DNA from: a bacterium | Lineage (GTDB): Bacteria; CLD3; SB21 | Assembly (NCBI GenBank): GCA_013360215.1 | Contig: JABWCP010000005.1 | Coordinates: 62,001-126,000 of the forward strand | Length of the DNA: 64,000 nt | Direction: 5' to 3' | Shown: piece after piece, positions 1 to 64,000 of the stretch | Layout: each line of letters opens with the position of its first letter | How positions within the stretch are numbered: the first letter of the stretch is position 1 | Notes under the pieces: generated by a model | The model's database searches: none | What the model saw: only the letters and a program-made list of their open reading frames with translations | Told to the model about the DNA's origin: nothing | Position numbers and translations under genes: made by a program

Positions 1-27
1 CTTTTTATCGGTTAAATCGCTGCAAAT

Positions 28-1689
28 TTATTTTTGTAAATTCCAAATTTTGGTATAACCCTCCGCTTCTTCCAGTTTTTTTAATTCAATGATGGATTTG
101 CGAAAAGCAGCCATCATATCTTCTTTGCGCACTACCCCATTGAGACTATTGGGATTGGATTTGACTTCTTCGGCATTAAACGGGGCACCTTTGCCGAGCA
201 CCGTACCGGTAACATATTGTGTGCCGACGAGATAACCATTGGGCGGTCCGAGCAACTGATACGTAAAAACCGGGTTAAGTACGACGTGATTATTTTCATC
301 CGTCGAAATCTGCAAATCCAGCGTCGCACTGATCAAACCATCCACACCCAATTCGCGCATCAGACGTGCATCGGGCCGGTCGCTGGCAAAAGTGGATGAA
401 ACCGACTTGAGTATCGAAGTTAGCGACGTAGGAAGAAGGTTTTTGGTGTTTTTATAACTGCGAACAATTTTGACCTGCGTGTTTTTATCTTCGATCGGTT
501 CCATCGCTGCATAGCCGGAAGCTTTCGTAACGCTTTCGACTGGAATCAACTCGATCTGATGTTCGTTTTTCAGTGCCGTTACAAAATCACTGTACATATT
601 ATCCAGCAGTTTATCCCAAAATTCGTCCGGTAACTGCGGAAATTCCAAAGTCGTAATTGTCGTAGTGGTTGTCGTGACTTCGACATTACCCATCGTTTGC
701 GTTGAACTAGAAGATTTCACATCGCGATGATAAATGGTTCCGCGTACAGAAAAGGAGGCTAACGCAAATTTTTTGCCCATGGATAAAGCGCGCCCGTAAT
801 AGGCATTGGGTTTATTGGCGGTGAAAGAAAAACCCTTCTCTTCGCCTGTAATCTGTACATTGCTTTTGCTTGGCGATTTGCCTTTGACCGTTACCGGCTT
901 TGTATCCCAGCTCGCGGATATCCCTTGATATCCACCGGTACCGGCATTGGGTGATAAATCATGTTCATAACGTTCGACACGAAGCCAACTGGCGCCTTCC
1001 CTAAAACTTGCAATGGAGGTACCGATCGCTTGATCTGAACTGGCCACGACTTGTGCGTTGACAAAAGCCTGGTGTGGTATGACGATTTTGTCTGCTGAAC
1101 GGCAAACCACCACATCTACAAACGACGTCGTACCCATCAAGTCCATCAGCATGCCGACTTTATACATCGTACGTTCGGAACCTTTGGGATTTTCCATTTC
1201 CAGAACAAGATCCTGCGTAACGTCTATTTCAGCACCATCGGCTTTACCGTTGATAGATTTAATGCGAACGGGATATGTAGGTTTTATCGTAAACTCGGCC
1301 TTTTGACCCGTTTTAGTTTCGATCGTTATTTTTTTGGGTGAGGTATCGCCACTATCCACAAGTTTGGTATATGCACCAAAAGCCACGTGCGACATCGGTG
1401 TACCATCCATAGCTACGACGCCGTCTATTTTATACATCCCGATACCATGTTTTTTAAAATTCATCACCGTTACTGCTGAACGACCTTCTTTCCATGCTTC
1501 GCCCATATAGGAAGTTTCCGTGCTTTTGACGGCAGCAGGATAAAGATTGCTAATATAATACACCGTCGTACCGCAGGCTTGCAAATCCGTCGTGGACTGC
1601 GTCATCAGGTTGCCTGCAAGTTTGCCGAGTTGAGCGCAGCCGCTCAGAAATAAAAATACTGAAGCGAAAAGTAGAAGTTTTGTTCTCAT
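28..1689 (-). CDS. Uncharacterised large lipoprotein
   Basis: I do not recognise this 553-residue protein. The N-terminus is a lipoprotein signal: basic MRTK, a hydrophobic stretch and the lipobox LSGC, with Cys18 as the lipidated residue, so it should be anchored in an outer or inner membrane leaflet and face the periplasm or surface. The rest has no transmembrane segment. A threonine-rich run lies near residues 330-340, and the C-terminal third reads like a mixed alpha/beta domain. The start is supported by an AGGA element a few bases upstream on the minus strand. It diverges from the MORN/beta-helix gene across a 408-base gap. Role unknown. Confidence 0.75.
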   Translation of the reverse strand: MRTKLLLFASVFLFLSGCAQLGKLAGNLMTQSTTDLQACGTTVYYISNLYPAAVKSTETSYMGEAWKEGRSAVTVMNFKKHGIGMYKIDGVVAMDGTPMSHVAFGAYTKLVDSGDTSPKKITIETKTGQKAEFTIKPTYPVRIKSINGKADGAEIDVTQDLVLEMENPKGSERTMYKVGMLMDLMGTTSFVDVVVCRSADKIVIPHQAFVNAQVVASSDQAIGTSIASFREGASWLRVERYEHDLSPNAGTGGYQGISASWDTKPVTVKGKSPSKSNVQITGEEKGFSFTANKPNAYYGRALSMGKKFALASFSVRGTIYHRDVKSSSSTQTMGNVEVTTTTTTITTLEFPQLPDEFWDKLLDNMYSDFVTALKNEHQIELIPVESVTKASGYAAMEPIEDKNTQVKIVRSYKNTKNLLPTSLTSILKSVSSTFASDRPDARLMRELGVDGLISATLDLQISTDENNHVVLNPVFTYQLLGPPNGYLVGTQYVTGTVLGKGAPFNAEEVKSNPNSLNGVVRKEDMMAAFRKSIIELKKLEEAEGYTKIWNLQK

Positions 1690-2097
1690 AGATGTAATCC
1701 TGTGGTTTGATGAGTTATATGCCTAATTTAAGATTAAACATGACGGTACAGATAACTATTAGAAGCAATTAACATACCACAATGAAACACTACTATAACT
1801 CATTGATGTTTTTACAAATGAAAAAAGGATGACTTAGTTGGCGTTACATAAACGCGACTATATCGATAAATAGTCTGTCGCCTTCAGCAGACACTCATAA
1901 AAAACATTCCGATGTATATAAAAAACTCACTCTCCATCGAGCCGTATTGTATATATAAGTGAATCTGAAATTTTAAAAATATGTCTTTCAAAAAGGCGAT
2001 TCATCCATTACTTTTAAACACCTCACGCATAATTTATAATTGATCCCCTTCTTTGCATTTCCTGATACCCAATATATCGGATTGAAAGGATCATCGT
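1690..2097. other. Divergent intergenic region, 408 bp
   Basis: This AT-rich stretch separates two divergent genes and contains no convincing coding frame. Two small inverted repeats are visible: GCGTT-N5-AACGC near 1840-1855, and GTCTG/CAGAC arms near 1873-1892. It must hold the promoters for the minus-strand lipoprotein and probably for the plus-strand MORN protein. I see no RNA gene in it. Confidence 0.5.
2012..2040 (+). promoter_or_regulatory. Possible promoter of the MORN/beta-helix gene
   Basis: A consensus -10 hexamer TATAAT lies at 2035-2040, 17 bases after a weak -35-like TTTTAA at 2012. It is about 57 bases upstream of the ATG at 2098, which has an AAAGGA ribosome-binding site at good spacing. 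Position and -10 are good and the -35 is poor, so this is a moderate guess. Confidence 0.35.
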
Positions 2098-4977
2098 ATG
2101 AAATCCACAATCGTATTTGTGTTGTTCTTGTCTTCCGTTTTATATGCTCAACGTACCGGTTGCGTGTCGGGCAACTGTGAAAACGGCGAAGGCACATACA
2201 TATGGAGTTCCGGCACTACGTATACAGGTGAATGGAAAAACGGCAAACAACACGGAAAGGGTAAAACGACATGGAGCGATGGCGAGTGGTACGAAGGGGG
2301 GTACAACATGGGAGAACGTACAGGATGGGGGGAATTTCGATGGAAAGATAAAACCTGGTATCGCGGTAGATTTTTGAATGGCCGCATGAATGGTTATGGA
2401 GAATATCATTTTGCATCCGGAACCACATATACCGGACAAATTCGTTTAGGAAAATTTAGCGGCGTTGGCACAAAATTGAAAAACGATGGCACCCGCGAAA
2501 TCGGATTTTGGAAGAATGATACTTATATGGGTTCACAGCGCCCTGTTTTGGTCGTATCATCACAAGGCCCTATAAAAAGCATTCAGGCTGCGATTGATTC
2601 GGCCACAGCCGGGGATGAAATCCTTATACGACGCGGCACATATAATGAGGCTATAGTAATCGACGGAAAAGAAAACATCACTATTCGCGGTGAAGGCGAA
2701 GCATGGTTGAAAGTTCCAACCGGCGACATCATTACCATCCGAAACTCTTCCGGGATCGCATTATTTAACATCAAAGGAATTCACGATACGCGCGATGAAT
2801 ATTTTGCCTGCGAAACTTCGGATGTGTTGGATATTGTACATTCCAAAAATATCATCGTTGCCCAATGTTTATTAGACGGATCCGGACAGATAGGACTCAC
2901 GGGATACCATGTTGAAGGATTATTGGTGAGCCATACGATCGTACAGAACTGTATTTTCGGAGGCATAGTCCTCGAAAACTGCGCCAATACAACATTACAA
3001 TACAATCTGATCATCGCACAAAAAGCCGCCGTAGACAAAGGCATGGATTGTATCGGTTTATCGCTTGTCTCTTGTAAAAATGCCGTCGTCAATCACAATA
3101 CGGTCGCCAAACTCATTGATTTTAATCCGGTATGGATTCGCGATTCGGAATCTATACTTTTCACCAATAACATCATAAGCCACAATACACTTAACGCCGA
3201 AAATCAGAGCGGCTTGATGCTCGGCGAAAATCAAACTTTAGATTATCACCGAAATCTCCTTTGGGATAATAAAACCCGGGACGGCAAGGAGATTAATTAT
3301 GATGCGTATGCTAAATCGTTTAAACCCCTAGATGACATAAATACCGACCCCTTATTTTTAAATCCTCAATCCAAACAGTTTGGTCTCAAGGCTTCATCGG
3401 GTGCGATAAATCAAGCAACGGACGGACTGGATATCGGCGCTGTCCAAACCAAACATCGCGGCAACCTGACGCCTAAAATCGCCGATCAAACGCCACCGCT
3501 AATAGTGTGGTCTGGGCAAAATTTTACAGATAAACAAAACATCACATTGCCGGACAGTACGATAAAATTTTCCGGACGACTGACGGATAACACGGAATTA
3601 GCAGGCATGATCATTGGCAATAAAACTGTATCTTTAAAAACGGACGGAACTTTTAATTCGGAAATCGCTTTAGAAGATGACATGGGCATGATACCTGTAC
3701 GCGCATGGGATATCTTTGGAAACGCGACCTACCTTGATATATTTTATCAAAAAGCATCAACACCTACGGCATCCGTCCAAACCGGAAGTGTGCCTCAAAC
3801 TATAACCGCAAGCCGGCCTACAACTTCTTCATCGGCAGTAAAACCTTCTTCCGCCGCACCCAATACTTCGACCGTAACTGTAACCTCCGATTGCAAAACT
3901 TCGGATGAATGCATTGAGCGTTCGTTTAAAGCGCAATCCATCGAAGAAGCTGTTTTATACGCCGAAAGTGCCGTACGCCTTTTAAAACCGACTGATGAAG
4001 AGGTAACTCAAAAAATGGCATATCGTATTCGCGCTGAAACATACTTGTATCAATTCAAAAAAAGTAACGATGCGGCGCTTGTCGAAAAAATCGAAGCGGA
4101 TTTTGAAAAAGCCATCAAGTTAGACCCTCAGGACGGTGTGCCGTATATAGGACTCGCAAAACTCTATGAAGCACAAAGCCAAGAATTGATGGTTGAAGAT
4201 CAGTTTGCACGCGGGCTGCAAGCCAATGCCAGTCCTGCGCTATTATATTATGAGCGTTCCCAATATTATATACGACAAAAAAAAGAATCGGCGGCTGATG
4301 AAGACTTAGACAAAGCCATAGAAATGCTGGGCGGAACTTCATATAAAGACGGTGTATATAAGATAACCGCCGGCGATCCTTCCGTCACCGACAAGGGAAA
4401 ATTTAACATGTATTATACCCGCGCCGAACGCCTTGTAAAAAAGAAAGATTATCAACGCGCGTATGCGGACTTGTCGCAGGCGATCAAGTTTGATCCTGAG
4501 AATAGCAATGCGTATTGGCTGCGTGCAAAAATCACCATTGATGTCGATCCCTACTACAAAAAACCGGAGCCGGCGCTGGCCGATCTCAATAAAGTGATCG
4601 AACTTTCACCGGATTTCGCCGACGCCTATTACTGGAAAGGCCAAGTGTTGCTGGCCAATTCACAAACCTATAAGGATCACAACATAACCATACAAACACT
4701 GATCAAGGCTTCCGAACTGGAACCGACTTTTTCGGATGGGTATGCCTATGCAGCGCACCTCTGTCTTGTGCAAGAACGTAATGCCGAAGCCGAGCAGTTT
4801 GCCTTTCTGGCCGTACAAAAAACTGATAAGAAAAACGCATTGGGCTTGGCACACTATGTCTTAGGATATACATACTCGTATAAGCGTGATCGTGAGAACA
4901 TGCTCAAGCATTTCCGAAAATCCGTCGAATATGGGTATGAAGAATCACAAAATGTTCTAAAAAGCATGGGGTATTAG
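2098..4977 (+). CDS. Exported MORN / beta-helix / TPR protein
   Basis: A 959-residue exported protein. Residues 1-18 are a signal peptide ending in YAQ. About 28-140 hold four to five MORN-type repeats (G-x-G-x-Y-x-W/F ... Y-x-G-x-W/F). About 150-430 resemble a right-handed parallel beta-helix (pectate-lyase/NosD type), opening with an IQAAIDSA...GDEILIRRGTY block and many N-N-x-I repeats. A low-complexity Ser/Thr/Pro linker near 555-600 leads to a C-terminal TPR array (about 610-959). MORN and TPR units usually mediate binding, and beta-helices often bind or cleave polysaccharide; no catalytic residues are evident. The next gene, another exported multidomain protein, starts 14 bases after its stop, so the two are probably co-transcribed. 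Function unknown. Confidence 0.8.
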   Translation: MKSTIVFVLFLSSVLYAQRTGCVSGNCENGEGTYIWSSGTTYTGEWKNGKQHGKGKTTWSDGEWYEGGYNMGERTGWGEFRWKDKTWYRGRFLNGRMNGYGEYHFASGTTYTGQIRLGKFSGVGTKLKNDGTREIGFWKNDTYMGSQRPVLVVSSQGPIKSIQAAIDSATAGDEILIRRGTYNEAIVIDGKENITIRGEGEAWLKVPTGDIITIRNSSGIALFNIKGIHDTRDEYFACETSDVLDIVHSKNIIVAQCLLDGSGQIGLTGYHVEGLLVSHTIVQNCIFGGIVLENCANTTLQYNLIIAQKAAVDKGMDCIGLSLVSCKNAVVNHNTVAKLIDFNPVWIRDSESILFTNNIISHNTLNAENQSGLMLGENQTLDYHRNLLWDNKTRDGKEINYDAYAKSFKPLDDINTDPLFLNPQSKQFGLKASSGAINQATDGLDIGAVQTKHRGNLTPKIADQTPPLIVWSGQNFTDKQNITLPDSTIKFSGRLTDNTELAGMIIGNKTVSLKTDGTFNSEIALEDDMGMIPVRAWDIFGNATYLDIFYQKASTPTASVQTGSVPQTITASRPTTSSSAVKPSSAAPNTSTVTVTSDCKTSDECIERSFKAQSIEEAVLYAESAVRLLKPTDEEVTQKMAYRIRAETYLYQFKKSNDAALVEKIEADFEKAIKLDPQDGVPYIGLAKLYEAQSQELMVEDQFARGLQANASPALLYYERSQYYIRQKKESAADEDLDKAIEMLGGTSYKDGVYKITAGDPSVTDKGKFNMYYTRAERLVKKKDYQRAYADLSQAIKFDPENSNAYWLRAKITIDVDPYYKKPEPALADLNKVIELSPDFADAYYWKGQVLLANSQTYKDHNITIQTLIKASELEPTFSDGYAYAAHLCLVQERNAEAEQFAFLAVQKTDKKNALGLAHYVLGYTYSYKRDRENMLKHFRKSVEYGYEESQNVLKSMGY

Positions 4978-4991
4978 TTAAGGTGTTTATT

Positions 4992-7900
4992 ATGAGCCGA
5001 TCATTTTTTCTTTTGAGTACAGGTTTAACCTTGGTTTGTTTTTCATTGTATGCACAAAATCTGTCGATCGAGCCACAGCTACAACCACCCGGAGGTGTCG
5101 GAGATATTGTATACAGCCCTGACGGTAAGTGGGTGGCGATAGGCGGGGCGGAGCTTCATTTGATGCATATCCCCTCTCAAAAGACAATGATGCTGACGCA
5201 TCACAAAAAAAACGTATTAGATTTCAACTTCAGCGCGGACGGGCATTATTTGGTTTCGAGCAACCCCGACGGCAATATCTACATCTGGGATATGAAAAAA
5301 GCGGCTCATATAACCACGCTGACGGATACGGCTATTGCCCAAAAAGTCCGTTTCACTCAGGATGGCCGTCATATCATCACTTGCGGACATTGGGGGATCC
5401 AGTTTTGGGATTGGTCTCTTCAAAAAATCACCAAAACATATACGCTCATAAAACCCGAGGAGTGGTCGGAATTCAGTCGTCGAGGAAGCTGCATAATGCA
5501 AGAACATTATGCGATCAGTCCGGATGGTCAATGGGCGGCGGCGGCGGGTGGCGGTTCGTGTTGGGAATTTACGTCCACACCGGAATACGGTTCCAACGTT
5601 AAAATGCCTCGATATTTTGATCTCAGTTTTTTCAGGGTTATTAATCTAGAAACCGGCGAGGCGCTTGATCAAATTCGTATCCCGAAAGAAATCAATTGGA
5701 ATGCTTTATCCCTCGGCAATAAAAAAATAGCCGTATCAGGTGAATTTCGTAAAGATGAAGCTTTAAAATACTCGATCCTTGTTTATAATCTTGAAACGCA
5801 AAGCATGTCTCGTCAATTGGATGCCGATACTAATCGCATCATCAATTTGACGCTGTCACCCGATGAAACAAAACTTGTGGGTGTTTCTTTGGTTGTCCGC
5901 GGGCTATTATCTGATAGAGGTAAGGTGTTTCTTTGGGATCTTACGAGGTCAAAACTCATCGGCGCCAACAAAATGGCCAGCCGAAAAGTTCATTTTTCAG
6001 CTGACGGGACATTAATGAGCAGCGGGTTTGAAACTTATCTGATTACGGCTCCCGTTCGATCGTTTCCAACAGGTATTTATATTACAGGAAGCGATTTTTC
6101 ATCAAACGTATATCATTTTGATCTAGATGAAAATAACGCACGCATCGTTTTTTCGGATCGCGAACAAGTGAGGACGTGGGATCTTCGACGCGGTGTGATT
6201 GAAAGAAATTTTATCGGTGAAAAAGATCAGACCATTCGAGGAGTCGGATTTACATCAAGAGGCCTCATTGCGGCCGGCTTCCGGGGTACCATTACGCATT
6301 GGGATTCATCAGGTGCCACTAAGCTGGTTACGATGCAACATCCTGTACTCAATCTAAAAAACGTTACACGCATCAATGATTCCGTATATGCATCCTATGG
6401 GGTCGGCATCCCGAGCCTCAACATGGATACTATTCGTTTTTGGAATATCAATAACGGTTCCTTACAACATTTTATAACTGCGCATTATGGCCAGTGCAAC
6501 GGATTACGTCTATCACCCGACAAAAAACTTTGGGTTTCTTTTGGCGGAGAGGAAAAAAATTCACCCAGCGGATCGGTTTGCGTGTGGGATGCGGTGACAT
6601 GGGAAAAGAAATACGATCATCACATAGGTGATAAAACCGTCGCCGTTATTCAGGCATTGCTCTATCCTGATAATAAAACAGCCGTGCTTGCTACCGACGA
6701 CGCCGAAAGATTAGTGATAAACTTAGAAACCGGAGTGATTAATCGTCGCATGAACGACAGCGGCAACTATGCTGTCACCATGGAATTGTCGCCGGATGGA
6801 CGTACTTATGCTTGCGGCAACGGCGGACCGTGGTTATTGGGCAGCAAAGATCATGATATCCGTATCTACGATGCACAAACACACCGGTTACTGCGTGTAC
6901 TCAAAGGTCATACGAACAAAGTCGAAAAAATTCAATTTACGCACGACGGACAACGGCTTGTAAGTTGCAGTTATGATGGAACGATTCGGTTTTGGAATTT
7001 GACCGACCAAACCTATATATCACTGATCGGCATCTCGGAAGACACCTACGCCGTGTTTGCTCATGACGGCAACTACCTCACATCCAAGCGAGGTCGCGAC
7101 CTGGTTGCATTTCGGAGCGGCATGAAGATGATGACTTTTGATCAGTTTGATCTTGTGTACAATCGCCCCGATATTATTCTGAGCCGACTCGGATATACGT
7201 CATCCGAACATCTGGCTATTTATAAACAGGCGTACGAAAAACGTCGAGCTAAAAACCCGCCGGCATCGGCACAACTCATGTTACAAACCGATGCTCCCGA
7301 TCTTACTATACATACCGATGCACCGCCGGAGGTTTCATCGCCCGATATCACTTTGCATATCCGTGCCAAGGATAAGAATAATATCCTCAGTACACTTAAG
7401 CTAAAAATCAATGATGTGCCGCTATATGGTCGCTCCGGATTAGATCTCCGAAGTCGGAATAGCCCTACGTATGAGGCCGATATCCCCATAACACTTAGCC
7501 TAGGCAAAAACAGAATACAAGTTTGGGTAACCAACGCGGCAGGCACCGAATCGATTCCTGAAACATTTGAAACCACCGTCACCGGATCGGCCGATTCATC
7601 GGACGTGATTTTAGTTTCTGTAGGTATTGCAAATTACAAGAACAGTGATTATAACCTCACGTATTCACGCAAAGACGCTCAAGAAATATCCGCCGTATAT
7701 GAAGCCTTACAAAAAAAAACCGGCGGCGGTTTTGAAAAAATACTACTGCTTGACTCTGCAGCAACACGTGAATCCATCTTAAATATCCGTAAAAAACTTC
7801 TTACCACCAAACCCAATGATCGTGTTGTGCTTTTTTTTGCCGGTCACGGTTTACTGGACGCTAAAACCGATTGGTATTTTGCCACCTACGATACGGATTT

Positions 7901-8519
7901 TGACAACCCCGCCAAACGCGGCTTGGCGTACAGCGCGATCGAGGATATTCTGGATGGTATCCCTTCTCGCCGGCGTATCGTATTCATGGATGCGTGTCAT
8001 TCCGGTGAAGTGGATACGGATTCGCCGATGCCGACCGCCAATGCCGACCGATCGGCCGCAACAATGGCTCGCGGCATAAAGAAAAAAATCGGCGATGGTG
8101 AAACCGTAACACAAGTTGTGAGTACACGCGGTTTTTTTTCTAAAAAATCGAAAACAACCGGGTTGCAAAATTCTTTTGAGTTGATGCGTGAAATCTTCGC
8201 CGATTTGCAAAACAGTATAGGCGCTACCGTTATTAGTTCGGCCTCGGGTACGGAAGTCGCACTCGAAGGCGATGCATGGAAAAACGGAGTATTCACGTTC
8301 ACCATACTGCAGGGACTGGCCTACGGCAAAGCGGATCTAGATCATGACGGTACTATCCGGTGCACCGAACTCCAGGCGTACGTGATCGGAACCGTAAAAA
8401 AACTTACCGATGGCAAACAATCTCCGACGGCACGTAAAGAAAAAGCCTTTGATGATTTTGAAGTAACCCGTTTTTTATCACCGGTGGATCCTGCGGTGTG
8501 GCGTGTATCGGGTTACTAA
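4992..8519 (+). CDS. Exported WD40-repeat, caspase-like (C14) protein
   Basis: I choose ATG 4992 over GTG 4983 because AAGG at about 4980-4983 is then well spaced. That gives 1175 residues with a signal peptide ending in LYAQ. Residues of about 30-680 hold WD40-type repeats (SPDG, FSADG, IRFWNL), enough for one or two propellers. About 760-855 look Ig-like. The C-terminus (about 865-1170) is a caspase-family domain: the catalytic His is in FFAGHG (His952) and the Cys in MDACHSGE (Cys1002), so the dyad is intact. A GTEVALEG...NGVFT segment matches the late part of C14 domains. WD40-caspase fusions are usually cytoplasmic; export to the periplasm or beyond is the odd feature. It probably shares an operon with the preceding MORN protein. 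The substrate cannot be told. Confidence 0.85.
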   Translation: MSRSFFLLSTGLTLVCFSLYAQNLSIEPQLQPPGGVGDIVYSPDGKWVAIGGAELHLMHIPSQKTMMLTHHKKNVLDFNFSADGHYLVSSNPDGNIYIWDMKKAAHITTLTDTAIAQKVRFTQDGRHIITCGHWGIQFWDWSLQKITKTYTLIKPEEWSEFSRRGSCIMQEHYAISPDGQWAAAAGGGSCWEFTSTPEYGSNVKMPRYFDLSFFRVINLETGEALDQIRIPKEINWNALSLGNKKIAVSGEFRKDEALKYSILVYNLETQSMSRQLDADTNRIINLTLSPDETKLVGVSLVVRGLLSDRGKVFLWDLTRSKLIGANKMASRKVHFSADGTLMSSGFETYLITAPVRSFPTGIYITGSDFSSNVYHFDLDENNARIVFSDREQVRTWDLRRGVIERNFIGEKDQTIRGVGFTSRGLIAAGFRGTITHWDSSGATKLVTMQHPVLNLKNVTRINDSVYASYGVGIPSLNMDTIRFWNINNGSLQHFITAHYGQCNGLRLSPDKKLWVSFGGEEKNSPSGSVCVWDAVTWEKKYDHHIGDKTVAVIQALLYPDNKTAVLATDDAERLVINLETGVINRRMNDSGNYAVTMELSPDGRTYACGNGGPWLLGSKDHDIRIYDAQTHRLLRVLKGHTNKVEKIQFTHDGQRLVSCSYDGTIRFWNLTDQTYISLIGISEDTYAVFAHDGNYLTSKRGRDLVAFRSGMKMMTFDQFDLVYNRPDIILSRLGYTSSEHLAIYKQAYEKRRAKNPPASAQLMLQTDAPDLTIHTDAPPEVSSPDITLHIRAKDKNNILSTLKLKINDVPLYGRSGLDLRSRNSPTYEADIPITLSLGKNRIQVWVTNAAGTESIPETFETTVTGSADSSDVILVSVGIANYKNSDYNLTYSRKDAQEISAVYEALQKKTGGGFEKILLLDSAATRESILNIRKKLLTTKPNDRVVLFFAGHGLLDAKTDWYFATYDTDFDNPAKRGLAYSAIEDILDGIPSRRRIVFMDACHSGEVDTDSPMPTANADRSAATMARGIKKKIGDGETVTQVVSTRGFFSKKSKTTGLQNSFELMREIFADLQNSIGATVISSASGTEVALEGDAWKNGVFTFTILQGLAYGKADLDHDGTIRCTELQAYVIGTVKKLTDGKQSPTARKEKAFDDFEVTRFLSPVDPAVWRVSGY

Positions 8520-8581
8520 GCATTATAGCCCCGCGTATTTCGGTCATCAGGATTCTTCCAAGGGTGTTGATTTTCTGCGTT

Positions 8582-8596
8582 CTAAGTGTAACTTAG
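8582..8596. repeat. Small perfect palindrome upstream of ettA
   Basis: CTAAGT-GTA-ACTTAG is a perfect 6-bp inverted repeat with a 3-base loop, in the 128-base gap before ettA. It could be an operator or a small hairpin in the leader. No T-tract follows it, so it is unlikely to be a terminator. Confidence 0.3.
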
Positions 8597-8647
8597 GGGC
8601 GATTCAAAAAACACGGTATTTGTTTTTATCAATTTTAACGAGCGGAT

Positions 8648-10321
8648 ATGAGCGACAATAAGATTATTTTTTCGATGGTCGGCGTGGGCAAAGTGCACAA
8701 GCCCAACAAACAAGTGCTCAAAGATATATATCTTTCTTTTTTTTACGGCGCCAAAATCGGCGTACTCGGTCTCAACGGCGCAGGTAAATCTACGCTGCTT
8801 CGTATCATCGCAGGAACCGACAAGGATTACCTCGGTGAAATCACAGCACAGAAAGGCATCCCCTTCGGTTATTTGCCGCAGGAACCGGAACTTGATCCGA
8901 ACAAAACGGTAAAAGAAATTGTCCAAGAAGCGGTTGCCGATACGGTAGCTTTGGTGCGTGAATACGAAAAAATAGCCGAACAAATGGCGGATCCCAATGC
9001 GGATTTTGATACACTTTTAGAAAAACAAGGTAAACTGCAGGAAGAAATCGAGCATAAAAACGCATGGGATCTTGACAGCCGCCTTGAAATGGCTATGGAC
9101 GCGCTGCGTTGTCCGGAAAGCGACACACCCGTCAAGGTTCTGTCCGGTGGCGAACGTCGCCGCGTCGCCTTGTGCCGCCTGCTTCTGCAGGAACCCGATG
9201 TGCTCTTGCTGGATGAACCGACCAACCACCTCGACGCCGAATCCGTGTATTGGCTGGAACAACATTTAGCTCAATACAAAGGCACTGTCATTGCTGTCAC
9301 CCACGATCGTTATTTCCTCGATAATGTCGCCGGTTGGATACTCGAACTCGATCGCGGCGAAGGTATTCCTTTCGAAGGCAATTATACCTCGTGGCTTGAA
9401 CAGAAAAAGAAGCGCCTTGAAGTCGAAGAAAAGCAGGAATCCAAACGCCAAAAAGCTTTGGCTGAAGAGTTGGAGTGGGTGCGAATGAATCCCAAAGGTC
9501 GCCACGCCAAAAGTAAAGCACGTATTTCGGCGTATGAAAAAATGGTCAATGAACAGAATGAAAAGCGTAACGAAGAAATGGAAATTTTCATTCCACCCGG
9601 ACCGCGCCTCGGCAATGTCGTCATCGAAGCAAACGGCGTTGGCAAATCCTACGATGATCATTTGCTTTATGAAAACATGAACTTTTCGCTGCCACCCGGC
9701 GGTATCATCGGCGTGATCGGACCCAACGGTGCGGGTAAAACCACATTATTCCGTATGATTACCGGTGGAGAAAAACCTGACGCCGGCTCGATTCGAATCG
9801 GCGAAACCGTCAAACTGGGGTATGTAGATCAAAATCGTCCACTGGATCCCAATAAATCGATTTGGGAAGAAATCAGCGGCGGCGAAGAAACGCTGATGCT
9901 GGGTACCCGTGAAGTCAATTCGCGTGCCTATGTAGCGCGATTTAACTTTAGCGGTTCGGACCAACAGAAAAAAGTCAGCATGTTATCCGGCGGCGAGCGC
10001 AACCGCGTTCACCTTGCCAAGATGCTCAAAGAAGGCGCCAATGTACTGCTACTTGACGAACCTACAAACGATCTGGATGTCAATACACTGCGCGCACTGG
10101 AAGAAGCGCTTCTGGAATTTGCCGGATGTGCCGTGGTGATTTCCCACGACCGTTGGTTTCTTGATCGTGTAGCGACGCATATCTTAGCATTCGAAGGCGA
10201 CAGCCAGGTAGTTTGGTTTGACGGAAATTTTTCGCAATATCACGAAAACTTCAAACAGCGCATGGGTATCGACGCCGATCGCCCGCACCGTATCAAGTAT
10301 AAACCGCTAATGCGCGGATAA
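8648..10321 (+). CDS. ettA: Energy-dependent translational throttle protein EttA
   Basis: An ABC-F protein of 557 residues, the family's usual length (E. coli EttA is 555). It has two complete ATPase cassettes with Walker A motifs GLNGAGKST and GPNGAGKTT, two LSGGE signatures and two LLLDEPTN Walker B motifs. Between them lies a charged helical linker (about 240-310), the family's P-site tRNA-interaction motif. There is no membrane domain. EttA binds the ribosomal E site and gates the first elongation step according to the ATP/ADP ratio. The match runs end to end, including the C-terminal R-I-K-Y-K motif. It is followed by a strong terminator and seems to be a single-gene unit. Confidence 0.95.
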   Translation: MSDNKIIFSMVGVGKVHKPNKQVLKDIYLSFFYGAKIGVLGLNGAGKSTLLRIIAGTDKDYLGEITAQKGIPFGYLPQEPELDPNKTVKEIVQEAVADTVALVREYEKIAEQMADPNADFDTLLEKQGKLQEEIEHKNAWDLDSRLEMAMDALRCPESDTPVKVLSGGERRRVALCRLLLQEPDVLLLDEPTNHLDAESVYWLEQHLAQYKGTVIAVTHDRYFLDNVAGWILELDRGEGIPFEGNYTSWLEQKKKRLEVEEKQESKRQKALAEELEWVRMNPKGRHAKSKARISAYEKMVNEQNEKRNEEMEIFIPPGPRLGNVVIEANGVGKSYDDHLLYENMNFSLPPGGIIGVIGPNGAGKTTLFRMITGGEKPDAGSIRIGETVKLGYVDQNRPLDPNKSIWEEISGGEETLMLGTREVNSRAYVARFNFSGSDQQKKVSMLSGGERNRVHLAKMLKEGANVLLLDEPTNDLDVNTLRALEEALLEFAGCAVVISHDRWFLDRVATHILAFEGDSQVVWFDGNFSQYHENFKQRMGIDADRPHRIKYKPLMRG

Positions 10322-10352
10322 TATCAGAATTTAAGATTACATAGAATGTTTG

Positions 10353-10386
10353 AGCCCCGTTTGAAATTCAGATGGGGCTTTTTTTT
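10353..10386 (+). terminator. Rho-independent terminator after ettA
   Basis: AGCCCC at 10353-10358 pairs with GGGGCT at 10374-10379 around a 15-base loop and runs into a T8 tract. It sits 30 bases after the ettA stop. The same stem, slightly longer, recurs after the next gene. Confidence 0.85.
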
Positions 10387-10620
10387 CTTGCCTTGGCGTT
10401 TAGATTCGCTTATACTAAAGAGTTAGAAGGGAAATCGTTTTTAGGGGTACAAAGGGAATGTATTATATCGTATTTCGCAATTAATCCCATTTCCCATTCA
10501 TTTTTCAAAACAAACACAGCACATGTGTGTGATCGTGTACTTATTACACTCATATAGTCGTTTGGATTTTTTCGTTTCTCTATACTAATTAACCATGTTT
10601 CACAAAATGAGGAGTAGGGC

Positions 10621-13089
10621 ATGAAAAACCTTACAAAAAAACTAATTCTTACATCGCTGATGGCTCTCATGGCTTTCAGTTCCGCCTTCGGGCAAAACGG
10701 TACTTTACGGGCAAAGTTCGTGAAAAGTACTGATGGTTCGCCGGTAACGGATGCGACATTTTCCGCCGTATTGGCCTCAAATAATCAAAGTTACGGTGTA
10801 CGGACGCCAAATGCTCAGGGTGAAATGGAGTGGTCATTACCGCCTGGAAACTATTACGTAAAACGGCAAACAGGAAACTATGTTGCCACCAACTCAGTTA
10901 CGGTTACCTTATTAGCAGGGGAGACAAATTCAACACTCGTGACCAATCCTACATCTCTTACCCCGCTCGCCTTTTTACGCGCTAAATTCGTGAAAAGCAC
11001 AGATGGTACGCCAGTAACCGATGCAACATTTACCGCAGTATTAACCTCCAACAATCAAAACCAAGGTACGCGCACACCAAATGCTCAAGGTGAAATGGAG
11101 TGGGCATTACCTCCAGGAAATTATTATGTAAAGCTTCTAACAGGATACTACGTTGCTACTAATTCTGTTACAGTTACTTTAGTTGCCGGAGAAACTAATT
11201 CTTCGCTCGTAACCAACCCCACTTCTTTGACCCCGAGTACCATCTTACGCGCTAAATTCGTGAAGACCACCGATGGTACGCCGGTAACCGATGCGACATT
11301 TACTGCAGTATCAACCTCTAATAATCAAAACCAAGGTACACGTACCCCAAATTCTCAAGGCGAAATGGAGTGGGTATTAGCTCCTGGAAATTATTATGTA
11401 AAATTACTAACAGGTAACTACGTTGCAGCCAACTCTGTTACGGTTACTTTAGCCAACGGTGAAACTAATTCTACTCTTGTAACCAATCCGACCCAAATAG
11501 TTCCTAAATCTATAATCAGAGCCAAATTCATTAACAGTCATGACGGAAGCCCAATAACAGACGCAACTTTTCGTTTTTTTGATCAAAACGGCAATTATTA
11601 TACAGCACAAACGCCTGACGCCAACGGAATTATCGAGTCAATGGTTTCACCGGCCAATTTTCGTGTGCAGTTACATTCAGGTCTTTATGTTGCATACACC
11701 AGCGGGTCCATTACCGTCGAGCCGGGAACCACAAATACCGCCTTTGTCGATACGGCACGTGTTCTTACCCCTCTGGGCGTCAAAGCGCATTTTGTCAACT
11801 CCAACAATACTGCAGTGATTAGCGGAAAAACCGTCAAAATCACAGATGGTTCTAATAATACAGTGGCCACACAAAACACCAACGCCAATGGCGATGTGTT
11901 GATACAGCTTGCGCCCGGCTCATATACGATGAAAGCCTTTGATAACGACGTCAATTATCAAACTCAAAACATCCCTATCACCATTACGAGCAGCGCTCTC
12001 TTGGATAAAGGCACCATTAATATGGCGCAAAATGTCTTCGCCCTTTCTTTTGACGGTGTCGGCGATTACGTGGATGCAGGCAATGATGCAAGTCTTGGAA
12101 CGGTTACGTCGGCTATTACTATTGAGACATGGATACTGCGAAAAACCGGAGGAAGCAATAGCCAACACGTCATCAGCAAAGGTGGCGGCTGGGGCAATAC
12201 CGGATTCAATCTGCACTTTTATTCTACAGGCGGAGAGCCCAACATGCTGCGTTTTGAAGTAAGAGGTAGTGGTGCTCTTATTTGGGATTTTTACAATGTT
12301 GTCACTAATATCGGTTATGATCAATGGCACCATTTAGCGGTAGTTTGGGATAAAAACACAATGCCAGCTCCTAAGGTAATTATTGATGGCACACTTGTGT
12401 ACAATGCCAGCGGGGATTACACAGGCACTATTAACGCAAGCTCATATAATCTATTTATCGGGCGTAACAGCGGGATCAACGGAGGCGATTTTAAAGGTAA
12501 TCTTGATGAAGTTCGCCTGTGGAATGTCGCTCGCACGCAAGCGGAAATTCAAGCTTCAATGAGCACTCATCTGTCTGGTTCTGAGTCCGGTCTGTTAGCT
12601 TATTATAAAACCGACGAAGGTACCGGATCTCTGATCAACGACATTGCCGGAGCTAATAGCCAGGGCGCTTTGATGGGAAATACGTCTTGGTTATCCACGA
12701 CCTTCCCCCATATCTCAGGCACCATGACAAAAATTTTGGCCGGCATTTTTTATGAATCAGCCTACACGGACACTACGGGCGAAATGAAAAAAGACTTGAG
12801 TACGATTCCTATGGAATTTGGCTTAGAATCCAACTTCCCCAATCCGTTTAACCCGACGACGACGTTGCGTTATGCGCTCAAAGAAGATGTGCGCGTCAGT
12901 CTGAAGGTATACAATCTTCTTGGTCAGGAAGTGCGTAACCTCGTCAATGAGTATCAGTCAGCCGGGTTCAAAAATGTGCTTTGGGATGGCAAAAACAATC
13001 AAGGCAAACAAGTACCGAGCGGTGTCTATATTTACCGACTTGAAGCCGGTAGCTTTAAAATGTCCAAGAAAATGAATCTTATTAAGTAG
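10621..13089 (+). CDS. Secreted tandem-repeat / LamG protein with T9SS-like sorting tail
   Basis: An 822-residue secreted or cell-surface protein. A signal peptide (about 1-25, ending in AFGQ) leads into four tandem modules of about 90 residues (L-R-A-K-F-V-K-x-T-D-G ...), three close copies and one diverged, plus a fifth shortened module. These are Ig/carboxypeptidase-regulatory-like beta domains. About 470-690 form a LamG/concanavalin-like domain (FDGVGDYVDAG, W-x-H-L-A-V-V, GNLDEVRLWN). The last 80 residues are an FlgD-Ig-like, T9SS type A-like sorting domain, with NFPNPFNPTT and ending in a basic KMSKKMNLIK. The protein should leave the cell through type IX secretion and bind glycan or another ligand. 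The start is fixed by GAGGAG about 9 bases upstream. It has its own terminator, so it is monocistronic. Confidence 0.88.
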   Translation: MKNLTKKLILTSLMALMAFSSAFGQNGTLRAKFVKSTDGSPVTDATFSAVLASNNQSYGVRTPNAQGEMEWSLPPGNYYVKRQTGNYVATNSVTVTLLAGETNSTLVTNPTSLTPLAFLRAKFVKSTDGTPVTDATFTAVLTSNNQNQGTRTPNAQGEMEWALPPGNYYVKLLTGYYVATNSVTVTLVAGETNSSLVTNPTSLTPSTILRAKFVKTTDGTPVTDATFTAVSTSNNQNQGTRTPNSQGEMEWVLAPGNYYVKLLTGNYVAANSVTVTLANGETNSTLVTNPTQIVPKSIIRAKFINSHDGSPITDATFRFFDQNGNYYTAQTPDANGIIESMVSPANFRVQLHSGLYVAYTSGSITVEPGTTNTAFVDTARVLTPLGVKAHFVNSNNTAVISGKTVKITDGSNNTVATQNTNANGDVLIQLAPGSYTMKAFDNDVNYQTQNIPITITSSALLDKGTINMAQNVFALSFDGVGDYVDAGNDASLGTVTSAITIETWILRKTGGSNSQHVISKGGGWGNTGFNLHFYSTGGEPNMLRFEVRGSGALIWDFYNVVTNIGYDQWHHLAVVWDKNTMPAPKVIIDGTLVYNASGDYTGTINASSYNLFIGRNSGINGGDFKGNLDEVRLWNVARTQAEIQASMSTHLSGSESGLLAYYKTDEGTGSLINDIAGANSQGALMGNTSWLSTTFPHISGTMTKILAGIFYESAYTDTTGEMKKDLSTIPMEFGLESNFPNPFNPTTTLRYALKEDVRVSLKVYNLLGQEVRNLVNEYQSAGFKNVLWDGKNNQGKQVPSGVYIYRLEAGSFKMSKKMNLIK
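10705..11784 (+). repeat. Tandem 270-bp in-frame coding repeats
   Basis: Units begin at 10705, 10975 and 11245 with an exact 270-base period, and a diverged fourth begins at 11515. Copies two and three differ largely at synonymous positions. They lie wholly inside the LamG surface-protein gene and encode its 90-residue modules, so they are recombination-prone coding repeats and not a CRISPR or mobile element. Confidence 0.9.
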
Positions 13090-13111
13090 TCGTATTCTAT
13101 ATTATTATACC

Positions 13112-13146
13112 AGCCCCATCCGCTTATGCAGATGGGGCTTTTTTTT
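13112..13146 (+). terminator. Rho-independent terminator after the LamG protein
   Basis: AGCCCCATC at 13112-13120 pairs perfectly with GATGGGGCT at 13131-13139 around a 10-base loop, followed by a T8 tract. It closes the surface-protein gene before the flippase gene. Confidence 0.88.
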
Positions 13147-13233
13147 GTCTGTTTTTTTTGTTATGAATGCAGCAAATGTATTTCAGGAACGCCTTGATAC
13201 GGCGTTCTTTCATCTAAAGAGTATCATTCGTTT

Positions 13234-14748
13234 TTGACATCCCAATCGTCGCAACACCACAAAGAAACCCGCGAAGTCGCCCGTGGGGCTTTTATCAACC
13301 TCATCGGCAATTTCGGCAAACTATCTCATTTTGCGTTTGATCTGATCGCTACGCGTGTGCTCGGGCAAACTCTTTTCGGTTACTTCAGCACGACATGGCT
13401 TTTGATGCACTTATCATTCATCGTGTGTTATTTCGGCGCACACCGGCTGGTGATTGATTTTGTCGTACGCTATAAAGATACCGACGAAGACGAATATTAT
13501 AAAAGCATCCTTGGCTATATCATCCTGAGTTTAGGGCTCAGCGCTTTCTTAGTACTCAATGTCTATCTTTTCGCCGATCATCTAGCCGCTTATATGGGCA
13601 AACCGCCCGTCGCCGACTATATGAAAATCATGGTATGGTGTGCACCGTTTTACTGTCTTACCACCATCCTCATGACCGCCACACGCGGCCTCAAAATCAT
13701 GAAACTTTGGGTTTTTATTCGCAATGGATTTGAACCGTTGGTGGATCTGATTCTGCTTCTCGTCGTGTTTTTTGTTTTCGGTTCGATAGCCGCACCGTTC
13801 TGGGCCAAAATGATCGCATTTACGCTCGGTAGCGGGTTATCGATATATTATTTTAGAAAACATTTTTCGATGCGGCGGATTTTTTCACATCTTCCGGATG
13901 GTTCGACTTGGAAACGCATTTTTTCTTTCGGCTTCCCGGTGATGTTTGCCGATTTTATTTCAGTAGTCATCCTTAAAGTCGAAATCATCCCGCTCAGTAT
14001 TCTCGTGCCGAGCGCACAAGTCGCCGTTTTTCAGGTCATCCTCAATACCGGCAACACCATGCGTAATATACCGCAAGCGATTGACCCTATCATGATGCCG
14101 GTCGTGGTCGCCATGCGCCAGCGCAATGATATGCGCGCCCTGGAGGGTATTTTTGCTACGCTGATTCGCTCAAGTCTTTTTTTGGCCTGTGGCTTTTTTG
14201 TTCTTACGACGATTTACGGTGATTTTTTACTGCGTATATTTGCTGACGAATTTGCTTATGCCGCCGGCGCATTATCTATCGTATGCTTCGGTATGATGAT
14301 TCATACCGTTACCAGCAACATTGAACCCGTCCTTGTCATGTCGGGGTATCCTTATTTGAATTTATTTAACAATGTATTTCTTGTTGCTGTGAGCATGACC
14401 CTTGATTTTATACTTATACCCACGTACGGGATATTTGGTGCGGCCATCGGCAATCTGACCGGATGTTTGTTAACTGCGGCTTTGCAAATCGCCGAGGTAC
14501 ACCTCATACTCAAAATACATCCTTTTCGTCGGGATCTTCTTCATATCGTATGGATTGGTCTTGGATGTTATATTATTTTTAAAGGCTTGGATTTTCTTTT
14601 TCCGGCGTGGACCGATCTTTTGATTTACGATATAATATGTGTTTGTATTTTTACGGCGTTTTATCTTTATGTCGGATGGAAACTGTTTTTACACGATGAG
14701 GAACGTATCTTGTTTTCATCCATGATACACAAACCCCAATCCGAATAG
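13234..14748 (+). CDS. MOP-family polysaccharide flippase (Wzx-like)
   Basis: A 504-residue integral membrane protein with about 12-14 hydrophobic segments and an N-terminal amphipathic start (ETREVARGAFINLIGNFGKL), typical of oligosaccharide flippases in the MATE/MOP superfamily. These move lipid-linked glycans or lipids across the inner membrane. The start is a TTG with a weak AAGAG upstream; no better ATG lies before the first membrane helix, so the exact start is uncertain. No glycosyltransferase is adjacent, so the cargo is unknown. The CsgG-like gene begins 29 bases downstream. Confidence 0.85.
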   Translation: MTSQSSQHHKETREVARGAFINLIGNFGKLSHFAFDLIATRVLGQTLFGYFSTTWLLMHLSFIVCYFGAHRLVIDFVVRYKDTDEDEYYKSILGYIILSLGLSAFLVLNVYLFADHLAAYMGKPPVADYMKIMVWCAPFYCLTTILMTATRGLKIMKLWVFIRNGFEPLVDLILLLVVFFVFGSIAAPFWAKMIAFTLGSGLSIYYFRKHFSMRRIFSHLPDGSTWKRIFSFGFPVMFADFISVVILKVEIIPLSILVPSAQVAVFQVILNTGNTMRNIPQAIDPIMMPVVVAMRQRNDMRALEGIFATLIRSSLFLACGFFVLTTIYGDFLLRIFADEFAYAAGALSIVCFGMMIHTVTSNIEPVLVMSGYPYLNLFNNVFLVAVSMTLDFILIPTYGIFGAAIGNLTGCLLTAALQIAEVHLILKIHPFRRDLLHIVWIGLGCYIIFKGLDFLFPAWTDLLIYDIICVCIFTAFYLYVGWKLFLHDEERILFSSMIHKPQSE

Positions 14749-14777
14749 TCACCGTGTTTTATAAAAGGAAGTAACCG

Positions 14778-15677
14778 ATGAAAATCACCGCCTTTTTTTT
14801 ATTTGTTTCATTCTCAGCTTCGCAACTATTCGCGCAAGCTGCGGAATCCAAAACTACTGTGGCCGTACTGCCGCCGGATATTACCAAAATTGTAACTAGC
14901 GCCGCGACCGGCTCATCGGAAGTCAACGCCATTGCCGATGCACTGACTCAAAAAATCGTTTCGACGCTCGTTGGGTTAAAACGAATCGCCGTCGTAGAAC
15001 GCGCGGCAATGGATAAAATTCTTAGCGAACAGGATTTCCAAATGTCGGATCTCGCCGCTGAAAATACACCGGTACGATTGGGGGAACTGATGGGCGCGGA
15101 TTTTCTGGTTATTTTGCATCTCTATCAGGCACAGACGACCCTCGTCACTCAGACCGAAGAAGAAAAACAAACCTGGGGTGATCGTGGTACGCAGTATAGC
15201 GGCCTTCTAGAATATGGCATCCGCCTTGTGCAAGTATCTACGGGCGAAGTAACTACCACCAAAAACCTAAAAGGCGACACGGGATTTCTCGCTTATACGA
15301 CCACGACCGAAGCACTATCGAACGCACTGAATATGAGCAGCGACAAGCTGAAAGATTGGCTCAAAACATCGTTTCCTGTGCGAGGGAAAATTTTTGAAAT
15401 TCTAAAAGAGAAAAAAGGCGAGGCCGTGTCCGTAGCGATCACTTGCGGCAGCGCATCCGGTGTACGAAAAAACGATGCCTTTAAAGTCGTCGAATATACA
15501 GAAGTCGAATTGGATGGGAAAAAAGTAAAACGCTCCAAGGATATCGGCAAAATCAAAGTCAGCAAAACCGAATCCGACGGTATTTTTTCTACATGCGAAG
15601 TCATCAACGGCGGTAAAACCATAACATCAAAAATGAAATCAGGCTCTCAATTAGATGTGATATTAGTCAAAGATTGA
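14778..15677 (+). CDS. CsgG-like exported protein
   Basis: A 299-residue protein with a signal peptide (about 1-20, ending in LFAQA). Residues 25-125 carry the CsgG/FlgT-type fold: VAVLPPDI, an ALTQKIVSTLVGLKRIAVVERAAM segment and LGELMGADFLV. Proteins with this domain form outer-membrane secretion channels (CsgG) or periplasmic assembly factors. There is no lipobox cysteine, so it is not a classical CsgG lipoprotein. The C-terminal region (about 200-299) looks like a small beta domain with repeated V-x-K-x-D elements. An AAAGGAAG element precedes the ATG. It lies in line with the flippase and the M16 protease, possibly one transcript. Confidence 0.7.
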   Translation: MKITAFFLFVSFSASQLFAQAAESKTTVAVLPPDITKIVTSAATGSSEVNAIADALTQKIVSTLVGLKRIAVVERAAMDKILSEQDFQMSDLAAENTPVRLGELMGADFLVILHLYQAQTTLVTQTEEEKQTWGDRGTQYSGLLEYGIRLVQVSTGEVTTTKNLKGDTGFLAYTTTTEALSNALNMSSDKLKDWLKTSFPVRGKIFEILKEKKGEAVSVAITCGSASGVRKNDAFKVVEYTEVELDGKKVKRSKDIGKIKVSKTESDGIFSTCEVINGGKTITSKMKSGSQLDVILVKD

Positions 15678-15711
15678 TCTTATAGATATGTAAAAAATAA
15701 AGGACATGATC

Positions 15712-18519
15712 ATGCAACGAAGAACGTTTGTTCTGCTTTTTTTATCGCTTAGTCTTACTTCGCTTTTCGCACAAACCGGCGAAACGATACCCATGGATCC
15801 TGCGGTACGCAGCGGCGTATTGTCCAACGGTTTAAGATATTTTATCAAAACCAATGCGCGCCCAGAAAAACGTGTGGAATTGCGTTTGGCGGTCAATACC
15901 GGCTCCATCATGGAAGATGACGATCAACTTGGTCTGGCGCATTTTGTAGAACACATGGCTTTCAACGGTACGACACATTTTCAAAAAAATGATTTGATCA
16001 GCTATTTGCAGTCGGCCGGCGTCAAATTTGGCGCACATATCAACGCGTATACGTCGTTCGATGAAACCGTGTACATGCTTACACTACCCAGCGACAAACA
16101 GGATATTATTCACAACGGATTCCTCATTCTGGAAGACTGGGCGCACGGCATCACATTTGACAGCCTCGAAATCGAAAAGGAGCGTGGCGTTGTGATCGAA
16201 GAGTGGCGTACCGGTATCGGCGCTCAGCAGCGCATGCGCGATCAATATTGGCCCAAATTATTTTACGGTTCGCGTTATGCCGAACGTATGCCGATCGGAA
16301 AAAAAGAAATTCTCGAAAAATTTTCCCACGCTTCGATCAAACGTTTTTACAAAGATTGGTACCGCCCCGAACTGATGTCCGTCATCGCGGTCGGCGACAT
16401 CCAACCGGACTCCATCGAATATCTGATTCGCAAGCATTTTTCAAATATTGCTACGTCGGATGCCAAAAAAGTGCGCCCGCGTAATGATTTTCCCGTACCT
16501 CCGCATAAAGAAACATGGACTGCCGTTGCGCGTGACAAAGAAGCGCCCAACACAATGGCCCAGATTTTTTACAAACACCCATCCCAAACCGTACGTTCAG
16601 TTCAGGATTATCGTACGTCCCTATTGCGTATGCTGTACACCGGGATGCTCAATAAACGTATGGAAGAACTGACTCAGCAAGCCAATCCTCCTTTTGTTTT
16701 TGGCGGAGCTTTTTATGGTAATTTTATGCGTGCCACGGATGTGTATGCCGTGTATGCGGGTACGGGCGAAACGGCTCTGGAACGAGGACTCCTCGCCGTA
16801 CTCATCGAAAATCGTCGTGCACAGCAGCACGGTTTTTCTCGCGATGAAATGGAAGATTATAAAAAAGAAATCCTTTCGAACTATGAATCTTCATACAATA
16901 ATCGCGACAAAGTGCTTTCTTCATCCCTTGCCGATGAATTCGTAGAATATGCCCTTACCGCAGAAGCCGCACCCGGCATGGCATGGGAATACGAGACCGT
17001 TAAACGTCTTCTTCCCACGATCACCGTTGATGAGATTCATGCTTTGGCCGCCCAATGGATTACCACGGAAAATCGTATCGGCGTCGTCACCGCACCCCAA
17101 AATGAGACCGTAAAACTTCCCGACGAAGCGCGTTTGCTTGCGCTAATAGACTCTGTAGCAACGATCCAAACAGCACCGTACGTATATAAAACCGTACAGG
17201 TACCGCTTTTAGCTACGTTGCCCCGTCCCGGCAAAATCGTCAAAACAAAAACACTCAAAGAAATTGCCGCTGAAGAATGGACGTTATCCAATGGAATGAA
17301 AGTGATTTTGAAACCGACCACCTACATGACCGATGAAATCAAATTCAGCGCATACAGCTTTGGCGGATGGTCGCTTGGTGCACCCTCTCAGGATATGTCT
17401 GCTATTTACGGCATGGCACCACTGGGTGAAGGAGGCATCGCTGAATTTTCTAAAACCGATTTGGAAAAAATTCTATCCGGCAAAAATGTATCCGTTTCGA
17501 CAGGCATTCGCATGTTGAGTGAAACCATATCCGGGCAGTCGCTTAAAAAGGATATGGAAACTATGTTCCAACTGATCTATCTCAACTTTACTGCACCGCG
17601 ATTGGACACTACGGTTTTTTACGCCTTGCTCAGCCGGCAAATGGCCTACATCAAAAACCTGGACAACGATCCCCGCTTTGTGTTTAGCAACGAACTCAAT
17701 CGCGTTGTCAGCCGAGATCATCCCCGTGATCCCTCGGTTTTGCGGCGTGAACGTTTTTCAGAAATCAATCCACAAACGGCATTGGCGATATACCTTGATC
17801 GTTTTGCCGAAGCCGGCGATTTCGTAATGACGATCGTCGGCAGTTTTGAGATCGAGACGATGCGACCTTTTGTCGAACGTTATTTGGCCGGTTTACCTAC
17901 GACCGGACGTAAAGAGACATTCAAAGATCTCGGAATTCGCAGGCCGGATCGGAATATGGATACCACGATTTATCGCGGTGTAGATCCGCGTGCTCAGGTC
18001 AATATGCAGTTTCACGGTGCTTTGAAAAAATACGACGATCTTTTTTTATTGCGCGCTACGGCAATGCTTTTGACCAATAAACTCATCGAAAACCTCCGCG
18101 AAGACAAAGGCGGAGTGTATGGCACAAGCGCCAATGCGTACGCCAATAAATATCCGGTATCTAATTACGCCGTGATCATCGGTTTCTCGTGCGCACCGGA
18201 GCGATTAGATTCCCTGATCGGTGCAGTGCACGAGGAGATTCGTAAATTAGCCGAAAATGGTCCGGCCGAATCCGATGTAAACAAAATCCGTGAAGCATTG
18301 CGCCGTGATCTGGAGCGGAATCAAAAAGAGAACGCTTACTGGTTACGATGGATCGAAAACGCTTATTACGAAAACGCTTCCATCAAAAACATTACTCCCG
18401 AAGCACAGGAAAAAATGATCCGTCGTTTATCGGCAAAAGATATTCGCAAAATCGCTCAAAAATATATTCAAAACGGCCACGCACTGATTTTTAAAATGCG
18501 GCCGGAGGAAAAAAAGTAA
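15712..18519 (+). CDS. M16 family zinc protease (PqqL-like)
   Basis: An insulinase-family peptidase of about 935 residues, the size of E. coli PqqL. A signal peptide ends near LFAQ, so it acts in the periplasm. The inverted zinc motif HFVEH is at residues 77-81, and a downstream Glu-rich helix (EKERGVVIEEW) supplies the third ligand. The C-terminal half repeats the M16 fold but lacks HxxEH, as expected for the non-catalytic lobe. I start at ATG 15712 because AAAGGA (15699-15704) is then 7 bases away; ATG 15706 would leave only one base. Likely role: degradation of peptides or signal fragments in the periplasm. The substrate is unknown. Confidence 0.9.
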   Translation: MQRRTFVLLFLSLSLTSLFAQTGETIPMDPAVRSGVLSNGLRYFIKTNARPEKRVELRLAVNTGSIMEDDDQLGLAHFVEHMAFNGTTHFQKNDLISYLQSAGVKFGAHINAYTSFDETVYMLTLPSDKQDIIHNGFLILEDWAHGITFDSLEIEKERGVVIEEWRTGIGAQQRMRDQYWPKLFYGSRYAERMPIGKKEILEKFSHASIKRFYKDWYRPELMSVIAVGDIQPDSIEYLIRKHFSNIATSDAKKVRPRNDFPVPPHKETWTAVARDKEAPNTMAQIFYKHPSQTVRSVQDYRTSLLRMLYTGMLNKRMEELTQQANPPFVFGGAFYGNFMRATDVYAVYAGTGETALERGLLAVLIENRRAQQHGFSRDEMEDYKKEILSNYESSYNNRDKVLSSSLADEFVEYALTAEAAPGMAWEYETVKRLLPTITVDEIHALAAQWITTENRIGVVTAPQNETVKLPDEARLLALIDSVATIQTAPYVYKTVQVPLLATLPRPGKIVKTKTLKEIAAEEWTLSNGMKVILKPTTYMTDEIKFSAYSFGGWSLGAPSQDMSAIYGMAPLGEGGIAEFSKTDLEKILSGKNVSVSTGIRMLSETISGQSLKKDMETMFQLIYLNFTAPRLDTTVFYALLSRQMAYIKNLDNDPRFVFSNELNRVVSRDHPRDPSVLRRERFSEINPQTALAIYLDRFAEAGDFVMTIVGSFEIETMRPFVERYLAGLPTTGRKETFKDLGIRRPDRNMDTTIYRGVDPRAQVNMQFHGALKKYDDLFLLRATAMLLTNKLIENLREDKGGVYGTSANAYANKYPVSNYAVIIGFSCAPERLDSLIGAVHEEIRKLAENGPAESDVNKIREALRRDLERNQKENAYWLRWIENAYYENASIKNITPEAQEKMIRRLSAKDIRKIAQKYIQNGHALIFKMRPEEKK

Positions 18520-18705
18520 CATGCGCCGGACAGACTTTGTCAAGTTATGACATACTCTTGATAAGGCGTCACGATGCGCATATATTGATAAATATAGTAA
18601 TGTAACACCTGCTTATCGCGTTGCAATCAACATGACGATGAATTCTTCGATGAATTCATATCTGTTTTAATCAGCCCAACCGATAAGCTCACATAGATTC
18701 CGCTC
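18520..18705. other. Intergenic region with small repeats upstream of holB
   Basis: No coding frame is credible here. Visible structure: an inverted repeat TATATT-GATA-AATATA at 18581-18596, and a 12-base tandem repeat (CGATGAATTCTT then CGATGAATTCAT) at 18636-18659. It probably carries the promoter of the holB-ricT-pckA block, but I could not pick out a good -35/-10 pair. Confidence 0.4.
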
Positions 18706-19845
18706 ATGCTTTCAAAAGTCATCGGCCAGGAGGCCGCTAAAAAACAGATACTCACGGCATTTGCCAACGACCGCATGGCACACGCCTATCTCATTGCCGG
18801 CGATGAAGGATTGGGTGCCGAAGAATTGGCACTGGAAGCAACACGCTTTATACTATGCAAACATCCGGATCGCGAACGATGGGAACCGTGCGGAGAATGC
18901 GCCAATTGTAAAAAAATGGCGACCCTGCAGCATCCCGATGTGCACTATTATTTTCCGGTGATGCGGGCCACCGAAGAAGATGAACAGCGTCGTTTATTGG
19001 AAGAAAAAACGCGAAACCTATACGCCCGGGTTCGCATCGCCAATGGCAGTATTCCTATCGGCGACCCCGAAAATCCGGAAGTCAATTCGATTCGCGGGCT
19101 CTCCCGCGCGATCAGTTTGCGTTCGTTTGAAGGCGAACTCAAAATTTTTATTCTGACATTTATCGAAGATATGCACGCGGAAGCAACCAATGCCGTTCTA
19201 AAAATCCTTGAGGAACCGCCGGCATCCACGTTATACTTTCTCACCACGACCAATATTCACAGCCTGCTACCGACGATCATATCGCGCTGTCAGATCGTCA
19301 AACTGCACCGCCTCACGGATGATCAACTATTAGACGGTATCCGTCGCCACCACGATGTAGCTGAAAACCAGGCCAAATTCATTAGCCGACTGGCCAACGG
19401 TAACTATTATCAGGCCAGTGAACTGATCTCCGGAGACTTTCCGCGAAAGCGTGAAGCCATGCTGGAGTTCTTATTGGCAGCGATGTCTAATAAATCAGCA
19501 TCCATCCAGACGATCATCGAACAGTGGAACGAAGAGGCCGAAAAGGATAAGAGTTTTTATACGGACATTTTAACGATGTTGATAACCTGGTTTCAGGATG
19601 TCGTGTATATGCGCGAATTGGGTGAAGACAAGTCACTCATAGATCGCTTTTTGATCAATGAAGATAAAACTGAACGACTTGAAAAATTCATCAAAGCTTT
19701 TCCCCGTGTTCGCGTCGAAGAAGCTCTGTCTGAAATCGAAAAAGCGGTTGACCTTATAGGGCGAAATATCTATATTAACCTAATTTTAATGAATTTAGGG
19801 TTGAATCTTCGTTCCATCGTCAACCCTTCATCCGGTAAATCCTAA
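18706..19845 (+). CDS. holB: DNA polymerase III subunit delta'
   Basis: A 379-residue clamp-loader AAA+ subunit. The N-terminus (IGQEAAKKQI ... MAHAYLIAG) is typical of HolB. The P-loop is degenerate (GDEGLGAEELA, no GK-S/T), as in delta' subunits that do not bind ATP. A zinc-binding set of cysteines (C-x8-C-GE-C-AN-C) follows. LKILEEPP and ISRCQ are conserved DnaX/HolB motifs (sensor region). The C-terminus is helical, as in the collar domain. It loads the sliding clamp in the replisome. ricT follows after 47 bases, the gene order seen in many bacteria (holB-ricT/yaaT). Confidence 0.9.
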   Translation: MLSKVIGQEAAKKQILTAFANDRMAHAYLIAGDEGLGAEELALEATRFILCKHPDRERWEPCGECANCKKMATLQHPDVHYYFPVMRATEEDEQRRLLEEKTRNLYARVRIANGSIPIGDPENPEVNSIRGLSRAISLRSFEGELKIFILTFIEDMHAEATNAVLKILEEPPASTLYFLTTTNIHSLLPTIISRCQIVKLHRLTDDQLLDGIRRHHDVAENQAKFISRLANGNYYQASELISGDFPRKREAMLEFLLAAMSNKSASIQTIIEQWNEEAEKDKSFYTDILTMLITWFQDVVYMRELGEDKSLIDRFLINEDKTERLEKFIKAFPRVRVEEALSEIEKAVDLIGRNIYINLILMNLGLNLRSIVNPSSGKS

Positions 19846-19892
19846 ACCAATATGGGAAATAGTCGCCGGTAAAACGGTGATTTATATATTTT

Positions 19893-20882
19893 ATGCAAAA
19901 TCCTATTCAGGTTGAGTTTAAAGCCAACCGCAAGGAGATCTTTCTCAATAAGAACAATCTGGTCGTCAAAGTCGGCGACCACGTTATCGTGCAATGCGAA
20001 AACGGCGTTGATATGGGTAAGGTCGCTCTGACTCACGAACAAATACCCGAAGATCTCACCAAAGACAAAGAATTGCGCCAATTCATCCGGGTTGCTAATC
20101 CGGATGAAATCAGCAAATTGGCCGATAACCGCAACGAAGAAGAAAAAACCAAAGCGGTCGTAAAGCAAAAAATCATAAAACACGGCCTTAAAATGAAACT
20201 GGTGGATGCGGAATACCAGTTTGATCGTAAAAAAATCGTGTTCTTTTTCACCGCTGAAAAGCGCGTGGATTTCCGTTCTTTAGTCAAAGATTTGGCCGGC
20301 GAATTTAAAACCCGCATCGAGTTGCGGCAGATCGGTGTGCGCGATGAAGCCAAACGTGTTGACGGTTACGGTCCGTGCGGTAAACAGCTTTGCTGTTCGG
20401 GGCATTTGACCGAATTCCAGCCGATCACCACGGAGTATGCTAAAGATCAGGGCTTACAACTCAATCCTTCCAAGCTGACAGGATTGTGCGGACGACTCAA
20501 GTGTTGTTTGGCATACGAACGTGATTTTTATGTTAATACGTTATCTCGATTTCCGGGTGTCGGTTCTCCGATCAAAACCAAAAAAGGCCGCGGTGAGATC
20601 AAACATCTTGATATCATCGGCAACAAAGTCCACATCAAACAAGACCATGATAACGAATGGGAAACGCTCACACTGGAAGATGTCGCCGACATTCTCGGCA
20701 TTGACATGAGTGATATACATGGTTGCGGCAGCGGTTGCGCTTCGGGCGGCGACGGTTGCCAAAGCGGTAAATGCAATACCCACGATCACGTGGAGGAAGG
20801 CACGATGCAAAATCCGCTCAAAGATTTTATGGAAAATGATCCTTTTTTTGACCAATACAACTTTCCGCGTCCGAAAATCTGA
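19893..20882 (+). CDS. ricT: RicT/PSP1-domain iron-sulfur protein
   Basis: A 329-residue PSP1 C-terminal-domain protein of the RicT (YaaT) family. The diagnostic cysteine set is present: CGKQLCC followed by LCGRLKCC within about 163-210, which in Bacillus RicT helps bind an Fe-S cluster. In Bacillus the RicAFT complex stimulates RNase Y-dependent RNA maturation; here RicT stands without recognisable RicA or RicF in the window. The C-terminal 50 residues add a Gly/Cys-rich segment (HGCGSGCASGGDGCQSGKC) resembling a metal-binding tail. Position after holB and before metG matches the conserved neighbourhood. Confidence 0.88.
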   Translation: MQNPIQVEFKANRKEIFLNKNNLVVKVGDHVIVQCENGVDMGKVALTHEQIPEDLTKDKELRQFIRVANPDEISKLADNRNEEEKTKAVVKQKIIKHGLKMKLVDAEYQFDRKKIVFFFTAEKRVDFRSLVKDLAGEFKTRIELRQIGVRDEAKRVDGYGPCGKQLCCSGHLTEFQPITTEYAKDQGLQLNPSKLTGLCGRLKCCLAYERDFYVNTLSRFPGVGSPIKTKKGRGEIKHLDIIGNKVHIKQDHDNEWETLTLEDVADILGIDMSDIHGCGSGCASGGDGCQSGKCNTHDHVEEGTMQNPLKDFMENDPFFDQYNFPRPKI

Positions 20883-20921
20883 CAGCGGAACTCGATAATC
20901 ACTTAGGAGATGGATATTCCA

Positions 20922-22496
20922 ATGACTACTAACAATGAATTAGCTCACCTTGGTATTGTTAATACCGGTACAATCCACAAAAATCTTTCGGTCAGCCAAT
21001 TAGTCGAACTTGCAATCAAACGCGGCGAAGGTCAGCTTGCATCCAACGGTGCACTTGTGACCAATACGACACCGCACACAGGCCGCTCCCCCAAAGACAA
21101 ATATGTCGTCGAAGAGCCGACCAGCAAAGACAAAATCTGGTGGGAAAACAACAAAAAAGTTTCGCAAGCTCAGTTTGATGTGATGTTTAACCGCATGCGC
21201 TCTTATCTGCAAGGTAAAGACGTATTTGTGTTCGACGGCTTTGCCGGCGCCGACACTAAAAATCGTTTGTCCGTGCGCGTGATATCGGAAAAAGCATGGC
21301 ATTCGCTTTTCGCTAAAACTCTTTTCATTCGCCCTACGGAAGCAGAATTGGCCACGCATCATGCCGATTGGACAGTGATTGATGTTTGCGGTATGCACGC
21401 CATACCGGAATTTGACGGTCTCGGCACGAAGACTTTCATCATGCTCAATTTTGAAAAGAAAATCGTCCTCATCGGCGGTACACATTATGCCGGCGAAATC
21501 AAAAAATCGATTTTCACGGTAATGAATTATATTCTGCCCGAGCGCGGCATTTTCCCCATGCACTGCTCGGCCAACAGCAACAAAGAAGGCGAAGTGACTT
21601 TGTTCTTCGGTTTGTCCGGTACCGGCAAAACCACACTCTCGGCTGATCCGCTCCGCCGTCTTATCGGTGATGATGAGCACGGATGGTCCAACGAAGGCGT
21701 CTTCAATTTTGAAGGCGGATGTTATGCCAAGACCATCAAACTCTCCAAAGAAGGCGAACCGCAAATCTGGAATGCTATTCGTTTTGGTTCCGTACTGGAA
21801 AATGTCGTTCTCAAACAAGACGGTACGCCGGACTATGACAGCGCCGCGATCGCTGAAAACACGCGCGTCACTTACCCGGTCGAATACATTGATAACTGCA
21901 TCATTCCGGGTATCGGCGGACATCCTAAAAATATTTGTTTCCTCGTTTGCGATGCATATGGCGTACTTCCTCCGATCAGCAAACTGACACCGGCCCAAGC
22001 GATGTATCACTTCTTATCGGGTTATACGGCCAAAGTCGCCGGAACGGAAGCCGGTGTGACAGAACCGACGCCGACCTTCTCTACCTGCTTCGGCGCTCCT
22101 TTCTGGCCGCTGCATCCTAATGTATATGCCGAACTCCTGCGTAAAAAACTCAACGAACATAACGCTACCGTATGGCTGGTCAATACCGGCTGGAGCGGTG
22201 GCGGATACGGTGTCGGCTCACGTATGAAGCTGAGTTACACACGCGCATTGATCAATGCTGCGCTATCCGGCAAACTCAATAACGTGAAATACAATAACGA
22301 TCCGGTTTTCGGCGTGGCTGTACCGGAATCATGCCCTGATGTACCGGCTGAAATCCTCGTTCCTAAAAACACGTGGAAAGATAAAGCCGGTTACGATGCC
22401 CAAGCCAAAAAATTGGCCGATCTATTCATCAAAAATTTTGAAAAATTTGCCGATAAAGCTTCGGACGACGTTAAAAAAGCTGGTCCGAAAGCGTAA
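20922..22496 (+). CDS. pckA: Phosphoenolpyruvate carboxykinase (ATP)
   Basis: ATP-type PEPCK (524 residues from ATG 20922), converting oxaloacetate and ATP to phosphoenolpyruvate, CO2 and ADP in gluconeogenesis. The family's landmarks are all visible: GRSPKDK near the N-terminus, the kinase P-loop GLSGTGKTT at about 230-238, the metal/nucleotide segment IGDDEHGWS, and the adenine-binding TRVTYPVEYI. An alternative ATG at 20910 abuts AGGAG (20905-20909) with no spacer, so 20922 is preferred. The gene is inserted between ricT and metG, which commonly lie closer together. A long hairpin follows the stop. Confidence 0.95.
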   Translation: MTTNNELAHLGIVNTGTIHKNLSVSQLVELAIKRGEGQLASNGALVTNTTPHTGRSPKDKYVVEEPTSKDKIWWENNKKVSQAQFDVMFNRMRSYLQGKDVFVFDGFAGADTKNRLSVRVISEKAWHSLFAKTLFIRPTEAELATHHADWTVIDVCGMHAIPEFDGLGTKTFIMLNFEKKIVLIGGTHYAGEIKKSIFTVMNYILPERGIFPMHCSANSNKEGEVTLFFGLSGTGKTTLSADPLRRLIGDDEHGWSNEGVFNFEGGCYAKTIKLSKEGEPQIWNAIRFGSVLENVVLKQDGTPDYDSAAIAENTRVTYPVEYIDNCIIPGIGGHPKNICFLVCDAYGVLPPISKLTPAQAMYHFLSGYTAKVAGTEAGVTEPTPTFSTCFGAPFWPLHPNVYAELLRKKLNEHNATVWLVNTGWSGGGYGVGSRMKLSYTRALINAALSGKLNNVKYNNDPVFGVAVPESCPDVPAEILVPKNTWKDKAGYDAQAKKLADLFIKNFEKFADKASDDVKKAGPKA

Positions 22497-22526
22497 TATC
22501 GTTTTTTTTGAAATGAGATACATAAC

Positions 22527-22572
22527 ACCACGAATATTACCGTTTGCGTAACAAACGTGTAGTATTCGTGGT
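22527..22572. repeat. Long hairpin downstream of pckA
   Basis: Arms 22527-22546 and 22552-22572 pair over about 20 bp (14 bp with one G-U, a single bulged T, then CGTTTG/CAAACG) around a CGTAA loop. It lies 30 bases after the pckA stop and 35 before the next start. No T-tract follows on the plus strand, so it may act as an RNA-stabilising or attenuating hairpin, or be a dispersed palindromic repeat, rather than a normal terminator. Confidence 0.7.
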
Positions 22573-22607
22573 TGATTATAAATAATCAACAAAGCCGGGA
22601 GTACACG

Positions 22608-23516
22608 GTGGGCATGAAGTTTACACTGCTTGGAACACGCGGTTCGCGTCCGATATTGACGCCGGACCGGGTTCGCTACGGCGGAAACACAACAGCCTTC
22701 AAAATCACGATTGACGGTATGCAGCCAATCTATATTGACGGCGGCACAGGCATCTATCGTGAAGGGGTTACGATTTCCGAACAGCACCCTGAAGGATTTC
22801 ATGCACACTTTTTTATCACGCACACGCACTGGGATCACATTCTCGCATTCCCGCTTTTTGCACCGTTATTTAATAAAAACACCAAAATTTCCATATCCGG
22901 CCCGCGCTCTGAAGAATACACCATCGAAGAACTTTTCAAACTTCAGCATGCCAAAGGTTTGATACCGATTCCTTTTTCACTGGTACGCGATAAGATCACT
23001 TTCCACGAATTGCATCCCGATCAGACGATCCCGCTTGAAAAAGCCACCGTCAAAACCGTGCAACTCAATCACCAGGGATTGACGCTCGGCTATCGGATCG
23101 AACACGGAGGAAAATCGGTTTTGATCATCACCGATCATGCGCCGATCGAAAACAATCATCTCGGCGTTTTGATGAAAGCCTGGAACAAAGAAGACTTCAC
23201 AAAAACAGAAAAAGAATTCTACGAAAATCTGGTTCGCTTTTGCACCGGAGCCGATATCATGCTGCACGACACGCACTTTACCAAGGAAGGAATTAAAGGT
23301 AAAGAAAACTGGGGGCATTCGACACCCGAAATGGCTGTCGATCTCGCAGTCAAGGCCGGCGTGAAAAAGATCATACTCGGGCACCATGCCCCGGAAGATA
23401 CGGACACTCTTGTAGAGCAAAAAATCACTTCGGCCAATGACTATGTAAAATCCATCGGAAAAGCAGGCGCTATCGAAGTGGTGGCCTTGCGGGAGGGAAC
23501 GGAAGTATGGGTTTAG
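22608..23516 (+). CDS. MBL-fold metallo-hydrolase
   Basis: About 302 residues. The N-terminal LLGTRGS...RYGGNTT strand pattern and the metal motif HTHWDH at about 72-77 place it among metallo-beta-lactamase-fold hydrolases related to cyclic-nucleotide phosphodiesterase / RNase Z-like enzymes. Later conserved pieces are ITDHAP, MLHDTHF, WGHSTPEMA and LGHHAPED. I prefer the GTG at 22608, six bases after GGGAG; ATG 22614 is the alternative. It overlaps the next gene by 10 bases. That gene is a paralogue, so this is a tandem duplication. The substrate is unknown. Confidence 0.8.
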   Translation: MGMKFTLLGTRGSRPILTPDRVRYGGNTTAFKITIDGMQPIYIDGGTGIYREGVTISEQHPEGFHAHFFITHTHWDHILAFPLFAPLFNKNTKISISGPRSEEYTIEELFKLQHAKGLIPIPFSLVRDKITFHELHPDQTIPLEKATVKTVQLNHQGLTLGYRIEHGGKSVLIITDHAPIENNHLGVLMKAWNKEDFTKTEKEFYENLVRFCTGADIMLHDTHFTKEGIKGKENWGHSTPEMAVDLAVKAGVKKIILGHHAPEDTDTLVEQKITSANDYVKSIGKAGAIEVVALREGTEVWV

Positions 23517-24322
23517 AAGTCACGTTTTACGGTACGCGCGGCTCGATCAGCGCGACACACGAAGATTCGCTCAAATACGGAAGCCATACGGCATGCGTGG
23601 TTATTTCCAGCGGAGAGCGCAGTGTTATTATTGATGCGGGTTTTGGTATAGGATTTTATTCCGACCATCTTAAAAACAAGATGGGTGAATTTCACCTTTT
23701 GATTTCCCACTTTCACTGGGATCACATTCAGGGTCTCAACTATTTCGGCGCTATGCACCACCCCAAAAGTATCAATCATTTTTATTCGCCACAATCGAAT
23801 GACAAACTCAAAGAAGTGATGGATATCTACTTTGACGGTTCCTACGGCCCTTTCAACGGATGGCAGCAACTCAATTCCAAGCTCGAATTTCATCAGCTTA
23901 CGCAAGATATTGAGATCAACGGATTTCAGATTTCATGCCGTGCACTCAACCATACCGACCCCTGCTTCGCATACAAAATCAGCGACGGCGGTCACAGTGT
24001 AGTGTACGCCAGCGATCACGAAGCCATTGATAATTCCGTCAATCGTGAATTTATTACCTGGGCCAAAGGCGCGGACATGCTCATTCACGACGCGATGTAC
24101 CTGGATGAAGAATACGCGCAACGTGTCGGTTGGGGGCACAGTACATTTGATATGGCTTGCCGCAATGCGCAGCAGATCGAGTGTAAACATTTATTACTCA
24201 CGCATCACGAACCGATGCGCACCGACCGTGAACTGGATCGTATCGAACTGCGCCTCAAAGAAAAATACAGCGACTTGCGCCTCACCTGCGCACAACAAGA
24301 AGTCGTTTACGTAACCAAATAA
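23507..24322 (+). CDS. MBL-fold metallo-hydrolase, paralogue
   Basis: A 271-residue protein with the same layout as its upstream neighbour: FYGTRGS...KYGSHTA, HFHWDH at 68-73, ASDHEA, LIHDAMY, WGHSTFDMA and LTHHEP. Translation is probably coupled, since its ATG lies inside the end of the preceding gene. The two differ enough to suggest separate substrates or a heteromeric enzyme. The family includes class II cyclic-nucleotide phosphodiesterases, but I cannot assign a substrate. Confidence 0.8.
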   Translation: MGLEVTFYGTRGSISATHEDSLKYGSHTACVVISSGERSVIIDAGFGIGFYSDHLKNKMGEFHLLISHFHWDHIQGLNYFGAMHHPKSINHFYSPQSNDKLKEVMDIYFDGSYGPFNGWQQLNSKLEFHQLTQDIEINGFQISCRALNHTDPCFAYKISDGGHSVVYASDHEAIDNSVNREFITWAKGADMLIHDAMYLDEEYAQRVGWGHSTFDMACRNAQQIECKHLLLTHHEPMRTDRELDRIELRLKEKYSDLRLTCAQQEVVYVTK

Positions 24323-24364
24323 TTTTTTAGATTCAGACAGTTTGTTTTTCCTACGGAGTTAGCT

Positions 24365-26497
24365 TTGCCTACCGACACATCGTTTAAACGCATTCTTGTG
24401 ACGAGTGCGTTACCTTATGCCAATGGTCCCAGTCACATCGGACGCCTTACCGGCGCATATCTCCCGGCTGATATATATGTTCGCTACCAACGCCTCATGC
24501 GTCGCGATATCGTTTACATTTGCGGGAGCGACGAACACGGTGTGCCCATCACGATACAAGCGGAAAAAGAAGGGGTTACGCCTCAAGCCCTTGTAGATCG
24601 CTATCATGCGATGATTCAGGACGAGTTTTCCCGTATGGGCATCAGCTTCGACCATTACGACCGCACATCCAATCCGGTTCATCACGATACGGCGCAGAAA
24701 ATTTTTCTCGACTTGCTTGAAAAAAATCTGCTCAAACGCAAACCCGAGATGCAGTGGTATGATGAACAGGCCAAAATGTTCCTCTCGGATCGGTATGTCG
24801 AAGGAACCTGCCCTGTATGTCAAAACACGGATGCCCGCGGCGATCAATGTGAAAAATGTGGTACGTATTTGAATCAAATGGATCTGATCCAACCGCGCTC
24901 CAAAGTCACCGGCACTACTCCGATCGCCAAAGAGACCACCCATTTTTATTTGCCGATGGGCGAATTTCAATCCGAACTGGAAAAATGGATATCTAGCAAG
25001 TCTCACTGGAAAGACAATGTCATCAACTACTGTAAAGGATGGTTTGCACAGAAACTTGGCGACCGTGCCATTACACGCGACATTGATTGGGGTGTACCGG
25101 TTCCCAAAAAAGACCGTAAGAACAACGTCATCGAAGGTTCCGATAGAAAAGTAATCTACGTCTGGTTTGAAGCGGTATTGGGTTATATTTCTTCGACCAA
25201 AGAATGGGCAAAAAAAGTAGGCCAACCTGAAAAATGGCGTGATTATTGGCAAAAGGACGATACCCAACTCGTGCACTTCATCGGCAAAGATAATATCGTA
25301 TTTCATGCGATCATGTTCCCTATCATCACGATGGCCTACAATCAAAGTAAGACATCGGGCCGTTTGGTTTTAGTTTCCGATGTACCGGCGTGCGAATTTC
25401 TCAATCTGGAAGGTAACAAGCTTTCGACCAGTCGTAATTATGCGGTTTGGGTAAAAGATTATCTTCAAAAGTTTCCTCCGGATCTTTTGCGTTACACGTT
25501 GACATCCAATCTTCCGGAAAACAAAGATTCCGATTTTTCATGGAAAGATTTTCAGATTAAAAATAACAGCGAATTAGCAGATATTCTCGGAAACTTCATC
25601 AATCGCAGTTTGTCCTTTACGATTCGAAACTACGACAACAAAGTCCCGTCGTGCGGCACGCTTACGACTATGGATGAACAAATGCTTTCCGAAATCCTGG
25701 CCGCGCAAACCGAAGTCGGCAAATTTATTGAAGAATTTCGTTTCCGCGATGCGTTAAAACGTTTTATGGATTTGGCACGCGCCGCCAATAAATACTTTAA
25801 CGATACGGAGCCCTGGAAAAAAATCAAAACCGAACCGGAACGCGGCGCTACGGTTTTGTGGGTGAGCGTACAAGTCGTACGCGCATTAGCCGTGATCATG
25901 CATCCTTTCTTGCCATTTACCTCTGAAAAAGTATGGCAAATGCTCGGTTTGTCGGGCCTAGTCAAAGAACAGGATTGGAATACCATCGGCACCTCGCGAA
26001 TGGACACCGGCCACGTGCTCGGCAAAGTTGAAATTGTTTTCCCTAAAATCGAAGATGGTGTGATACAAAAGGAGATAGATCATTTGAACTCAATGATCGA
26101 ACAAAAAACGACAGAAAGTGCGCAGTCCAAACCGGTTGAAAAACCGAAATCCGAAAATGAAGCGGTCACTGCAGCGCAAATAAGTATTGATGAATTCGGT
26201 AAAGTCGATATGCGTTCCGCCAAGGTGCTGCATGCCGAAAAAATCGAAGGCACAACCAAATTACTCAAACTCCAGCTCGATCTTGGTTTTGAAAAACGTC
26301 AGGTTGTGAGCGGTTTGGCGGAGTATTATAAGCCTGAAGAATTGATTGGAAAAGACGTGATCATCGTCGCCAATCTCAAACCGGTGAAAATACGCGGCGT
26401 TGAATCCAACGGGATGATCCTGACGGTCAGCGACGGCACCACACTGAAAATACTATCCCCGGAGGCCGTCATGCCCGGCGGACTGCGCGTCAAATAA
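24365..26497 (+). CDS. metG: Methionyl-tRNA synthetase
   Basis: A 710-residue MetRS with a TTG start preceded by GGAG. It has the class I signature HIGR at 24-27, a zinc-knuckle insertion (CPVC...CEKC, about 145-165), the KMSKS-equivalent KLSTS at 352-356, an anticodon-binding helical domain, and a C-terminal EMAPII/Trbp111-type tRNA-binding domain (about 605-710, DMRSAKVL...NLKPVKIRGV). The last domain is joined by a Lys/Glu/Ser-rich linker at about 575-605. It charges tRNA-Met. The receiver-kinase gene starts 5 bases after the stop. Confidence 0.95.
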   Translation: MPTDTSFKRILVTSALPYANGPSHIGRLTGAYLPADIYVRYQRLMRRDIVYICGSDEHGVPITIQAEKEGVTPQALVDRYHAMIQDEFSRMGISFDHYDRTSNPVHHDTAQKIFLDLLEKNLLKRKPEMQWYDEQAKMFLSDRYVEGTCPVCQNTDARGDQCEKCGTYLNQMDLIQPRSKVTGTTPIAKETTHFYLPMGEFQSELEKWISSKSHWKDNVINYCKGWFAQKLGDRAITRDIDWGVPVPKKDRKNNVIEGSDRKVIYVWFEAVLGYISSTKEWAKKVGQPEKWRDYWQKDDTQLVHFIGKDNIVFHAIMFPIITMAYNQSKTSGRLVLVSDVPACEFLNLEGNKLSTSRNYAVWVKDYLQKFPPDLLRYTLTSNLPENKDSDFSWKDFQIKNNSELADILGNFINRSLSFTIRNYDNKVPSCGTLTTMDEQMLSEILAAQTEVGKFIEEFRFRDALKRFMDLARAANKYFNDTEPWKKIKTEPERGATVLWVSVQVVRALAVIMHPFLPFTSEKVWQMLGLSGLVKEQDWNTIGTSRMDTGHVLGKVEIVFPKIEDGVIQKEIDHLNSMIEQKTTESAQSKPVEKPKSENEAVTAAQISIDEFGKVDMRSAKVLHAEKIEGTTKLLKLQLDLGFEKRQVVSGLAEYYKPEELIGKDVIIVANLKPVKIRGVESNGMILTVSDGTTLKILSPEAVMPGGLRVK

Positions 26498-26501
26498 ATC
26501 C

Positions 26502-27623
26502 ATGAGCACTCACGCCAAAATACTGGTCGTCGAAGACGACTTCCAAAACAGACAATTAATTCAGATTTATCTGAGCCGGATGAATTTTGACGTGACACTT
26601 GCGCCCAATGGTTTTGCTGCGATGGAAAAACTAAAAACGTATAAGCCCGATCTCATCATCAGCGATATTTCGATGCCGTACATGGACGGTTTCGAATTAT
26701 ATAACAACGTAAAAGCCATACCCGATCTTCGCAGCATTCCATTTATTTTTCTCACGGCACATTCCGACGCCGACAAACGTCGCTATGGTAAAGAAATCGG
26801 TTCGGATGATTTTTTAACCAAACCGATCGAACAAGAAGATCTGGTCGCCTCTATTCGCGGCAAACTCAAACGCGTAGAAGAGATTCGCTCCAGCACCGAA
26901 GCGGAAATGCTGACGCAAATCGATCAACTGAAACGAGAAATCCTTTCGACGATCACACACGAAGTCAATACTCCGCTTTTTATCATCAAGCTTACAGCCA
27001 ATCTTTTGCTTGATGAAACCATGGAGTTTAAACCCCATGAGCTGCAAGAACTTCTTCTTCGCATCAAAAAAAGCGGTGAACGCCTAGATGCCCTGCTCAA
27101 AGATTTCCTGATCACCGTACGCATTGCAGCCGGTGATGCAAAATCTGAATACAAAGAAGCCAAACAAGATTCTGATATCAACTTCATCGTTGAGCATCTC
27201 GTACCGCAGTTCAAAAAGCGGGCGGAGATCAAACAACTAAGAATCCAATCTCAGCTAGAACGGCATTTGCCGGGGTTACAACTCCATGTAGATCAAGTTG
27301 CCGATGTGGTGGAGCGCTTATTTAGCAATGCCTATAAATTCACTCCGCCCGGCGGAGAAATTCGTATTCGCAGCGGCAAAGACCACGACTATGTACGTTT
27401 GGATATCGAAGACACGGGCATAGGCATTCCGGAAGAGCAGTTAGATCGTATTTTTCACAAATTCTATCAAGTCAATCGCGCTGAAATGGAACAACAAGGT
27501 GCCGGTCTCGGTCTTGCCATTGCGCGTGATCTTACAGAAATCAACGGTGGGCGTTTGGTAGTAAAAAGCCATGAAGGCATGGGCAGCACATTTAGTCTAT
27601 TATTCCCGATCCATGTGATATAA
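26502..27623 (+). CDS. Receiver-histidine kinase hybrid
   Basis: A 373-residue cytoplasmic signalling protein. Residues 5-122 form a receiver domain with acidic pocket E11/D12/D13, phospho-acceptor D55 and K107. A short coiled coil (about 125-147) leads to a HisKA domain with His153 in ITHEVNTP, and then a HATPase domain (N box about 270, DTGIGIPEEQ, GAGLGLAIA). There is no membrane segment, so it must take its signal from another phosphodonor. It follows metG by 5 bases and could be translated from the same message. The gene converges on a large Reg_prop sensor kinase, a plausible partner. Confidence 0.88.
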   Translation: MSTHAKILVVEDDFQNRQLIQIYLSRMNFDVTLAPNGFAAMEKLKTYKPDLIISDISMPYMDGFELYNNVKAIPDLRSIPFIFLTAHSDADKRRYGKEIGSDDFLTKPIEQEDLVASIRGKLKRVEEIRSSTEAEMLTQIDQLKREILSTITHEVNTPLFIIKLTANLLLDETMEFKPHELQELLLRIKKSGERLDALLKDFLITVRIAAGDAKSEYKEAKQDSDINFIVEHLVPQFKKRAEIKQLRIQSQLERHLPGLQLHVDQVADVVERLFSNAYKFTPPGGEIRIRSGKDHDYVRLDIEDTGIGIPEEQLDRIFHKFYQVNRAEMEQQGAGLGLAIARDLTEINGGRLVVKSHEGMGSTFSLLFPIHVI

Positions 27624-27689
27624 GAACATTCGTTTTTTATCGAACCTCTTAAGTACTATTTATTTCTTCCCCGTAATTCTTCTATGCGA

Positions 27690-30600
27690 CTACGATAACA
27701 CCGACGGCGATGAAGACCTACGCTCTACAGGCAACATCAGTATAAATTTCGCACCCTGATCTTGACAGTTTTCAAACCGTATCCCACCCTCGTGTTTTTC
27801 CATGATCCCGTAAGTCATAGACAATCCCAATCCTTTTCCGCGCCCTACATCTTTGGTTGTAAAAAAAGGATCGAATATTTTTTGGCTTATAGCCTCAGGG
27901 ATGCCCGTGCCATAGTCGCGAATTCCCACATACACATATTTACCGTCGGTGCTTGTTGAAAAGTCCACCCGCGCATCGGTTGCTTGCGATTGTATCGCAT
28001 TGAGCATGACATGATAAAACGCCTGCTGCAATTCGGACGGATAACACAAAATTTGCGGTGTCTCCCGATAATCCTTTTTGATCTGAACCTTTGGATACTG
28101 GATAATTATAGCATCGACCGCACTATCCAGACATTCTTCCACGGATTTAAAATCCTCTTTCGCTTCATCCAGTCGAACAAACTTCTTTAACGTTTTGACG
28201 ATAACCTGTACCCGCTGTACTCCGTGCCGCGTTGATACAATCGCCGAATGAATATCATCTTCAATTTGAGTCATTTCTAGCGCCTCTTTGTCGTCCAGTG
28301 GTCCGGCTTTAGCTTTTTGCGCCAGCTCCGTTAAACGGCGAAGATCTTTTTCCAGCAACGGTAAATTACCGTAAATAAAGGCAATCGGATTATTAATTTC
28401 ATGCGCCACGCCGGCTGTGAGTTCACCTAGAGCAGAAAGTTTTTCCGCTTGGATAAGCTGCGCTTCGGTAGTGCGTAGGGTTTGTAATGTTTTTTCAAGT
28501 TCTTTTTTTTGTTTGATCACGTCTCGGCTTTTACGCACCAAATCTTTGGTGCGATCGCGCACCAGCATTTCCAGCTGGCGCGCTTTTTTCCATAAATGAT
28601 AGGTTCGCCACCGGTAGGCGCCGGCCGTCACGGCGATAAGCACCAAACACGATATCGCTACAAACCACGTCTCTTTCCAAAACGGGGTCAACACTTCCAA
28701 AACCACATCCGGTCCGCGGTATTGTCCGCCGGGTGTGATGGCTTTGCTTTTTAACCTATATATCCCCGGCGATAAACCCGCATATTGTATCACGCCTTGC
28801 GAGGAAGACTCCGACCAAGCTTCGTCAAAACCCTCCATAAAAAAACTGTACCGCACATCATTCTCATAACGGTAAGATATCGCCTTGATACGAAACTGGA
28901 TTTGTTGAACTCCCGGCTCAATACGCAGAATCCCATTGTGTCGTTGGGGTTTACCTTGGACAAGAATCTGATCCACCAGTACTGGAACAGAATTTCCGGA
29001 CGCAAACGGTTCGCTGAAATCTGTACGCACCAACCCACGACTCGTGCTGATCCAATACACAGAATCGGAACTTTTCATGATCGAGTATGGCGTACTTCCT
29101 TTCCGGAAAAATCCGGAATGGCTGTCCCAATGCATCCATGATTCATTTTTTCGGCTCATAACATCAATACCGCCGGCGGTACAAACCCAAAGGGCCGTCG
29201 TATCCGGTTCGAAAACAGAGTACACAATATTATTTGAGATACCGTTATCGGTAGTATAAACGCGTACGTTTTGTCCATCCCAGCGTGCAAGCCCCGCGCC
29301 TTCGGTACAAAACCACATCATGCCCGACGCATCACGGTAAATCTGACCTACAGATTGAAACGGCATAACACCGGGTAAAGACCATGATTGTACTCGCAGC
29401 GAATCCTGATCAGCTGCCAACACATAGGCACCGTGTGATGTACCAACCCATATCGCCCCTTTTTCATCGCGCATAAGAGTATAAACCATCATTTGATCTG
29501 TGAATGTCGAAGCATGGATACGTGTTACTCGACCATGTCGATGACGATAAAGCCCAGCGGATGTGCCGATCATTACATCTTGTTCGTCCAGAAACAAAAA
29601 CGATGCAATACTTTGACCTTCAACCGATATTTCTTTTTGTTTTAGCAACGTTTTCCCGTCAACAACAAAAACTGCTATTTCGCTGTCATTAACTAGAGCC
29701 AATCTGTTTTTTCCGAGAGACACACCTTCTTGTATCGGCGTACTACCATACAACGGTAATGGCACTGCAGGATGTTGCGCATTGACATAAAAAAGACCAG
29801 CGCTGGTCAGCATATAAATAACTGTCTCTGATACGGCTATGGATTTATAGACTTGAATTCCGGGATTATTATGAGGAATGAAATACGAAAAACGTAAACC
29901 GGCGAAACGCGAAAGACCATTGTGAGTGCCAACCCAAATATGCCCCTCATGATCGCTAACTAACGGTATGGTCAGATTATTGGCAAGTCCTTTGGTTTCA
30001 TCAATAACTTCCATCGAAACGACGCGTGTACCTGAAAACCGAAGTCGTGTTATACCCAAATCGGTAGCCGCCCAAAAATTACCGGTGGGATCAACGATCA
30101 TTCGGTAAAAACTGCGTTTCGTAAATCCTTTTGGTAAATCTTGTGAAACAAACGAAGGGGAATCCGATTGAGGGTCCGTCAAACTTATACCGCCCCGAAA
30201 ATGTAAAGCATACAAGTGTGATGAATCACGTAAGAACAAACCCCGTACAATCGGAAAAGGAGTCGGGATATTTTCTAATGCCGTTCCTTTTTGCATCCAC
30301 ACGCCTTGATCCGTTGCTATCCACAATCTATTATCCGGATCACGCAATGTCTGGTAAACCATTTTTCCCTGTAAGCCATCCATCGGCACCAACGAACTCG
30401 AATCATCTGTGAAACATGTAAATTTGTATGCTCCGTTTTCCGTACTCAAGATCATGGATTGATCGGCCTCGATATGAATGTGACGAACAGACAACTGCGT
30501 TAACCATGCGCGTATCTGCCATCCGCTGCGGGTCTTGTGAAAACGATTGATCCCTGTACGCGTGCCAACCCAAACGTCGCCGGATGAATCCTGAGCAACA

Positions 30601-30848
30601 GACCATACACGGTGATTGATCAATCCATGGGTTTTGTTAAAATTCTGAAAGGTTTGTCCATCGTAATAACTCAACCCGTCCACGGTGCCAATCCACATCG
30701 CATAGTTGCGATCAACAAAAATTTCAAAAATAGTATTACTTGGCAATCCGTCAGACGTGGAATAGTTTTTTATATAATATTGCTGCGCAAAAAGATTGCT
30801 TACAAAAACCCACCAAAAGAGGGTATGTCTGATAAAAAAAGGCGGCAT
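27690..30848 (-). CDS. Reg_prop / Y_Y_Y sensor histidine kinase
   Basis: A 1052-residue membrane sensor. A signal peptide (about 1-22, ending in LFAQ) precedes many Reg_prop propeller repeats (DNRLWIATDQGV, GHIWVGTHNGLSRF, GAIWVGTSHGAY), filling about 25-620. A Y_Y_Y beta-sandwich follows at about 640-715. One transmembrane helix lies near 720-745, then a coiled coil, a HisKA domain with His816 in VAHEINNP, and a HATPase (about 910-1040; DYGTGIPEA, GKGLGLSM). Unlike Bacteroides hybrid sensors of polysaccharide loci, there is no receiver or AraC domain, so a separate regulator is needed. The start has no clear Shine-Dalgarno. Confidence 0.9.
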   Translation of the reverse strand: MPPFFIRHTLFWWVFVSNLFAQQYYIKNYSTSDGLPSNTIFEIFVDRNYAMWIGTVDGLSYYDGQTFQNFNKTHGLINHRVWSVAQDSSGDVWVGTRTGINRFHKTRSGWQIRAWLTQLSVRHIHIEADQSMILSTENGAYKFTCFTDDSSSLVPMDGLQGKMVYQTLRDPDNRLWIATDQGVWMQKGTALENIPTPFPIVRGLFLRDSSHLYALHFRGGISLTDPQSDSPSFVSQDLPKGFTKRSFYRMIVDPTGNFWAATDLGITRLRFSGTRVVSMEVIDETKGLANNLTIPLVSDHEGHIWVGTHNGLSRFAGLRFSYFIPHNNPGIQVYKSIAVSETVIYMLTSAGLFYVNAQHPAVPLPLYGSTPIQEGVSLGKNRLALVNDSEIAVFVVDGKTLLKQKEISVEGQSIASFLFLDEQDVMIGTSAGLYRHRHGRVTRIHASTFTDQMMVYTLMRDEKGAIWVGTSHGAYVLAADQDSLRVQSWSLPGVMPFQSVGQIYRDASGMMWFCTEGAGLARWDGQNVRVYTTDNGISNNIVYSVFEPDTTALWVCTAGGIDVMSRKNESWMHWDSHSGFFRKGSTPYSIMKSSDSVYWISTSRGLVRTDFSEPFASGNSVPVLVDQILVQGKPQRHNGILRIEPGVQQIQFRIKAISYRYENDVRYSFFMEGFDEAWSESSSQGVIQYAGLSPGIYRLKSKAITPGGQYRGPDVVLEVLTPFWKETWFVAISCLVLIAVTAGAYRWRTYHLWKKARQLEMLVRDRTKDLVRKSRDVIKQKKELEKTLQTLRTTEAQLIQAEKLSALGELTAGVAHEINNPIAFIYGNLPLLEKDLRRLTELAQKAKAGPLDDKEALEMTQIEDDIHSAIVSTRHGVQRVQVIVKTLKKFVRLDEAKEDFKSVEECLDSAVDAIIIQYPKVQIKKDYRETPQILCYPSELQQAFYHVMLNAIQSQATDARVDFSTSTDGKYVYVGIRDYGTGIPEAISQKIFDPFFTTKDVGRGKGLGLSMTYGIMEKHEGGIRFENCQDQGAKFILMLPVERRSSSPSVLS

Positions 30849-30929
30849 AGGATGTGTATAAGAAATGTGATTGCAATTTAATACCAGAGACTATCGAATG
30901 ACAACAATATTTATTTTTTTTTGTAAACA

Positions 30930-30947
30930 TACTCTATAAATAGAGTA
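30930..30947. promoter_or_regulatory. Perfect inverted repeat between divergent genes
   Basis: TACTCTA-TAAA-TAGAGTA is a perfect palindrome with 7-bp arms and a 4-base spacer, centred in the 176-base gap between the sensor kinase (minus) and the deacetylase (plus). Its size, symmetry and position suit a dimeric repressor or activator site able to control either direction. The protein that binds it is unknown. Confidence 0.45.
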
Positions 30948-31024
30948 CCGTAATCTCCGGTTGATTCGCTAAACCAATTCTCCTATCTTAGGCCGATTTA
31001 ATAAAAAAAAACGGCGAAACCATT

Positions 31025-31849
31025 TTGGAAAAATATTTTCTTTTCAGTATTGATCTCGAAGACGTTCGTTTTTGGATGACCGAAGGCAAAAAGTACCGCG
31101 AACGCGTCCCGGCCATGACGGAGCGTTATCTGAAATTTTTGGCCCAACATCGCATGACGTGCACTTTTTTCGTCGTGGGCGATGTCGCAGAAGCCTACCC
31201 GTCCCTAATCCGCGAAATCTATTCCGCAGGGCATGAAATTGCTTGCCATACGCATCGGCACATACCTCTTGACCAACAAACACCGGAAACATTTCGCGAT
31301 GACCTGCTTCGCAACATGGACGGACTTCACAAAACGGGCGTGGAGACCCTGAACGGATTTCGCGCACCTATTTTTTCGTTGACCAAAAAAACACAATGGG
31401 CTTATGAAATTCTCATCGAGCAGGGTTTTACGTATTCCAGTTCAGTACTGCCTGCGACCAATCCCTTGTACGGTTGGCCGGAATTTGGAGCGGCCTTTCG
31501 CCGAATGCATGATCGCATCTGGGAATTGCCGATCACTCTTTTTCCTTCGCGTTTTATTTCCGTCCCATGTGCGGGTGGTTTGTATTTTCGCACATTGCCT
31601 TTGTGGATGACGGCGCGCGCCTTTCGTCATCACTGGAATCAATCACGCCCGGTGCTCAGCTATTTTCATCCTTATGATATTGACACCGAGCAGGAGCATT
31701 TCATGCATCCGGGCTTAAAAGACAACCGGTTTTATAACTGGGTGATGTATCAAAACCGCGGCACGATGCTTGATAAAATAGATACTATCCTTGCCGACGG
31801 GGCAACAATTATTCCTTATCGTGATTATATCAGCCGGCATCTTCAATGA
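31025..31849 (+). CDS. Polysaccharide deacetylase (NodB family)
   Basis: A 274-residue NodB-homology protein without a signal peptide, so cytoplasmic or peripheral. The catalytic and metal residues are visible: FSIDLED with Asp10, TCTFFVVGDVAE, and the HEIACHTHRH motif supplying the metal histidines H75 and H79. Later pieces (GFRAPIFS, Y-F-H-P-Y-D-I) complete the fold. The variant resembles the PEP-CTERM/exopolysaccharide type that removes N-acetyl groups from glycans. The start is TTG; no strong Shine-Dalgarno is present. It opens the cluster of ACP and acyl genes on the same strand and may supply a free amino sugar for acylation. Confidence 0.82.
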   Translation: MEKYFLFSIDLEDVRFWMTEGKKYRERVPAMTERYLKFLAQHRMTCTFFVVGDVAEAYPSLIREIYSAGHEIACHTHRHIPLDQQTPETFRDDLLRNMDGLHKTGVETLNGFRAPIFSLTKKTQWAYEILIEQGFTYSSSVLPATNPLYGWPEFGAAFRRMHDRIWELPITLFPSRFISVPCAGGLYFRTLPLWMTARAFRHHWNQSRPVLSYFHPYDIDTEQEHFMHPGLKDNRFYNWVMYQNRGTMLDKIDTILADGATIIPYRDYISRHLQ

Positions 31850-31929
31850 CTATAATCGTTCATTGAAAAAGCCGCTCAAAATACGTATGATAGGTTTCCG
31901 TTTTTCAGTTTAGCAATATTGGAGTTTGA

Positions 31930-32229
31930 ATGAATACCGAACAGGTTTTAAACGTTATCCAGGAGTCGTTTGACAGTCTTACGCGCAGCGGGTTGATCGC
32001 TTCGCAAGTACAGGTAACACCGGATCTTGTAATTCTCGGCAATGGATCACCACTGGATTCGATGGCTTTTGTTACATTGTTTACCGATTTGGAAGAACGC
32101 ATCGCGACGGCTTCCGGCAAAGACATCTTTCTTGTGTTAGATGAAATCGAAGGTTTTAATATTAATAACCCGTTTCTGTCAGCCGAAACCATAGCCGGCT
32201 ACATCGTCGGCTTGATTCAAAAAGGATAA
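31930..32229 (+). CDS. Acyl carrier protein 1
   Basis: A 99-residue acidic helical protein with the phosphopantetheine site L-D-S-M, Ser44 being the attachment residue. It is longer and less canonical than the fatty-acid ACP (usually about 78 residues, DSL), so it is probably a specialised carrier. A GGAG element sits upstream of the ATG. The SDR gene starts 4 bases after its stop. It is expected to carry an acyl intermediate for the neighbouring KAS III and reductases. Confidence 0.8.
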   Translation: MNTEQVLNVIQESFDSLTRSGLIASQVQVTPDLVILGNGSPLDSMAFVTLFTDLEERIATASGKDIFLVLDEIEGFNINNPFLSAETIAGYIVGLIQKG

Positions 32230-32233
32230 CATC

Positions 32234-32938
32234 ATGGCTACGCCGGTTATGATCATCACCGGTACCAGCAAAGGTATCGGCAAAGGATTAGCAGAATATT
32301 TTCTAAATAAAGGATACCGTGTTTTCGGATGCAGCCGAAGCGAGGCGACGATCACACATGCCGCTTATCATCACACAGCTTTGGATGTGAGTAATGAATC
32401 CGCCGTACGGCTATGGATTCGCACGGTGAAAAAAGAAGGCGGTCGTATTGATGTTTTGGTTTGCAATGCCGGTTTGGTCGAATCGGCGCTCCAGATGACG
32501 GTCACGCCCGGCGATGTACTCGAAGCCTATCTCAAGACCAATGTGGCCGGCACGTACTACGTATGCCGTGAGACAGCCAAGACCATGTTGCTGCAGAAAC
32601 AAGGTCGTATCATCACGATTTCCTCTATCATGACGCGCCTTCATGCGCCCGGTACATCCGTATATTCGGCCACCAAAAGTGCAATCGAACAAATGACCAA
32701 AGTACTTGCCCGTGAAATGGCACCGCTCGGAATTACTTGCAACGTCGTCGCGCCTTCGATGTCGCCGACGGATGCGGCTAAATCGTTTGGCCCGGAATGG
32801 GAAAAAAATATGTTAGCCCAGCAGACCATACAGCGTCCTATCACCACAGACGAAATCGCCAATGTGATCTCATTTTATGCCGCGCCCGAAAGCGCCTGCA
32901 TCACAGGCCAAGTCACTTATATGGGTCTTGTGGACTGA
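32234..32938 (+). CDS. Short-chain dehydrogenase/reductase (FabG-like)
   Basis: A 234-residue classical SDR. It has the cofactor motif TGTSKGIG at the N-terminus, CNAG in the middle, an S-S-I segment before the catalytic Y-S-A-T-K (Tyr and Lys), and the VAPS loop. Length and layout fit 3-oxoacyl-ACP reductases (FabG), which use NADPH to reduce 3-ketoacyl-ACP. It is sandwiched between an ACP gene and a metallo-hydrolase gene, so reduction of an ACP-bound intermediate is likely. Confidence 0.85.
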   Translation: MATPVMIITGTSKGIGKGLAEYFLNKGYRVFGCSRSEATITHAAYHHTALDVSNESAVRLWIRTVKKEGGRIDVLVCNAGLVESALQMTVTPGDVLEAYLKTNVAGTYYVCRETAKTMLLQKQGRIITISSIMTRLHAPGTSVYSATKSAIEQMTKVLAREMAPLGITCNVVAPSMSPTDAAKSFGPEWEKNMLAQQTIQRPITTDEIANVISFYAAPESACITGQVTYMGLVD

Positions 32939-32963
32939 CCTTGGACGAAAGCGCGAATACGGC

Positions 32964-33659
32964 ATGGAAGGCATTTACGAATATATATTAGACGGTTTTA
33001 AAATCACGGAAGTCGTGACGGATCCGCTGTGGAAAGAAAATTGTTATCTTATCACAAGTGCATCCGGCGAACAAGCGTTGATTGATCCCGGTTATGATGC
33101 CGATCGTTTAGCGGATCTGATTTCCCAAAACGGGGACCGCGGACTGACTTGGGTTTTGCTGACCCACGCCCATCATGATCATGTGGGCGCTGTAACTCCG
33201 ATTTGTCGTATGTTTTCCATTCCGGCCTATTTGCATAAAGATGACCATAAATTAATACGGCATGCACCGATGTATGCGATTCGTTTCGGCCGTCAACCCA
33301 TTCCGATGCCGCAGCCGGTCAATTTTTTTGAGACGCCGCACGTATTTGAACTGGGTGCCCTCGCCCTACGCGCACTGCATGTGCCGGGCCACACCAAAGG
33401 CGGCGCGGCGTTCGTATTGGGTGACGCCCTTTTTACGGGCGATACACTAATGCACAAACATGTCGGGAGAGCGGATTTACCGGGCAGCGACATGACTATG
33501 CTGAAACAGTCCGTGGATAAACTGCTGTCCGAACATCACGATACGGCACGTATTTTTGCAGGTCACGGAAAACCATGGACCATCGGTGAAGCGCGCGAAT
33601 GGTGGGCATCGGCAAAAAATGAACCCGGCGTACATGATCATTTTGATACATTTGCTTAA
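32964..33659 (+). CDS. MBL-fold hydrolase (glyoxalase II-like)
   Basis: About 231 residues from ATG 32964; an open frame runs upstream inside the SDR gene but is not needed for the fold. The metal-binding HAHHDH motif, a later VPGHTKGG, a LFTGDTL aspartate and the terminal FAGHG histidine define the glyoxalase II branch of the metallo-beta-lactamase superfamily, whose members often cleave thioesters. Within an ACP cluster a thioesterase-like release or editing role is a reasonable inference, but the sequence alone does not prove it. The Shine-Dalgarno is poor. Confidence 0.78.
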   Translation: MEGIYEYILDGFKITEVVTDPLWKENCYLITSASGEQALIDPGYDADRLADLISQNGDRGLTWVLLTHAHHDHVGAVTPICRMFSIPAYLHKDDHKLIRHAPMYAIRFGRQPIPMPQPVNFFETPHVFELGALALRALHVPGHTKGGAAFVLGDALFTGDTLMHKHVGRADLPGSDMTMLKQSVDKLLSEHHDTARIFAGHGKPWTIGEAREWWASAKNEPGVHDHFDTFA

Positions 33660-33679
33660 CGTAACACGATAAAATATTC

Positions 33680-34663
33680 ATGGGTATAGGCATTACCGGC
33701 GTAGGAAAATATATTCCTTCCAAAGAAATCACCAATGAGCAGGTCGAAGCGTGGACCGGAGTATCGGCCGCCGATATTATTTCTAAAATCGGCGTTACCA
33801 AACGATTTGTCGTCGAAGCGCACGAAACCGCATCGGGCATGTCCGTCGAAGCGGCCCGACAAGCCATGGTTATGGCGGGTATCACTGCCGATCAAATCGG
33901 CCTGATTATTTGTGCGACCTTCACCGGAGATTATCTGTGTCCGGCGATGGCATGCCGCGTGCAAGAGCAACTCGGCGCTAAAAATGCGGGCGCTTACGAT
34001 GTTATGGCCAATTGCACCGGCTTCCAAATCGGCTTGGCCAATGCGGCCGATCGCATGACCCTGGATTCTTCGATAGCCTATGCTCTCGTGATCGGTACTG
34101 CGCTGCAATCCCGTTTTATCAACTGGAAAGACCCCAATTCGGCTATTTATTTTAGTGACGGCGCCGGTGCAGCAATACTTGCGCGTGTACCGGAAGGATA
34201 TGGTGTACTCGCCTCGGATATTATGGCCAACGGCAAAGTGTACGACGCCGTGCGCGTTCGCGGCGGCGGATCAAGCTACCCACTGCGAACGGAGAATGTA
34301 AACGATGTACTTCCGTATTTCGAATTAAACGGCCTGGAAGTATGGAAACAGGTGGTGCAATTTCAACCCCGCGTCATCATGCGTGTGCTTGAAAAAATTT
34401 CCAAAAAAACCGATGCCGTCGATTTTTTTATTTTTCATCAGGCTAATCTTCGGTTAATCGAATTTCTCATGGCCAAGATGAAGCATCCCATGCATAAAAC
34501 GCAGACCAATGTGGAAACCATAGGCAATACCGGCGAAGCCTCGATGGCTATCGCGCTTTGCGATGCCGTACTTGCCGGCAAATTGCAACGCGATCAATTG
34601 GTCGTGATTTCCGGCGTCGGTGCCGGATTTATTTTCGGCGCGACAGTTCTGCGCTGGTACTAA
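33680..34663 (+). CDS. 3-Oxoacyl-ACP synthase III (FabH-like)
   Basis: A 327-residue KAS III with an intact triad: Cys112 in MANCTGF, His253 in FHQANLR and Asn283 in GNTGEAS. The Cys position and the 30-residue His-Asn spacing match E. coli FabH. The usual GNTSAAS is changed to GNTGEAS, which may alter the substrate pocket. KAS III condenses an acyl thioester with a carrier-bound extender. There is no KAS I/II in this cluster, so it probably performs a single or specialised condensation. A 50-base gap separates it from the MaoC-SDR fusion. Confidence 0.88.
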   Translation: MGIGITGVGKYIPSKEITNEQVEAWTGVSAADIISKIGVTKRFVVEAHETASGMSVEAARQAMVMAGITADQIGLIICATFTGDYLCPAMACRVQEQLGAKNAGAYDVMANCTGFQIGLANAADRMTLDSSIAYALVIGTALQSRFINWKDPNSAIYFSDGAGAAILARVPEGYGVLASDIMANGKVYDAVRVRGGGSSYPLRTENVNDVLPYFELNGLEVWKQVVQFQPRVIMRVLEKISKKTDAVDFFIFHQANLRLIEFLMAKMKHPMHKTQTNVETIGNTGEASMAIALCDAVLAGKLQRDQLVVISGVGAGFIFGATVLRWY

Positions 34664-34713
34664 TAAAAAACGTGCGCTCTGATTTATTTTGATTAACTTA
34701 CCCTTAAAAAAAC

Positions 34714-35901
34714 ATGCCCGACTACACACAGATACAAATCGGCGACAGCGCTGAAATTCGCCACACGATCACGGCAAGCGACATTGAAAAATTTGTCGCT
34801 CTGACCGGCGATGATAACAAAATGCATGTGGATGAAAACTTCGCCGGCCGCACCTCATTTAAAAAACCGGTCGTACACGGCATGCTCGGAGCATCCTTTA
34901 TTTCAACAGTAATAGGCACCAAACTTCCGGGTGACGGTGCATTGTGGTTTTCTCAAAGTTTGGAATTTCTACTGCCGGTCCGTATCGGAGACGAGATCAC
35001 CGTTCGCGCTGAAGTCCTGCGTAAAATAGATGCCGAACAAATCATCGAATTGCAAACGGATATCATCAATCAGCACAAACAAAAAGTCACCACCGGGAAA
35101 GCCAAAGTCAAAGTGATCGCTCAGGAAAAACCTTCCGTAGTTGAAGAAACAACCGTGAGAAAGAAAGTGGCGCTGATCATCGGGGCTACCGGAGGTATCG
35201 GTCAAGCCACATGTCGTATGCTTGCAAAACAAGGTTTTGATGTCGCTGTACATTATTTTTCCAACGAAAAAAGAGCTTTCGATCTTGTGGCTTCTGTTAA
35301 AAACGAAGGTCGCGCAGCACATGCATTTAAAGCAGATATTTTCAAACCGGAAGATATTCAACATTTGGCCGAAGATGTAACACGGAAACTCGGGACCGTA
35401 ACGGTTTTGGTCAATGCGGCTACGGTGAAAATACCGGCCATCAAGTGGGCGTCGGTCGCATGGGATGATATCACCCAACAGTGGGACATCAATGTGCGGG
35501 CATCATTTTACCTCTGCAAAGGCATCATCCCGCTGATGGAAAAGCAAAAGTACGGCAAGATCATTTTGCTAACTACGATGTACACGGAAAGTACACCGCC
35601 GGCTGAACTCATGGGTTATGTTACTGCCAAATATGCGCTCAACGGATTTGCCAAAGCGTTGGCGGTAGAAATGGCGCCAAAAAATATTACAGTAAATCTC
35701 GTTTCGCCCGGCATGACCGATACGGAACTGGTAGCCGACGTACCTGAAAAAGTAAAACTATTGAACGCCATGAAAGCACCGATGAAACGGCTTGCCCAAT
35801 CCGAAGACGTCGCCGGCGCTATCGCTTACCTGGCGTCCGATGCGGCAGATTATATCACCGGAGAGACGATCCGCGTCAATGGCGGTCAAACGATGTTATG
35901 A
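34714..35901 (+). CDS. MaoC-like hydratase fused to FabG-like SDR
   Basis: A 395-residue two-domain enzyme. Residues 1-140 are a MaoC/R-hydratase hotdog domain with the catalytic loop A-L-T-G-D-D-N-x-M-H-V-D and the helix VVHGM. Residues 150-395 are an SDR with GATGGIG, an N-A-A motif, the active-site Y-V-T-A-K and a C-terminal ITGETIRVNGG, typical of FabG. The fusion links a reductase and a dehydratase that act on successive intermediates: ketoacyl to 3-hydroxyacyl to enoyl. Its stop overlaps the next ATG by 4 bases (ATGA), so translation is coupled to the FkbH gene. Confidence 0.87.
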   Translation: MPDYTQIQIGDSAEIRHTITASDIEKFVALTGDDNKMHVDENFAGRTSFKKPVVHGMLGASFISTVIGTKLPGDGALWFSQSLEFLLPVRIGDEITVRAEVLRKIDAEQIIELQTDIINQHKQKVTTGKAKVKVIAQEKPSVVEETTVRKKVALIIGATGGIGQATCRMLAKQGFDVAVHYFSNEKRAFDLVASVKNEGRAAHAFKADIFKPEDIQHLAEDVTRKLGTVTVLVNAATVKIPAIKWASVAWDDITQQWDINVRASFYLCKGIIPLMEKQKYGKIILLTTMYTESTPPAELMGYVTAKYALNGFAKALAVEMAPKNITVNLVSPGMTDTELVADVPEKVKLLNAMKAPMKRLAQSEDVAGAIAYLASDAADYITGETIRVNGGQTML

Positions 35902-37679
35902 TGATCCCCGAACGCCTTACAGACATCACGCTTCCCGATACGCTTTCGGAAACCATTGCTCTGGTAAATCATCTCGACCATTTAGAAAAAAAACCGGAGC
36001 AATCCGTACGCATTCATATTTTGCGTAATTTTACGATCGAAGGCATTGAACCTTTTCTCAAGTTTTATCACTACCAATCCGGCATACGCCCTGAAATCAG
36101 TTTCGGGAATTACGACAATGTCCGGCAGGAATTGTTAGATAAAAATTCCTCGTTGTATCAGCGCCATCCGGACATCGTCGTGCTCGGTCTCGTACTTGAG
36201 ACTTTGGATACCAACCTGCGTACATTCGGATGGACTGCAGACCGCGTCATATCGGAAATCGAATCGTTGCTGGATACGGCTTTACAAAACACACAAGCAT
36301 TGCTTGCCGTTAACACATTCGTGCCGCCTTGGGATTCCGAATGGGGCATGTACCGATCACCGGACGCCGCGGAACGTTTTGAAGAAGTACAACGAATAAA
36401 CCGAAAGATCCGTGAACGCGTGCGTCGCGATCCGATGCGGCTCTATCTGATGGACTGGGAGCGCTATCTTATTCGCCTGGGTGAAGAAGCGGCTATGGAT
36501 TATCGTTTTTGGTACACGTCCAAGGCACCTTTTAAAAAAGATTTTATGTCTGCGTATGCCTTCGATATCGCCAAACTCAGCCGCGGATTAAAAGGTAAAA
36601 CCAAAAAATGCCTCGTTCTTGATTGCGACAACACCCTTTGGGGTGGGATTATCGGCGAAGACGGCGTGTCGGGTATTAAACTGGACCGCGACAGTTTTCC
36701 CGGACGCGTGTATCGCGACTTCCAGCTTAATGCGCTCGCTTTGTATGAGCGTGGTATTCTTCTTACGCTCTGCAGTAAAAACAACGAGGCCGACGTGTGG
36801 GAAGTTTTTGATCATCATCCGGATATGGCGCTTCGGCGCGAACATATCGCGGCTTGGCGTATCAACTGGACCGATAAAGCAACGAATATTCGTTCCCTCG
36901 CGGAGGAACTGAATATCGGTCTCGACAGTTTTGTTTTTGTAGATGACAGCCCCGCCGAATGCGAGCTTGTCCGAACGATGATCCCGGATGTCACCGTGCT
37001 TCAGGTTCCTCAAAAATTATACACCTATCCGCCATTTGTGATACGATCCGGTTTTTTTGATGCGTTGCAGGTAAGCTCAGAAGACAAAAATCGCACGCGC
37101 ATGATGCACGAAGAATCCATGCGACGCGTCGAAGAAGCACGCTATACTTCCATTGATGATTATTTAGCCTCCCTTCAATTGTACGCTACCATCCACGAAG
37201 CCACAACCGATGAGATACCGCGCGTGGCGCAGCTGACGCAAAAGACCAATCAATTCAATGTTACCACACGGCGTTATTCCGAAGCACAAATCACGGCTTT
37301 TGCTGAAAACCCGGATGCTTCGGTATGGACTATGCGTGCCGGCGATAAATTCGGTGATTTCGGTTTGACGGCGGTTATCATCGTGACGCGTAACGGCGAT
37401 ACGGCCGAGATGGACTCTTTTTTACTCAGTTGCCGCATACTCGGACGCAAACTGGAAACGGCATTTGTTCGGCACGTCATGGCGGCACTCACACCGCGCT
37501 GGAGTATACGCACATGGCAAGCGTACTACATACCGACTAAAAAGAATGGTCAAACTGAAAAATTTTGGGACAGTTTCGGCTTCCGACCGACGCCACAAGC
37601 GGATCGAAGTGTGAAATATACGATAGACGCGTCGGCACTGGATACGACACCCATTCCGTTTATTTCTTACAGGAGTTAA
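35898..37679 (+). CDS. FkbH-type HAD-IIIC protein
   Basis: A 593-residue FkbH-like protein. Residues 1-220 form an N-terminal SGNH/Rossmann-like region. The HAD-IIIC domain begins at about 238 with the nucleophile motif LDCDNTLWGG (Asp242, Asp244) and continues through LLTLCSKNNE, TDKATNI and FVDDSPAEC. The C-terminal region (about 420-590) is GNAT-like, with DSFLLSCRILGR. In polyketide and tetronate pathways such enzymes take 1,3-bisphosphoglycerate, dephosphorylate it and load a glyceryl unit onto an ACP. The next gene is an ACP starting 1 base after its stop, which supports the same role here. The 600-residue form also occurs in surface-polysaccharide loci. Confidence 0.85.
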   Translation: MMIPERLTDITLPDTLSETIALVNHLDHLEKKPEQSVRIHILRNFTIEGIEPFLKFYHYQSGIRPEISFGNYDNVRQELLDKNSSLYQRHPDIVVLGLVLETLDTNLRTFGWTADRVISEIESLLDTALQNTQALLAVNTFVPPWDSEWGMYRSPDAAERFEEVQRINRKIRERVRRDPMRLYLMDWERYLIRLGEEAAMDYRFWYTSKAPFKKDFMSAYAFDIAKLSRGLKGKTKKCLVLDCDNTLWGGIIGEDGVSGIKLDRDSFPGRVYRDFQLNALALYERGILLTLCSKNNEADVWEVFDHHPDMALRREHIAAWRINWTDKATNIRSLAEELNIGLDSFVFVDDSPAECELVRTMIPDVTVLQVPQKLYTYPPFVIRSGFFDALQVSSEDKNRTRMMHEESMRRVEEARYTSIDDYLASLQLYATIHEATTDEIPRVAQLTQKTNQFNVTTRRYSEAQITAFAENPDASVWTMRAGDKFGDFGLTAVIIVTRNGDTAEMDSFLLSCRILGRKLETAFVRHVMAALTPRWSIRTWQAYYIPTKKNGQTEKFWDSFGFRPTPQADRSVKYTIDASALDTTPIPFISYRS

Positions 37680-37680
37680 T

Positions 37681-37926
37681 ATGGCTAAGACGACCCATGA
37701 CATAAAAAAAGTTATGGCGCGGATTTTTGAAGTAGACCCCTCATCGCTGCACGACACTATACGTCAGGATGAAGTTGAAAACTGGGACAGTTTACGGCAC
37801 ATGAACCTCATACTCGGTCTCGAAGAAGAATTTGGCGTAGAATTTACCCCCGAACAAAGCGTCGAGATACTGAGTTTGCCGCTCATCAAAGTTACACTAC
37901 AAGAACTGGGAGTTACTTTTTCGTAA
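37681..37926 (+). CDS. Acyl carrier protein 2
   Basis: An 81-residue ACP of normal length with W-D-S-L-R-H, Ser37 being the phosphopantetheine site. It begins 1 base after the FkbH stop and ends 4 bases before the ligase gene. That makes it the likely carrier for whatever the FkbH protein or the ligase loads. It is clearly distinct from the longer ACP at 31930, so the cluster handles two carrier-bound substrates. Confidence 0.88.
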   Translation: MAKTTHDIKKVMARIFEVDPSSLHDTIRQDEVENWDSLRHMNLILGLEEEFGVEFTPEQSVEILSLPLIKVTLQELGVTFS

Positions 37927-37930
37927 TCGT

Positions 37931-39292
37931 ATGCAGTCCATTCAAACCATACTCCGACGACTCACAGAAGCACCCGACAAGGAAGCGCTGTACTGGAACG
38001 ATCGTTTTTTTTCTTATGCGGAATTAAACACCGCTATAGCCGCGTGGGAACCTGTTTTGAAAGACAACGGGGTCGGCCGCGGCACTGTTTGTGCTTTTTT
38101 AGGTGATTATTCACCGCAGACGGCGGCACTCATTTTTGCGTTGATGAAAGTCAAAGCTGTGATGGTTCCTTTTACATATGCGATCCAACGCGAAATCGAA
38201 GAATTCAAAAACATTGCCGGTGTCGAATGTATGTTCCGTTTTGCTCCGGACGACACATGGACCTTTGAAAGGTACAATGCCGTTCCGCGGAACGCGTTGA
38301 TTGAGGATTTTATGCAGCGCGACGTACCGGGGCTGATCGTATTTTCAAGCGGATCAACCGGCAAACCTAAGGGTATTTTGCAGGATTGCGAACGTGTCAT
38401 GCATAAATTTGTCGAAAAAAGACCGGGATGGCGTACACTTCTTTTTTTGATGATGGATCACTTTGGGGGATTTAACACATTTTTATCATCGTTTGCTTAC
38501 GGAGGTACGGCCGTTTGTCTTCCGGATCGCAATCCTGATACCGTGTGCCGCATCATACAAACTTCACGTGCGACACTCTTGCCCACGACACCGACATTTA
38601 TCAACCTTCTTTTGGCATCACGCGTGTACGGGCAATACGATCTGTCTTCGGTCAAAATGATTACCTATGGTACGGAAGTCATGAATGCCGCAACTCTTTC
38701 GAAAGTCCGCGATATTTTTCCTAATGCGCAGATCAAACAAACTTACGGTCTTTCCGAACTCGGCGTGTTGCGCTCGCAATCTGAAAGTGATGATTCCGTG
38801 TGGGTCAAAATCGGAGGTGCCGGTTTTGAAGTAAAAATCGTCGATAATATTTTGTGGATTCGGTCCGAAGCCAATATGGTCGGCTACCTCAATGCGCCCA
38901 GCCCTTTTGACAACGAAGGATGGATGTGTACCGGCGATCAAGTTGAGGTGCGCGGTGAATACATGCGTATCCTCGGTCGCAAATCGGAAATGATCAATGT
39001 CGGCGGTCAAAAAGTTTTCCCCGTCGAAGTCGAGAACGTTTTAATGGAAGCCGGTAATGTACGCGAAGTCAGCGTTTTCGCGAAACCCCATCCGATCATG
39101 GGTCACGTCGTGCACGCCAAAATCACCCTGCATGAACCGGAAGACACACTTCTTGCTACGGAACGTCTTCGCAAATTTTGTCTCGAGCGTATGGCAAAAT
39201 ACAAAGTACCGGTTAAATTTGTTTTTGTAGATAACAACGAACAACATAACGCGCGATTCAAAAAAATACGCCGCGATTCGGAGTCTTCCTAG
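37931..39292 (+). CDS. AMP-dependent acyl-CoA/ACP ligase
   Basis: A 453-residue adenylating enzyme of the ANL superfamily. The A3 loop VFSSGSTGKPKG lies at about 136-148. YGLSELG (A5), CTGDQVEV (A7) and LGRKSEMINVGGQKVFP (A8 hinge) follow, and the C-terminal catalytic lysine is in RFKKIRR. It is shorter than most acyl-CoA synthetases (500-600), mainly at the N-terminus. It probably activates a carboxylic acid as an acyl-AMP and passes it to the adjacent ACP or CoA. The stop overlaps the next GTG start by one base. Confidence 0.86.
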   Translation: MQSIQTILRRLTEAPDKEALYWNDRFFSYAELNTAIAAWEPVLKDNGVGRGTVCAFLGDYSPQTAALIFALMKVKAVMVPFTYAIQREIEEFKNIAGVECMFRFAPDDTWTFERYNAVPRNALIEDFMQRDVPGLIVFSSGSTGKPKGILQDCERVMHKFVEKRPGWRTLLFLMMDHFGGFNTFLSSFAYGGTAVCLPDRNPDTVCRIIQTSRATLLPTTPTFINLLLASRVYGQYDLSSVKMITYGTEVMNAATLSKVRDIFPNAQIKQTYGLSELGVLRSQSESDDSVWVKIGGAGFEVKIVDNILWIRSEANMVGYLNAPSPFDNEGWMCTGDQVEVRGEYMRILGRKSEMINVGGQKVFPVEVENVLMEAGNVREVSVFAKPHPIMGHVVHAKITLHEPEDTLLATERLRKFCLERMAKYKVPVKFVFVDNNEQHNARFKKIRRDSESS

Positions 39293-39813
39293 TGAGTTCA
39301 TTCTTCCTGCGCCCGTCTTTGTTGAGCGATGAAACGGCCATTTATAATCTTTATAACCGGGTTGCCGCTATACGCGGAGGACTTGCTCGTGAAACGCATG
39401 AAGTCACTTCCGATTATGTTCACCATTTTCTATCACGAAGCATCGCAACCGGTTTATCCATCATCGCAATCAATGAGAACGAATGCCTTGGTGAAATACA
39501 CGCCTACAGACCGGGCATTAAAGTATTTGATCATGTTTTGAGTGAACTCACGATCGCCGTTGACCCGAAGGCACAAGGTCTGGGTATCGGAAAACAACTC
39601 TTTACGACTTTTTTAGACACCGTCCGCACAACCATGCCGAACATATTGCGCGTAGAACTCATTGCACGCGAGAGTAATTCTAAAGCCATACGCATGTACG
39701 AAAAACTCGGATTCGTGACCGAGGGTCGTTTTGAAAATCGTATTCGCAGTGTGGATGGTGGTTTGGAAGCGGATATACCGATGGCTTGGATGAATCCTAA
39801 CTACAAAGGTTGA
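39292..39813 (+). CDS. GNAT N-acetyltransferase 1
   Basis: A 173-residue GNAT-fold protein starting at GTG 39292, one base overlapping the ligase stop. The acyl-CoA binding loop is Q-G-L-G-I-G-K-Q, with downstream N-S-K-A-I-R-M-Y-E-K-L-G-F typical of RimI/PhnO-like members. The family transfers acyl groups from CoA (sometimes ACP) to amines. As the last gene tightly packed in the acyl cluster, it is the best candidate for final transfer of the product to an amino group, though a general acetyltransferase is possible. Confidence 0.82.
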   Translation: MSSFFLRPSLLSDETAIYNLYNRVAAIRGGLARETHEVTSDYVHHFLSRSIATGLSIIAINENECLGEIHAYRPGIKVFDHVLSELTIAVDPKAQGLGIGKQLFTTFLDTVRTTMPNILRVELIARESNSKAIRMYEKLGFVTEGRFENRIRSVDGGLEADIPMAWMNPNYKG

Positions 39814-39819
39814 CCGTTC

Positions 39820-40866
39820 GTGAAAAAAGTAAAACTATGGAACGCTTTAATTTTTTTTAAACCAACCGCTGTCCTCTTTTTTTCCATTTTACTTTCTGCT
39901 TGTACACCACCGCCACCGATAGGCCCTTTGCCCGGCAAAACTCCGGATTCATTTCGTATCGCTTTCGGTTCTTGCAATAAAACATTTCTTCCCCAGCCGC
40001 TATGGAATCCGATCAGGACTGCCCAACCCGATCTTTGGATGTGGCTCGGTGACATCGTTTACGGTGATCGCGGCGGAATTGACACCATACGATGGATGTA
40101 CAATTTTCAAAAAAAACATCCGGACTACGCCGCGTTACGACAAACCGTACCGGTGATCGGAATTTGGGACGATCACGATTACGGTGTCAATGACGGCGGC
40201 AGCGAATATGAACACAAAAAAGAAACCCAACGTCTATTGATGGATTTTTTGGATGAACCCGCTGAAAGCCCTCGGCGCTTGCAAGAAGGTATTTATACGT
40301 CGTATCGCTACGACAAGCTCAATACCCGCATAAAGCTCATACTTCTTGATGAACGTTCATTCCGTGAAGAGCCGCGTGCCAACAAGGATATACTCGGCGA
40401 TAAACAATGGCAATGGTTGTACGGCGAGCTCTTCGGAGATACGACGGATATCACATTGATCGCTTCTTCCAGTCAAATTATCCCCAACGATAATTACGCG
40501 TTCAATGAAGTGTGGCAAGATTATCCGGCTTCAAGGGACAAAATTTTATCCTGGCTCAAAACGGTGCCGGGCACCGTATTCATTGTGAGCGGTGACCGAC
40601 ACTATGCCGAAATATCTCAAATCGAAAACGGCCGAAATAATGGCCGATCGACATTGACGGAGCTTACGTCCAGCGGATTGACACATACCAAAAATTATAC
40701 GCTTTATAGTTTACTGCCGATCGAACCTAATTCACACCGCGTCGGTGATTTTTACGGCGGACTGAATTTTGGCGTGATTGACATTGATGCCGTACAACGT
40801 AAAGTTTTCGGTTACGTGTGCGATCACGAATCCATGATACGTTTACAACTGGTTATCGATTACTAA
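39820..40866 (+). CDS. PhoD-like metallophosphatase lipoprotein
   Basis: 348 residues, GTG start with AAAGG 10 bases upstream. The N-terminus is a lipoprotein signal with lipobox LLSAC followed by a Thr/Pro-rich linker. The PhoD/alkaline phosphatase D metal motifs are visible: FGSCN, WLGDIVYGD, IWDDHDYGVND and VSGDRHYAE. Such enzymes hydrolyse phosphomonoesters or diesters outside the cytoplasm. It follows the GNAT gene by 6 bases. Whether it belongs to the acyl pathway or merely shares the transcript is unclear. Confidence 0.85.
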   Translation: MKKVKLWNALIFFKPTAVLFFSILLSACTPPPPIGPLPGKTPDSFRIAFGSCNKTFLPQPLWNPIRTAQPDLWMWLGDIVYGDRGGIDTIRWMYNFQKKHPDYAALRQTVPVIGIWDDHDYGVNDGGSEYEHKKETQRLLMDFLDEPAESPRRLQEGIYTSYRYDKLNTRIKLILLDERSFREEPRANKDILGDKQWQWLYGELFGDTTDITLIASSSQIIPNDNYAFNEVWQDYPASRDKILSWLKTVPGTVFIVSGDRHYAEISQIENGRNNGRSTLTELTSSGLTHTKNYTLYSLLPIEPNSHRVGDFYGGLNFGVIDIDAVQRKVFGYVCDHESMIRLQLVIDY

Positions 40867-40885
40867 AAACACTTCCGCAGGTTCC

Positions 40886-42601
40886 ATGTTACGACCTAAA
40901 TTACTGGATACGCTGAAAGACTATAATCGCGAACGCTTTATTGCGGATCTGAGCGCAGGCACTATAGTCGGCGTGGTAGCTTTACCGCTCGCCATAGCTT
41001 TTGCTATCGCATCGGGCGTTTCACCGGAACGCGGTTTATACACAGCGATCATCGCCGGTTTTTTGATTTCATTTTTAAGCGGCAGCAAAGTTCAGATCGG
41101 CGGCCCGACCGGGGCTTTCGTCGTGATCGTATATGGTATTGTAGAAAAATACGGCATTGACGGATTGATCATCGCCACGATCATGGCCGGGGTGATATTG
41201 ATTCTAATGGGGCTTGCTAAATTTGGCGGCCTTATCAAATATATTCCGCATCCGATCATCACCGGTTTTACATCCGGTATCGCCGTTATCATCTTCTCAA
41301 CACAAATTCGAGATTTTTTCGGCTTAACAATAGACAAAGTACCCGGTGATTTTGTAGAGAAATGGGCATCGTATATTGAACATGGATCCTCCATCAATTT
41401 TTATGCGTTTGGTATCGGCATCGCTACCCTATTAATTATCGTTTTTTGGTCACGCTTTTCACAAAAAATCCCGGGCTCATTGGCGGCTTTGATCATTTCG
41501 ACGTGTGTCGTTTATTTTTTTCAATTGCCCGTAGATACGATTCATACCCGCTTTGGTGAAATTCCGTCTTCATTACCTGCGCCTATTTTCCCCAATATTC
41601 AATGGTCTACGATCACAGCCCTCATTATGCCAGCGACGACGATCGCTTTACTGGGCGCGATCGAATCATTGCTCTGTGCTGTTGTTGCCGACGGTATGAT
41701 CGGTGACCGACATCGCTCCAATATGGAACTCATCGCGCAAGGCCTCGCCAATATAGTTACACCTTTTTTCGGAGGCATCCCTGCGACGGGCGCCATCGCA
41801 CGTACGGCGACCAATATCCGCAACGGAGGCCGGACACCGATCGCCGGTATTATCCACGCGCTGATCTTACTGATGATCTTGTTGATTTTTGGGAAATGGG
41901 CAGCTCTTATTCCTTTGCCTTGTCTGGCAGCCATCCTGATTTACGTTGCGTATAATATGAGTGAACATACAGCGTTTATGGCTATTATTCGCGGCCCTCG
42001 AACGGATGTGATCGTTTTGCTTACTACGTTTGCGCTGACCGTATTGGTTGATCTTACCGTGGCCATCGAAATCGGGATGATCCTCGCCGCATTTTTATTT
42101 ATGAAGCAGATGGCCGACGTTACACGTATTCAGGTGATCAAGTCTGATTTGGATGATCATGACGAGCCCCCCGACACACAAGCTGTCAAGGACAAACGCA
42201 TACCCCAGGGTGTGCAGGTTTTTGAAATCAACGGTCCGTTCTTTTTCGGCTCGGTTTATAAATTTCAGGAACACTTTGATTTTGCCAGACGGCACACGCG
42301 CGTATTGATTCTTCGCATGCGTGCCGTGCCCTATGTTGACGCGGGAGGGCTTCACGCGTTACGTGAAATGATGAATCATTGCCGAAAAGATAAAGTTTAT
42401 TTCTTGATCGCCGAGATACATACGCAACCGCTCATCGCCGTCGAGCAATCCGGCCTGATGCAAACCATGGGCGAAGATTATTATTTCGGCAATCTTGACG
42501 AAGCCCTGGCGGCAGCCGGCGAATTGATAAAAGCACAACCGGCTGAAAACACGGAATCTTTGCATCGTTATATGCATGAAATCCGTGAAGGCCAAAAGTA
42601 A
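40886..42601 (+). CDS. SulP-family anion transporter
   Basis: A 571-residue SLC26/SulP protein: about 10-14 transmembrane helices (residues 20-415) with the family stretch AGTIVGVVALPLAIAFAIASGV and the motif QIGGPTGAFVVI, and a cytoplasmic STAS domain at about 440-560 (VPYVDAGGLHALREM). Members carry sulfate, bicarbonate, dicarboxylates or other anions, and the substrate cannot be read from this sequence. It lies 20 bases after the phosphatase gene on the same strand. Confidence 0.9.
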   Translation: MLRPKLLDTLKDYNRERFIADLSAGTIVGVVALPLAIAFAIASGVSPERGLYTAIIAGFLISFLSGSKVQIGGPTGAFVVIVYGIVEKYGIDGLIIATIMAGVILILMGLAKFGGLIKYIPHPIITGFTSGIAVIIFSTQIRDFFGLTIDKVPGDFVEKWASYIEHGSSINFYAFGIGIATLLIIVFWSRFSQKIPGSLAALIISTCVVYFFQLPVDTIHTRFGEIPSSLPAPIFPNIQWSTITALIMPATTIALLGAIESLLCAVVADGMIGDRHRSNMELIAQGLANIVTPFFGGIPATGAIARTATNIRNGGRTPIAGIIHALILLMILLIFGKWAALIPLPCLAAILIYVAYNMSEHTAFMAIIRGPRTDVIVLLTTFALTVLVDLTVAIEIGMILAAFLFMKQMADVTRIQVIKSDLDDHDEPPDTQAVKDKRIPQGVQVFEINGPFFFGSVYKFQEHFDFARRHTRVLILRMRAVPYVDAGGLHALREMMNHCRKDKVYFLIAEIHTQPLIAVEQSGLMQTMGEDYYFGNLDEALAAAGELIKAQPAENTESLHRYMHEIREGQK

Positions 42602-42685
42602 AAACAATTAGATTTTGGCCCGTAAAACGACGAATTTGATCCTAACCACAATAAAAATCTATCCCAAAGGAGGCCGATATTATAA

Positions 42686-42769
42686 ATGATCCTCCTATAC
42701 AGAGGAGTATTGTATTTGATTTTTAAATTTCATAAAAACTTACAGTCTTTCTCACCTTCATTAATTTGA
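42686..42769 (+). CDS. Possible 27-codon leader ORF
   Basis: An ATG at 42686 opens 27 codons ending at a TGA at 42767-42769, preceded by a perfect AAAGGAGG (42666-42673) with a 12-base spacer. The predicted peptide is hydrophobic at its start and basic in the middle. The AGGAGG can pair with CCTCCT at 42691-42696 inside the ORF, so the site may be masked. It could be a leader peptide or chance. There is no codon-usage evidence either way. Confidence 0.25.
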   Translation: MILLYRGVLYLIFKFHKNLQSFSPSLI

Positions 42770-42796
42770 TCTCCCCGACAATCAATGTGGTAAAAT
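42766..42796 (+). promoter_or_regulatory. Possible promoter of the J-domain gene
   Basis: TTGATC at 42766-42771 and TAAAAT at 42791-42796 are separated by 19 bases, somewhat long. The element lies 64 bases upstream of the J-domain ATG and would place the start of transcription before the inverted repeat at 42817-42841. Confidence 0.3.
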
Positions 42797-42816
42797 AAGG
42801 TCTGACTATAGAACAC

Positions 42817-42841
42817 AACAATTAATGTTTTTTCAATTGTT
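42817..42841. promoter_or_regulatory. Inverted repeat in the J-domain gene leader
   Basis: AACAATT and AATTGTT form perfect 7-bp arms around an 11-base spacer, ending 19 bases before the J-domain start codon. It may be a repressor site or a leader hairpin near the ribosome-binding site. Confidence 0.4.
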
Positions 42842-42860
42842 CAAATTATGAGGGAAAAAT

Positions 42861-44930
42861 ATGACAATCGAAGATGCTCTAATAATACTCGAAATTAATG
42901 AACCACACCCCAATCTTAATCAGATCAAGTCCGCTTATCGTGTTCTTGCTAGAAAATATCATCCGGATAAAACCGGAACAAAAGATGCATCAAAATTCAT
43001 CTTAATCAATGCAGCATATGAGCTACTGAAAGATCACTTTGCTTTTGGATATTCTTCCTATGAACACGAAAAATGTGACGCAGAATTTGAAACAGAAAGT
43101 GATATATCTGCGCGATTGCGCGAAATTGAGAAAGCTTTTGAATTATTGCAACGAAGTTATGAAGAGTATCACAATGCGGTCTTTGCAAATATAGAGAATC
43201 AAATAATTGAAGTGCTTAATAGCTACACAACCAATTCTCAACTTAAGAATCATTTTCCTAGTTATTTTTCTGACGTTACAACGAATGGGTTACAAAATAT
43301 CGTTGTTTGGTTTAATGAGAATTTTGCAAGCATGGCAAAGTCTTATGACACTTGGATTAACGGATATTTGAAATCTGTATACGAGCAGCTTCAGGCTCAA
43401 GAGACTGCGCTATGGCGAAAATCACCCTTTTTAAGAAAAACTATTAAAATTAGTTTTTTTGTTAGTTTGATTAGCGTTCCAATTGGAATCTATTTAAATA
43501 ACAATCTACTACTTTTGTTGTTTCCAATTTACTTTGGAATACCCGCCGGCATAATTAAGTATTTCCGTTCAGTCAGATCGAGCTTTAGTATAGAGGAAAG
43601 AGTTATTAGATTAGATCATAATAAATTCAGGCTCTCTCCAGAACAAGCACAACTTTATGTAGGTGAAGAGGTATCTCAAAAAGAAACTTCTCAACTTGGA
43701 GCTGTAAGCGGTGCAGCTCTTGGATTGGCTGTTGGCGGACCGATTGGAGCTGTCATCGGAGGCGCGCTGGGAGGCCTTTTCGGTAGCATGTTTGGTGAGT
43801 CACTTGATGAACTTAAAAACAAAGTATATTCTCAGGCAAACATCAGACTTGTTGAGATCAATTCATTTATTTTAGAAAGATTGAACAATGAGATACCAAA
43901 AATTTATTCCGAATTAATAAATTCAGTAAAGGAAAACTACTCAAAGAATAAAAAAAACGCCGTTAATCTTTTGTTGACATACAATACTACTTATAATAAG
44001 ACGCATGCCTATAAAATCGAAAAAGACCACCCAATGATAAATATTGACTTTACGGACATGATATATGTAGTCTTACTTGCCTGTTTTTTCTTATCATTCA
44101 CAGTATATATTTCTGAGAAGAATAGTTTACGCAAGCTATCATTAACAGCACCATCAACCGTTGATGTTAGAAATAATCTCCAAAATGAAGTAATGAGTTT
44201 CATTTCTACCCATCTTAATTTTGAAGCCAAACAAGAAATTGAATCATATATAAATGATTACGAAGAGGTTGTTGATTATTATTCAACATCAAAAGTGACA
44301 AAAAATCAAATCAAGCAACTCAAACTGGCATTTTACAAAAAATGGCCGATGGTTTCATACAACCTTGATCGCAAAACGTTTCGAATTAATGAAGAAGGTG
44401 GTCAAATTCGAATATTCTTCAATTATCATTTTATTGTTGGAAATGACATTGAAAAAAGGGAGGGGGTAGCCGAAAATGAAATGGAAATTTATTTCAAGAA
44501 TGGAGTAATAAAAATCATAGCCGAAGAACAAAAAATATTACACACTGAGAACAAAACTACAAAGAACGAAAAGTACATTGAACCTATCGATAATTACTCA
44601 ATTAACTTTCGAGATCCAAAAGAGGTAATACGAGCATTTTATCTCTTTGTTGAAAAAAAGAAACCAGGTGAAGCTGTTTTGCTTTATGCTGAGGCTAAGA
44701 AAGAAAAAGTAAATAAAAAACTTATTGATGCTGTATCTACAGACACAGAATACTACAAAATAGAATCAATGATTGTTAACTACGAAAACGATGTTGAATG
44801 TGAAGTTAGCGTTTATCTTTTTCATAAAAAACATAACGCTCAAGAAGAGTACTGGGCTATTAATGTCAAATTAATTAAAGAATCTGATTTATGGAAAATT
44901 TGGAGCACTCCGGGAAAACAAATTTATTGA
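42861..44930 (+). CDS. J-domain membrane protein with glycine-zipper segment
   Basis: A 689-residue protein with an N-terminal J domain (about 1-60) including the Hsp70-activating HPD at 34-36. A helical region (about 75-185) follows, then two hydrophobic segments (about 194-235), a glycine-rich amphipathic stretch at 279-312 (G-x3-G-x3-G spacing, a glycine zipper), another helix near 396-414, and a charged C-terminal region (about 430-689) that I do not recognise. The C-terminal half has an N-T-F2-like feel, unproven. Codons are visibly AT-rich compared with both neighbours (the line at 43201 is 17 G+C in 60), suggesting acquisition. A Shine-Dalgarno GAGGGA sits upstream. It is probably a membrane co-chaperone recruiting DnaK; a defence role is speculative. 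Confidence 0.65.
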   Translation: MTIEDALIILEINEPHPNLNQIKSAYRVLARKYHPDKTGTKDASKFILINAAYELLKDHFAFGYSSYEHEKCDAEFETESDISARLREIEKAFELLQRSYEEYHNAVFANIENQIIEVLNSYTTNSQLKNHFPSYFSDVTTNGLQNIVVWFNENFASMAKSYDTWINGYLKSVYEQLQAQETALWRKSPFLRKTIKISFFVSLISVPIGIYLNNNLLLLLFPIYFGIPAGIIKYFRSVRSSFSIEERVIRLDHNKFRLSPEQAQLYVGEEVSQKETSQLGAVSGAALGLAVGGPIGAVIGGALGGLFGSMFGESLDELKNKVYSQANIRLVEINSFILERLNNEIPKIYSELINSVKENYSKNKKNAVNLLLTYNTTYNKTHAYKIEKDHPMINIDFTDMIYVVLLACFFLSFTVYISEKNSLRKLSLTAPSTVDVRNNLQNEVMSFISTHLNFEAKQEIESYINDYEEVVDYYSTSKVTKNQIKQLKLAFYKKWPMVSYNLDRKTFRINEEGGQIRIFFNYHFIVGNDIEKREGVAENEMEIYFKNGVIKIIAEEQKILHTENKTTKNEKYIEPIDNYSINFRDPKEVIRAFYLFVEKKKPGEAVLLYAEAKKEKVNKKLIDAVSTDTEYYKIESMIVNYENDVECEVSVYLFHKKHNAQEEYWAINVKLIKESDLWKIWSTPGKQIY

Positions 44931-45011
44931 CTTGCAAACTATTATTCGGACGAGAGAGTGCAAGCAACTCGCCTCGCATCATAGAAGTTCATAGTTCATA
45001 TAAAACTAAAC

Positions 45012-45030
45012 ATCATGGATGATGATTTTT
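45012..45030 (+). terminator. Weak hairpin after the J-domain gene
   Basis: CATCAT-GG-ATGATG is followed within a few bases by ATTTTT. The stem is A/T-rich with a very short loop, so it is at most a weak terminator. It lies in the 139-base gap between the J-domain and DUF3078 genes. Confidence 0.25.
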
Positions 45031-45069
45031 CAATAAATTAGTAGTCATTTAAAAATTAAGGAAATGCCT

Positions 45070-45912
45070 ATGACGTCTAAATTTACACTCTTTGCGTTGG
45101 TAATGGTCGTTTTTGCGCAAATGACTCATGCACAGGATACAACATGGCAGCGTGGCGGTGCAGCCAGTATCAACTTTAGTCAGGTACAGCTCAAGGATTG
45201 GGGCGGCGGCGGCGATAACTCGCTTGCGCTGAATTCACTTTTGAGCTTGTTTGCTAATTATCACTTTGAAAAAACGCGCTGGGAAAATTCTTTGGAACTG
45301 GGTTACGGTATCGTCAAACAGGGCGATGCCGGTACACGTAAAGCGGATGATAAGATCATTTATGTGTCCAAATACAATCGCGATTTCGTTGGCCCGTGGA
45401 AATATTCGGCATTATTGGATTTTCGTACACAATTTGCCAACGGCTATGATTACAGCGTACCCGATTCGTTACGTAAACCTATTTCCAAATTTATGTCGCC
45501 GGCAGCGCTCACCATCGCACTCGGTGCGGACTATCGTCCCAACGATAAGTTTTCAGCACTTATATCTCCCGTGACGGGCAAGGCAACTTTCGTTCTCGAC
45601 AAGCGCCTGTCTGACCTTGGATCGTTTGGCGTAAAAAAGGGTGACAAAGTTTATACTGAATTCGGTTGGTTTATCAACAGTGTTTACAAAACGCCCCTGA
45701 TGACCGGCATTGATTTTACATCCAAAATAAACATGTTCTCAAGTTACAAAAAAATCAAAGAAGTTGATGTCAACTGGGAAAACCTGATTCTGATGAAGGT
45801 GAATGAATATGTCAGCGCCAATTTGACGGCACAATTTGTTTACGATAAGGATGTTTCCAACAAATGGCAGATCAAAGAAGTTTTTGGCGCCGGACTACTG
45901 TACAAATTTTAA
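45070..45912 (+). CDS. DUF3078 outer-membrane protein
   Basis: About 280 residues. A signal peptide (ending in THAQ) is followed by a DUF3078 beta-barrel-like protein: a WQRGG...INFSQVQLKDWGGGGDNS opening, alternating aromatic/polar strands, and a C-terminal strand ending in Phe. DUF3078 proteins are typical of Bacteroidota and relatives and are predicted outer-membrane barrels of unknown function. I start at ATG 45070, eight bases after AAGG; ATG 45064 is too close. The G+C content returns to the chromosomal norm here, marking the edge of the AT-rich J-domain gene. Confidence 0.85.
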   Translation: MTSKFTLFALVMVVFAQMTHAQDTTWQRGGAASINFSQVQLKDWGGGGDNSLALNSLLSLFANYHFEKTRWENSLELGYGIVKQGDAGTRKADDKIIYVSKYNRDFVGPWKYSALLDFRTQFANGYDYSVPDSLRKPISKFMSPAALTIALGADYRPNDKFSALISPVTGKATFVLDKRLSDLGSFGVKKGDKVYTEFGWFINSVYKTPLMTGIDFTSKINMFSSYKKIKEVDVNWENLILMKVNEYVSANLTAQFVYDKDVSNKWQIKEVFGAGLLYKF

Positions 45913-45944
45913 CCGCTCGGCCAACATAACGAGGAGAATATCGT

Positions 45945-46346
45945 ATGGGTATGATGCAGGAATTTAAGCAATTTGCTTCGCGCGGCAATGTTGTCGATCT
46001 TGCCGTAGGTATCATCATCGGCGGTGCTTTCGGAAAAATCGTTTCATCGGCCGTGAGCGATCTGCTAATGCCTCCGCTCGGATGGATGATCGGCGGGCTC
46101 AGTTTTACGGATTTGAAATTTACGTTCAAAACGGAGTTGCTTGATGTAAAACCGGTTACCATCAATTACGGAAATTTTTTGCAAACGTGTGTGGATTTTT
46201 TGATCGTGGCTTTTGCCGTGTTTCTTCTGATCAAAGCGATGAACCGCTTTCATCAGAAACAGGAAACAGCACCGGCTGCACCTCCGGCACCAAGCAAACA
46301 AGAATTGCTGCTCGAAGAAATCAGAGACTTACTCAAAAAGAAATAA
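45945..46346 (+). CDS. mscL: Large-conductance mechanosensitive channel MscL
   Basis: A 133-residue protein matching MscL along its length (E. coli MscL is 136). It has the N-terminal amphipathic helix ([19 protein letters not shown]), TM1 with the G/A-rich pore lining ([14 protein letters not shown]), a short periplasmic loop, TM2 ([24 protein letters not shown], split here as residues of about 72-95) and a charged C-terminal helix. It opens under membrane tension to release solutes during hypo-osmotic shock. AGGAG lies upstream of the ATG, and a terminator follows. Confidence 0.95.
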
Positions 46347-46363
46347 AAAACTTGGACTCATTG

Positions 46364-46397
46364 TATGGGAGCGGATTCGTGCCGCTCCTCATATTTT
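46364..46397 (+). terminator. Terminator after mscL
   Basis: GGAGCGG at 46368-46374 pairs perfectly with CCGCTCC at 46382-46388 around the loop ATTCGTG; the stem can extend to 11 bp with one bulged T. A short T4 tract follows. It ends before the next gene at 46417. Confidence 0.75.
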
Positions 46398-46416
46398 AAA
46401 ACGCTTTCGCAAAACT

Positions 46417-47028
46417 ATGGAAATCCGAGAACTAACCGTTGACGATATCGCACAAGCGGCGCGTATCTCTGTCGAGTCGTTTGACGACTACAATATCGTT
46501 ATGAGCAAAATGGGAGAAATTTATCTTCGGACTGTTTTTTTTCCCGCTATAGTTCAACGCCAAGATACGGGTGCGATGGGCGCATTCCAAGACGGGAAAA
46601 TGCTCGGCTATTACTGTTATATGCTCGATTTCCATCGTTTTCATGCCGATCTGCAAAATAAGAACTTTTTTCGAAACGTCCGTTTTACGCTTTCAGCTAT
46701 GATGCGCGGACGGTTGAGCATAAAAGATCTCTATAACGTATTTCGTGCCGGAGCATGGATTCGGCGTGAAACAGCCCATATACCCGTGCAAGTCGGGCCG
46801 GTTGCGGTAGCGCGGGACATCAAAGGCACTCCGACCGGAGGTATGGTGACTTTTACGGTTGTGCGCGCCGTATTAAAAAAGTTGCAACAACAAGGGATCA
46901 AAGCGTGTTGGAGTACCGTGGATTTACGCAATCCTTCCCAGCATGTATCTACCGCCGTCGGATTTCACGAAAAATCACGTATCAAGTTATGGGGTATCGA
47001 AGAAGCGCTGCACGTAAAGGAATTTTAA
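46417..47028 (+). CDS. GNAT family acetyltransferase 2
   Basis: A 203-residue GNAT-like protein: the opening MEIRELTVDDIAQAARI and V-G-P-V-A-V-A-R-D strand-loop are typical, but the acyl-CoA loop (DIKGTPTGG) is atypical. The later LRNPSQHVSTAVGFHEKS mirrors the usual N-x-A-I-x-x-Y-x-K-x-G-F region. The target is unknown. The gene converges with the STAS-like gene on the minus strand with only two bases between stops. Confidence 0.75.
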   Translation: MEIRELTVDDIAQAARISVESFDDYNIVMSKMGEIYLRTVFFPAIVQRQDTGAMGAFQDGKMLGYYCYMLDFHRFHADLQNKNFFRNVRFTLSAMMRGRLSIKDLYNVFRAGAWIRRETAHIPVQVGPVAVARDIKGTPTGGMVTFTVVRAVLKKLQQQGIKACWSTVDLRNPSQHVSTAVGFHEKSRIKLWGIEEALHVKEF

Positions 47029-47030
47029 TT

Positions 47031-47459
47031 TCAATGCGATTGTAGCCAATACATCGCACTGATGCTTTTTTCAAACATACCGTATTCTACGATATCTTGT
47101 TTTTCTAAATATGAAGCAATGGCCAAATGCAACAAATGCTGTTCATTAACAATGACGGCAAACGATTTCACACCGCATTGAGCCATCGCCGGAAGCCAAA
47201 ACTGAAAGCTCCATTTCAGATCTTCTTTATTAATATTTTCAATACTGTTCAGATTCCAAATACACCGGGACAAGCTTTCCTTACGTACAAGAAACAATAC
47301 CTGACGTAAAATCTGTTTATACGTTTCACCGGTTACAAGGTTTTTCCATTCTAACATGGCGGCATTAGCCTCTTCGTCTCTGTGAATAAGCGCCCAAGGC
47401 GAATTGATGAATAATGCCGACGGCCCGGCGGATGAATTTAATCGCAGTTGGTTTGTCAT
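47031..47459 (-). CDS. STAS/SpoIIAA-like small protein
   Basis: About 142 residues from ATG 47459; a TTG 18 bases further up is the alternative. Hydrophobic and aromatic patterning (SRCIWNLNSIENINKEDLKWSF, about residues 60-82 in part, then SFAVIVNEQHLLHLAI) resembles STAS/SpoIIAA-like proteins found in Bacteroidota, which have a single-domain alpha/beta fold and no known enzymatic residues. There is no signal peptide or membrane helix. The role is unknown. Confidence 0.55.
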   Translation of the reverse strand: MTNQLRLNSSAGPSALFINSPWALIHRDEEANAAMLEWKNLVTGETYKQILRQVLFLVRKESLSRCIWNLNSIENINKEDLKWSFQFWLPAMAQCGVKSFAVIVNEQHLLHLAIASYLEKQDIVEYGMFEKSISAMYWLQSH

Positions 47460-47615
47460 TGTATTAATATGGATCAAACCTCTCGGCGAAACAACCTACA
47501 TCATTGTGTGGGTACACATAAATACGTTTTATGAATCTGTAGGTGAAAATTTGATTTCTAAACCAAATTACCATAGTTTTTTATGTTATTCTTATGTGCG
47601 CTGTAAACACACAAC

Positions 47616-48086
47616 ATGAAAAACCACAAAGACAAATATATCCATCACACACCGGTAACCGATGCGCTTTTCGCATTACTGACCGCTCGTTTAGCAAACC
47701 ACCCGGCTAACAGTTTGCTTGGATTTTCTTTGGAAGAACTACGCGAGTTGTATGCCTGCCTGCGGCTTACGCACCGTGAGGCTATCACCAATGGCCCGCG
47801 AAGTCATGGTACGATCCACGGCGGCATCGTCGCTGCATTGGCCGATACGGCGGCGGCTTTTGCATTGTCCACCGCATTTGAGGGAAAGATGAGTTTTGCT
47901 ACGGTGGACTTGCATATTACCTACCTTTCACGCGCTAAAAGTACTATCTTTGCCCATGCCGTCGTTATCCGTCGCGGCGCGCGAATCAATGTTTGTGAAG
48001 TTAAAATAACAGACGAATCCGATGCACTTGTCGCCACGGCGACGGTCAATTTTATACTGACTAAACCTCCGGAAACCAAATCATAA
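47616..48086 (+). CDS. PaaI-type hotdog thioesterase
   Basis: A 156-residue hotdog-fold protein of the PaaI/acyl-CoA thioesterase family. The long helix begins HGTIHGGIVAALADTAAAFAL, where the H-G-G and the Asp/Ala pattern form the active-site loop; the later VDLHITYLSRAK is the conserved beta strand. It likely hydrolyses acyl- or aryl-CoA. The prenyltransferase gene starts 2 bases after its stop. Confidence 0.86.
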   Translation: MKNHKDKYIHHTPVTDALFALLTARLANHPANSLLGFSLEELRELYACLRLTHREAITNGPRSHGTIHGGIVAALADTAAAFALSTAFEGKMSFATVDLHITYLSRAKSTIFAHAVVIRRGARINVCEVKITDESDALVATATVNFILTKPPETKS

Positions 48087-48088
48087 CC

Positions 48089-49099
48089 ATGCAAAACAAC
48101 GATATAAATTCTTTTTTCCCTCCGTTTAAAGCCTGGTTTATGGTGTATCGAATTCTGGCGGTATTGGTATGGGCCGTATTGACCATTGTACTGAGTGCCT
48201 CGCTGGCGCTATATCAGACAGGAACGATTGATTGGGTCAATTTTTTACTTACAGCCGCTATCGCTTCTGTTGTCCAAGGATTCCCGGCACATATTGTCAA
48301 CGAAATCACCGATTGGAAAAGCGGCGCCGACCAATATCGCAAACTCGGTGAAAAATCCGGCGGCGGAAAAGTAATAAAAGCCGGCTTGGCCACTATTACC
48401 CAATTATGGCATATTTTTGATGTGACCACGATTGTTGCACTTGGTTTGATGTTCGGACTGTCGCAACGCACTTCACCTGAAATTTTTTGGTTTTTCGGAA
48501 TCGGATATTTCGTGTGTTTATTTTACACATTACCTCCGTTACAGTTTGCTTACAGACCTTTTGCCGGAGAATGGTTCGGCGGTTTTACAGGAATTTTTCT
48601 CAATATGACCGGCGCCTATTTCGTTCAGACCGGCCAATTGGATAGCGCTATTATTCTAATGGCCGTAATAACCGGATTGATTTATATCGCGATTATGATG
48701 GTTTTCCATTATCTCGACTACGAAAGCGATCGTCATGCGACGCCTGTAAAATGTACAACCATAGTCTTTCTCGGCTTAAAACAAAGCAAGTTCTATGTGC
48801 TTGGATTATTGACGCTGTCTTTCTTGTTATCTTCTGCTGCCGGTTGGATAATTCATCCGTTGTTTTATTTATTTAGCCTGCTTTCACTCGTTCATTTCGG
48901 CATTCATTATGTTTGTAATCCGTTCGAAGAAGCATCCATTCTAAAAACCGGAAAACGCCTAACCTACCTTATGATCGCTTTCACGGTCAGTATTTCGGTT
49001 GTTGTGCATCTGTATTTCATCGGTCTGATTCTTTTTACGGTTTTGTGTTTTGTACTGCATAAAAAATTTGGAAAATTAGGTCCCTCTCATGCGGTTTGA
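48089..49099 (+). CDS. UbiA-family prenyltransferase
   Basis: A 336-residue membrane protein with about 8-9 helices. The two Asp-rich motifs of the UbiA superfamily are visible: N-E-I-x-D-W-x-S-G-A-D at about 71-81 and Y-L-D-Y-E-S-D at about 209-215. These bind the prenyl diphosphate through magnesium. Family members make quinones, chlorophylls, heme O or lipids; this one has no close landmark for any of those. It overlaps the VWA gene by 11 bases and follows the thioesterase, so the three may share an operon. Confidence 0.78.
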   Translation: MQNNDINSFFPPFKAWFMVYRILAVLVWAVLTIVLSASLALYQTGTIDWVNFLLTAAIASVVQGFPAHIVNEITDWKSGADQYRKLGEKSGGGKVIKAGLATITQLWHIFDVTTIVALGLMFGLSQRTSPEIFWFFGIGYFVCLFYTLPPLQFAYRPFAGEWFGGFTGIFLNMTGAYFVQTGQLDSAIILMAVITGLIYIAIMMVFHYLDYESDRHATPVKCTTIVFLGLKQSKFYVLGLLTLSFLLSSAAGWIIHPLFYLFSLLSLVHFGIHYVCNPFEEASILKTGKRLTYLMIAFTVSISVVVHLYFIGLILFTVLCFVLHKKFGKLGPSHAV

Positions 49100-50186
49100 A
49101 TATTCACAATTTATGCCGGGACCGTCGAATCACAAAATGAAGTTCGACGATCTGATGAAAATCTTTAATCAGCTCTTACTGCTAACGGACGGTGACGTAA
49201 GCAAAGCTCTGAGCTATATGACGCAGATCGATCGTCAGTATCATATCTTTAACGAAGATATGGATTTTCAGAAATTTTATGATCGTCTTGTCCAGGAAGG
49301 GTATATCGAAGAATCCCAAGATGGCAGCGCTCCCGTCCTTTCGCCTAAAGGTGAACGGAAAATCCGACAGGATTCTCTGGACGAGATTTTTTCATCTCTC
49401 AAAAAATCGCCCGGCGGCATGCATGAAACGAATCACACGGGCGAAGGCGTTGAACGCTTGAGCGAAACCAAACCTTATCAGTACGGCGATCCCCCGTCCA
49501 ATATTGATTTTATGGCAACGATGAACAATGCCATGAAACGAAAACGCGGAGAGGACATCGAACTTCGTGAAGATGATTTTGAAGTGTATGAAACCGAACA
49601 CAAATCTACCTGCGCTACGGTATTGGCCATTGATATCAGTCACAGCATGATTTTATACGGTGAAGACCGCATCACTCCGGCCAAAAAAGTGGCTTTGGCG
49701 TTGACGGAACTTATACTCACGCGTTATCCCAAAGACAGTCTAGATGTGATTACGTTTGGCGATGAAGCAGCACAGATTGATCTCGAAGACATTCCCTATA
49801 TTCATGTCGGCCCTTATCACACCAATACCAAAGAAGCGCTCCAGTTGGCAAGGCAAATCCTGCGAAAGCGACGCAATCAAAACAAGCAGGTTTTTATGAT
49901 TACCGACGGGAAACCGTCATGTATTCGCGAAGAAGGTAAACTGTATAAAAATTCGTTTGGTTTGGATCGCAAAATCGTCAATCAAACGCTCAACGAAGCG
50001 GCACAATGCAAAAAAGATAATATCGTGATTTCGACATTTATGATCGCCGATGATCCTTACCTGACACGCTTTGTAGATACACTCACCAAAACCAACAAAG
50101 GCCGTGCGTTTTATGCAGGCCTCAACGAACTCGGGCAATACATATTCGTGGACTACATCAAAAACCGAAAAAAGAATGTTCGATAG
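49089..50186 (+). CDS. VWA domain protein
   Basis: A 365-residue cytoplasmic protein. The C-terminal half (about 175-360) is a von Willebrand factor A domain with a complete MIDAS: D-I-S-H-S, a Thr-bearing loop and ITDGKPS. The N-terminal half is charged and helical. The arrangement matches VWA proteins that work with MoxR-type AAA+ ATPases, but no MoxR gene is in the window. The start at ATG 49089 lies inside the UbiA gene; ATG 49113 or 49137 are alternatives. Confidence 0.82.
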   Translation: MRFEYSQFMPGPSNHKMKFDDLMKIFNQLLLLTDGDVSKALSYMTQIDRQYHIFNEDMDFQKFYDRLVQEGYIEESQDGSAPVLSPKGERKIRQDSLDEIFSSLKKSPGGMHETNHTGEGVERLSETKPYQYGDPPSNIDFMATMNNAMKRKRGEDIELREDDFEVYETEHKSTCATVLAIDISHSMILYGEDRITPAKKVALALTELILTRYPKDSLDVITFGDEAAQIDLEDIPYIHVGPYHTNTKEALQLARQILRKRRNQNKQVFMITDGKPSCIREEGKLYKNSFGLDRKIVNQTLNEAAQCKKDNIVISTFMIADDPYLTRFVDTLTKTNKGRAFYAGLNELGQYIFVDYIKNRKKNVR

Positions 50187-50218
50187 TTTAGGATGAAATC
50201 GAAAGTGCTGCTAAACTA
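50184..50218. terminator. Inverted repeat between convergent genes
   Basis: TAGTTTAG (50184-50191, including the VWA stop codon) and CTAAACTA (50211-50218) are perfect 8-bp arms between two convergent genes. T-tracts are short, so it may be a weak bidirectional terminator. Confidence 0.4.
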
Positions 50219-50220
50219 GA

Positions 50221-51777
50221 TTATTTTGCGATAGTAGTGATGGTCAGTTTTTTTTCGGTTTGTTGAGGACTAGTGGAAGATGCCGGATCTTTCTTTTTGA
50301 AGCCGCGTGTACCATATGCCGCTTTTTTGGCATCTTTTTCATCCAGATACGCGATACCATCCACACTGTACGTCTTCACTTCCGGTAGTTTTCCTACGCT
50401 GGCAACGACGACCATCATTTCAGCACCAAAAGGTCCCGTACATTCAAATTCACCGGGTATTTCAACGACCTGATTGGCCTTAGCTTCATCTATATAATGA
50501 TCATCATATAAAAGTGTTCGTGAACCGTCAGCAAAATTATACAAAATGCGTATGTGCGCAGCGCGATTGGTTCGCACGTAGATCTTCATGATTTCACCTT
50601 CAGCAAAAAGAAGGTTTTCCGTGCCTTTGTTGGTCCACACATCCAACTGGATATCCGAACTGATCACTTCTTCTTCAGCAAAAGCCTTTTGGTCAGCTAA
50701 GGCCTTAAGCATATTTTCCGGTTTGATCGAAAGACCGGTTTTCTGAATATGCGCAATATCCAGCGTTACTTCTACGGCGGCCATGATGCGCCCGTTTTGA
50801 ACATCGCGCAAACGACCAATTAGTTTGATGCGATCGCCTTGCTCCCAATAATTGCCCTCAAAAATACATCCCGCGCCGGATGCAATGACAAGATCACGGG
50901 TAATCTGAGATGATTTGGGTTGAAATCCGCGTGCCTGCCGTGCAACTTCCCATACCGCATATTTTTGAAATTGCGTCTCCAGTGCTTGTTGAAAATAACG
51001 TGCGAAGGGACTACTCATTTTCGAATCTTGATACGTCATCGGTGACACCAAAAACGATCCGGTCGTGCCGGATATTTGTTTGGATACCTGATAAGCAACG
51101 GCTCGTGCCGCATCTTCGACGGATGTAATGCTTTGCGCTAGAAGGCGATCTATGGTTTGGGCTATCTCTGTACGGGACGGGATTGCTTTATCCGGTTGAA
51201 AAACTTGGCTTTCGCGATGCACCACTGTCAATACGATCTCCGTTTCACGCAATGCTTCATACATCGGGAATAAACTCAAATAAAGTGCGGCAGCATCTTC
51301 TATTTTTTTTGATTCTTCTGCGGCCTTGGCTTGTGTAATGATCGCAGCGATATTCGAAATTAACGCCTCACGTTTTTTGTTGTACGTGGCGCTAAGTTCG
51401 GTTCGTTTGGCATACGCCAACACATGAACCAGTTTTTTATCTTTATATGTTTCTATCGAAATGCCCAACAATTGTAATCCGGTAGAAGACTGGGTAACCG
51501 AACTGAAATATTCCGCCGAATTTTTCCCTTGCTCTTCAAGCCTCGAAATTACCGTACTGCGCAGATCGGTTACGATCGAACCGGATAAGGCCGCTCGTGC
51601 ATTATCTTCCGCAATTTTTTGTGCGTCCGGGTTTTGGGCAGAAGCGGAGCCGTATCCTACTATATAAGCAGATGCAGGAAATGCGGCTGATTTTCCGGGT
51701 TGAATAACCCAATCCGGCGCATCCCCGGCCAAAACAGCTTTTGTTAACAAAACCAGTGCGATCAACAAATAATACAT
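50221..51777 (-). CDS. Exported LPP20/DUF4384 protein
   Basis: A 518-residue protein with a signal peptide (about 1-18, ending in VLAG). Residues 20-125 resemble LPP20 (PDWVIQPG...AYIVGYGSASA...A-x-x-N-A-R-A-A-L-S), as in many lipoproteins without their Cys. The middle (about 180-350) is CsgG/TolB-like, and about 390-480 is a DUF4384 domain (VRTNRAAHIRILYNF ... LLYDDHYIDEA). DUF4384 often accompanies caspase-like or WD40 proteins and stress proteins, but here it is 42 kb from the caspase gene. Exact role unknown. Confidence 0.72.
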   Translation of the reverse strand: MYYLLIALVLLTKAVLAGDAPDWVIQPGKSAAFPASAYIVGYGSASAQNPDAQKIAEDNARAALSGSIVTDLRSTVISRLEEQGKNSAEYFSSVTQSSTGLQLLGISIETYKDKKLVHVLAYAKRTELSATYNKKREALISNIAAIITQAKAAEESKKIEDAAALYLSLFPMYEALRETEIVLTVVHRESQVFQPDKAIPSRTEIAQTIDRLLAQSITSVEDAARAVAYQVSKQISGTTGSFLVSPMTYQDSKMSSPFARYFQQALETQFQKYAVWEVARQARGFQPKSSQITRDLVIASGAGCIFEGNYWEQGDRIKLIGRLRDVQNGRIMAAVEVTLDIAHIQKTGLSIKPENMLKALADQKAFAEEEVISSDIQLDVWTNKGTENLLFAEGEIMKIYVRTNRAAHIRILYNFADGSRTLLYDDHYIDEAKANQVVEIPGEFECTGPFGAEMMVVVASVGKLPEVKTYSVDGIAYLDEKDAKKAAYGTRGFKKKDPASSTSPQQTEKKLTITTIAK

Positions 51778-51871
51778 GAGCGTACCTTTAAGGATGTTTT
51801 ATAAATGTATTTCTGTAATCGGCTAATGTAAATAGTGAATTAACGATCTAAAAAACGGCGGAATAAAATAC

Positions 51872-51900
51872 TTGACTTGGAGTTAAAAGTTTATTATATT
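51872..51900 (+). promoter_or_regulatory. Sigma-70-type promoter of the first RND operon
   Basis: TTGACT at 51872-51877 and TATATT at 51895-51900 are separated by exactly 17 bases, close to the sigma-70 consensus. The predicted start of transcription falls at about 51907, inside a perfect inverted repeat. This is the clearest promoter in the window. Confidence 0.75.
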
Positions 51901-51918
51901 ACTATATGGTTATATAGT
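51901..51918 (+). promoter_or_regulatory. Operator at the first RND operon promoter
   Basis: ACTATAT-GGTT-ATATAGT is a perfect inverted repeat (7-bp arms, 4-base spacer) directly after the -10 box, covering the expected start site. This is where a TetR-, MarR- or ArsR-type repressor would block transcription. No such regulator gene lies in the window, so it would be encoded elsewhere. A ribosome-binding site AAGGAG follows at 51926-51931. Confidence 0.6.
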
Positions 51919-51935
51919 TAAGTTTAAGGAGTAGT

Positions 51936-53261
51936 ATGAAAAGTTTATGTTTTGGAGTTTTTCTTTTGTTTGTGCTGGTCGGACAAGTCAAGGCCGGGCA
52001 GGACGGCACCCGATACACTCTCGACTCCGTATTACAAACCGCTTCGCGCCAAAATTATGATTTAGCTTCTGTACAAGCGGAAATGGATGCGATGAGAGCC
52101 GATTACCGAAAATCGTTGTCTCTTTTTCTTCCTCAATTATCGGTTTCGGAAATTTATACCCGCACCAATGATCCGTTAAATGTTTTCGGTTTAAAACTTA
52201 AACAAGAAATTGTAACTCAGGCGGATTTCAATCCGGTCACACTCAATCAACCTAAAGCTGTAGATAATTATACCACCAAACTGGAATGGCGGCAACCACT
52301 GCTGAATATGGACGGTTTTTTCGGTTTTCGTGCGGCATCCTCCGGCGTCAAAGCGATGGAAGAAAAAAGCAAACGCACATCTTACTATATCACCTATCAA
52401 GCCAAAATAGCTTATTACCAACTTTTAGTCGCTTTGCAAAGCCGTGAAGTTATTCGCAAAGCGCTTACTGCCGCCCAGACCGGTAGCGAGCAGGCGCGCA
52501 ATTTTTATGATCAAGGACTGATCCGTCGCTCCGATGTACTTTTTGCCGAGCTCCGTTTAAAAGAACTGGAAGCTAAACAACTTGAAACAGAAAACATGAT
52601 AGATAATGCGAATAATCAGCTCAAACTTCTGATGGGTTTGTCAGGCGATGAAGTGATTATTCCTACCGACACACTGGGCGGGCCATTAGCCTTAGAAATG
52701 ACAACGCCACACGATATGACAAACCGTAGCGATATACGAGCCATGCGTTATCAGATGAGCGCACAGCGTGCCATGCAAAGTATGGCCTGGAGTAAATTTC
52801 TTCCCAGTATCAATGGATTTGCCACTTACGAATACAATGACGCATCCCTGTTCGGCCGGCAAGCTAAAAACTGGATGGTCGGCGCAATGCTGCGCTGGGA
52901 TATTTTCTCCGGTTTCGACCAAATTTCCGCTATTCAGAAATCAAACGCGCAATACCGTCAAACCGAAACCGGTTATAAAAAAGCGCTGACGCAAAGTCAA
53001 TATGACCTTAACGCGGCACTTCGTCAGTGGAAAGTTTCAACCCGCCAAGTCGTTATCGCTGAACAGGCCGTGCAGCAATCCGAAGAAAATTATCGTGTTC
53101 TTTCCGACCGCTATCATCAGGGTTTAGATCGTACAACGGATTTGCTGATGGCCGAAGCGGCTTTATCGCAAGCACGCCTCCAATTGATACATGCCCGGTT
53201 TGCCTGGCATGCTGCGATGTTTACGGTCGAATTACTCACCGAACAATCCATAAAAAATTAA
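51936..53261 (+). CDS. TolC-family outer-membrane efflux protein
   Basis: A 441-residue TolC-family channel. A signal peptide (about 1-20, ending in VKAG) precedes two repeats of long coiled helices (about 30-230 and 240-440) and short beta segments, with no internal lipobox. It forms the outer-membrane duct for the adaptor and RND pump encoded immediately downstream (17-base gap). AAGGAG sits 4 bases before the ATG. It is the first gene of the promoter-operator described upstream. Confidence 0.9.
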   Translation: MKSLCFGVFLLFVLVGQVKAGQDGTRYTLDSVLQTASRQNYDLASVQAEMDAMRADYRKSLSLFLPQLSVSEIYTRTNDPLNVFGLKLKQEIVTQADFNPVTLNQPKAVDNYTTKLEWRQPLLNMDGFFGFRAASSGVKAMEEKSKRTSYYITYQAKIAYYQLLVALQSREVIRKALTAAQTGSEQARNFYDQGLIRRSDVLFAELRLKELEAKQLETENMIDNANNQLKLLMGLSGDEVIIPTDTLGGPLALEMTTPHDMTNRSDIRAMRYQMSAQRAMQSMAWSKFLPSINGFATYEYNDASLFGRQAKNWMVGAMLRWDIFSGFDQISAIQKSNAQYRQTETGYKKALTQSQYDLNAALRQWKVSTRQVVIAEQAVQQSEENYRVLSDRYHQGLDRTTDLLMAEAALSQARLQLIHARFAWHAAMFTVELLTEQSIKN

Positions 53262-53278
53262 TATACACGAGGAAAAAA

Positions 53279-54361
53279 ATGCAGAAATGTTTTATCGGGT
53301 TAAGTTTGTCCGTCATGATGATCGTTATGGTCGCATGCGGTTCTCCGGAGAAAAGTCAACCCAATCAGACCGCAACACCGGTGCGTACAATCACGATCCG
53401 CCAAAAACCGGTTAACGAAAAAACCACCTTGGCCGGTACATTGCAAGGCGATAAACGCATTACGCTTAGCACCAAAATCATGGGACAAGTCCTGGCAATA
53501 CATGCCCACATCGGAGATCGCGTCGCTAAAGGCCAACTGCTGATCAAAATCAAAAGCGATGACTTAAGCGCCAAACGCGCGCAAATCGCCGCCAATAAAA
53601 TCGAAGCGGAAGCCGCTTTAAAAAATATGGAATCCAATTACCACCGCATTAAAGAATTATACGCCCGCAAAAGCGCTACACAAAAGGAAATGGACGACAC
53701 GGAAATGGCGTACGCGATGACACAGGCCAAACTTAAAGCCGTCGAAGAAATGGAAAAAGAAATCAACGACGTGTTTGGGTATTCGGATATTACAGCGCCC
53801 ATTGACGGTTACGTCGTCCAAAAACTCACTGAAGTGGGCAATACCGCTGCACCGGGTATGCCTCTGATGGTTATTGAGGATCTTTCATCCTTCAAAGTCA
53901 TTATCCCGATCCCGGAAAGCGACGCCGCTTCGATTCGTATCCAGGATGCCGTCGAAGCCGAGTTTTCTTCAGATCCGAAGCATCGGTTAAATGGCTATGT
54001 CAGCGCCCTCAGTCCTTCTGCAGTTCCCGGCTCACGCCAATATGACGCGGAAGTGCGGCTTCATGGAATAACGGAAAACCTGAAGAAAACATTGCGCTCC
54101 GGCATGTTCGTGCGCATCTATGCGGGCACCGGTCAAAAAAATATGATCACTGTTCCGGATTCAGTGATACATCGGCGCGGCCAATTGGAAGGTGTTTTCG
54201 TAGTCAGCGCAGCCAACCAGGCTTTGTTACGATGGATTCGTCCGGGTAAAAGCTATGGCAATGAAGTTGAAGTATTGAGCGGACTTGATTTCGGTGATCG
54301 TGTTATATACGAATCAACGGAACGTCTGAGCGACGGTGATCGTGTGGAGGTTCGCCCATGA
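53279..54361 (+). CDS. RND efflux periplasmic adaptor (lipoprotein)
   Basis: 360 residues. The lipoprotein signal ends in VMVACG, so Cys20 or so is lipidated and the protein sits on the inner membrane. The body has the HlyD-like order: beta/lipoyl segments (about 55-90 and 150-190, GDRVAKGQLLIKIK and DITAPIDGYVV), an alpha hairpin between them (about 95-150), a beta barrel and a membrane-proximal region. It bridges the RND pump and TolC. Its stop overlaps the pump start by 4 bases. Confidence 0.9.
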   Translation: MQKCFIGLSLSVMMIVMVACGSPEKSQPNQTATPVRTITIRQKPVNEKTTLAGTLQGDKRITLSTKIMGQVLAIHAHIGDRVAKGQLLIKIKSDDLSAKRAQIAANKIEAEAALKNMESNYHRIKELYARKSATQKEMDDTEMAYAMTQAKLKAVEEMEKEINDVFGYSDITAPIDGYVVQKLTEVGNTAAPGMPLMVIEDLSSFKVIIPIPESDAASIRIQDAVEAEFSSDPKHRLNGYVSALSPSAVPGSRQYDAEVRLHGITENLKKTLRSGMFVRIYAGTGQKNMITVPDSVIHRRGQLEGVFVVSAANQALLRWIRPGKSYGNEVEVLSGLDFGDRVIYESTERLSDGDRVEVRP

Positions 54362-57300
54362 AAACCGGATTTTCTGGACGCATCGCACAAGCGTTTATCA
54401 ATTCTAAACTGACGCCGTTGCTCATCGCAGGGTTTTTAGCAATCGGTCTTTTTGCCACCTATCTCACACCGAGCGAAGAAGAACCGCAAATCGTCGTGCC
54501 GATGGCGGATGTTTTTGTGCAGTATCCGGGCGCTGAACCTAAGGAGATAGAAACCAAAGTCATCCAGCCGCTGGAAAAAATAATTTCCAATATCCGCGGC
54601 GTCGAATACGTGTACTCGACGTCCATGCAGGACCAAGGCATGCTCATCGTACGTTTTGTCGTCGGTGAGGATGCCGAGCGCGCAATCATTCGGCTCTACG
54701 ACGAAGTTTTCAAAAACATGGATAAGATGCCGGTCGGTGTCAGGCCTCCGTTCATCAAATCCAAATCGGTTGACGACGTACCGATTTTTGCAATGACTCT
54801 ATGGAGCGCCCGGTACGATGCGCTTGATTTACGACGTTTTGCTGCAGAACTCAGTTCTGAATACAAAAAAATCAACGACGTGTCCGAAGTGAAAATTATC
54901 GGCGGACGCTCACGGCAAGTGCGGGTCATATTGGACAAAGAAAAAATGGCGGCGTATCGCCTTGATCCACTCACGATTATCCCTTTTTTCCAATCCGCCC
55001 ACCAACAAGGCCCGGCAGGAAAATTTAATCAAGGCAACACGGAATATTTAGTACAAACGGGAAAATTTCTAGAAACCGCAGATGACGTACGCCAATTGGT
55101 CGTCGGCATGCACCTGGGCAAACCTGTCTATCTCAAAAATATCGCTCAGATCGAAGACGGCCCTGATGAAATCAAAGATTATGTGACGTTCGGTTACGGG
55201 GCCGCTCACGCCGGTGAACATAAAGCGTTGGAATATCCGGCGGTCACGTTGTCGGTATCCAAACGTAAAGGCTCCGATGCGATGGGCCTCGGCGAACGCC
55301 TGATGGAAAAATCGGAAGCGTTGAAGGGTAAACTAATTCCCTCCGACGTAACCATGACCGTCACGCGCAATTACGGCGAAACGGCGTCAGAAAAAGTACA
55401 CGAACTGCTCAAACATCTTTCTGCGGCTATTTTGGCCGTGACGGTACTTGTTGCGTTGACCATGGGGTGGCGCAGCGGATTGGTCATTTTTATGACCGTA
55501 CCGGTGACCTTTGCTATGACACTTTTTGTGTACTACATGTTTGGCTATACGCTCAATCGTATTACACTTTTTGCGTTGGTGTTCGTGACAGGATTGGTTG
55601 TGGACGACGCCATCATCGTAGTTGAAAACATGCATCGCCACTTCAAAATGCGGAAATTGCCGTTTTTACAGGCGGCTATTGCGTCGATAGACGAGGTCGG
55701 CAATCCCACCATTTTAGCAACGTTTACGGTGATCGCTTCCGTACTGCCGATGGCTTTTGTGTCGGGATTGATGGGCCCGTATATGAGCCCTATGCCGATC
55801 GGCGCCTCGCTGGCGATGCTGTTTTCACTGTTCGTCGCGCTGATCATCACGCCGTACCTCGCCTACCGTCTTTTGCGCGGCGATACGCACGGGCATTCGG
55901 AAAAAGAATATCGCCTTGAAGCGACGGGAATTTATAAACTATACACCCGCATTTTTGTTCCGTTACTCGAAAACGCAAAAAAACGTTGGTGGTTCATCGG
56001 AAGTGTCGTCGTGCTATTGCTGGCTTCCATGTCTCTGATGTACTTCAAATTGGTAACCGTAAAAATGTTACCCTTTGATAATAAAAATGAATTACAAGTT
56101 GTAATTGACATGCCGGAAGGCGCCACGCTAGAAAAAACGGCTGCGTTGAGCAAAGAGATTGCCGCCTATCTGCGTAACGTGCCGGAAGTAACCCATTATC
56201 AGATGTACACCGGTACTTCCGCGCCGATCAATTTCAACGGGCTTGTACGCCATTATGATCTGAGACAAGGCTCCAATGTCGCCGATATTCAAGTCAACTT
56301 TCTTCCCAAAGGCAAACGGAGCGAACAAAGCCATGACATTGCCAAACGTATTCGACCGGCTATCGTAAAGATCGGCGCTTCCTATGGCGCACGCATCAAA
56401 ATTGCAGAGGTTCCGCCCGGCCCGCCGGTATTGTCCACGCTGGTCGCTGAAGTATATGGGCCGGATTATACTAAACAAATTGAGGTGGCCCATCAGGTGC
56501 GTACGGCGTTTGAAACGTCGCCCGGCGTAGTGGATGTGGATTGGCTTGTCGAAGACGATCAAACCGAATACCGATTTGAAATTGACAAAGAAAAAGCAGC
56601 ACAAAGCGGTGTCAGCCCGCAGCAGATTTATCACGTTTTAGGAATTGCATTAAACGGCAAACAAATTGGCGCACTGTATCAGGCCAAAGAACTGGAAACC
56701 GTAGGCATTCAACTCCAACTCGCCGAATCTCAGCGTTCGTCCGTAGATGACCTCAAAAACATCCATGTCATCGCGATGACAGGCACTCCTGTAGCGGTAT
56801 CGGACTTGGTCAGAATCTATCCTCAAACGCGTGAAAAAAGTATCTACCGTAAAAATCAGCAACGCGTGGTTTATGTAACGGGCGATGTAGCGGGTGAAGT
56901 GGAAAGCCCTGTATATGCGATTTTAAACATCGACGAAGCGATGAAAAAAATCCGGTTACCTGAAGGGTACACTCTGCAAACGCTATACGCCAAACAACCT
57001 TTCCTTGAAGAAAATTTTTCGATGAAGTGGGACGGCGAATGGCAGATCACTTACGAAGTGTTCCGTGATCTGGGTGCCGCCTTCGCCGCCGTGATCGTGA
57101 TTATCTACTTTTTGATCATCGGTTGGTTTCAGTCCTTCAAAGTACCTTTTGTAATGATGGTTGCGATTCCGTTGTCATTGGTAGGTATTCTGGTCGGCCA
57201 CTGGATGATGGGTGCCTTTTTTACAGCCACTTCGATGATCGGTATGATCGCATTGGCCGGCGTGATGGTTCGCAATTCCGTATTACTGATTGATTTCATC

Positions 57301-57606
57301 GAATTGCGCTTGCAGGACGGTGTGCCGCTGAAAACAGCCATTATCGAATCCGGCGCCGTCCGTACTACGCCGATTCTTCTGACCTCAGGCGCGGTTGTCA
57401 TCGGCGCATTTGTGATTTTATTTGATCCGATTTTCCAAGGGTTAGCTATTTCGCTTATCGGTGGTGCGATCGCTTCGACAGCCCTCACGCTGATCATGGT
57501 GCCGCTTTTTTATTATATGACCGAAAAAGCGCAGTACGAATCCGAGACTGTGCCGCAAGCGAGTGTGCCTCTTGAAACAACGGAAAACAAATCGAAGGAG
57601 AATTGA
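54358..57606 (+). CDS. RND efflux permease 1
   Basis: A 1082-residue RND pump: a first membrane helix, a large periplasmic loop, six TMs (about 340-530), a second loop and six more TMs, as in the HAE/AcrB family. The TM4 proton-relay pair is present as GLVVDDAIIVVEN. It should export drugs, metals or metabolites using the proton gradient. The gene overlaps the adaptor by 4 bases, and a small PII-like gene follows by 1 base. The substrate range cannot be told, but no CusA-type metal methionine triad was evident. Confidence 0.92.
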   Translation: MKTGFSGRIAQAFINSKLTPLLIAGFLAIGLFATYLTPSEEEPQIVVPMADVFVQYPGAEPKEIETKVIQPLEKIISNIRGVEYVYSTSMQDQGMLIVRFVVGEDAERAIIRLYDEVFKNMDKMPVGVRPPFIKSKSVDDVPIFAMTLWSARYDALDLRRFAAELSSEYKKINDVSEVKIIGGRSRQVRVILDKEKMAAYRLDPLTIIPFFQSAHQQGPAGKFNQGNTEYLVQTGKFLETADDVRQLVVGMHLGKPVYLKNIAQIEDGPDEIKDYVTFGYGAAHAGEHKALEYPAVTLSVSKRKGSDAMGLGERLMEKSEALKGKLIPSDVTMTVTRNYGETASEKVHELLKHLSAAILAVTVLVALTMGWRSGLVIFMTVPVTFAMTLFVYYMFGYTLNRITLFALVFVTGLVVDDAIIVVENMHRHFKMRKLPFLQAAIASIDEVGNPTILATFTVIASVLPMAFVSGLMGPYMSPMPIGASLAMLFSLFVALIITPYLAYRLLRGDTHGHSEKEYRLEATGIYKLYTRIFVPLLENAKKRWWFIGSVVVLLLASMSLMYFKLVTVKMLPFDNKNELQVVIDMPEGATLEKTAALSKEIAAYLRNVPEVTHYQMYTGTSAPINFNGLVRHYDLRQGSNVADIQVNFLPKGKRSEQSHDIAKRIRPAIVKIGASYGARIKIAEVPPGPPVLSTLVAEVYGPDYTKQIEVAHQVRTAFETSPGVVDVDWLVEDDQTEYRFEIDKEKAAQSGVSPQQIYHVLGIALNGKQIGALYQAKELETVGIQLQLAESQRSSVDDLKNIHVIAMTGTPVAVSDLVRIYPQTREKSIYRKNQQRVVYVTGDVAGEVESPVYAILNIDEAMKKIRLPEGYTLQTLYAKQPFLEENFSMKWDGEWQITYEVFRDLGAAFAAVIVIIYFLIIGWFQSFKVPFVMMVAIPLSLVGILVGHWMMGAFFTATSMIGMIALAGVMVRNSVLLIDFIELRLQDGVPLKTAIIESGAVRTTPILLTSGAVVIGAFVILFDPIFQGLAISLIGGAIASTALTLIMVPLFYYMTEKAQYESETVPQASVPLETTENKSKEN

Positions 57607-57607
57607 T

Positions 57608-57913
57608 ATGAAACTGATCGCAGTCATGACGATCGAGCAGTACGCGCAGGATCTGCGTAAACTTTTTCGCGAACATCACGTCACCATTTTTTCAGAGTCG
57701 GAAATTCGCGGCTACCGGAGTGATGCTACCGAGCGCGATCCTTCCAATTGGTTTGCACACACAGCTTCGCCGATTTATTCGCATCTGGTTTTTGCTTTTG
57801 TCGACGAATCAAAGGCTGCTGAACTGATGCAAGCCATCCGCAATCATGGACAAACGATGGATCACGATCATCCGATGCGCGCCTTTCAAATGCATGTCGA
57901 ACAATTTGCATAA
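57608..57913 (+). CDS. PII-like small protein of the RND operon
   Basis: A 101-residue protein, ATG 57608 with GGAG upstream. The secondary-structure pattern (beta-alpha-beta, beta-alpha-beta: MKLIAVMTIEQ, SHLVFAFVDESKAAELMQAI) fits a ferredoxin-like, PII-related fold (DUF3240-type). Such genes often follow RND pump genes, where the protein may sense a metabolite or metal and tune the pump. His-rich TMDHDHPMRAFQMH near the C-terminus could bind metal. It is followed after 9 bases by a small membrane protein. Confidence 0.65.
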   Translation: MKLIAVMTIEQYAQDLRKLFREHHVTIFSESEIRGYRSDATERDPSNWFAHTASPIYSHLVFAFVDESKAAELMQAIRNHGQTMDHDHPMRAFQMHVEQFA

Positions 57914-57922
57914 GGAGATACT

Positions 57923-58105
57923 ATGTTAGAAAAAACCATTCGTGTTATCGCCGGTACTTTCGTACTGATCAGTCTGGCCTTAGGTTATTGGGTTCATCCC
58001 AACTGGCTGTTCTTTACGGCGTTCGTAGGTATCAATCTCATCCAATCATCATTTACCGGATGGTGTTTGATGGAAACGATTTTGAAAAAAACGGTATTCC
58101 GTTGA
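57923..58105 (+). CDS. DUF2892-family membrane protein
   Basis: A 60-residue protein with two transmembrane helices (about 8-24 and 28-46) and the short G-W-C loop typical of the DUF2892/YgaP-membrane family. AGGAG lies before the ATG. It is the last gene of the RND operon and is followed by a strong terminator. Members are often found beside rhodanese or efflux genes, and the role is unknown. Confidence 0.8.
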   Translation: MLEKTIRVIAGTFVLISLALGYWVHPNWLFFTAFVGINLIQSSFTGWCLMETILKKTVFR

Positions 58106-58120
58106 TGATGTAGAAATAAA

Positions 58121-58151
58121 AAAACCCGGGAGATTTAATGCCCCGGGTTTT
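58121..58151. terminator. Bidirectional terminator between the two RND operons
   Basis: AAAACCCGGG (58121-58130) and CCCGGGTTTT (58142-58151) form a perfect 10-bp stem with T-tracts on both strands. It ends the plus-strand RND operon and the minus-strand RND gene, whose stop is at 58181. Confidence 0.9.
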
Positions 58152-58180
58152 GTTTTTATCTATTACACCTAAACACTTTT

Positions 58181-61100
58181 CTATACATGCTCCTTTGATA
58201 ACGATTCTGTTTGTTGCAATGGAGCGATATTTGTTTCCTGACCGGGCTTGTGCTCATGCTTCATATAAGAATAAATCGCAGGAATCACATACAGAGTCAG
58301 AATCAGCGAAAAAATCACACCGCCTATAATCACAATACCCATGGCAATTCGGCTAATCGAACCTGCGCCTAGCGCTAAAGCGATCGGAACGGCACCAAGC
58401 ACCGTAGCAAGACTGGTCATCAAAATCGGTCTGAAACGCAGCACGGACGCCTCTAAAATCGAATCCATTTTGTTTTTCCCTTTTTCACGAAGCTGATTGG
58501 CAAATTCGACGATCAGAATTCCGTTTTTTGTCACGAGACCGATCAGCATGATAATGCCGATCTGACTAAATATATTCAGTGTTTGCTGAAACCACCACAG
58601 CGACAAAATCGCGCCGGCAAGCGCCATCGGTACCGTCAGCATGATAATAAAAGGATCCACAAAACTTTCAAATTGTGCGGCCAGCACAAGGTAAATGAGT
58701 ACCAGTGCCAAAATGAATGCAAATAAAATATTGGAAGAGCTTTCTGAAAAATCCCGCGAAGCCCCCGCCAATGCAGTAGAAAACGAATCATCAAGCACCT
58801 TTTTGGCGATGCGATCCATCGCTTCGATGCCGTCACCGATGGTTTTTCCCGGCGCAAGTCCCGCCGATACGGTCGCGGAGGAATAACGATTGTAATGATA
58901 CAATTGCGGCGGACCGCTTTGCTCGCTGACTTTGACCAGATTGTCCATCTGTATCAGTTCGCCCGTACGGTTGCGTACGTACAATGATTTCAAATCCAGC
59001 GGTTCGTCGCGATCCCGGCGATTAACTTGCCCTATGATCTGATATTGTTTCCCGTTCATTACAAAATAACCAAACCGCTGGCCACTCAGCGCCAGGCGAA
59101 GCGTCTGCCCTACATCTAACACCGAAACACCAAGACTACGGGCACGATCGCGATCAATCGTGATCTGCAATTCAGGGCGATTAAATTTAAGATTGGCATC
59201 AAAACCCTGAAACGTCGGCTCTTTGGCCACTTCTTCCATAAATTTCGGCAATACTTCTTTGAGGCGCTCGAAATTCGGTGCTTGCAGTACATATTGCACC
59301 GGCAGACCGCCGCGCGCACCGCCGCCCGACGCTGAGATCGTTTGTTCCTGCACGATAAACGTACGCGCTTCCGAATACTTGCGTGTATAGTTGGTGAGCT
59401 TAGCCGCAATCTCCTGTTGTGATCGTTTGCGTTCGTCAGGCTCAATCAACACCAATCGCCCGAACGCTGAATTAACGGCACCCGTACCTGCAAACCCCGG
59501 CGCCGTTACGGTCAAAAAGATGCGCTTTTCCGGTACAGAATCATTGACTAACTGCACCATATTGAACATAAAATTATCGGTATAATCAAAGGATGAACCC
59601 TCCGGTGCGGTCACCTGAAAACGTATGAAACTGCGATCTTCGAGCGGCGAAAGTTCGGATTGCAATTGTTTTCCCACGACGAAAATCAAAAGCACCGACA
59701 CGACCAGAACAGCCAACGCTAACCAGCGACGTTTCATAAAAGCATGCAACGAATTACTATACGCCTGTATCATCCCTGCAAAAAAAGGCTCCGTCAACTC
59801 ATAAAAGCGCGTATGCTTTTGCTGGCGACGAAAGAGGCGCGAACTCAACATCGGTGTGAGCGTCAGCGATACAAATGCAGAAATCAATACGGCACCCGCG
59901 ATCACAATGCCAAATTCGCGAAAAAGGCGTCCTACAAAACCTTCTAAAAAAATGATCGGCAAAAAAACCGCGGCGAGCGTGATGGACGTAGAAATAACGG
60001 CGAAGAAAATTTCGGCTGAACCTTTAAACGCCGCTTCCATCGGCGAAAGGCCTTCTTCGATTTTTTTATAAATATTTTCCGTTACGACGATACCGTCATC
60101 CACCACAAGCCCTGTGGCCAATACGACGGCAAGCAGCGTGAGAATATTGATGGAGAAGTCCATCGTATACATAATAAAAAACGCACCGATGAGTGAAACC
60201 GGAATATCAATCAAAGGGCGAACCGCTACGATCCAATCGCGGAAAAACAAAAATACGATGAGTACGACAAGCGCAATCGCGATCAATAACGTTTCTTGTA
60301 CTTCCGCAACGGAACGTTTGACAAAACGCGTATTATCCAGAGCGATATTGAGCGAAAAATCTTTAGGCAGATCTTTTTTGAGTTGCTCAAAACGTTTGTA
60401 AAACTCGTCCGCGATTTCTATGTAATTCGAACCCGGCTGGGGAATAATCGCACATCCGACCATCGGCACACCCGATTGGCGCAAAATCGTTTCTTCATTT
60501 TCAGGTCCAAGCCGCGCGTAACCAAGATCCTTAAGGCGCACGGTGCGTTCACCCGTCGAAGAAATGATGAGATTATTAAAATCATCTTCGGTGATCAATT
60601 TACCGATAGTTCGTACGACGAGTTCGGTAGCATCGCCGGAAATTTTTCCGCTCGGCGCTTCGATGTTTTCCCGATCCAATGCATTGCGTATATCCAAAGG
60701 GGTCAATCCGAAAGCTGAAAGTTTGGCCGGGTCCATCCAGATACGCATCGCATAACGTTTTTGCCCCCAGATCTGTACACTGCTCACACCGGGAATCGTC
60801 TGAAGTCGCTCGGCAATGACGTTTTCCGCAAAATCACTGAGCTGCAATTGATTTTTGGTCGTGCTTTCTACCGTCATCGAAATGATGGCATCCGAATTGG
60901 CGTCGGCTTTGGTTACTACCGGCGGGGCATCAATATCTTGCGGAAGTTGCCGCACGGCTTGCGAAACCTTATCGCGGACATCATTAGCCGCCGTCTCAAG
61001 ATTCACATCCAGTGTAAATTCGACCGTAATATTGCTGGTGCCTTGATTGCTGGAAGATGTGATCGTACGGATACCCGCTATACCATTGATGGCTTTTTCC

Positions 61101-61306
61101 AAAGGTTCGGTGATTTGCGTTTCGATGACTTCCGCATTGGCGCCGGTATAGGACGTACGAACATTGATGATCGGCGGATCAATGGAGGGGAATTCGCGAA
61201 CGCCAAGATAGCTGAAAGCGATCGCGCCAAAAAGCACGATGACGATATTCATCACTATCGCAAGTACCGGGCGACGAATACAAATCGCTGAAAGACTCAT
61301 AAACAA
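58181..61306 (-). CDS. RND efflux permease 2 (HAE1 type)
   Basis: A 1041-residue AcrB-like pump, the family's usual size. It has the N-terminal helix, two large periplasmic loops and 12 TMs. The TM4 proton-relay pair appears in GLVVDDGIVVTEN, and the beginning FMSLSAICIRRPVLAIVMN is typical of HAE1 pumps. It lies 76 bases downstream of its adaptor on the minus strand. Compared with permease 1 it is a different clade: the N-terminus, loops and neighbour set differ. It probably exports hydrophobic compounds. No TolC gene is adjacent, so it may share the one at 51936. Confidence 0.93.
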   Translation of the reverse strand: MFMSLSAICIRRPVLAIVMNIVIVLFGAIAFSYLGVREFPSIDPPIINVRTSYTGANAEVIETQITEPLEKAINGIAGIRTITSSSNQGTSNITVEFTLDVNLETAANDVRDKVSQAVRQLPQDIDAPPVVTKADANSDAIISMTVESTTKNQLQLSDFAENVIAERLQTIPGVSSVQIWGQKRYAMRIWMDPAKLSAFGLTPLDIRNALDRENIEAPSGKISGDATELVVRTIGKLITEDDFNNLIISSTGERTVRLKDLGYARLGPENEETILRQSGVPMVGCAIIPQPGSNYIEIADEFYKRFEQLKKDLPKDFSLNIALDNTRFVKRSVAEVQETLLIAIALVVLIVFLFFRDWIVAVRPLIDIPVSLIGAFFIMYTMDFSINILTLLAVVLATGLVVDDGIVVTENIYKKIEEGLSPMEAAFKGSAEIFFAVISTSITLAAVFLPIIFLEGFVGRLFREFGIVIAGAVLISAFVSLTLTPMLSSRLFRRQQKHTRFYELTEPFFAGMIQAYSNSLHAFMKRRWLALAVLVVSVLLIFVVGKQLQSELSPLEDRSFIRFQVTAPEGSSFDYTDNFMFNMVQLVNDSVPEKRIFLTVTAPGFAGTGAVNSAFGRLVLIEPDERKRSQQEIAAKLTNYTRKYSEARTFIVQEQTISASGGGARGGLPVQYVLQAPNFERLKEVLPKFMEEVAKEPTFQGFDANLKFNRPELQITIDRDRARSLGVSVLDVGQTLRLALSGQRFGYFVMNGKQYQIIGQVNRRDRDEPLDLKSLYVRNRTGELIQMDNLVKVSEQSGPPQLYHYNRYSSATVSAGLAPGKTIGDGIEAMDRIAKKVLDDSFSTALAGASRDFSESSSNILFAFILALVLIYLVLAAQFESFVDPFIIMLTVPMALAGAILSLWWFQQTLNIFSQIGIIMLIGLVTKNGILIVEFANQLREKGKNKMDSILEASVLRFRPILMTSLATVLGAVPIALALGAGSISRIAMGIVIIGGVIFSLILTLYVIPAIYSYMKHEHKPGQETNIAPLQQTESLSKEHV

Positions 61307-61382
61307 GCTTTCTCAATAGAATTGATCGCCGATCGCTTCAAAATCTAAATTGATGCGATACGGGCATTTTAGCTGTAAGTAG

Positions 61383-62453
61383 TTACTGAATCAGATCGCT
61401 GATGCGAACCGGGAGACCATTGCGCAATTGCATAAGTCCTGTGATGATGATTGTGTCATTCGGAGCAATACCGCTTGTAATCTGAACATCCACATCGGTA
61501 CGAATGCCGGTTTCAACTTTTTGAGAAACGGCGGTTCCGGATTTATAGACATACACACGTTGGCTTTTCAGTTCCGGCATGAGCGCTTCCGTCGGTATCA
61601 TCAGCGCGCCAGGAATATCGCGCAGGATCAAAGTGATATTTGCAAAAGCGCCCGGCAAAACGCGCTGGTCAATCTGAGTCGAAATAGCACGCAGTTGCAG
61701 CGTGCGTGTGGCCAACTCGATTTTCGGTTCGACGGCAAATACTTTGCCTTTATATAATTTATCCGAACCTTCAATCCGGTACTCAATATCATCGCCTACA
61801 CGTACGGCGCCGGAATATTTTTCTGGAATGGAGAAATCCAGTTTGATCGCATCCATATTTTGTAGACTGGCGATACGAGTTGTCGGTGTGATATAGCTGC
61901 CTTCGCTGACATATTTCAAACCGATCATACCGTTGAACGGCGCTCGAATCTCCGTTTTGGAAATTTGTGCTTTGATCAATTCAATATCCGCTTTGGCTAC
62001 ATTGAGTTCATTGAGCGCTATGTCATAATCATTTTGACTGGCCAAATTCTTTTCAAAAAGCCCGCGTTGACGCACTTCATTGGATTCGGCCAATTTGCGT
62101 TTAGACTCCGCGCGCTCCAGTTGGGCTGTCAGTTCGGCATCGTTGATTTTTATTAAAAGATCATGCTTATTGATAATACTACCTTCACGAAAATAAACCC
62201 GCACCACACGCCCGGAAACTTCACTGCGTAATTCGACTTCTTCGTTGGCAATGACGGACCCGGTGGACTGAATTTTATTAGCCAAAGTTTGCGGCTTGAT
62301 GATTTTAGCTTTGATCATCATCGGCGCATTGCCGCCACCGCCGCGATTTCCTCCGCCCGGTGAAGAAGTCGCCTCCTTCAGAAGACGGCTTACGGTCAGC
62401 CAAATCACAATCCCTGCTAATATACCCCAAAACAAGTATTTCTTAATGGCCAT
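61383..62453 (-). CDS. RND efflux adaptor 2
   Basis: About 356 residues from ATG 62453; an upstream ATG at 62492 gives 369. The N-terminal signal anchor (KKYLFWGILAGIVIWLTV) holds it in the inner membrane. Lipoyl and hairpin segments (GRVVRVYFREGSIINKHDLL ... RAPFNGMIGL) and a membrane-proximal region define an HlyD/MexA-type adaptor. A glycine-rich stretch (GGGNRGGGGN) follows the anchor. ATG 62453 overlaps the end of the preceding gene by 11 bases, suggesting translational coupling. Confidence 0.88.
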   Translation of the reverse strand: MAIKKYLFWGILAGIVIWLTVSRLLKEATSSPGGGNRGGGGNAPMMIKAKIIKPQTLANKIQSTGSVIANEEVELRSEVSGRVVRVYFREGSIINKHDLLIKINDAELTAQLERAESKRKLAESNEVRQRGLFEKNLASQNDYDIALNELNVAKADIELIKAQISKTEIRAPFNGMIGLKYVSEGSYITPTTRIASLQNMDAIKLDFSIPEKYSGAVRVGDDIEYRIEGSDKLYKGKVFAVEPKIELATRTLQLRAISTQIDQRVLPGAFANITLILRDIPGALMIPTEALMPELKSQRVYVYKSGTAVSQKVETGIRTDVDVQITSGIAPNDTIIITGLMQLRNGLPVRISDLIQ

Positions 62454-62829
62454 GCAAATGCGGCTCCGTGGTTTCGATACGTTCGACTTCATCTAAAAAT
62501 TCAACCGCCCGGCGGAGATGCGGTATCACGATGGAACCGCCCACCACCAATCCGACGCTGAACACTTCAAACATTTCTTCGCGAGTCACGCCCGCTTCTT
62601 TGGATTTATTGATATGGTAAGCGATACAGTCATCGCAGCGCAATACAAGCGACGCGACAAGGCCGAGCATTTCTTTGGTTTTTATATTCAACGCTCCGTC
62701 CTGATACGTCAACGTATCAAGCCCGAAAAACCGTTTGATGACCTTGTTATCCTCCGCCAGAATACGTTCATTCATTTTCTGCCGGTATTCGGTAAATTGT
62801 TTGTAACGATCCGCCATGTGTTTTACCAT
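62443..62829 (-). CDS. Carboxymuconolactone decarboxylase / AhpD-like protein
   Basis: About 128 residues. The CMD-family motif R-C-D-D-C-I-A-Y-H holds a CxxC pair and a His two residues on, as in AhpD peroxidase-reductases. The helical flanking pattern (EMLGLVASLVL ... GGSIVIPHLRRAVEFLDEV) fits the family. It may act as a thiol-dependent antioxidant. Its stop overlaps the RND adaptor start, so it is likely co-transcribed with the second RND system. The start is uncertain (62829 or 62817). Confidence 0.82.
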   Translation of the reverse strand: MVKHMADRYKQFTEYRQKMNERILAEDNKVIKRFFGLDTLTYQDGALNIKTKEMLGLVASLVLRCDDCIAYHINKSKEAGVTREEMFEVFSVGLVVGGSIVIPHLRRAVEFLDEVERIETTEPHLHGH

Positions 62830-62932
62830 CAAATAATGTGTGAATGAATAAAGTTAAAAAACCAAATAGCCGCAAGCATAAACGTAAAACAATTATTAGA
62901 AACAAGTAACCGCGCTATCTTCTCTAAAAAAT

Positions 62933-63997
62933 TCAATTGTATAGTTTCCACACCAAACCAAAACGCCATTGCTGCGGCGTTACAGCATAACCATCCATAA
63001 GTTCGAAGCGGTTTCTAAAAATATTTTCCGCTTCATAAAAAATCTGCAAGTCGCCAACATACGCCGATACGCGCGCAAAAAAAAGAAACCCTCCCGATCG
63101 GTTAGATGTTGTCGGCACAAAATACATCGTCGGTGCATCTTGAAACGTGTACCCTGTCGGCTTATTCCAGTACGACGCCGTTATTGTACCCGTTAGACGC
63201 ATATTGTTTTGAAACACCATTTTTTCGCCATAACCGGTCAGCGATGCCCGATACCACGGTGTCCCGTTGCGAAACACCTGATCACCCTGGCTGACGGATT
63301 GGCGCAGTGTCCACGTCGTAAAAGAAAACGGATGGGACGCTTCAACATCGAATCCCCATGTTCTTCCGCTGGACTTGGTTTTAGGTACTACCCGTTCGGT
63401 GTCGGTATGAACGTGAACCGGTGTATAATACGTACCGCCTTTAATAAAGTTGGTATAAATCGTAGCGGACACGGTCAAACCTCGACCCGATGAACGATGG
63501 GCCATGGTACCGGAGATCGTGCGAATACGCGTCACCGGAAGTAAACTAAGTGAATCCTTTGGAAAAAAATAACTGCGGGTATATCCGTCAGCAAACGCAT
63601 CCGAATACAACGATGTCGTATGTATCATTTCGTCATGCAACGATGGAAAAACAACGGTACTTCCGACATCAGCGCGAAGGGTTAATTTCTTTTGTATAGG
63701 ATACGCCACAGACGCTGTCCACGTCATCCCGCCATCATATACCGAATGATGATCATAGCGCACACCCATCACTGCAGTCCATGATGCCCATCGAAATGTA
63801 TTTTCCGCAAATAACGAAGTCATCCGAAATGTATCAAAACGTGTGTTAAGCGTATCAAACGATGTTCGATCATACGCTGCGCCGACTACGGGCGACCAAA
63901 TCCCAATATCGCCCGCATACCGCGTACGGTAGGTTTGATTTTTTACTCCGTAGTAGCGTGGAACTAAACGATACGTAAATCCCGTGGAGCGGCGCAC
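62933..63997 (-). CDS. TonB-dependent receptor, C-terminal part
   Basis: The last 350 or so residues of a TonB-dependent outer-membrane receptor, running off the right edge; the frame remains open to the window end and the listed start is not real. Alternating aromatic/polar beta strands (GFDVEASHPFSFTTWTLRQS, MRLTGTITASYWN, FLFFARVSAYVGDLQIFYEAENIF) and the final strand RFGLVWKLYN are typical of the barrel. The plug and TonB box lie outside the window. It may import siderophores, vitamins or glycans. It lies 104 bases upstream of the CMD gene on the same strand. Confidence 0.8.
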   Translation of the reverse strand: MRRSTGFTYRLVPRYYGVKNQTYRTRYAGDIGIWSPVVGAAYDRTSFDTLNTRFDTFRMTSLFAENTFRWASWTAVMGVRYDHHSVYDGGMTWTASVAYPIQKKLTLRADVGSTVVFPSLHDEMIHTTSLYSDAFADGYTRSYFFPKDSLSLLPVTRIRTISGTMAHRSSGRGLTVSATIYTNFIKGGTYYTPVHVHTDTERVVPKTKSSGRTWGFDVEASHPFSFTTWTLRQSVSQGDQVFRNGTPWYRASLTGYGEKMVFQNNMRLTGTITASYWNKPTGYTFQDAPTMYFVPTTSNRSGGFLFFARVSAYVGDLQIFYEAENIFRNRFELMDGYAVTPQQWRFGLVWKLYN

Positions 63998-64000
63998 GAT

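Follow-up and report, generated by a model that had tools for sequence, protein, structure and literature searches.

Does a caspase-type protease that is predicted to be exported act together with the repeat protein encoded directly upstream of it, or are the two neighbours by chance? We investigated this question at a pair of genes in a stretch of bacterial DNA of 64,000 nucleotides, the whole of which is called the window below. The first gene, P1 (2098..4977, forward strand, 959 aa), encodes a protein with MORN, beta-helix and TPR regions. The second, P2 (4992..8519, forward strand, 1175 aa from its ATG), encodes a protein with WD40 repeats, an Ig/FnIII-like region and a caspase domain; a longer P2 reading frame with a GTG start (4983..8519, forward strand) provides an alternative to the ATG at 4992. 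The reading that we prefer, with a probability of roughly 0.4 for the whole scheme, is that P2 would be an exported protease held by Ca2+, with P1 as its docking scaffold or substrate.

A probable transcription unit encoding two predicted exported proteins

The two genes are co-directional and 14 bases apart, as had been noticed from the sequence alone: both ORFs are intact on the same strand, and the gap between the P1 stop and the P2 ATG spans 4978..4991 of the forward strand. No forward-strand terminator-like site was found between them, which fits one operon, and P1 and P2 are probably one transcription unit. A foreign composition of the pair was considered and rejected, since the GC content of P1 (0.442) and P2 (0.459) is close to that of the window (0.456) and gives no sign of recent transfer.

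Export of both products is predicted from their N-termini. An initial signal-peptide rule passed 71 of 85 caspases but also 177 of 361 neighbouring ORFs; because it was too unspecific, it was replaced by a strict in-house rule, under which 14 of 1760 internal-Met segments pass as a control. P1 (residues 1-17, forward strand, cut after ...SVLYA/Q) and P2 (cut after ...FSLYA/Q) both pass the strict rule, so the signal peptides that the sequence-only reading had assigned to the two products stand, neither prediction having failed. The relatives of P2 come from one scan, the best 80 of 242 giving 79 loci. At these loci, 55 of the 88 caspase ORFs longer than 600 aa (P2 included) pass the strict rule, and some of the relatives that fail it look exported by eye; 133 of the 361 neighbouring ORFs pass as well, and export may be real for many of them. 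The genome encodes three C14 proteins above the cut-off, P2 among them, and both of the others pass. Hence, exported WD40-caspases are common in the group of P2, and the earlier view of P2 as an exported exception among cytoplasmic WD40-caspases finds no support in the relatives sampled: P2 belongs to a widespread and known kind, the exported WD40-caspase.

Possible signal peptides, in the form of N-terminal helices, have been reported for prokaryotic caspase homologs (PMC3501461). The WD40 homologs of that source resemble P2 in the C14 His-Cys dyad, the Asp before the Cys and the WD40 repeats and, as far as the available part of the paper goes, differ from it in that the Ig/FnIII-like spacer and the terminal EF-hand-like loop are P2's. 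NACHT-WD40 forms are also named there, whereas P2 has no NACHT match among 25 of 40 Pfam families. WD40 occurs in 10.9% of the sequences of the same source, which also reports multi-caspase operons; among the loci of the best 80 of 242 P2 relatives, caspase genes are directly adjacent in 10 of 79.

Caspase fold and EF-hand-like loop of P2

Pfam recognises WD40 repeats and Peptidase_C14 in P2, the latter at 44.2 bits against a cut-off of 21.4. By Pfam, alignment, AF2 model and structure matches, the caspase domain occupies residues about 875-1149 (7614..8438, forward strand). It is preceded by an Ig/FnIII-like beta-sandwich at residues about 765-873 (7284..7610, forward strand), seen in the AF2 model and in profile matches to the fibronectin(III)-like module 3pe9 and the glycoside hydrolase family 9 entry 3pdd. 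The model, computed with AF2 for residues 765-1175 from a 50-sequence alignment, has a pLDDT of 86.4. Its best Foldseek matches are MALT1 (E 5e-11) and the bacterial GSU0716, and it aligns with metacaspase 4 across model residues 106-401, past p20 (VIA Z 23.4, 238 residues at 3.3 A). The His952-Cys1002 dyad noticed earlier (ATG-start numbering; codons at 7845 and 7995, forward strand) is indeed kept, H and C being present without exception in the 112 domains of an alignment that comprises 107 matched ORFs, less 7 with short matches, plus 12 other sequences. The C14 domain of P2 is a caspase fold with an intact dyad. Its best NCBIfam match is to the EACC1-associated caspases (NF047832), and a score of 85.8 bits against a cut-off of 140 places P2 outside that family. 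The Asp before the Cys (D1000 in P2), also invariant in all 112 domains, occupies what we take to be the position of the acidic S1 residue of metacaspases, and because of this residue P2 is predicted to cleave after Arg or Lys. An Arg/Lys preference is described for non-metazoan C14 peptidases (PMC5756287).

An EF-hand-like loop with the consensus D-x-[DNG]-x-D-x-x-[IV]-x-x-x-E follows the last conserved strand of the caspase domains. In P2 it reads DLDHDGTIRCTE (residues 1115-1126, 8334..8369, forward strand) and lies, by alignment and AF2 model, between two predicted helices (336-346 and 360-374 in model numbering) with a short strand at 357-359, which is an EF-hand layout. Of the 112 aligned domains, 93 have D at position 1, 101 have D or N at position 5 and 100 have E at position 12. 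A strict EF-hand pattern matched 21 of 107 ORFs, since many loops have a residue other than Gly at position 6 and some contain insertions; the insertions also make positions 3 and 4 hard to align precisely. Conservation was judged by aligned columns, a better measure than the strict pattern. The relatives had been gathered with one seed pattern, [HN]G[VLA]FT..., located directly before the loop, so that the columns around 1098-1102 owe their conservation to this selection; the loop itself lies outside the seed. In seven MORN-caspases found by a separate route, the E is kept in all seven, and position 1 is D in five and N in two. The loop is lost in the C26 paralogue of the genome, and an EF-hand_1 match, below the cut-off only, was obtained in relative L069.

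The loop is probably a Ca2+ site, putative as long as it is read from sequence, and the Ca2+ dependence raised earlier for P2 has a supported basis at that level; it predicts Ca2+ control of P2-type caspases. Such control would occur in a group described as calcium-independent: orthocaspases are so described, with the missing p10 as a possible reason (PMC5756287). EF-hand motifs are listed for 7 archaeal proteins (PMC6426788), and a search of the open-access literature at listing level found no report of the loop in exported bacterial caspases. The publications on bacterial caspase homologs considered here are mostly studies of cyanobacteria and surveys of domain architecture. If a large exported group has an intact active site and a conserved, probable Ca2+ loop, caspase-type proteolysis would have a place in the bacterial envelope.

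P1 and its possible link to the caspase

P1 is a repeat protein of unusual make-up, exported by the rule given above. Pfam matches bear out the MORN, beta-helix and TPR composition first read from it: MORN at residues about 36-140 (47.6 bits against a cut-off of 22.5), TPRs at residues about 640-950 (several models above cut-off) and Beta_helix barely above its cut-off (26.1 against 25.9), with a right-handed beta-helix/NosD-like region at residues about 160-450 delimited by profile matches (all on the forward strand). Between signal peptide and MORN, the motif CVSGNCENGEGTY (residues 22-34, 2161..2199, forward strand) has the form CxxGxCxxGxG, common to exported MORN-caspase fusions elsewhere. 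The sequence also shows a Thr/Ser/Pro-rich linker with few Arg/Lys (residues about 556-600, forward strand). A candidate Ig-like stretch (residues about 461-571, forward strand) was read by eye alone; no profile library supports it, and an Ig-like domain common to P1 and P2 was rejected, the stretch not matching the Ig-like region of P2. The single-sequence fold of P1 is uninformative (pLDDT 35). Two Bacteroidota proteins (L196 and L205) are like P1 in combining TPR and MORN behind an N-terminus that looks by eye like a signal peptide; unlike P1, they have the TPR largely before the MORN, no beta-helix match and no caspase neighbour.

The co-occurrence of the two architectures, to which the sequence-only reading had looked for support, was not recovered: the pair was found in none of the other genomes searched. 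Among nine genomes of its phylum, the window's included, P1 has matches at E 1e-10 in the window's genome only; at E 1e-3 all nine have matches, which in the other eight are TPR or beta-helix pieces only, and no full-length relative was found in them. Nor was one found when 22 genomes that encode WD40-caspase relatives were searched, 23 of the 79 loci being covered; 10 of these genomes have matches at E 1e-6, all of them MORN (2-147) or TPR (768-939) pieces. A search of 395 Bacteroidota at E 1e-14 gave no full-length relative and matches in 10 genomes, all inside residues 2-170; it scored 2 candidates per genome, so that weaker full-length relatives of P1 may escape it. The 79 loci of the best 80 of 242 P2 relatives contain no P1-like gene near the P2 relative and no ORF with two MORN-motif matches, their sole P1 BLAST match being a TPR protein (L129).

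These results favour the explanation that P1 and P2 are chance neighbours, P2 being one of several independent exported WD40-caspases and P1 an unrelated protein that is co-transcribed with it, an explanation that we regard as a serious contender, if somewhat short of even odds. It agrees with the absence of conserved co-occurrence from all sets searched, with the varied other genes that adjoin close P2 relatives, and with the lack of a MORN gene next to either of the genome's remaining C14 genes; in addition, none of 20 loci of unfused MORN genes has a flanking caspase gene (flanks of about 8 kb in each direction, or less at a contig end). Against it stands the observation that P1 is the only MORN match in the genome and lies directly upstream of one of the three C14 genes, for which we estimate, post hoc and from about 3,200 genes, a chance of about 0.001.

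A further point against chance is that MORN and C14 repeatedly form one exported polypeptide in other genomes. The best Bacteroidota MORN matches of P1 are often exported MORN-caspase fusions, Peptidase_C14 exceeding its cut-off in 7 of 10 scanned proteins of a first set and in 2 of 10 of a second (L168, L170, L171, L179, L180, L181 twice, L187 and L203); an eighth candidate of the first set, L184, has no Peptidase_C14 match and a Peptidase_C13 match below the cut-off only. A census found 20 MORN ORFs in 13 of 148 genomes, 5 of them with Peptidase_C14 above cut-off; it was centred on genome G013, chosen through earlier matches, and leaving this genome out, 3 of 17 ORFs in 12 genomes are fused to C14. 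Fusions of MORN and metacaspase are already published (PMC4933709, Table 1) and resemble the pair in that an exported MORN of the CxxGxC form is linked to C14; they differ from it in being one polypeptide, without a WD40 match, whereas P1 and P2 are two proteins. In our tree, the caspase domains of seven fusions form a clade of their own with P2 outside it. P2, encoded by a separate gene, thus falls outside the fusion class, and the tree lends no support to a descent of the pair from such fusions by splitting. P2 itself lies within Bacteroidota sequences, in a 14-row group (SH-aLRT 91); neither of the two paralogues in the genome groups with it, nor does either of the two WD40-caspases sampled from its family. 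This placement fits transfer or an old duplication.

Since the sole MORN gene beside a C14 gene and the existence of fusions are set against the 0 of 20 unfused loci and the separate clade, a functional pairing of P1 and P2 and a chance adjacency are about equally likely. The link is plausible, and the extracytoplasmic system proposed earlier is possible: export, the intact caspase and a probable single transcript survive from that proposal, while the rarity of an exported WD40-caspase and conserved co-occurrence do not.

Possible roles of P1 beside a predicted exported caspase

The preferred scheme builds on the observed architecture, intact dyad, caspase fold, loop conservation and gene adjacency. 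P2 would be an exported cysteine protease made of a WD40 sensor or docking part, an Ig/FnIII-like spacer and the C14 domain; after Sec export, Ca2+ in the envelope would hold the protease in register, and P2 would cut a target in the envelope or at the surface, a protein that its WD40 propellers recognise. P1, from the same transcript, would be a docking scaffold or substrate, a role that is speculative: its MORN and beta-helix may hold it at the envelope while its TPRs contact P2, and a cut site would most likely lie in the exposed Thr/Ser/Pro-rich linker with its Arg/Lys residues. The pair carries little weight unless P2 binds or cuts P1.

P1 might also be an inhibitor or zymogen clamp of P2, freed by Ca2+ or cleavage, and the pair an envelope-driven lysis switch, which we consider quite improbable. 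Gene order and co-export would suit such a role, and TPR and beta-helix regions often serve as interaction modules. MaOC1, which cleaves an antitoxin, provides a case of a prokaryotic C14 protease acting on the product of a neighbouring gene (PMC7935541). However, no toxin-like or pore-forming partner lies beside the pair, and P1 has no PADLOC model match.

No better odds attach to the idea that P2 serves broadly, as an exported protease, in nutrition or in the turnover of surface proteins, P1 being an unconnected protein that binds carbohydrates or surfaces. The beta-helix fold is frequent in carbohydrate-active proteins, but Pfam and NCBIfam scans gave no carbohydrate-active domain match in P1, and C14 proteases are usually highly specific. 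In favour of a general protease, bacterial metacaspases have been suggested to degrade proteins outside the cell (PMC4933709).

Returning to the scaffold or substrate scheme, a broader version would have a C-terminal EF-hand-like helix-loop-helix place a wide set of exported bacterial caspases, WD40- as well as MORN-linked, under the control of Ca2+ in the envelope, the window holding a split form in which MORN acts in trans as the envelope-docking subunit; we judge it rather unlikely. As for routes to the surface, the type IX sorting domain (TIGR04183/PF18962) is absent from P1 (NCBIfam at E 0.01; Pfam) and from P2 (NCBIfam at E 0.01; 25 of 40 Pfam families). A nearby protein (10621-13089) has a sorting-domain match in the same NCBIfam scan.

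Genes adjoining WD40-caspase genes

At nine loci, hosted mostly by Cyclobacteriaceae and relatives, the gene immediately upstream of that for an exported WD40-caspase encodes a CdaA-type c-di-AMP cyclase (L092, L095, L102, L109, L114, L120, L126, L133 and L140, with the match near 10001 or 8829). Pfam matches to DAC and CdaA_N confirm the L126 cyclase, and those of the other eight loci are confirmed by their 80-98% identity to the L126 copy. Downstream of the caspase gene, an ABC-F gene is found both in the window (8648-10321) and at L101 (9197-10774); the two products, EttA-like by eye, are 65% identical, and this gene order is shared despite the two caspases belonging to different clades. 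Three genes for caspases of the type of P2, the window's WD40-caspase, are each followed, with an overlap of a few bases, by an exported-protein gene (L070:11311-13116; L074:11299-13107; L084:745-2733). These proteins of ~600-660 aa are related to one another, gave no match in a Pfam search and, judged by eye, resemble outer-membrane barrels.

Other window proteins near the pair

In the window's 10621-13089 product, four CarboxypepD_reg stretches are combined with a Laminin_G_3 domain and a sorting domain for type IX secretion. The 553 aa product of 28-1689 (-) has no match in Pfam or NCBIfam and is, by eye, a probable lipoprotein.

Further caspase-like and apparently caspase-less proteins

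The protein encoded at G000:C4:8266-8682 (L012) is 31% identical to the P2 caspase region and does not exceed the Peptidase_C14 cut-off. In Sphingobacterium, a second exported protein is encoded directly upstream of a WD40-caspase (L085:5604-7643); its N-terminus looks caspase-like by eye. Two WD40 plus Ig-like proteins from genomes of the window's family (L067:2938-5241; L037:1289-3133) end shortly before the expected start of the caspase domain and are apparent caspase-less paralogues.

Follow-up and report, generated by a model that had tools for sequence, protein, structure and literature searches.

Gene content of the cluster

The window analyzed here is a stretch of 64,000 nt from a bacterial genome (GTDB lineage Bacteria; CLD3; SB21), covering positions 62,001 to 126,000 of the forward strand of contig JABWCP010000005.1 (assembly GCA_013360215.1). 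Ten open reading frames, all on the + strand, occupy positions 31025 to 39813 of the window, with intergenic spacing between -4 and +80 bp:

31025..31849, +, DUF3473/NodB-type polysaccharide deacetylase, probably cytosolic (PF01522, PF11959); outside the conserved cassette
31930..32229, +, ACP1, putative divergent acyl carrier protein, Ser44 in a DSM motif (motif, AF2 model, fold matches)
32234..32938, +, SDR, 3-oxoacyl-ACP reductase-like, YSATK (PF13561/PF00106; cassette orthologues)
32964..33659, +, MBL-fold hydrolase, putative acyl-thioester hydrolase, HxHxDH (PF00753)
33680..34663, +, cassette KAS III, Cys-His-Asn triad (NF006829, above cut-off)
34714..35901, +, MaoC dehydratase-SDR fusion, catalytic motifs kept (PF01575 and PF13561)
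35898..37679, +, FkbH, glyceryl transferase/phosphatase of HAD-IIIC type, DxDNTLW (TIGR01686)
37681..37926, +, ACP2, FkbH-associated acyl carrier protein, WDSLRHMNL (PF00550, below cut-off)
37931..39292, +, AMP-forming acyl ligase (PF00501, PF13193; 38 to 47% identity across cassettes)
39292..39813, +, GNAT N-acyltransferase, probable acyl transferase (PF00583); its type differs from that of the GNAT of other cassettes

The original prediction had described ten tightly packed genes on one strand, and all of the reading frames are present in that place and orientation. Pfam and NCBIfam profiles return the domains that it had named (deacetylase, SDR, MBL, KAS III, MaoC plus SDR, FkbH, AMP ligase, and GNAT), and, again in agreement, no KAS I/II, PKS, or NRPS gene is found in the ten-gene cluster. 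The deacetylase is set off from ACP1 by 80 bp; the later gaps measure -4 to 50 bp, and the GNAT and ligase genes share 1 nt at the ligase stop (gap of -1). The most likely start of the MBL gene is 32964 rather than 32877, since the longer reading frame overlaps the SDR gene. Promoter-type matches are no more frequent than chance predicts (22 against an expected 20.3), so a site at 31863 to 31891, between the deacetylase and ACP1, is no more than suggestive as a promoter.

FkbH scores 273.7 bits against TIGR01686, for which the cut-off is 146.65, and thus belongs to the FkbH family. ACP2 falls just below the Pfam cut-off for PF00550 (20.3 versus 20.8 bits), and an ACP2 homologue lies beside FkbH in nearly all FkbH loci examined. 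For ACP1, Pfam and NCBIfam profile searches matched no family. Its AlphaFold model is helical (pLDDT of 92), with a long helix that begins at the motif serine, and its top structural matches are mostly carrier proteins, all with E values above 0.001 and probabilities of up to 0.94. Together with the DS motif, the model and the fold matches suggest that ACP1 is a carrier protein.

An eight-gene cassette recurs in six phyla

All ten proteins of the cluster served as queries against the 80 closest FkbH loci in the genome collection. The cassette KAS III is present at 11 of them, and a twelfth locus (L130) came from the Bacteroidota sample. What recurs at these 12 further loci is the run ACP1-SDR-MBL-KAS III-MaoC-SDR-FkbH-ACP2-AMP ligase (31930 to 39292 in the window), in mostly identical order, in Pseudomonadota, Actinomycetota, Acidobacteriota, Bacteroidota, and Bdellovibrionota; counting that of the window, six phyla carry it. 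All eight genes stand in the order of the window in Blastococcus, Massilia, a member of Burkholderiales, Modestobacter, and a member of Acidobacteriales (L030, L036, L046, L048, and L064, respectively). The MBL gene is missing from the Phenylobacterium cassette (L056) and MaoC-SDR from a Bacteroidia cassette (L015), the genes of a Roseateles cassette (L014) are arranged as two swapped blocks, and three cassettes (L009, L023, and L045) are interrupted by contig ends. The cassette at L130 is complete, with a methyltransferase gene inserted; a methyltransferase occurs in 7 of 11 other cassettes. Since this order recurs across phyla, it is far beyond what chance would produce. The gene-neighborhood comparison put forward with the original prediction thus did not refute it: eight of the genes are conserved together.

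Catalytic residues of KAS III, FkbH, and the carrier proteins are kept across cassettes, as are those of MBL and MaoC where these are present. The HAD motif of FkbH (DxDNTLW, here DCDNT) is invariant across cassettes, the DS[ML] motif of ACP1 is invariant in ten, the Cys-His-Asn triad of KAS III is invariant in 13, and the MBL metal ligands are retained wherever the cassette contains that gene.

The cassette is rare, at about 1 genome in 300 to 400; its bearers include two cultured environmental strains, Massilia sp. Leaf139 and Modestobacter sp. VKM Ac-2985. An FkbH search did not find it in any of eight sampled relatives of the same phylum. Beyond the seed genomes, there were no true cassette matches in 399 Burkholderiales genomes, one in 396 Bacteroidota genomes, and none in 291 Bdellovibrionota genomes; a Burkholderiales match (38% identity) proved to be FabH in a housekeeping fab cluster. 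In tblastn searches of plasmids, no match to KAS III exceeded 38% identity, and FkbH as the query retrieved loci of generic FkbH type; six of these were opened, and none contains the cassette. No empty insertion site could be made out in relatives, as the gene order around PhoD is not conserved there.

The cassette KAS III is distinct from housekeeping FabH

A KAS III near a carrier protein and an SDR could be a housekeeping enzyme, an outcome that would have undone the original prediction. Each of 12 carrier genomes yields two KAS III matches: one of the cassette type, 41 to 70% identical to that of the window, and one other, at 26 to 37%. The cassette KAS III is therefore not the housekeeping FabH. 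It scores 243.8 bits against TIGR00747 (FabH), below the cut-off of 292.1, and the orthologous KAS IIIs of the cassettes are monophyletic, with clade support of 100/100. In the source genome, an apparent fab cluster, FabH-FabD-FabG-ACP-FabF as read by eye, lies on another contig (C15). The reading of the genes as a dedicated cluster thus survives.

Within the tree, the KAS IIIs of Actinomycetota nest in a group drawn mostly from Pseudomonadota and Acidobacteriota, and an Acidovorax MAG encodes a KAS III with 70% identity to that of the window. From this nesting and this identity, the cassette has apparently spread by horizontal transfer.

Amino-sugar genes adjoin most other cassettes

FdtA and FdtB make dTDP-3-amino-3,6-dideoxyhexoses. 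FdtA is encoded at 7 of 11 cassette loci versus 1 of 69 other FkbH loci, and at 9 of 12 once L130 and L131, an extension of the Roseateles locus, are included; two of the three cassette loci without it are contigs shorter than 6.2 kb. A sugar-type GNAT (Acetyltransf_3) shows the same bias (7/11 versus 5/69). Pfam confirmed FdtA, DegT aminotransferases, Acetyltransf_3, GT2, and a flippase among the neighbors. At L130, one strand reads FdtA-FdtA-ACP1-SDR-MBL-KAS III-methyltransferase-MaoC-SDR-FkbH-ACP2-ligase-GNAT-FdtB. The Roseateles locus also includes a NeuB-family gene, and beside its cassette lies a gene for a DUF2172/DUF4910 protein, which we take to be of the Cj1295 type. Reading by eye added pse-type genes, genes for type I secretion, and one that encodes a giant repeat protein at this locus.

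Given that FdtA and FdtB make 3-amino sugars, it is simplest to suppose that an N-acyl group comes from the cassette and is attached by the GNAT. We propose, with a probability of about 0.7, that the eight genes at 31930 to 39292 are a mobile unit for producing a short hydroxylated acyl-ACP dedicated to N-acylating an amino sugar in a surface glycan. Many bacterial surface sugars bear odd N-acyl groups without an assigned biosynthesis, and a compact cassette found in six phyla near 3-amino-sugar genes provides one such group with a genetic basis that can be tested. It would also extend FkbH chemistry, familiar chiefly from polyketides, to the decoration of glycans, and its genes could serve as a marker set for predicting such an N-acyl group from genomes. 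Our literature search found no paper joining FkbH with O-antigen.

A smaller core, consisting of MaoC-SDR, FkbH, and ACP2, is found in nonulosonic-acid loci. It occurs at four loci that lack the cassette KAS III (L006, L012, L042, and L043). NeuB and NeuC-type genes lie at two of these, L006 and L012, and a NeuA-type gene at L012 as well. Since the three core genes keep together even in the absence of that KAS III, the FkbH product is probably the direct substrate of MaoC-SDR. The independent core, and the presence of two ACPs in the cluster, would also fit two separate acyl groups: KAS III, SDR, and ACP1 would make a group of the 3-hydroxybutyryl type, for which VioS and VioR are a precedent (PMC3927599), and FkbH a second one, derived from glyceroyl, for a different position. 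Yet the joint occurrence of the eight genes, in a largely constant order, suggests a single product, and we consider such a division of labor unlikely.

Comparison with known systems

Among characterized systems, the two closest to the cassette are the flagellin glycosylation locus of Campylobacter jejuni and the viosamine island of Pseudomonas syringae. The C. jejuni region cj1295-cj1308 resembles the cassette loci in placing FkbH within an amino-sugar locus whose product has a glyceroyl-derived N-acyl group. In this region, we take cj1303, cj1304, cj1307, and cj1308 to encode a KAS III, an ACP, a ligase, and an ACP, respectively. The fkbH-domain gene, cj1302, belongs to the flagellar glycosylation locus (PMC7099621), and the flagellin bears di-O-methylglyceroyl-Pse (PMC3068675). 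The original prediction knew of no characterized cluster with exactly this content; that statement overlooked the related cj1302 locus, for which, however, the form of the cassette with a MaoC-SDR fusion and MBL has not been described. Unlike the C. jejuni locus, the window has no Pse genes adjoining the cassette.

Two further systems make N-acyl groups with partly similar genes. The viosamine island of Pseudomonas syringae (vioA, vioM, vioT, vioS, vioB, vioR, and acp) shares with the cassette a dedicated KAS III, SDR, and ACP but lacks FkbH, a second ACP, a ligase, MaoC, and MBL. Its acceptor is a 6-deoxy amino sugar and its acyl group is 3-hydroxybutyryl; the assignment of vioS, vioR, acp, and vioB to N-3-hydroxybutyryl viosamine comes in part from mass spectrometry of mutants (PMC3927599). 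In Flavobacterium psychrophilum, the O-antigen genes wfpC-G are predicted to place 3,5-dihydroxyhexanoyl on Qui2NAc4N (PMC6519341). Like the cassette, they include their own ACP, which together with a pair of ketosynthases, one reductase, and one acyltransferase is proposed to make the N-acyl group; FkbH is not reported among them, and their function is a prediction only.

The glycerate-utilization operon of tetronate pathways (Mad7/8/16/17/18, Agg, and Rk) combines FkbH, an ACP, a FabH-like protein, an Agg4-type acyltransferase, and an Agg5-type dehydratase. The first three of these five parts are recognized in the cluster, and its ligase could load a starter, so that KAS III would condense glyceryl-ACP from FkbH with an acyl-ACP and the product would be secreted as a small molecule of tetronate or other type. 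However, no Agg4-type acyltransferase or Agg5-type dehydratase is recognized among the ten genes, and a KAS I/II or PKS to build the acyl chain is absent. The KAS III also differs: that of the window keeps the full Cys-His-Asn triad (FHQAN) and is 24% identical to a His-less enzyme (PPQLS) from L099, a locus that is tetronate-like by gene content only. Moreover, the neighbors of the cassette in other genomes are surface-sugar genes. A released metabolite is thus improbable. Between the two products that the original prediction had offered, the N-acyl group of a surface sugar is well supported by the FdtA/FdtB/GNAT flanks in other genomes and the NeuB-type loci with the core, and the tetronate reading is not supported.

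The methoxymalonyl-ACP pathway also begins with FkbH and an ACP, followed by FkbI- and FkbK-type dehydrogenases and an O-methyltransferase (PMC7489565). A cassette that supplies a hydroxymalonyl- or methoxymalonyl-type extender on ACP2 for KAS III would accord with the methyltransferase seen in most other cassettes. The families of acyl-CoA dehydrogenase, FkbK-type dehydrogenase, and methyltransferase are nevertheless absent from the cluster of the window, which makes this role highly improbable.

Proposed pathway and the version in the window

For the proposed N-acylation cassette, the reactions that follow, like the acyl group and its acceptor, are inferred. FkbH would transfer D-glyceryl from 1,3-bisphosphoglycerate to ACP2; it could instead use another acyl unit. 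MaoC-SDR may then modify glyceryl-ACP2 by dehydration at the 3-OH and reduction, for example to lactyl; loss of the 3-OH giving the enol of pyruvyl, then reduced to lactyl, is plausible chemistry. KAS III, ACP1, and SDR would extend the unit by one malonyl-derived C2 and reduce it, the MBL hydrolase may edit or release the acyl group, and the AMP ligase may reactivate the released acid. A GNAT would then acylate the amine of a sugar, which in other genomes may be one made by FdtA and FdtB (dTDP-Fuc3N/Qui3N type) or one on a nonulosonic acid.

In the window, neither FdtA/FdtB nor an Acetyltransf_3 GNAT adjoins the cassette, and there is no sugar-nucleotide or glycosyltransferase gene next to the cluster. 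A family search found no FdtA anywhere in the source genome, and the GNAT type of the other cassettes gives only 22%-identity matches there. For these reasons, the link to sugars in the source genome is drawn by analogy.

The original prediction had treated a deacetylase/GNAT pair as integral to the cluster. That view is weakened, as neither the deacetylase nor the GNAT of the window is found in any of the 12 other cassettes. Moreover, five relatives of the same family that lack the cassette have deacetylase orthologues (57 to 59% identity), usually beside an Acetyltransf_9 GNAT protein. The deacetylase is thus a resident gene that adjoins the cassette; it is vertically inherited and may be unrelated to it. 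Its motifs IDLEDV, HTHRH, and RAPIFS are present, and it scores 184.7 bits against the XrtA/exosortase deacetylase profile (TIGR03006), short of the cut-off of 276.2, which led us to reject an XrtA/exosortase role for it.

The adjacent deacetylase and GNAT may nonetheless unmask and reacylate the amine of another sugar. By analogy, deacetylation and reacylation would serve the same end as FdtA and FdtB; in C. jejuni, Cj1295 is proposed to remove the N-acetyl group first (PMC3068675). A fuller version, in which glyceryl-ACP is deoxygenated by MaoC-SDR and extended by KAS III to a novel glycan acyl group, which the resident deacetylase and the new GNAT exchange for N-acetyl in the manner of Nod factors, is possible but doubtful; if true, it would be a new route from a glycolytic intermediate to an acyl group new to bacterial glycans. 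The source genome encodes several DegT aminotransferases, some of them in a polysaccharide locus on contig C15, whose products are candidate amino-sugar acceptors. The GNAT of the window is weakly similar (28% identity, 38 bits) to a GNAT domain encoded at the Roseateles nonulosonic-acid locus.

FkbH loci that lack the cassette KAS III

A KAS III of a different family (22 to 27% identity) adjoins FkbH and an ACP in 13 loci (L022, L026, L029, L034, L039, L049, L057, L065, L066, L072, L082, L083, and L079), where it forms its own clade, apart from the cassette KAS III. These loci come mostly from Bacteroidales and Prevotellaceae; L079 belongs to an archaeal MAG. The tetronate-like locus L099, on a plasmid of Streptomyces sp. 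NBC_00826, combines KAS III-FkbH-ACP with genes for a ketosynthase, an acyl-AMP ligase, and an acyl-CoA dehydrogenase, and in its KAS III, PPQLS replaces the FHQAN motif of the window's enzyme. A minimal core of MaoC-SDR, FkbH, and ACP2, often with a methyltransferase nearby, is found in L006, L012, L042, and L043, all of which lack the cassette KAS III; L006 and L012 are NeuB-type nonulosonic-acid loci.

Genes around the cassette

In family relatives of the window's genome, genes for an SDR and then an Acetyltransf_9 protein come after that of the DUF3473 deacetylase (L169, 8422-11066; L171, 8063-10707), making up a deacetylase/acyltransferase pair that is conserved within the family.

Giant repeat proteins adjoin two Burkholderiales cassette loci:
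L131, 47-8252
L046, 17925-21620
Both carry LxxLxTxQLxxL-like repeats beside apparent type I secretion genes, and they are possible glycosylation targets.

Two segments lie downstream of GNAT in the window:
39820-42601, genes for a PhoD-like lipoprotein and a SulP permease
42861-44930, DnaJ/glycine-zipper ORF
Since the lipoprotein and permease genes start 6 and 19 bp, respectively, past their preceding genes, transcription of the cluster may continue beyond GNAT. The DnaJ/glycine-zipper ORF is foreign by composition (GC, 0.333 versus a mean of 0.459 for genes outside the cluster).
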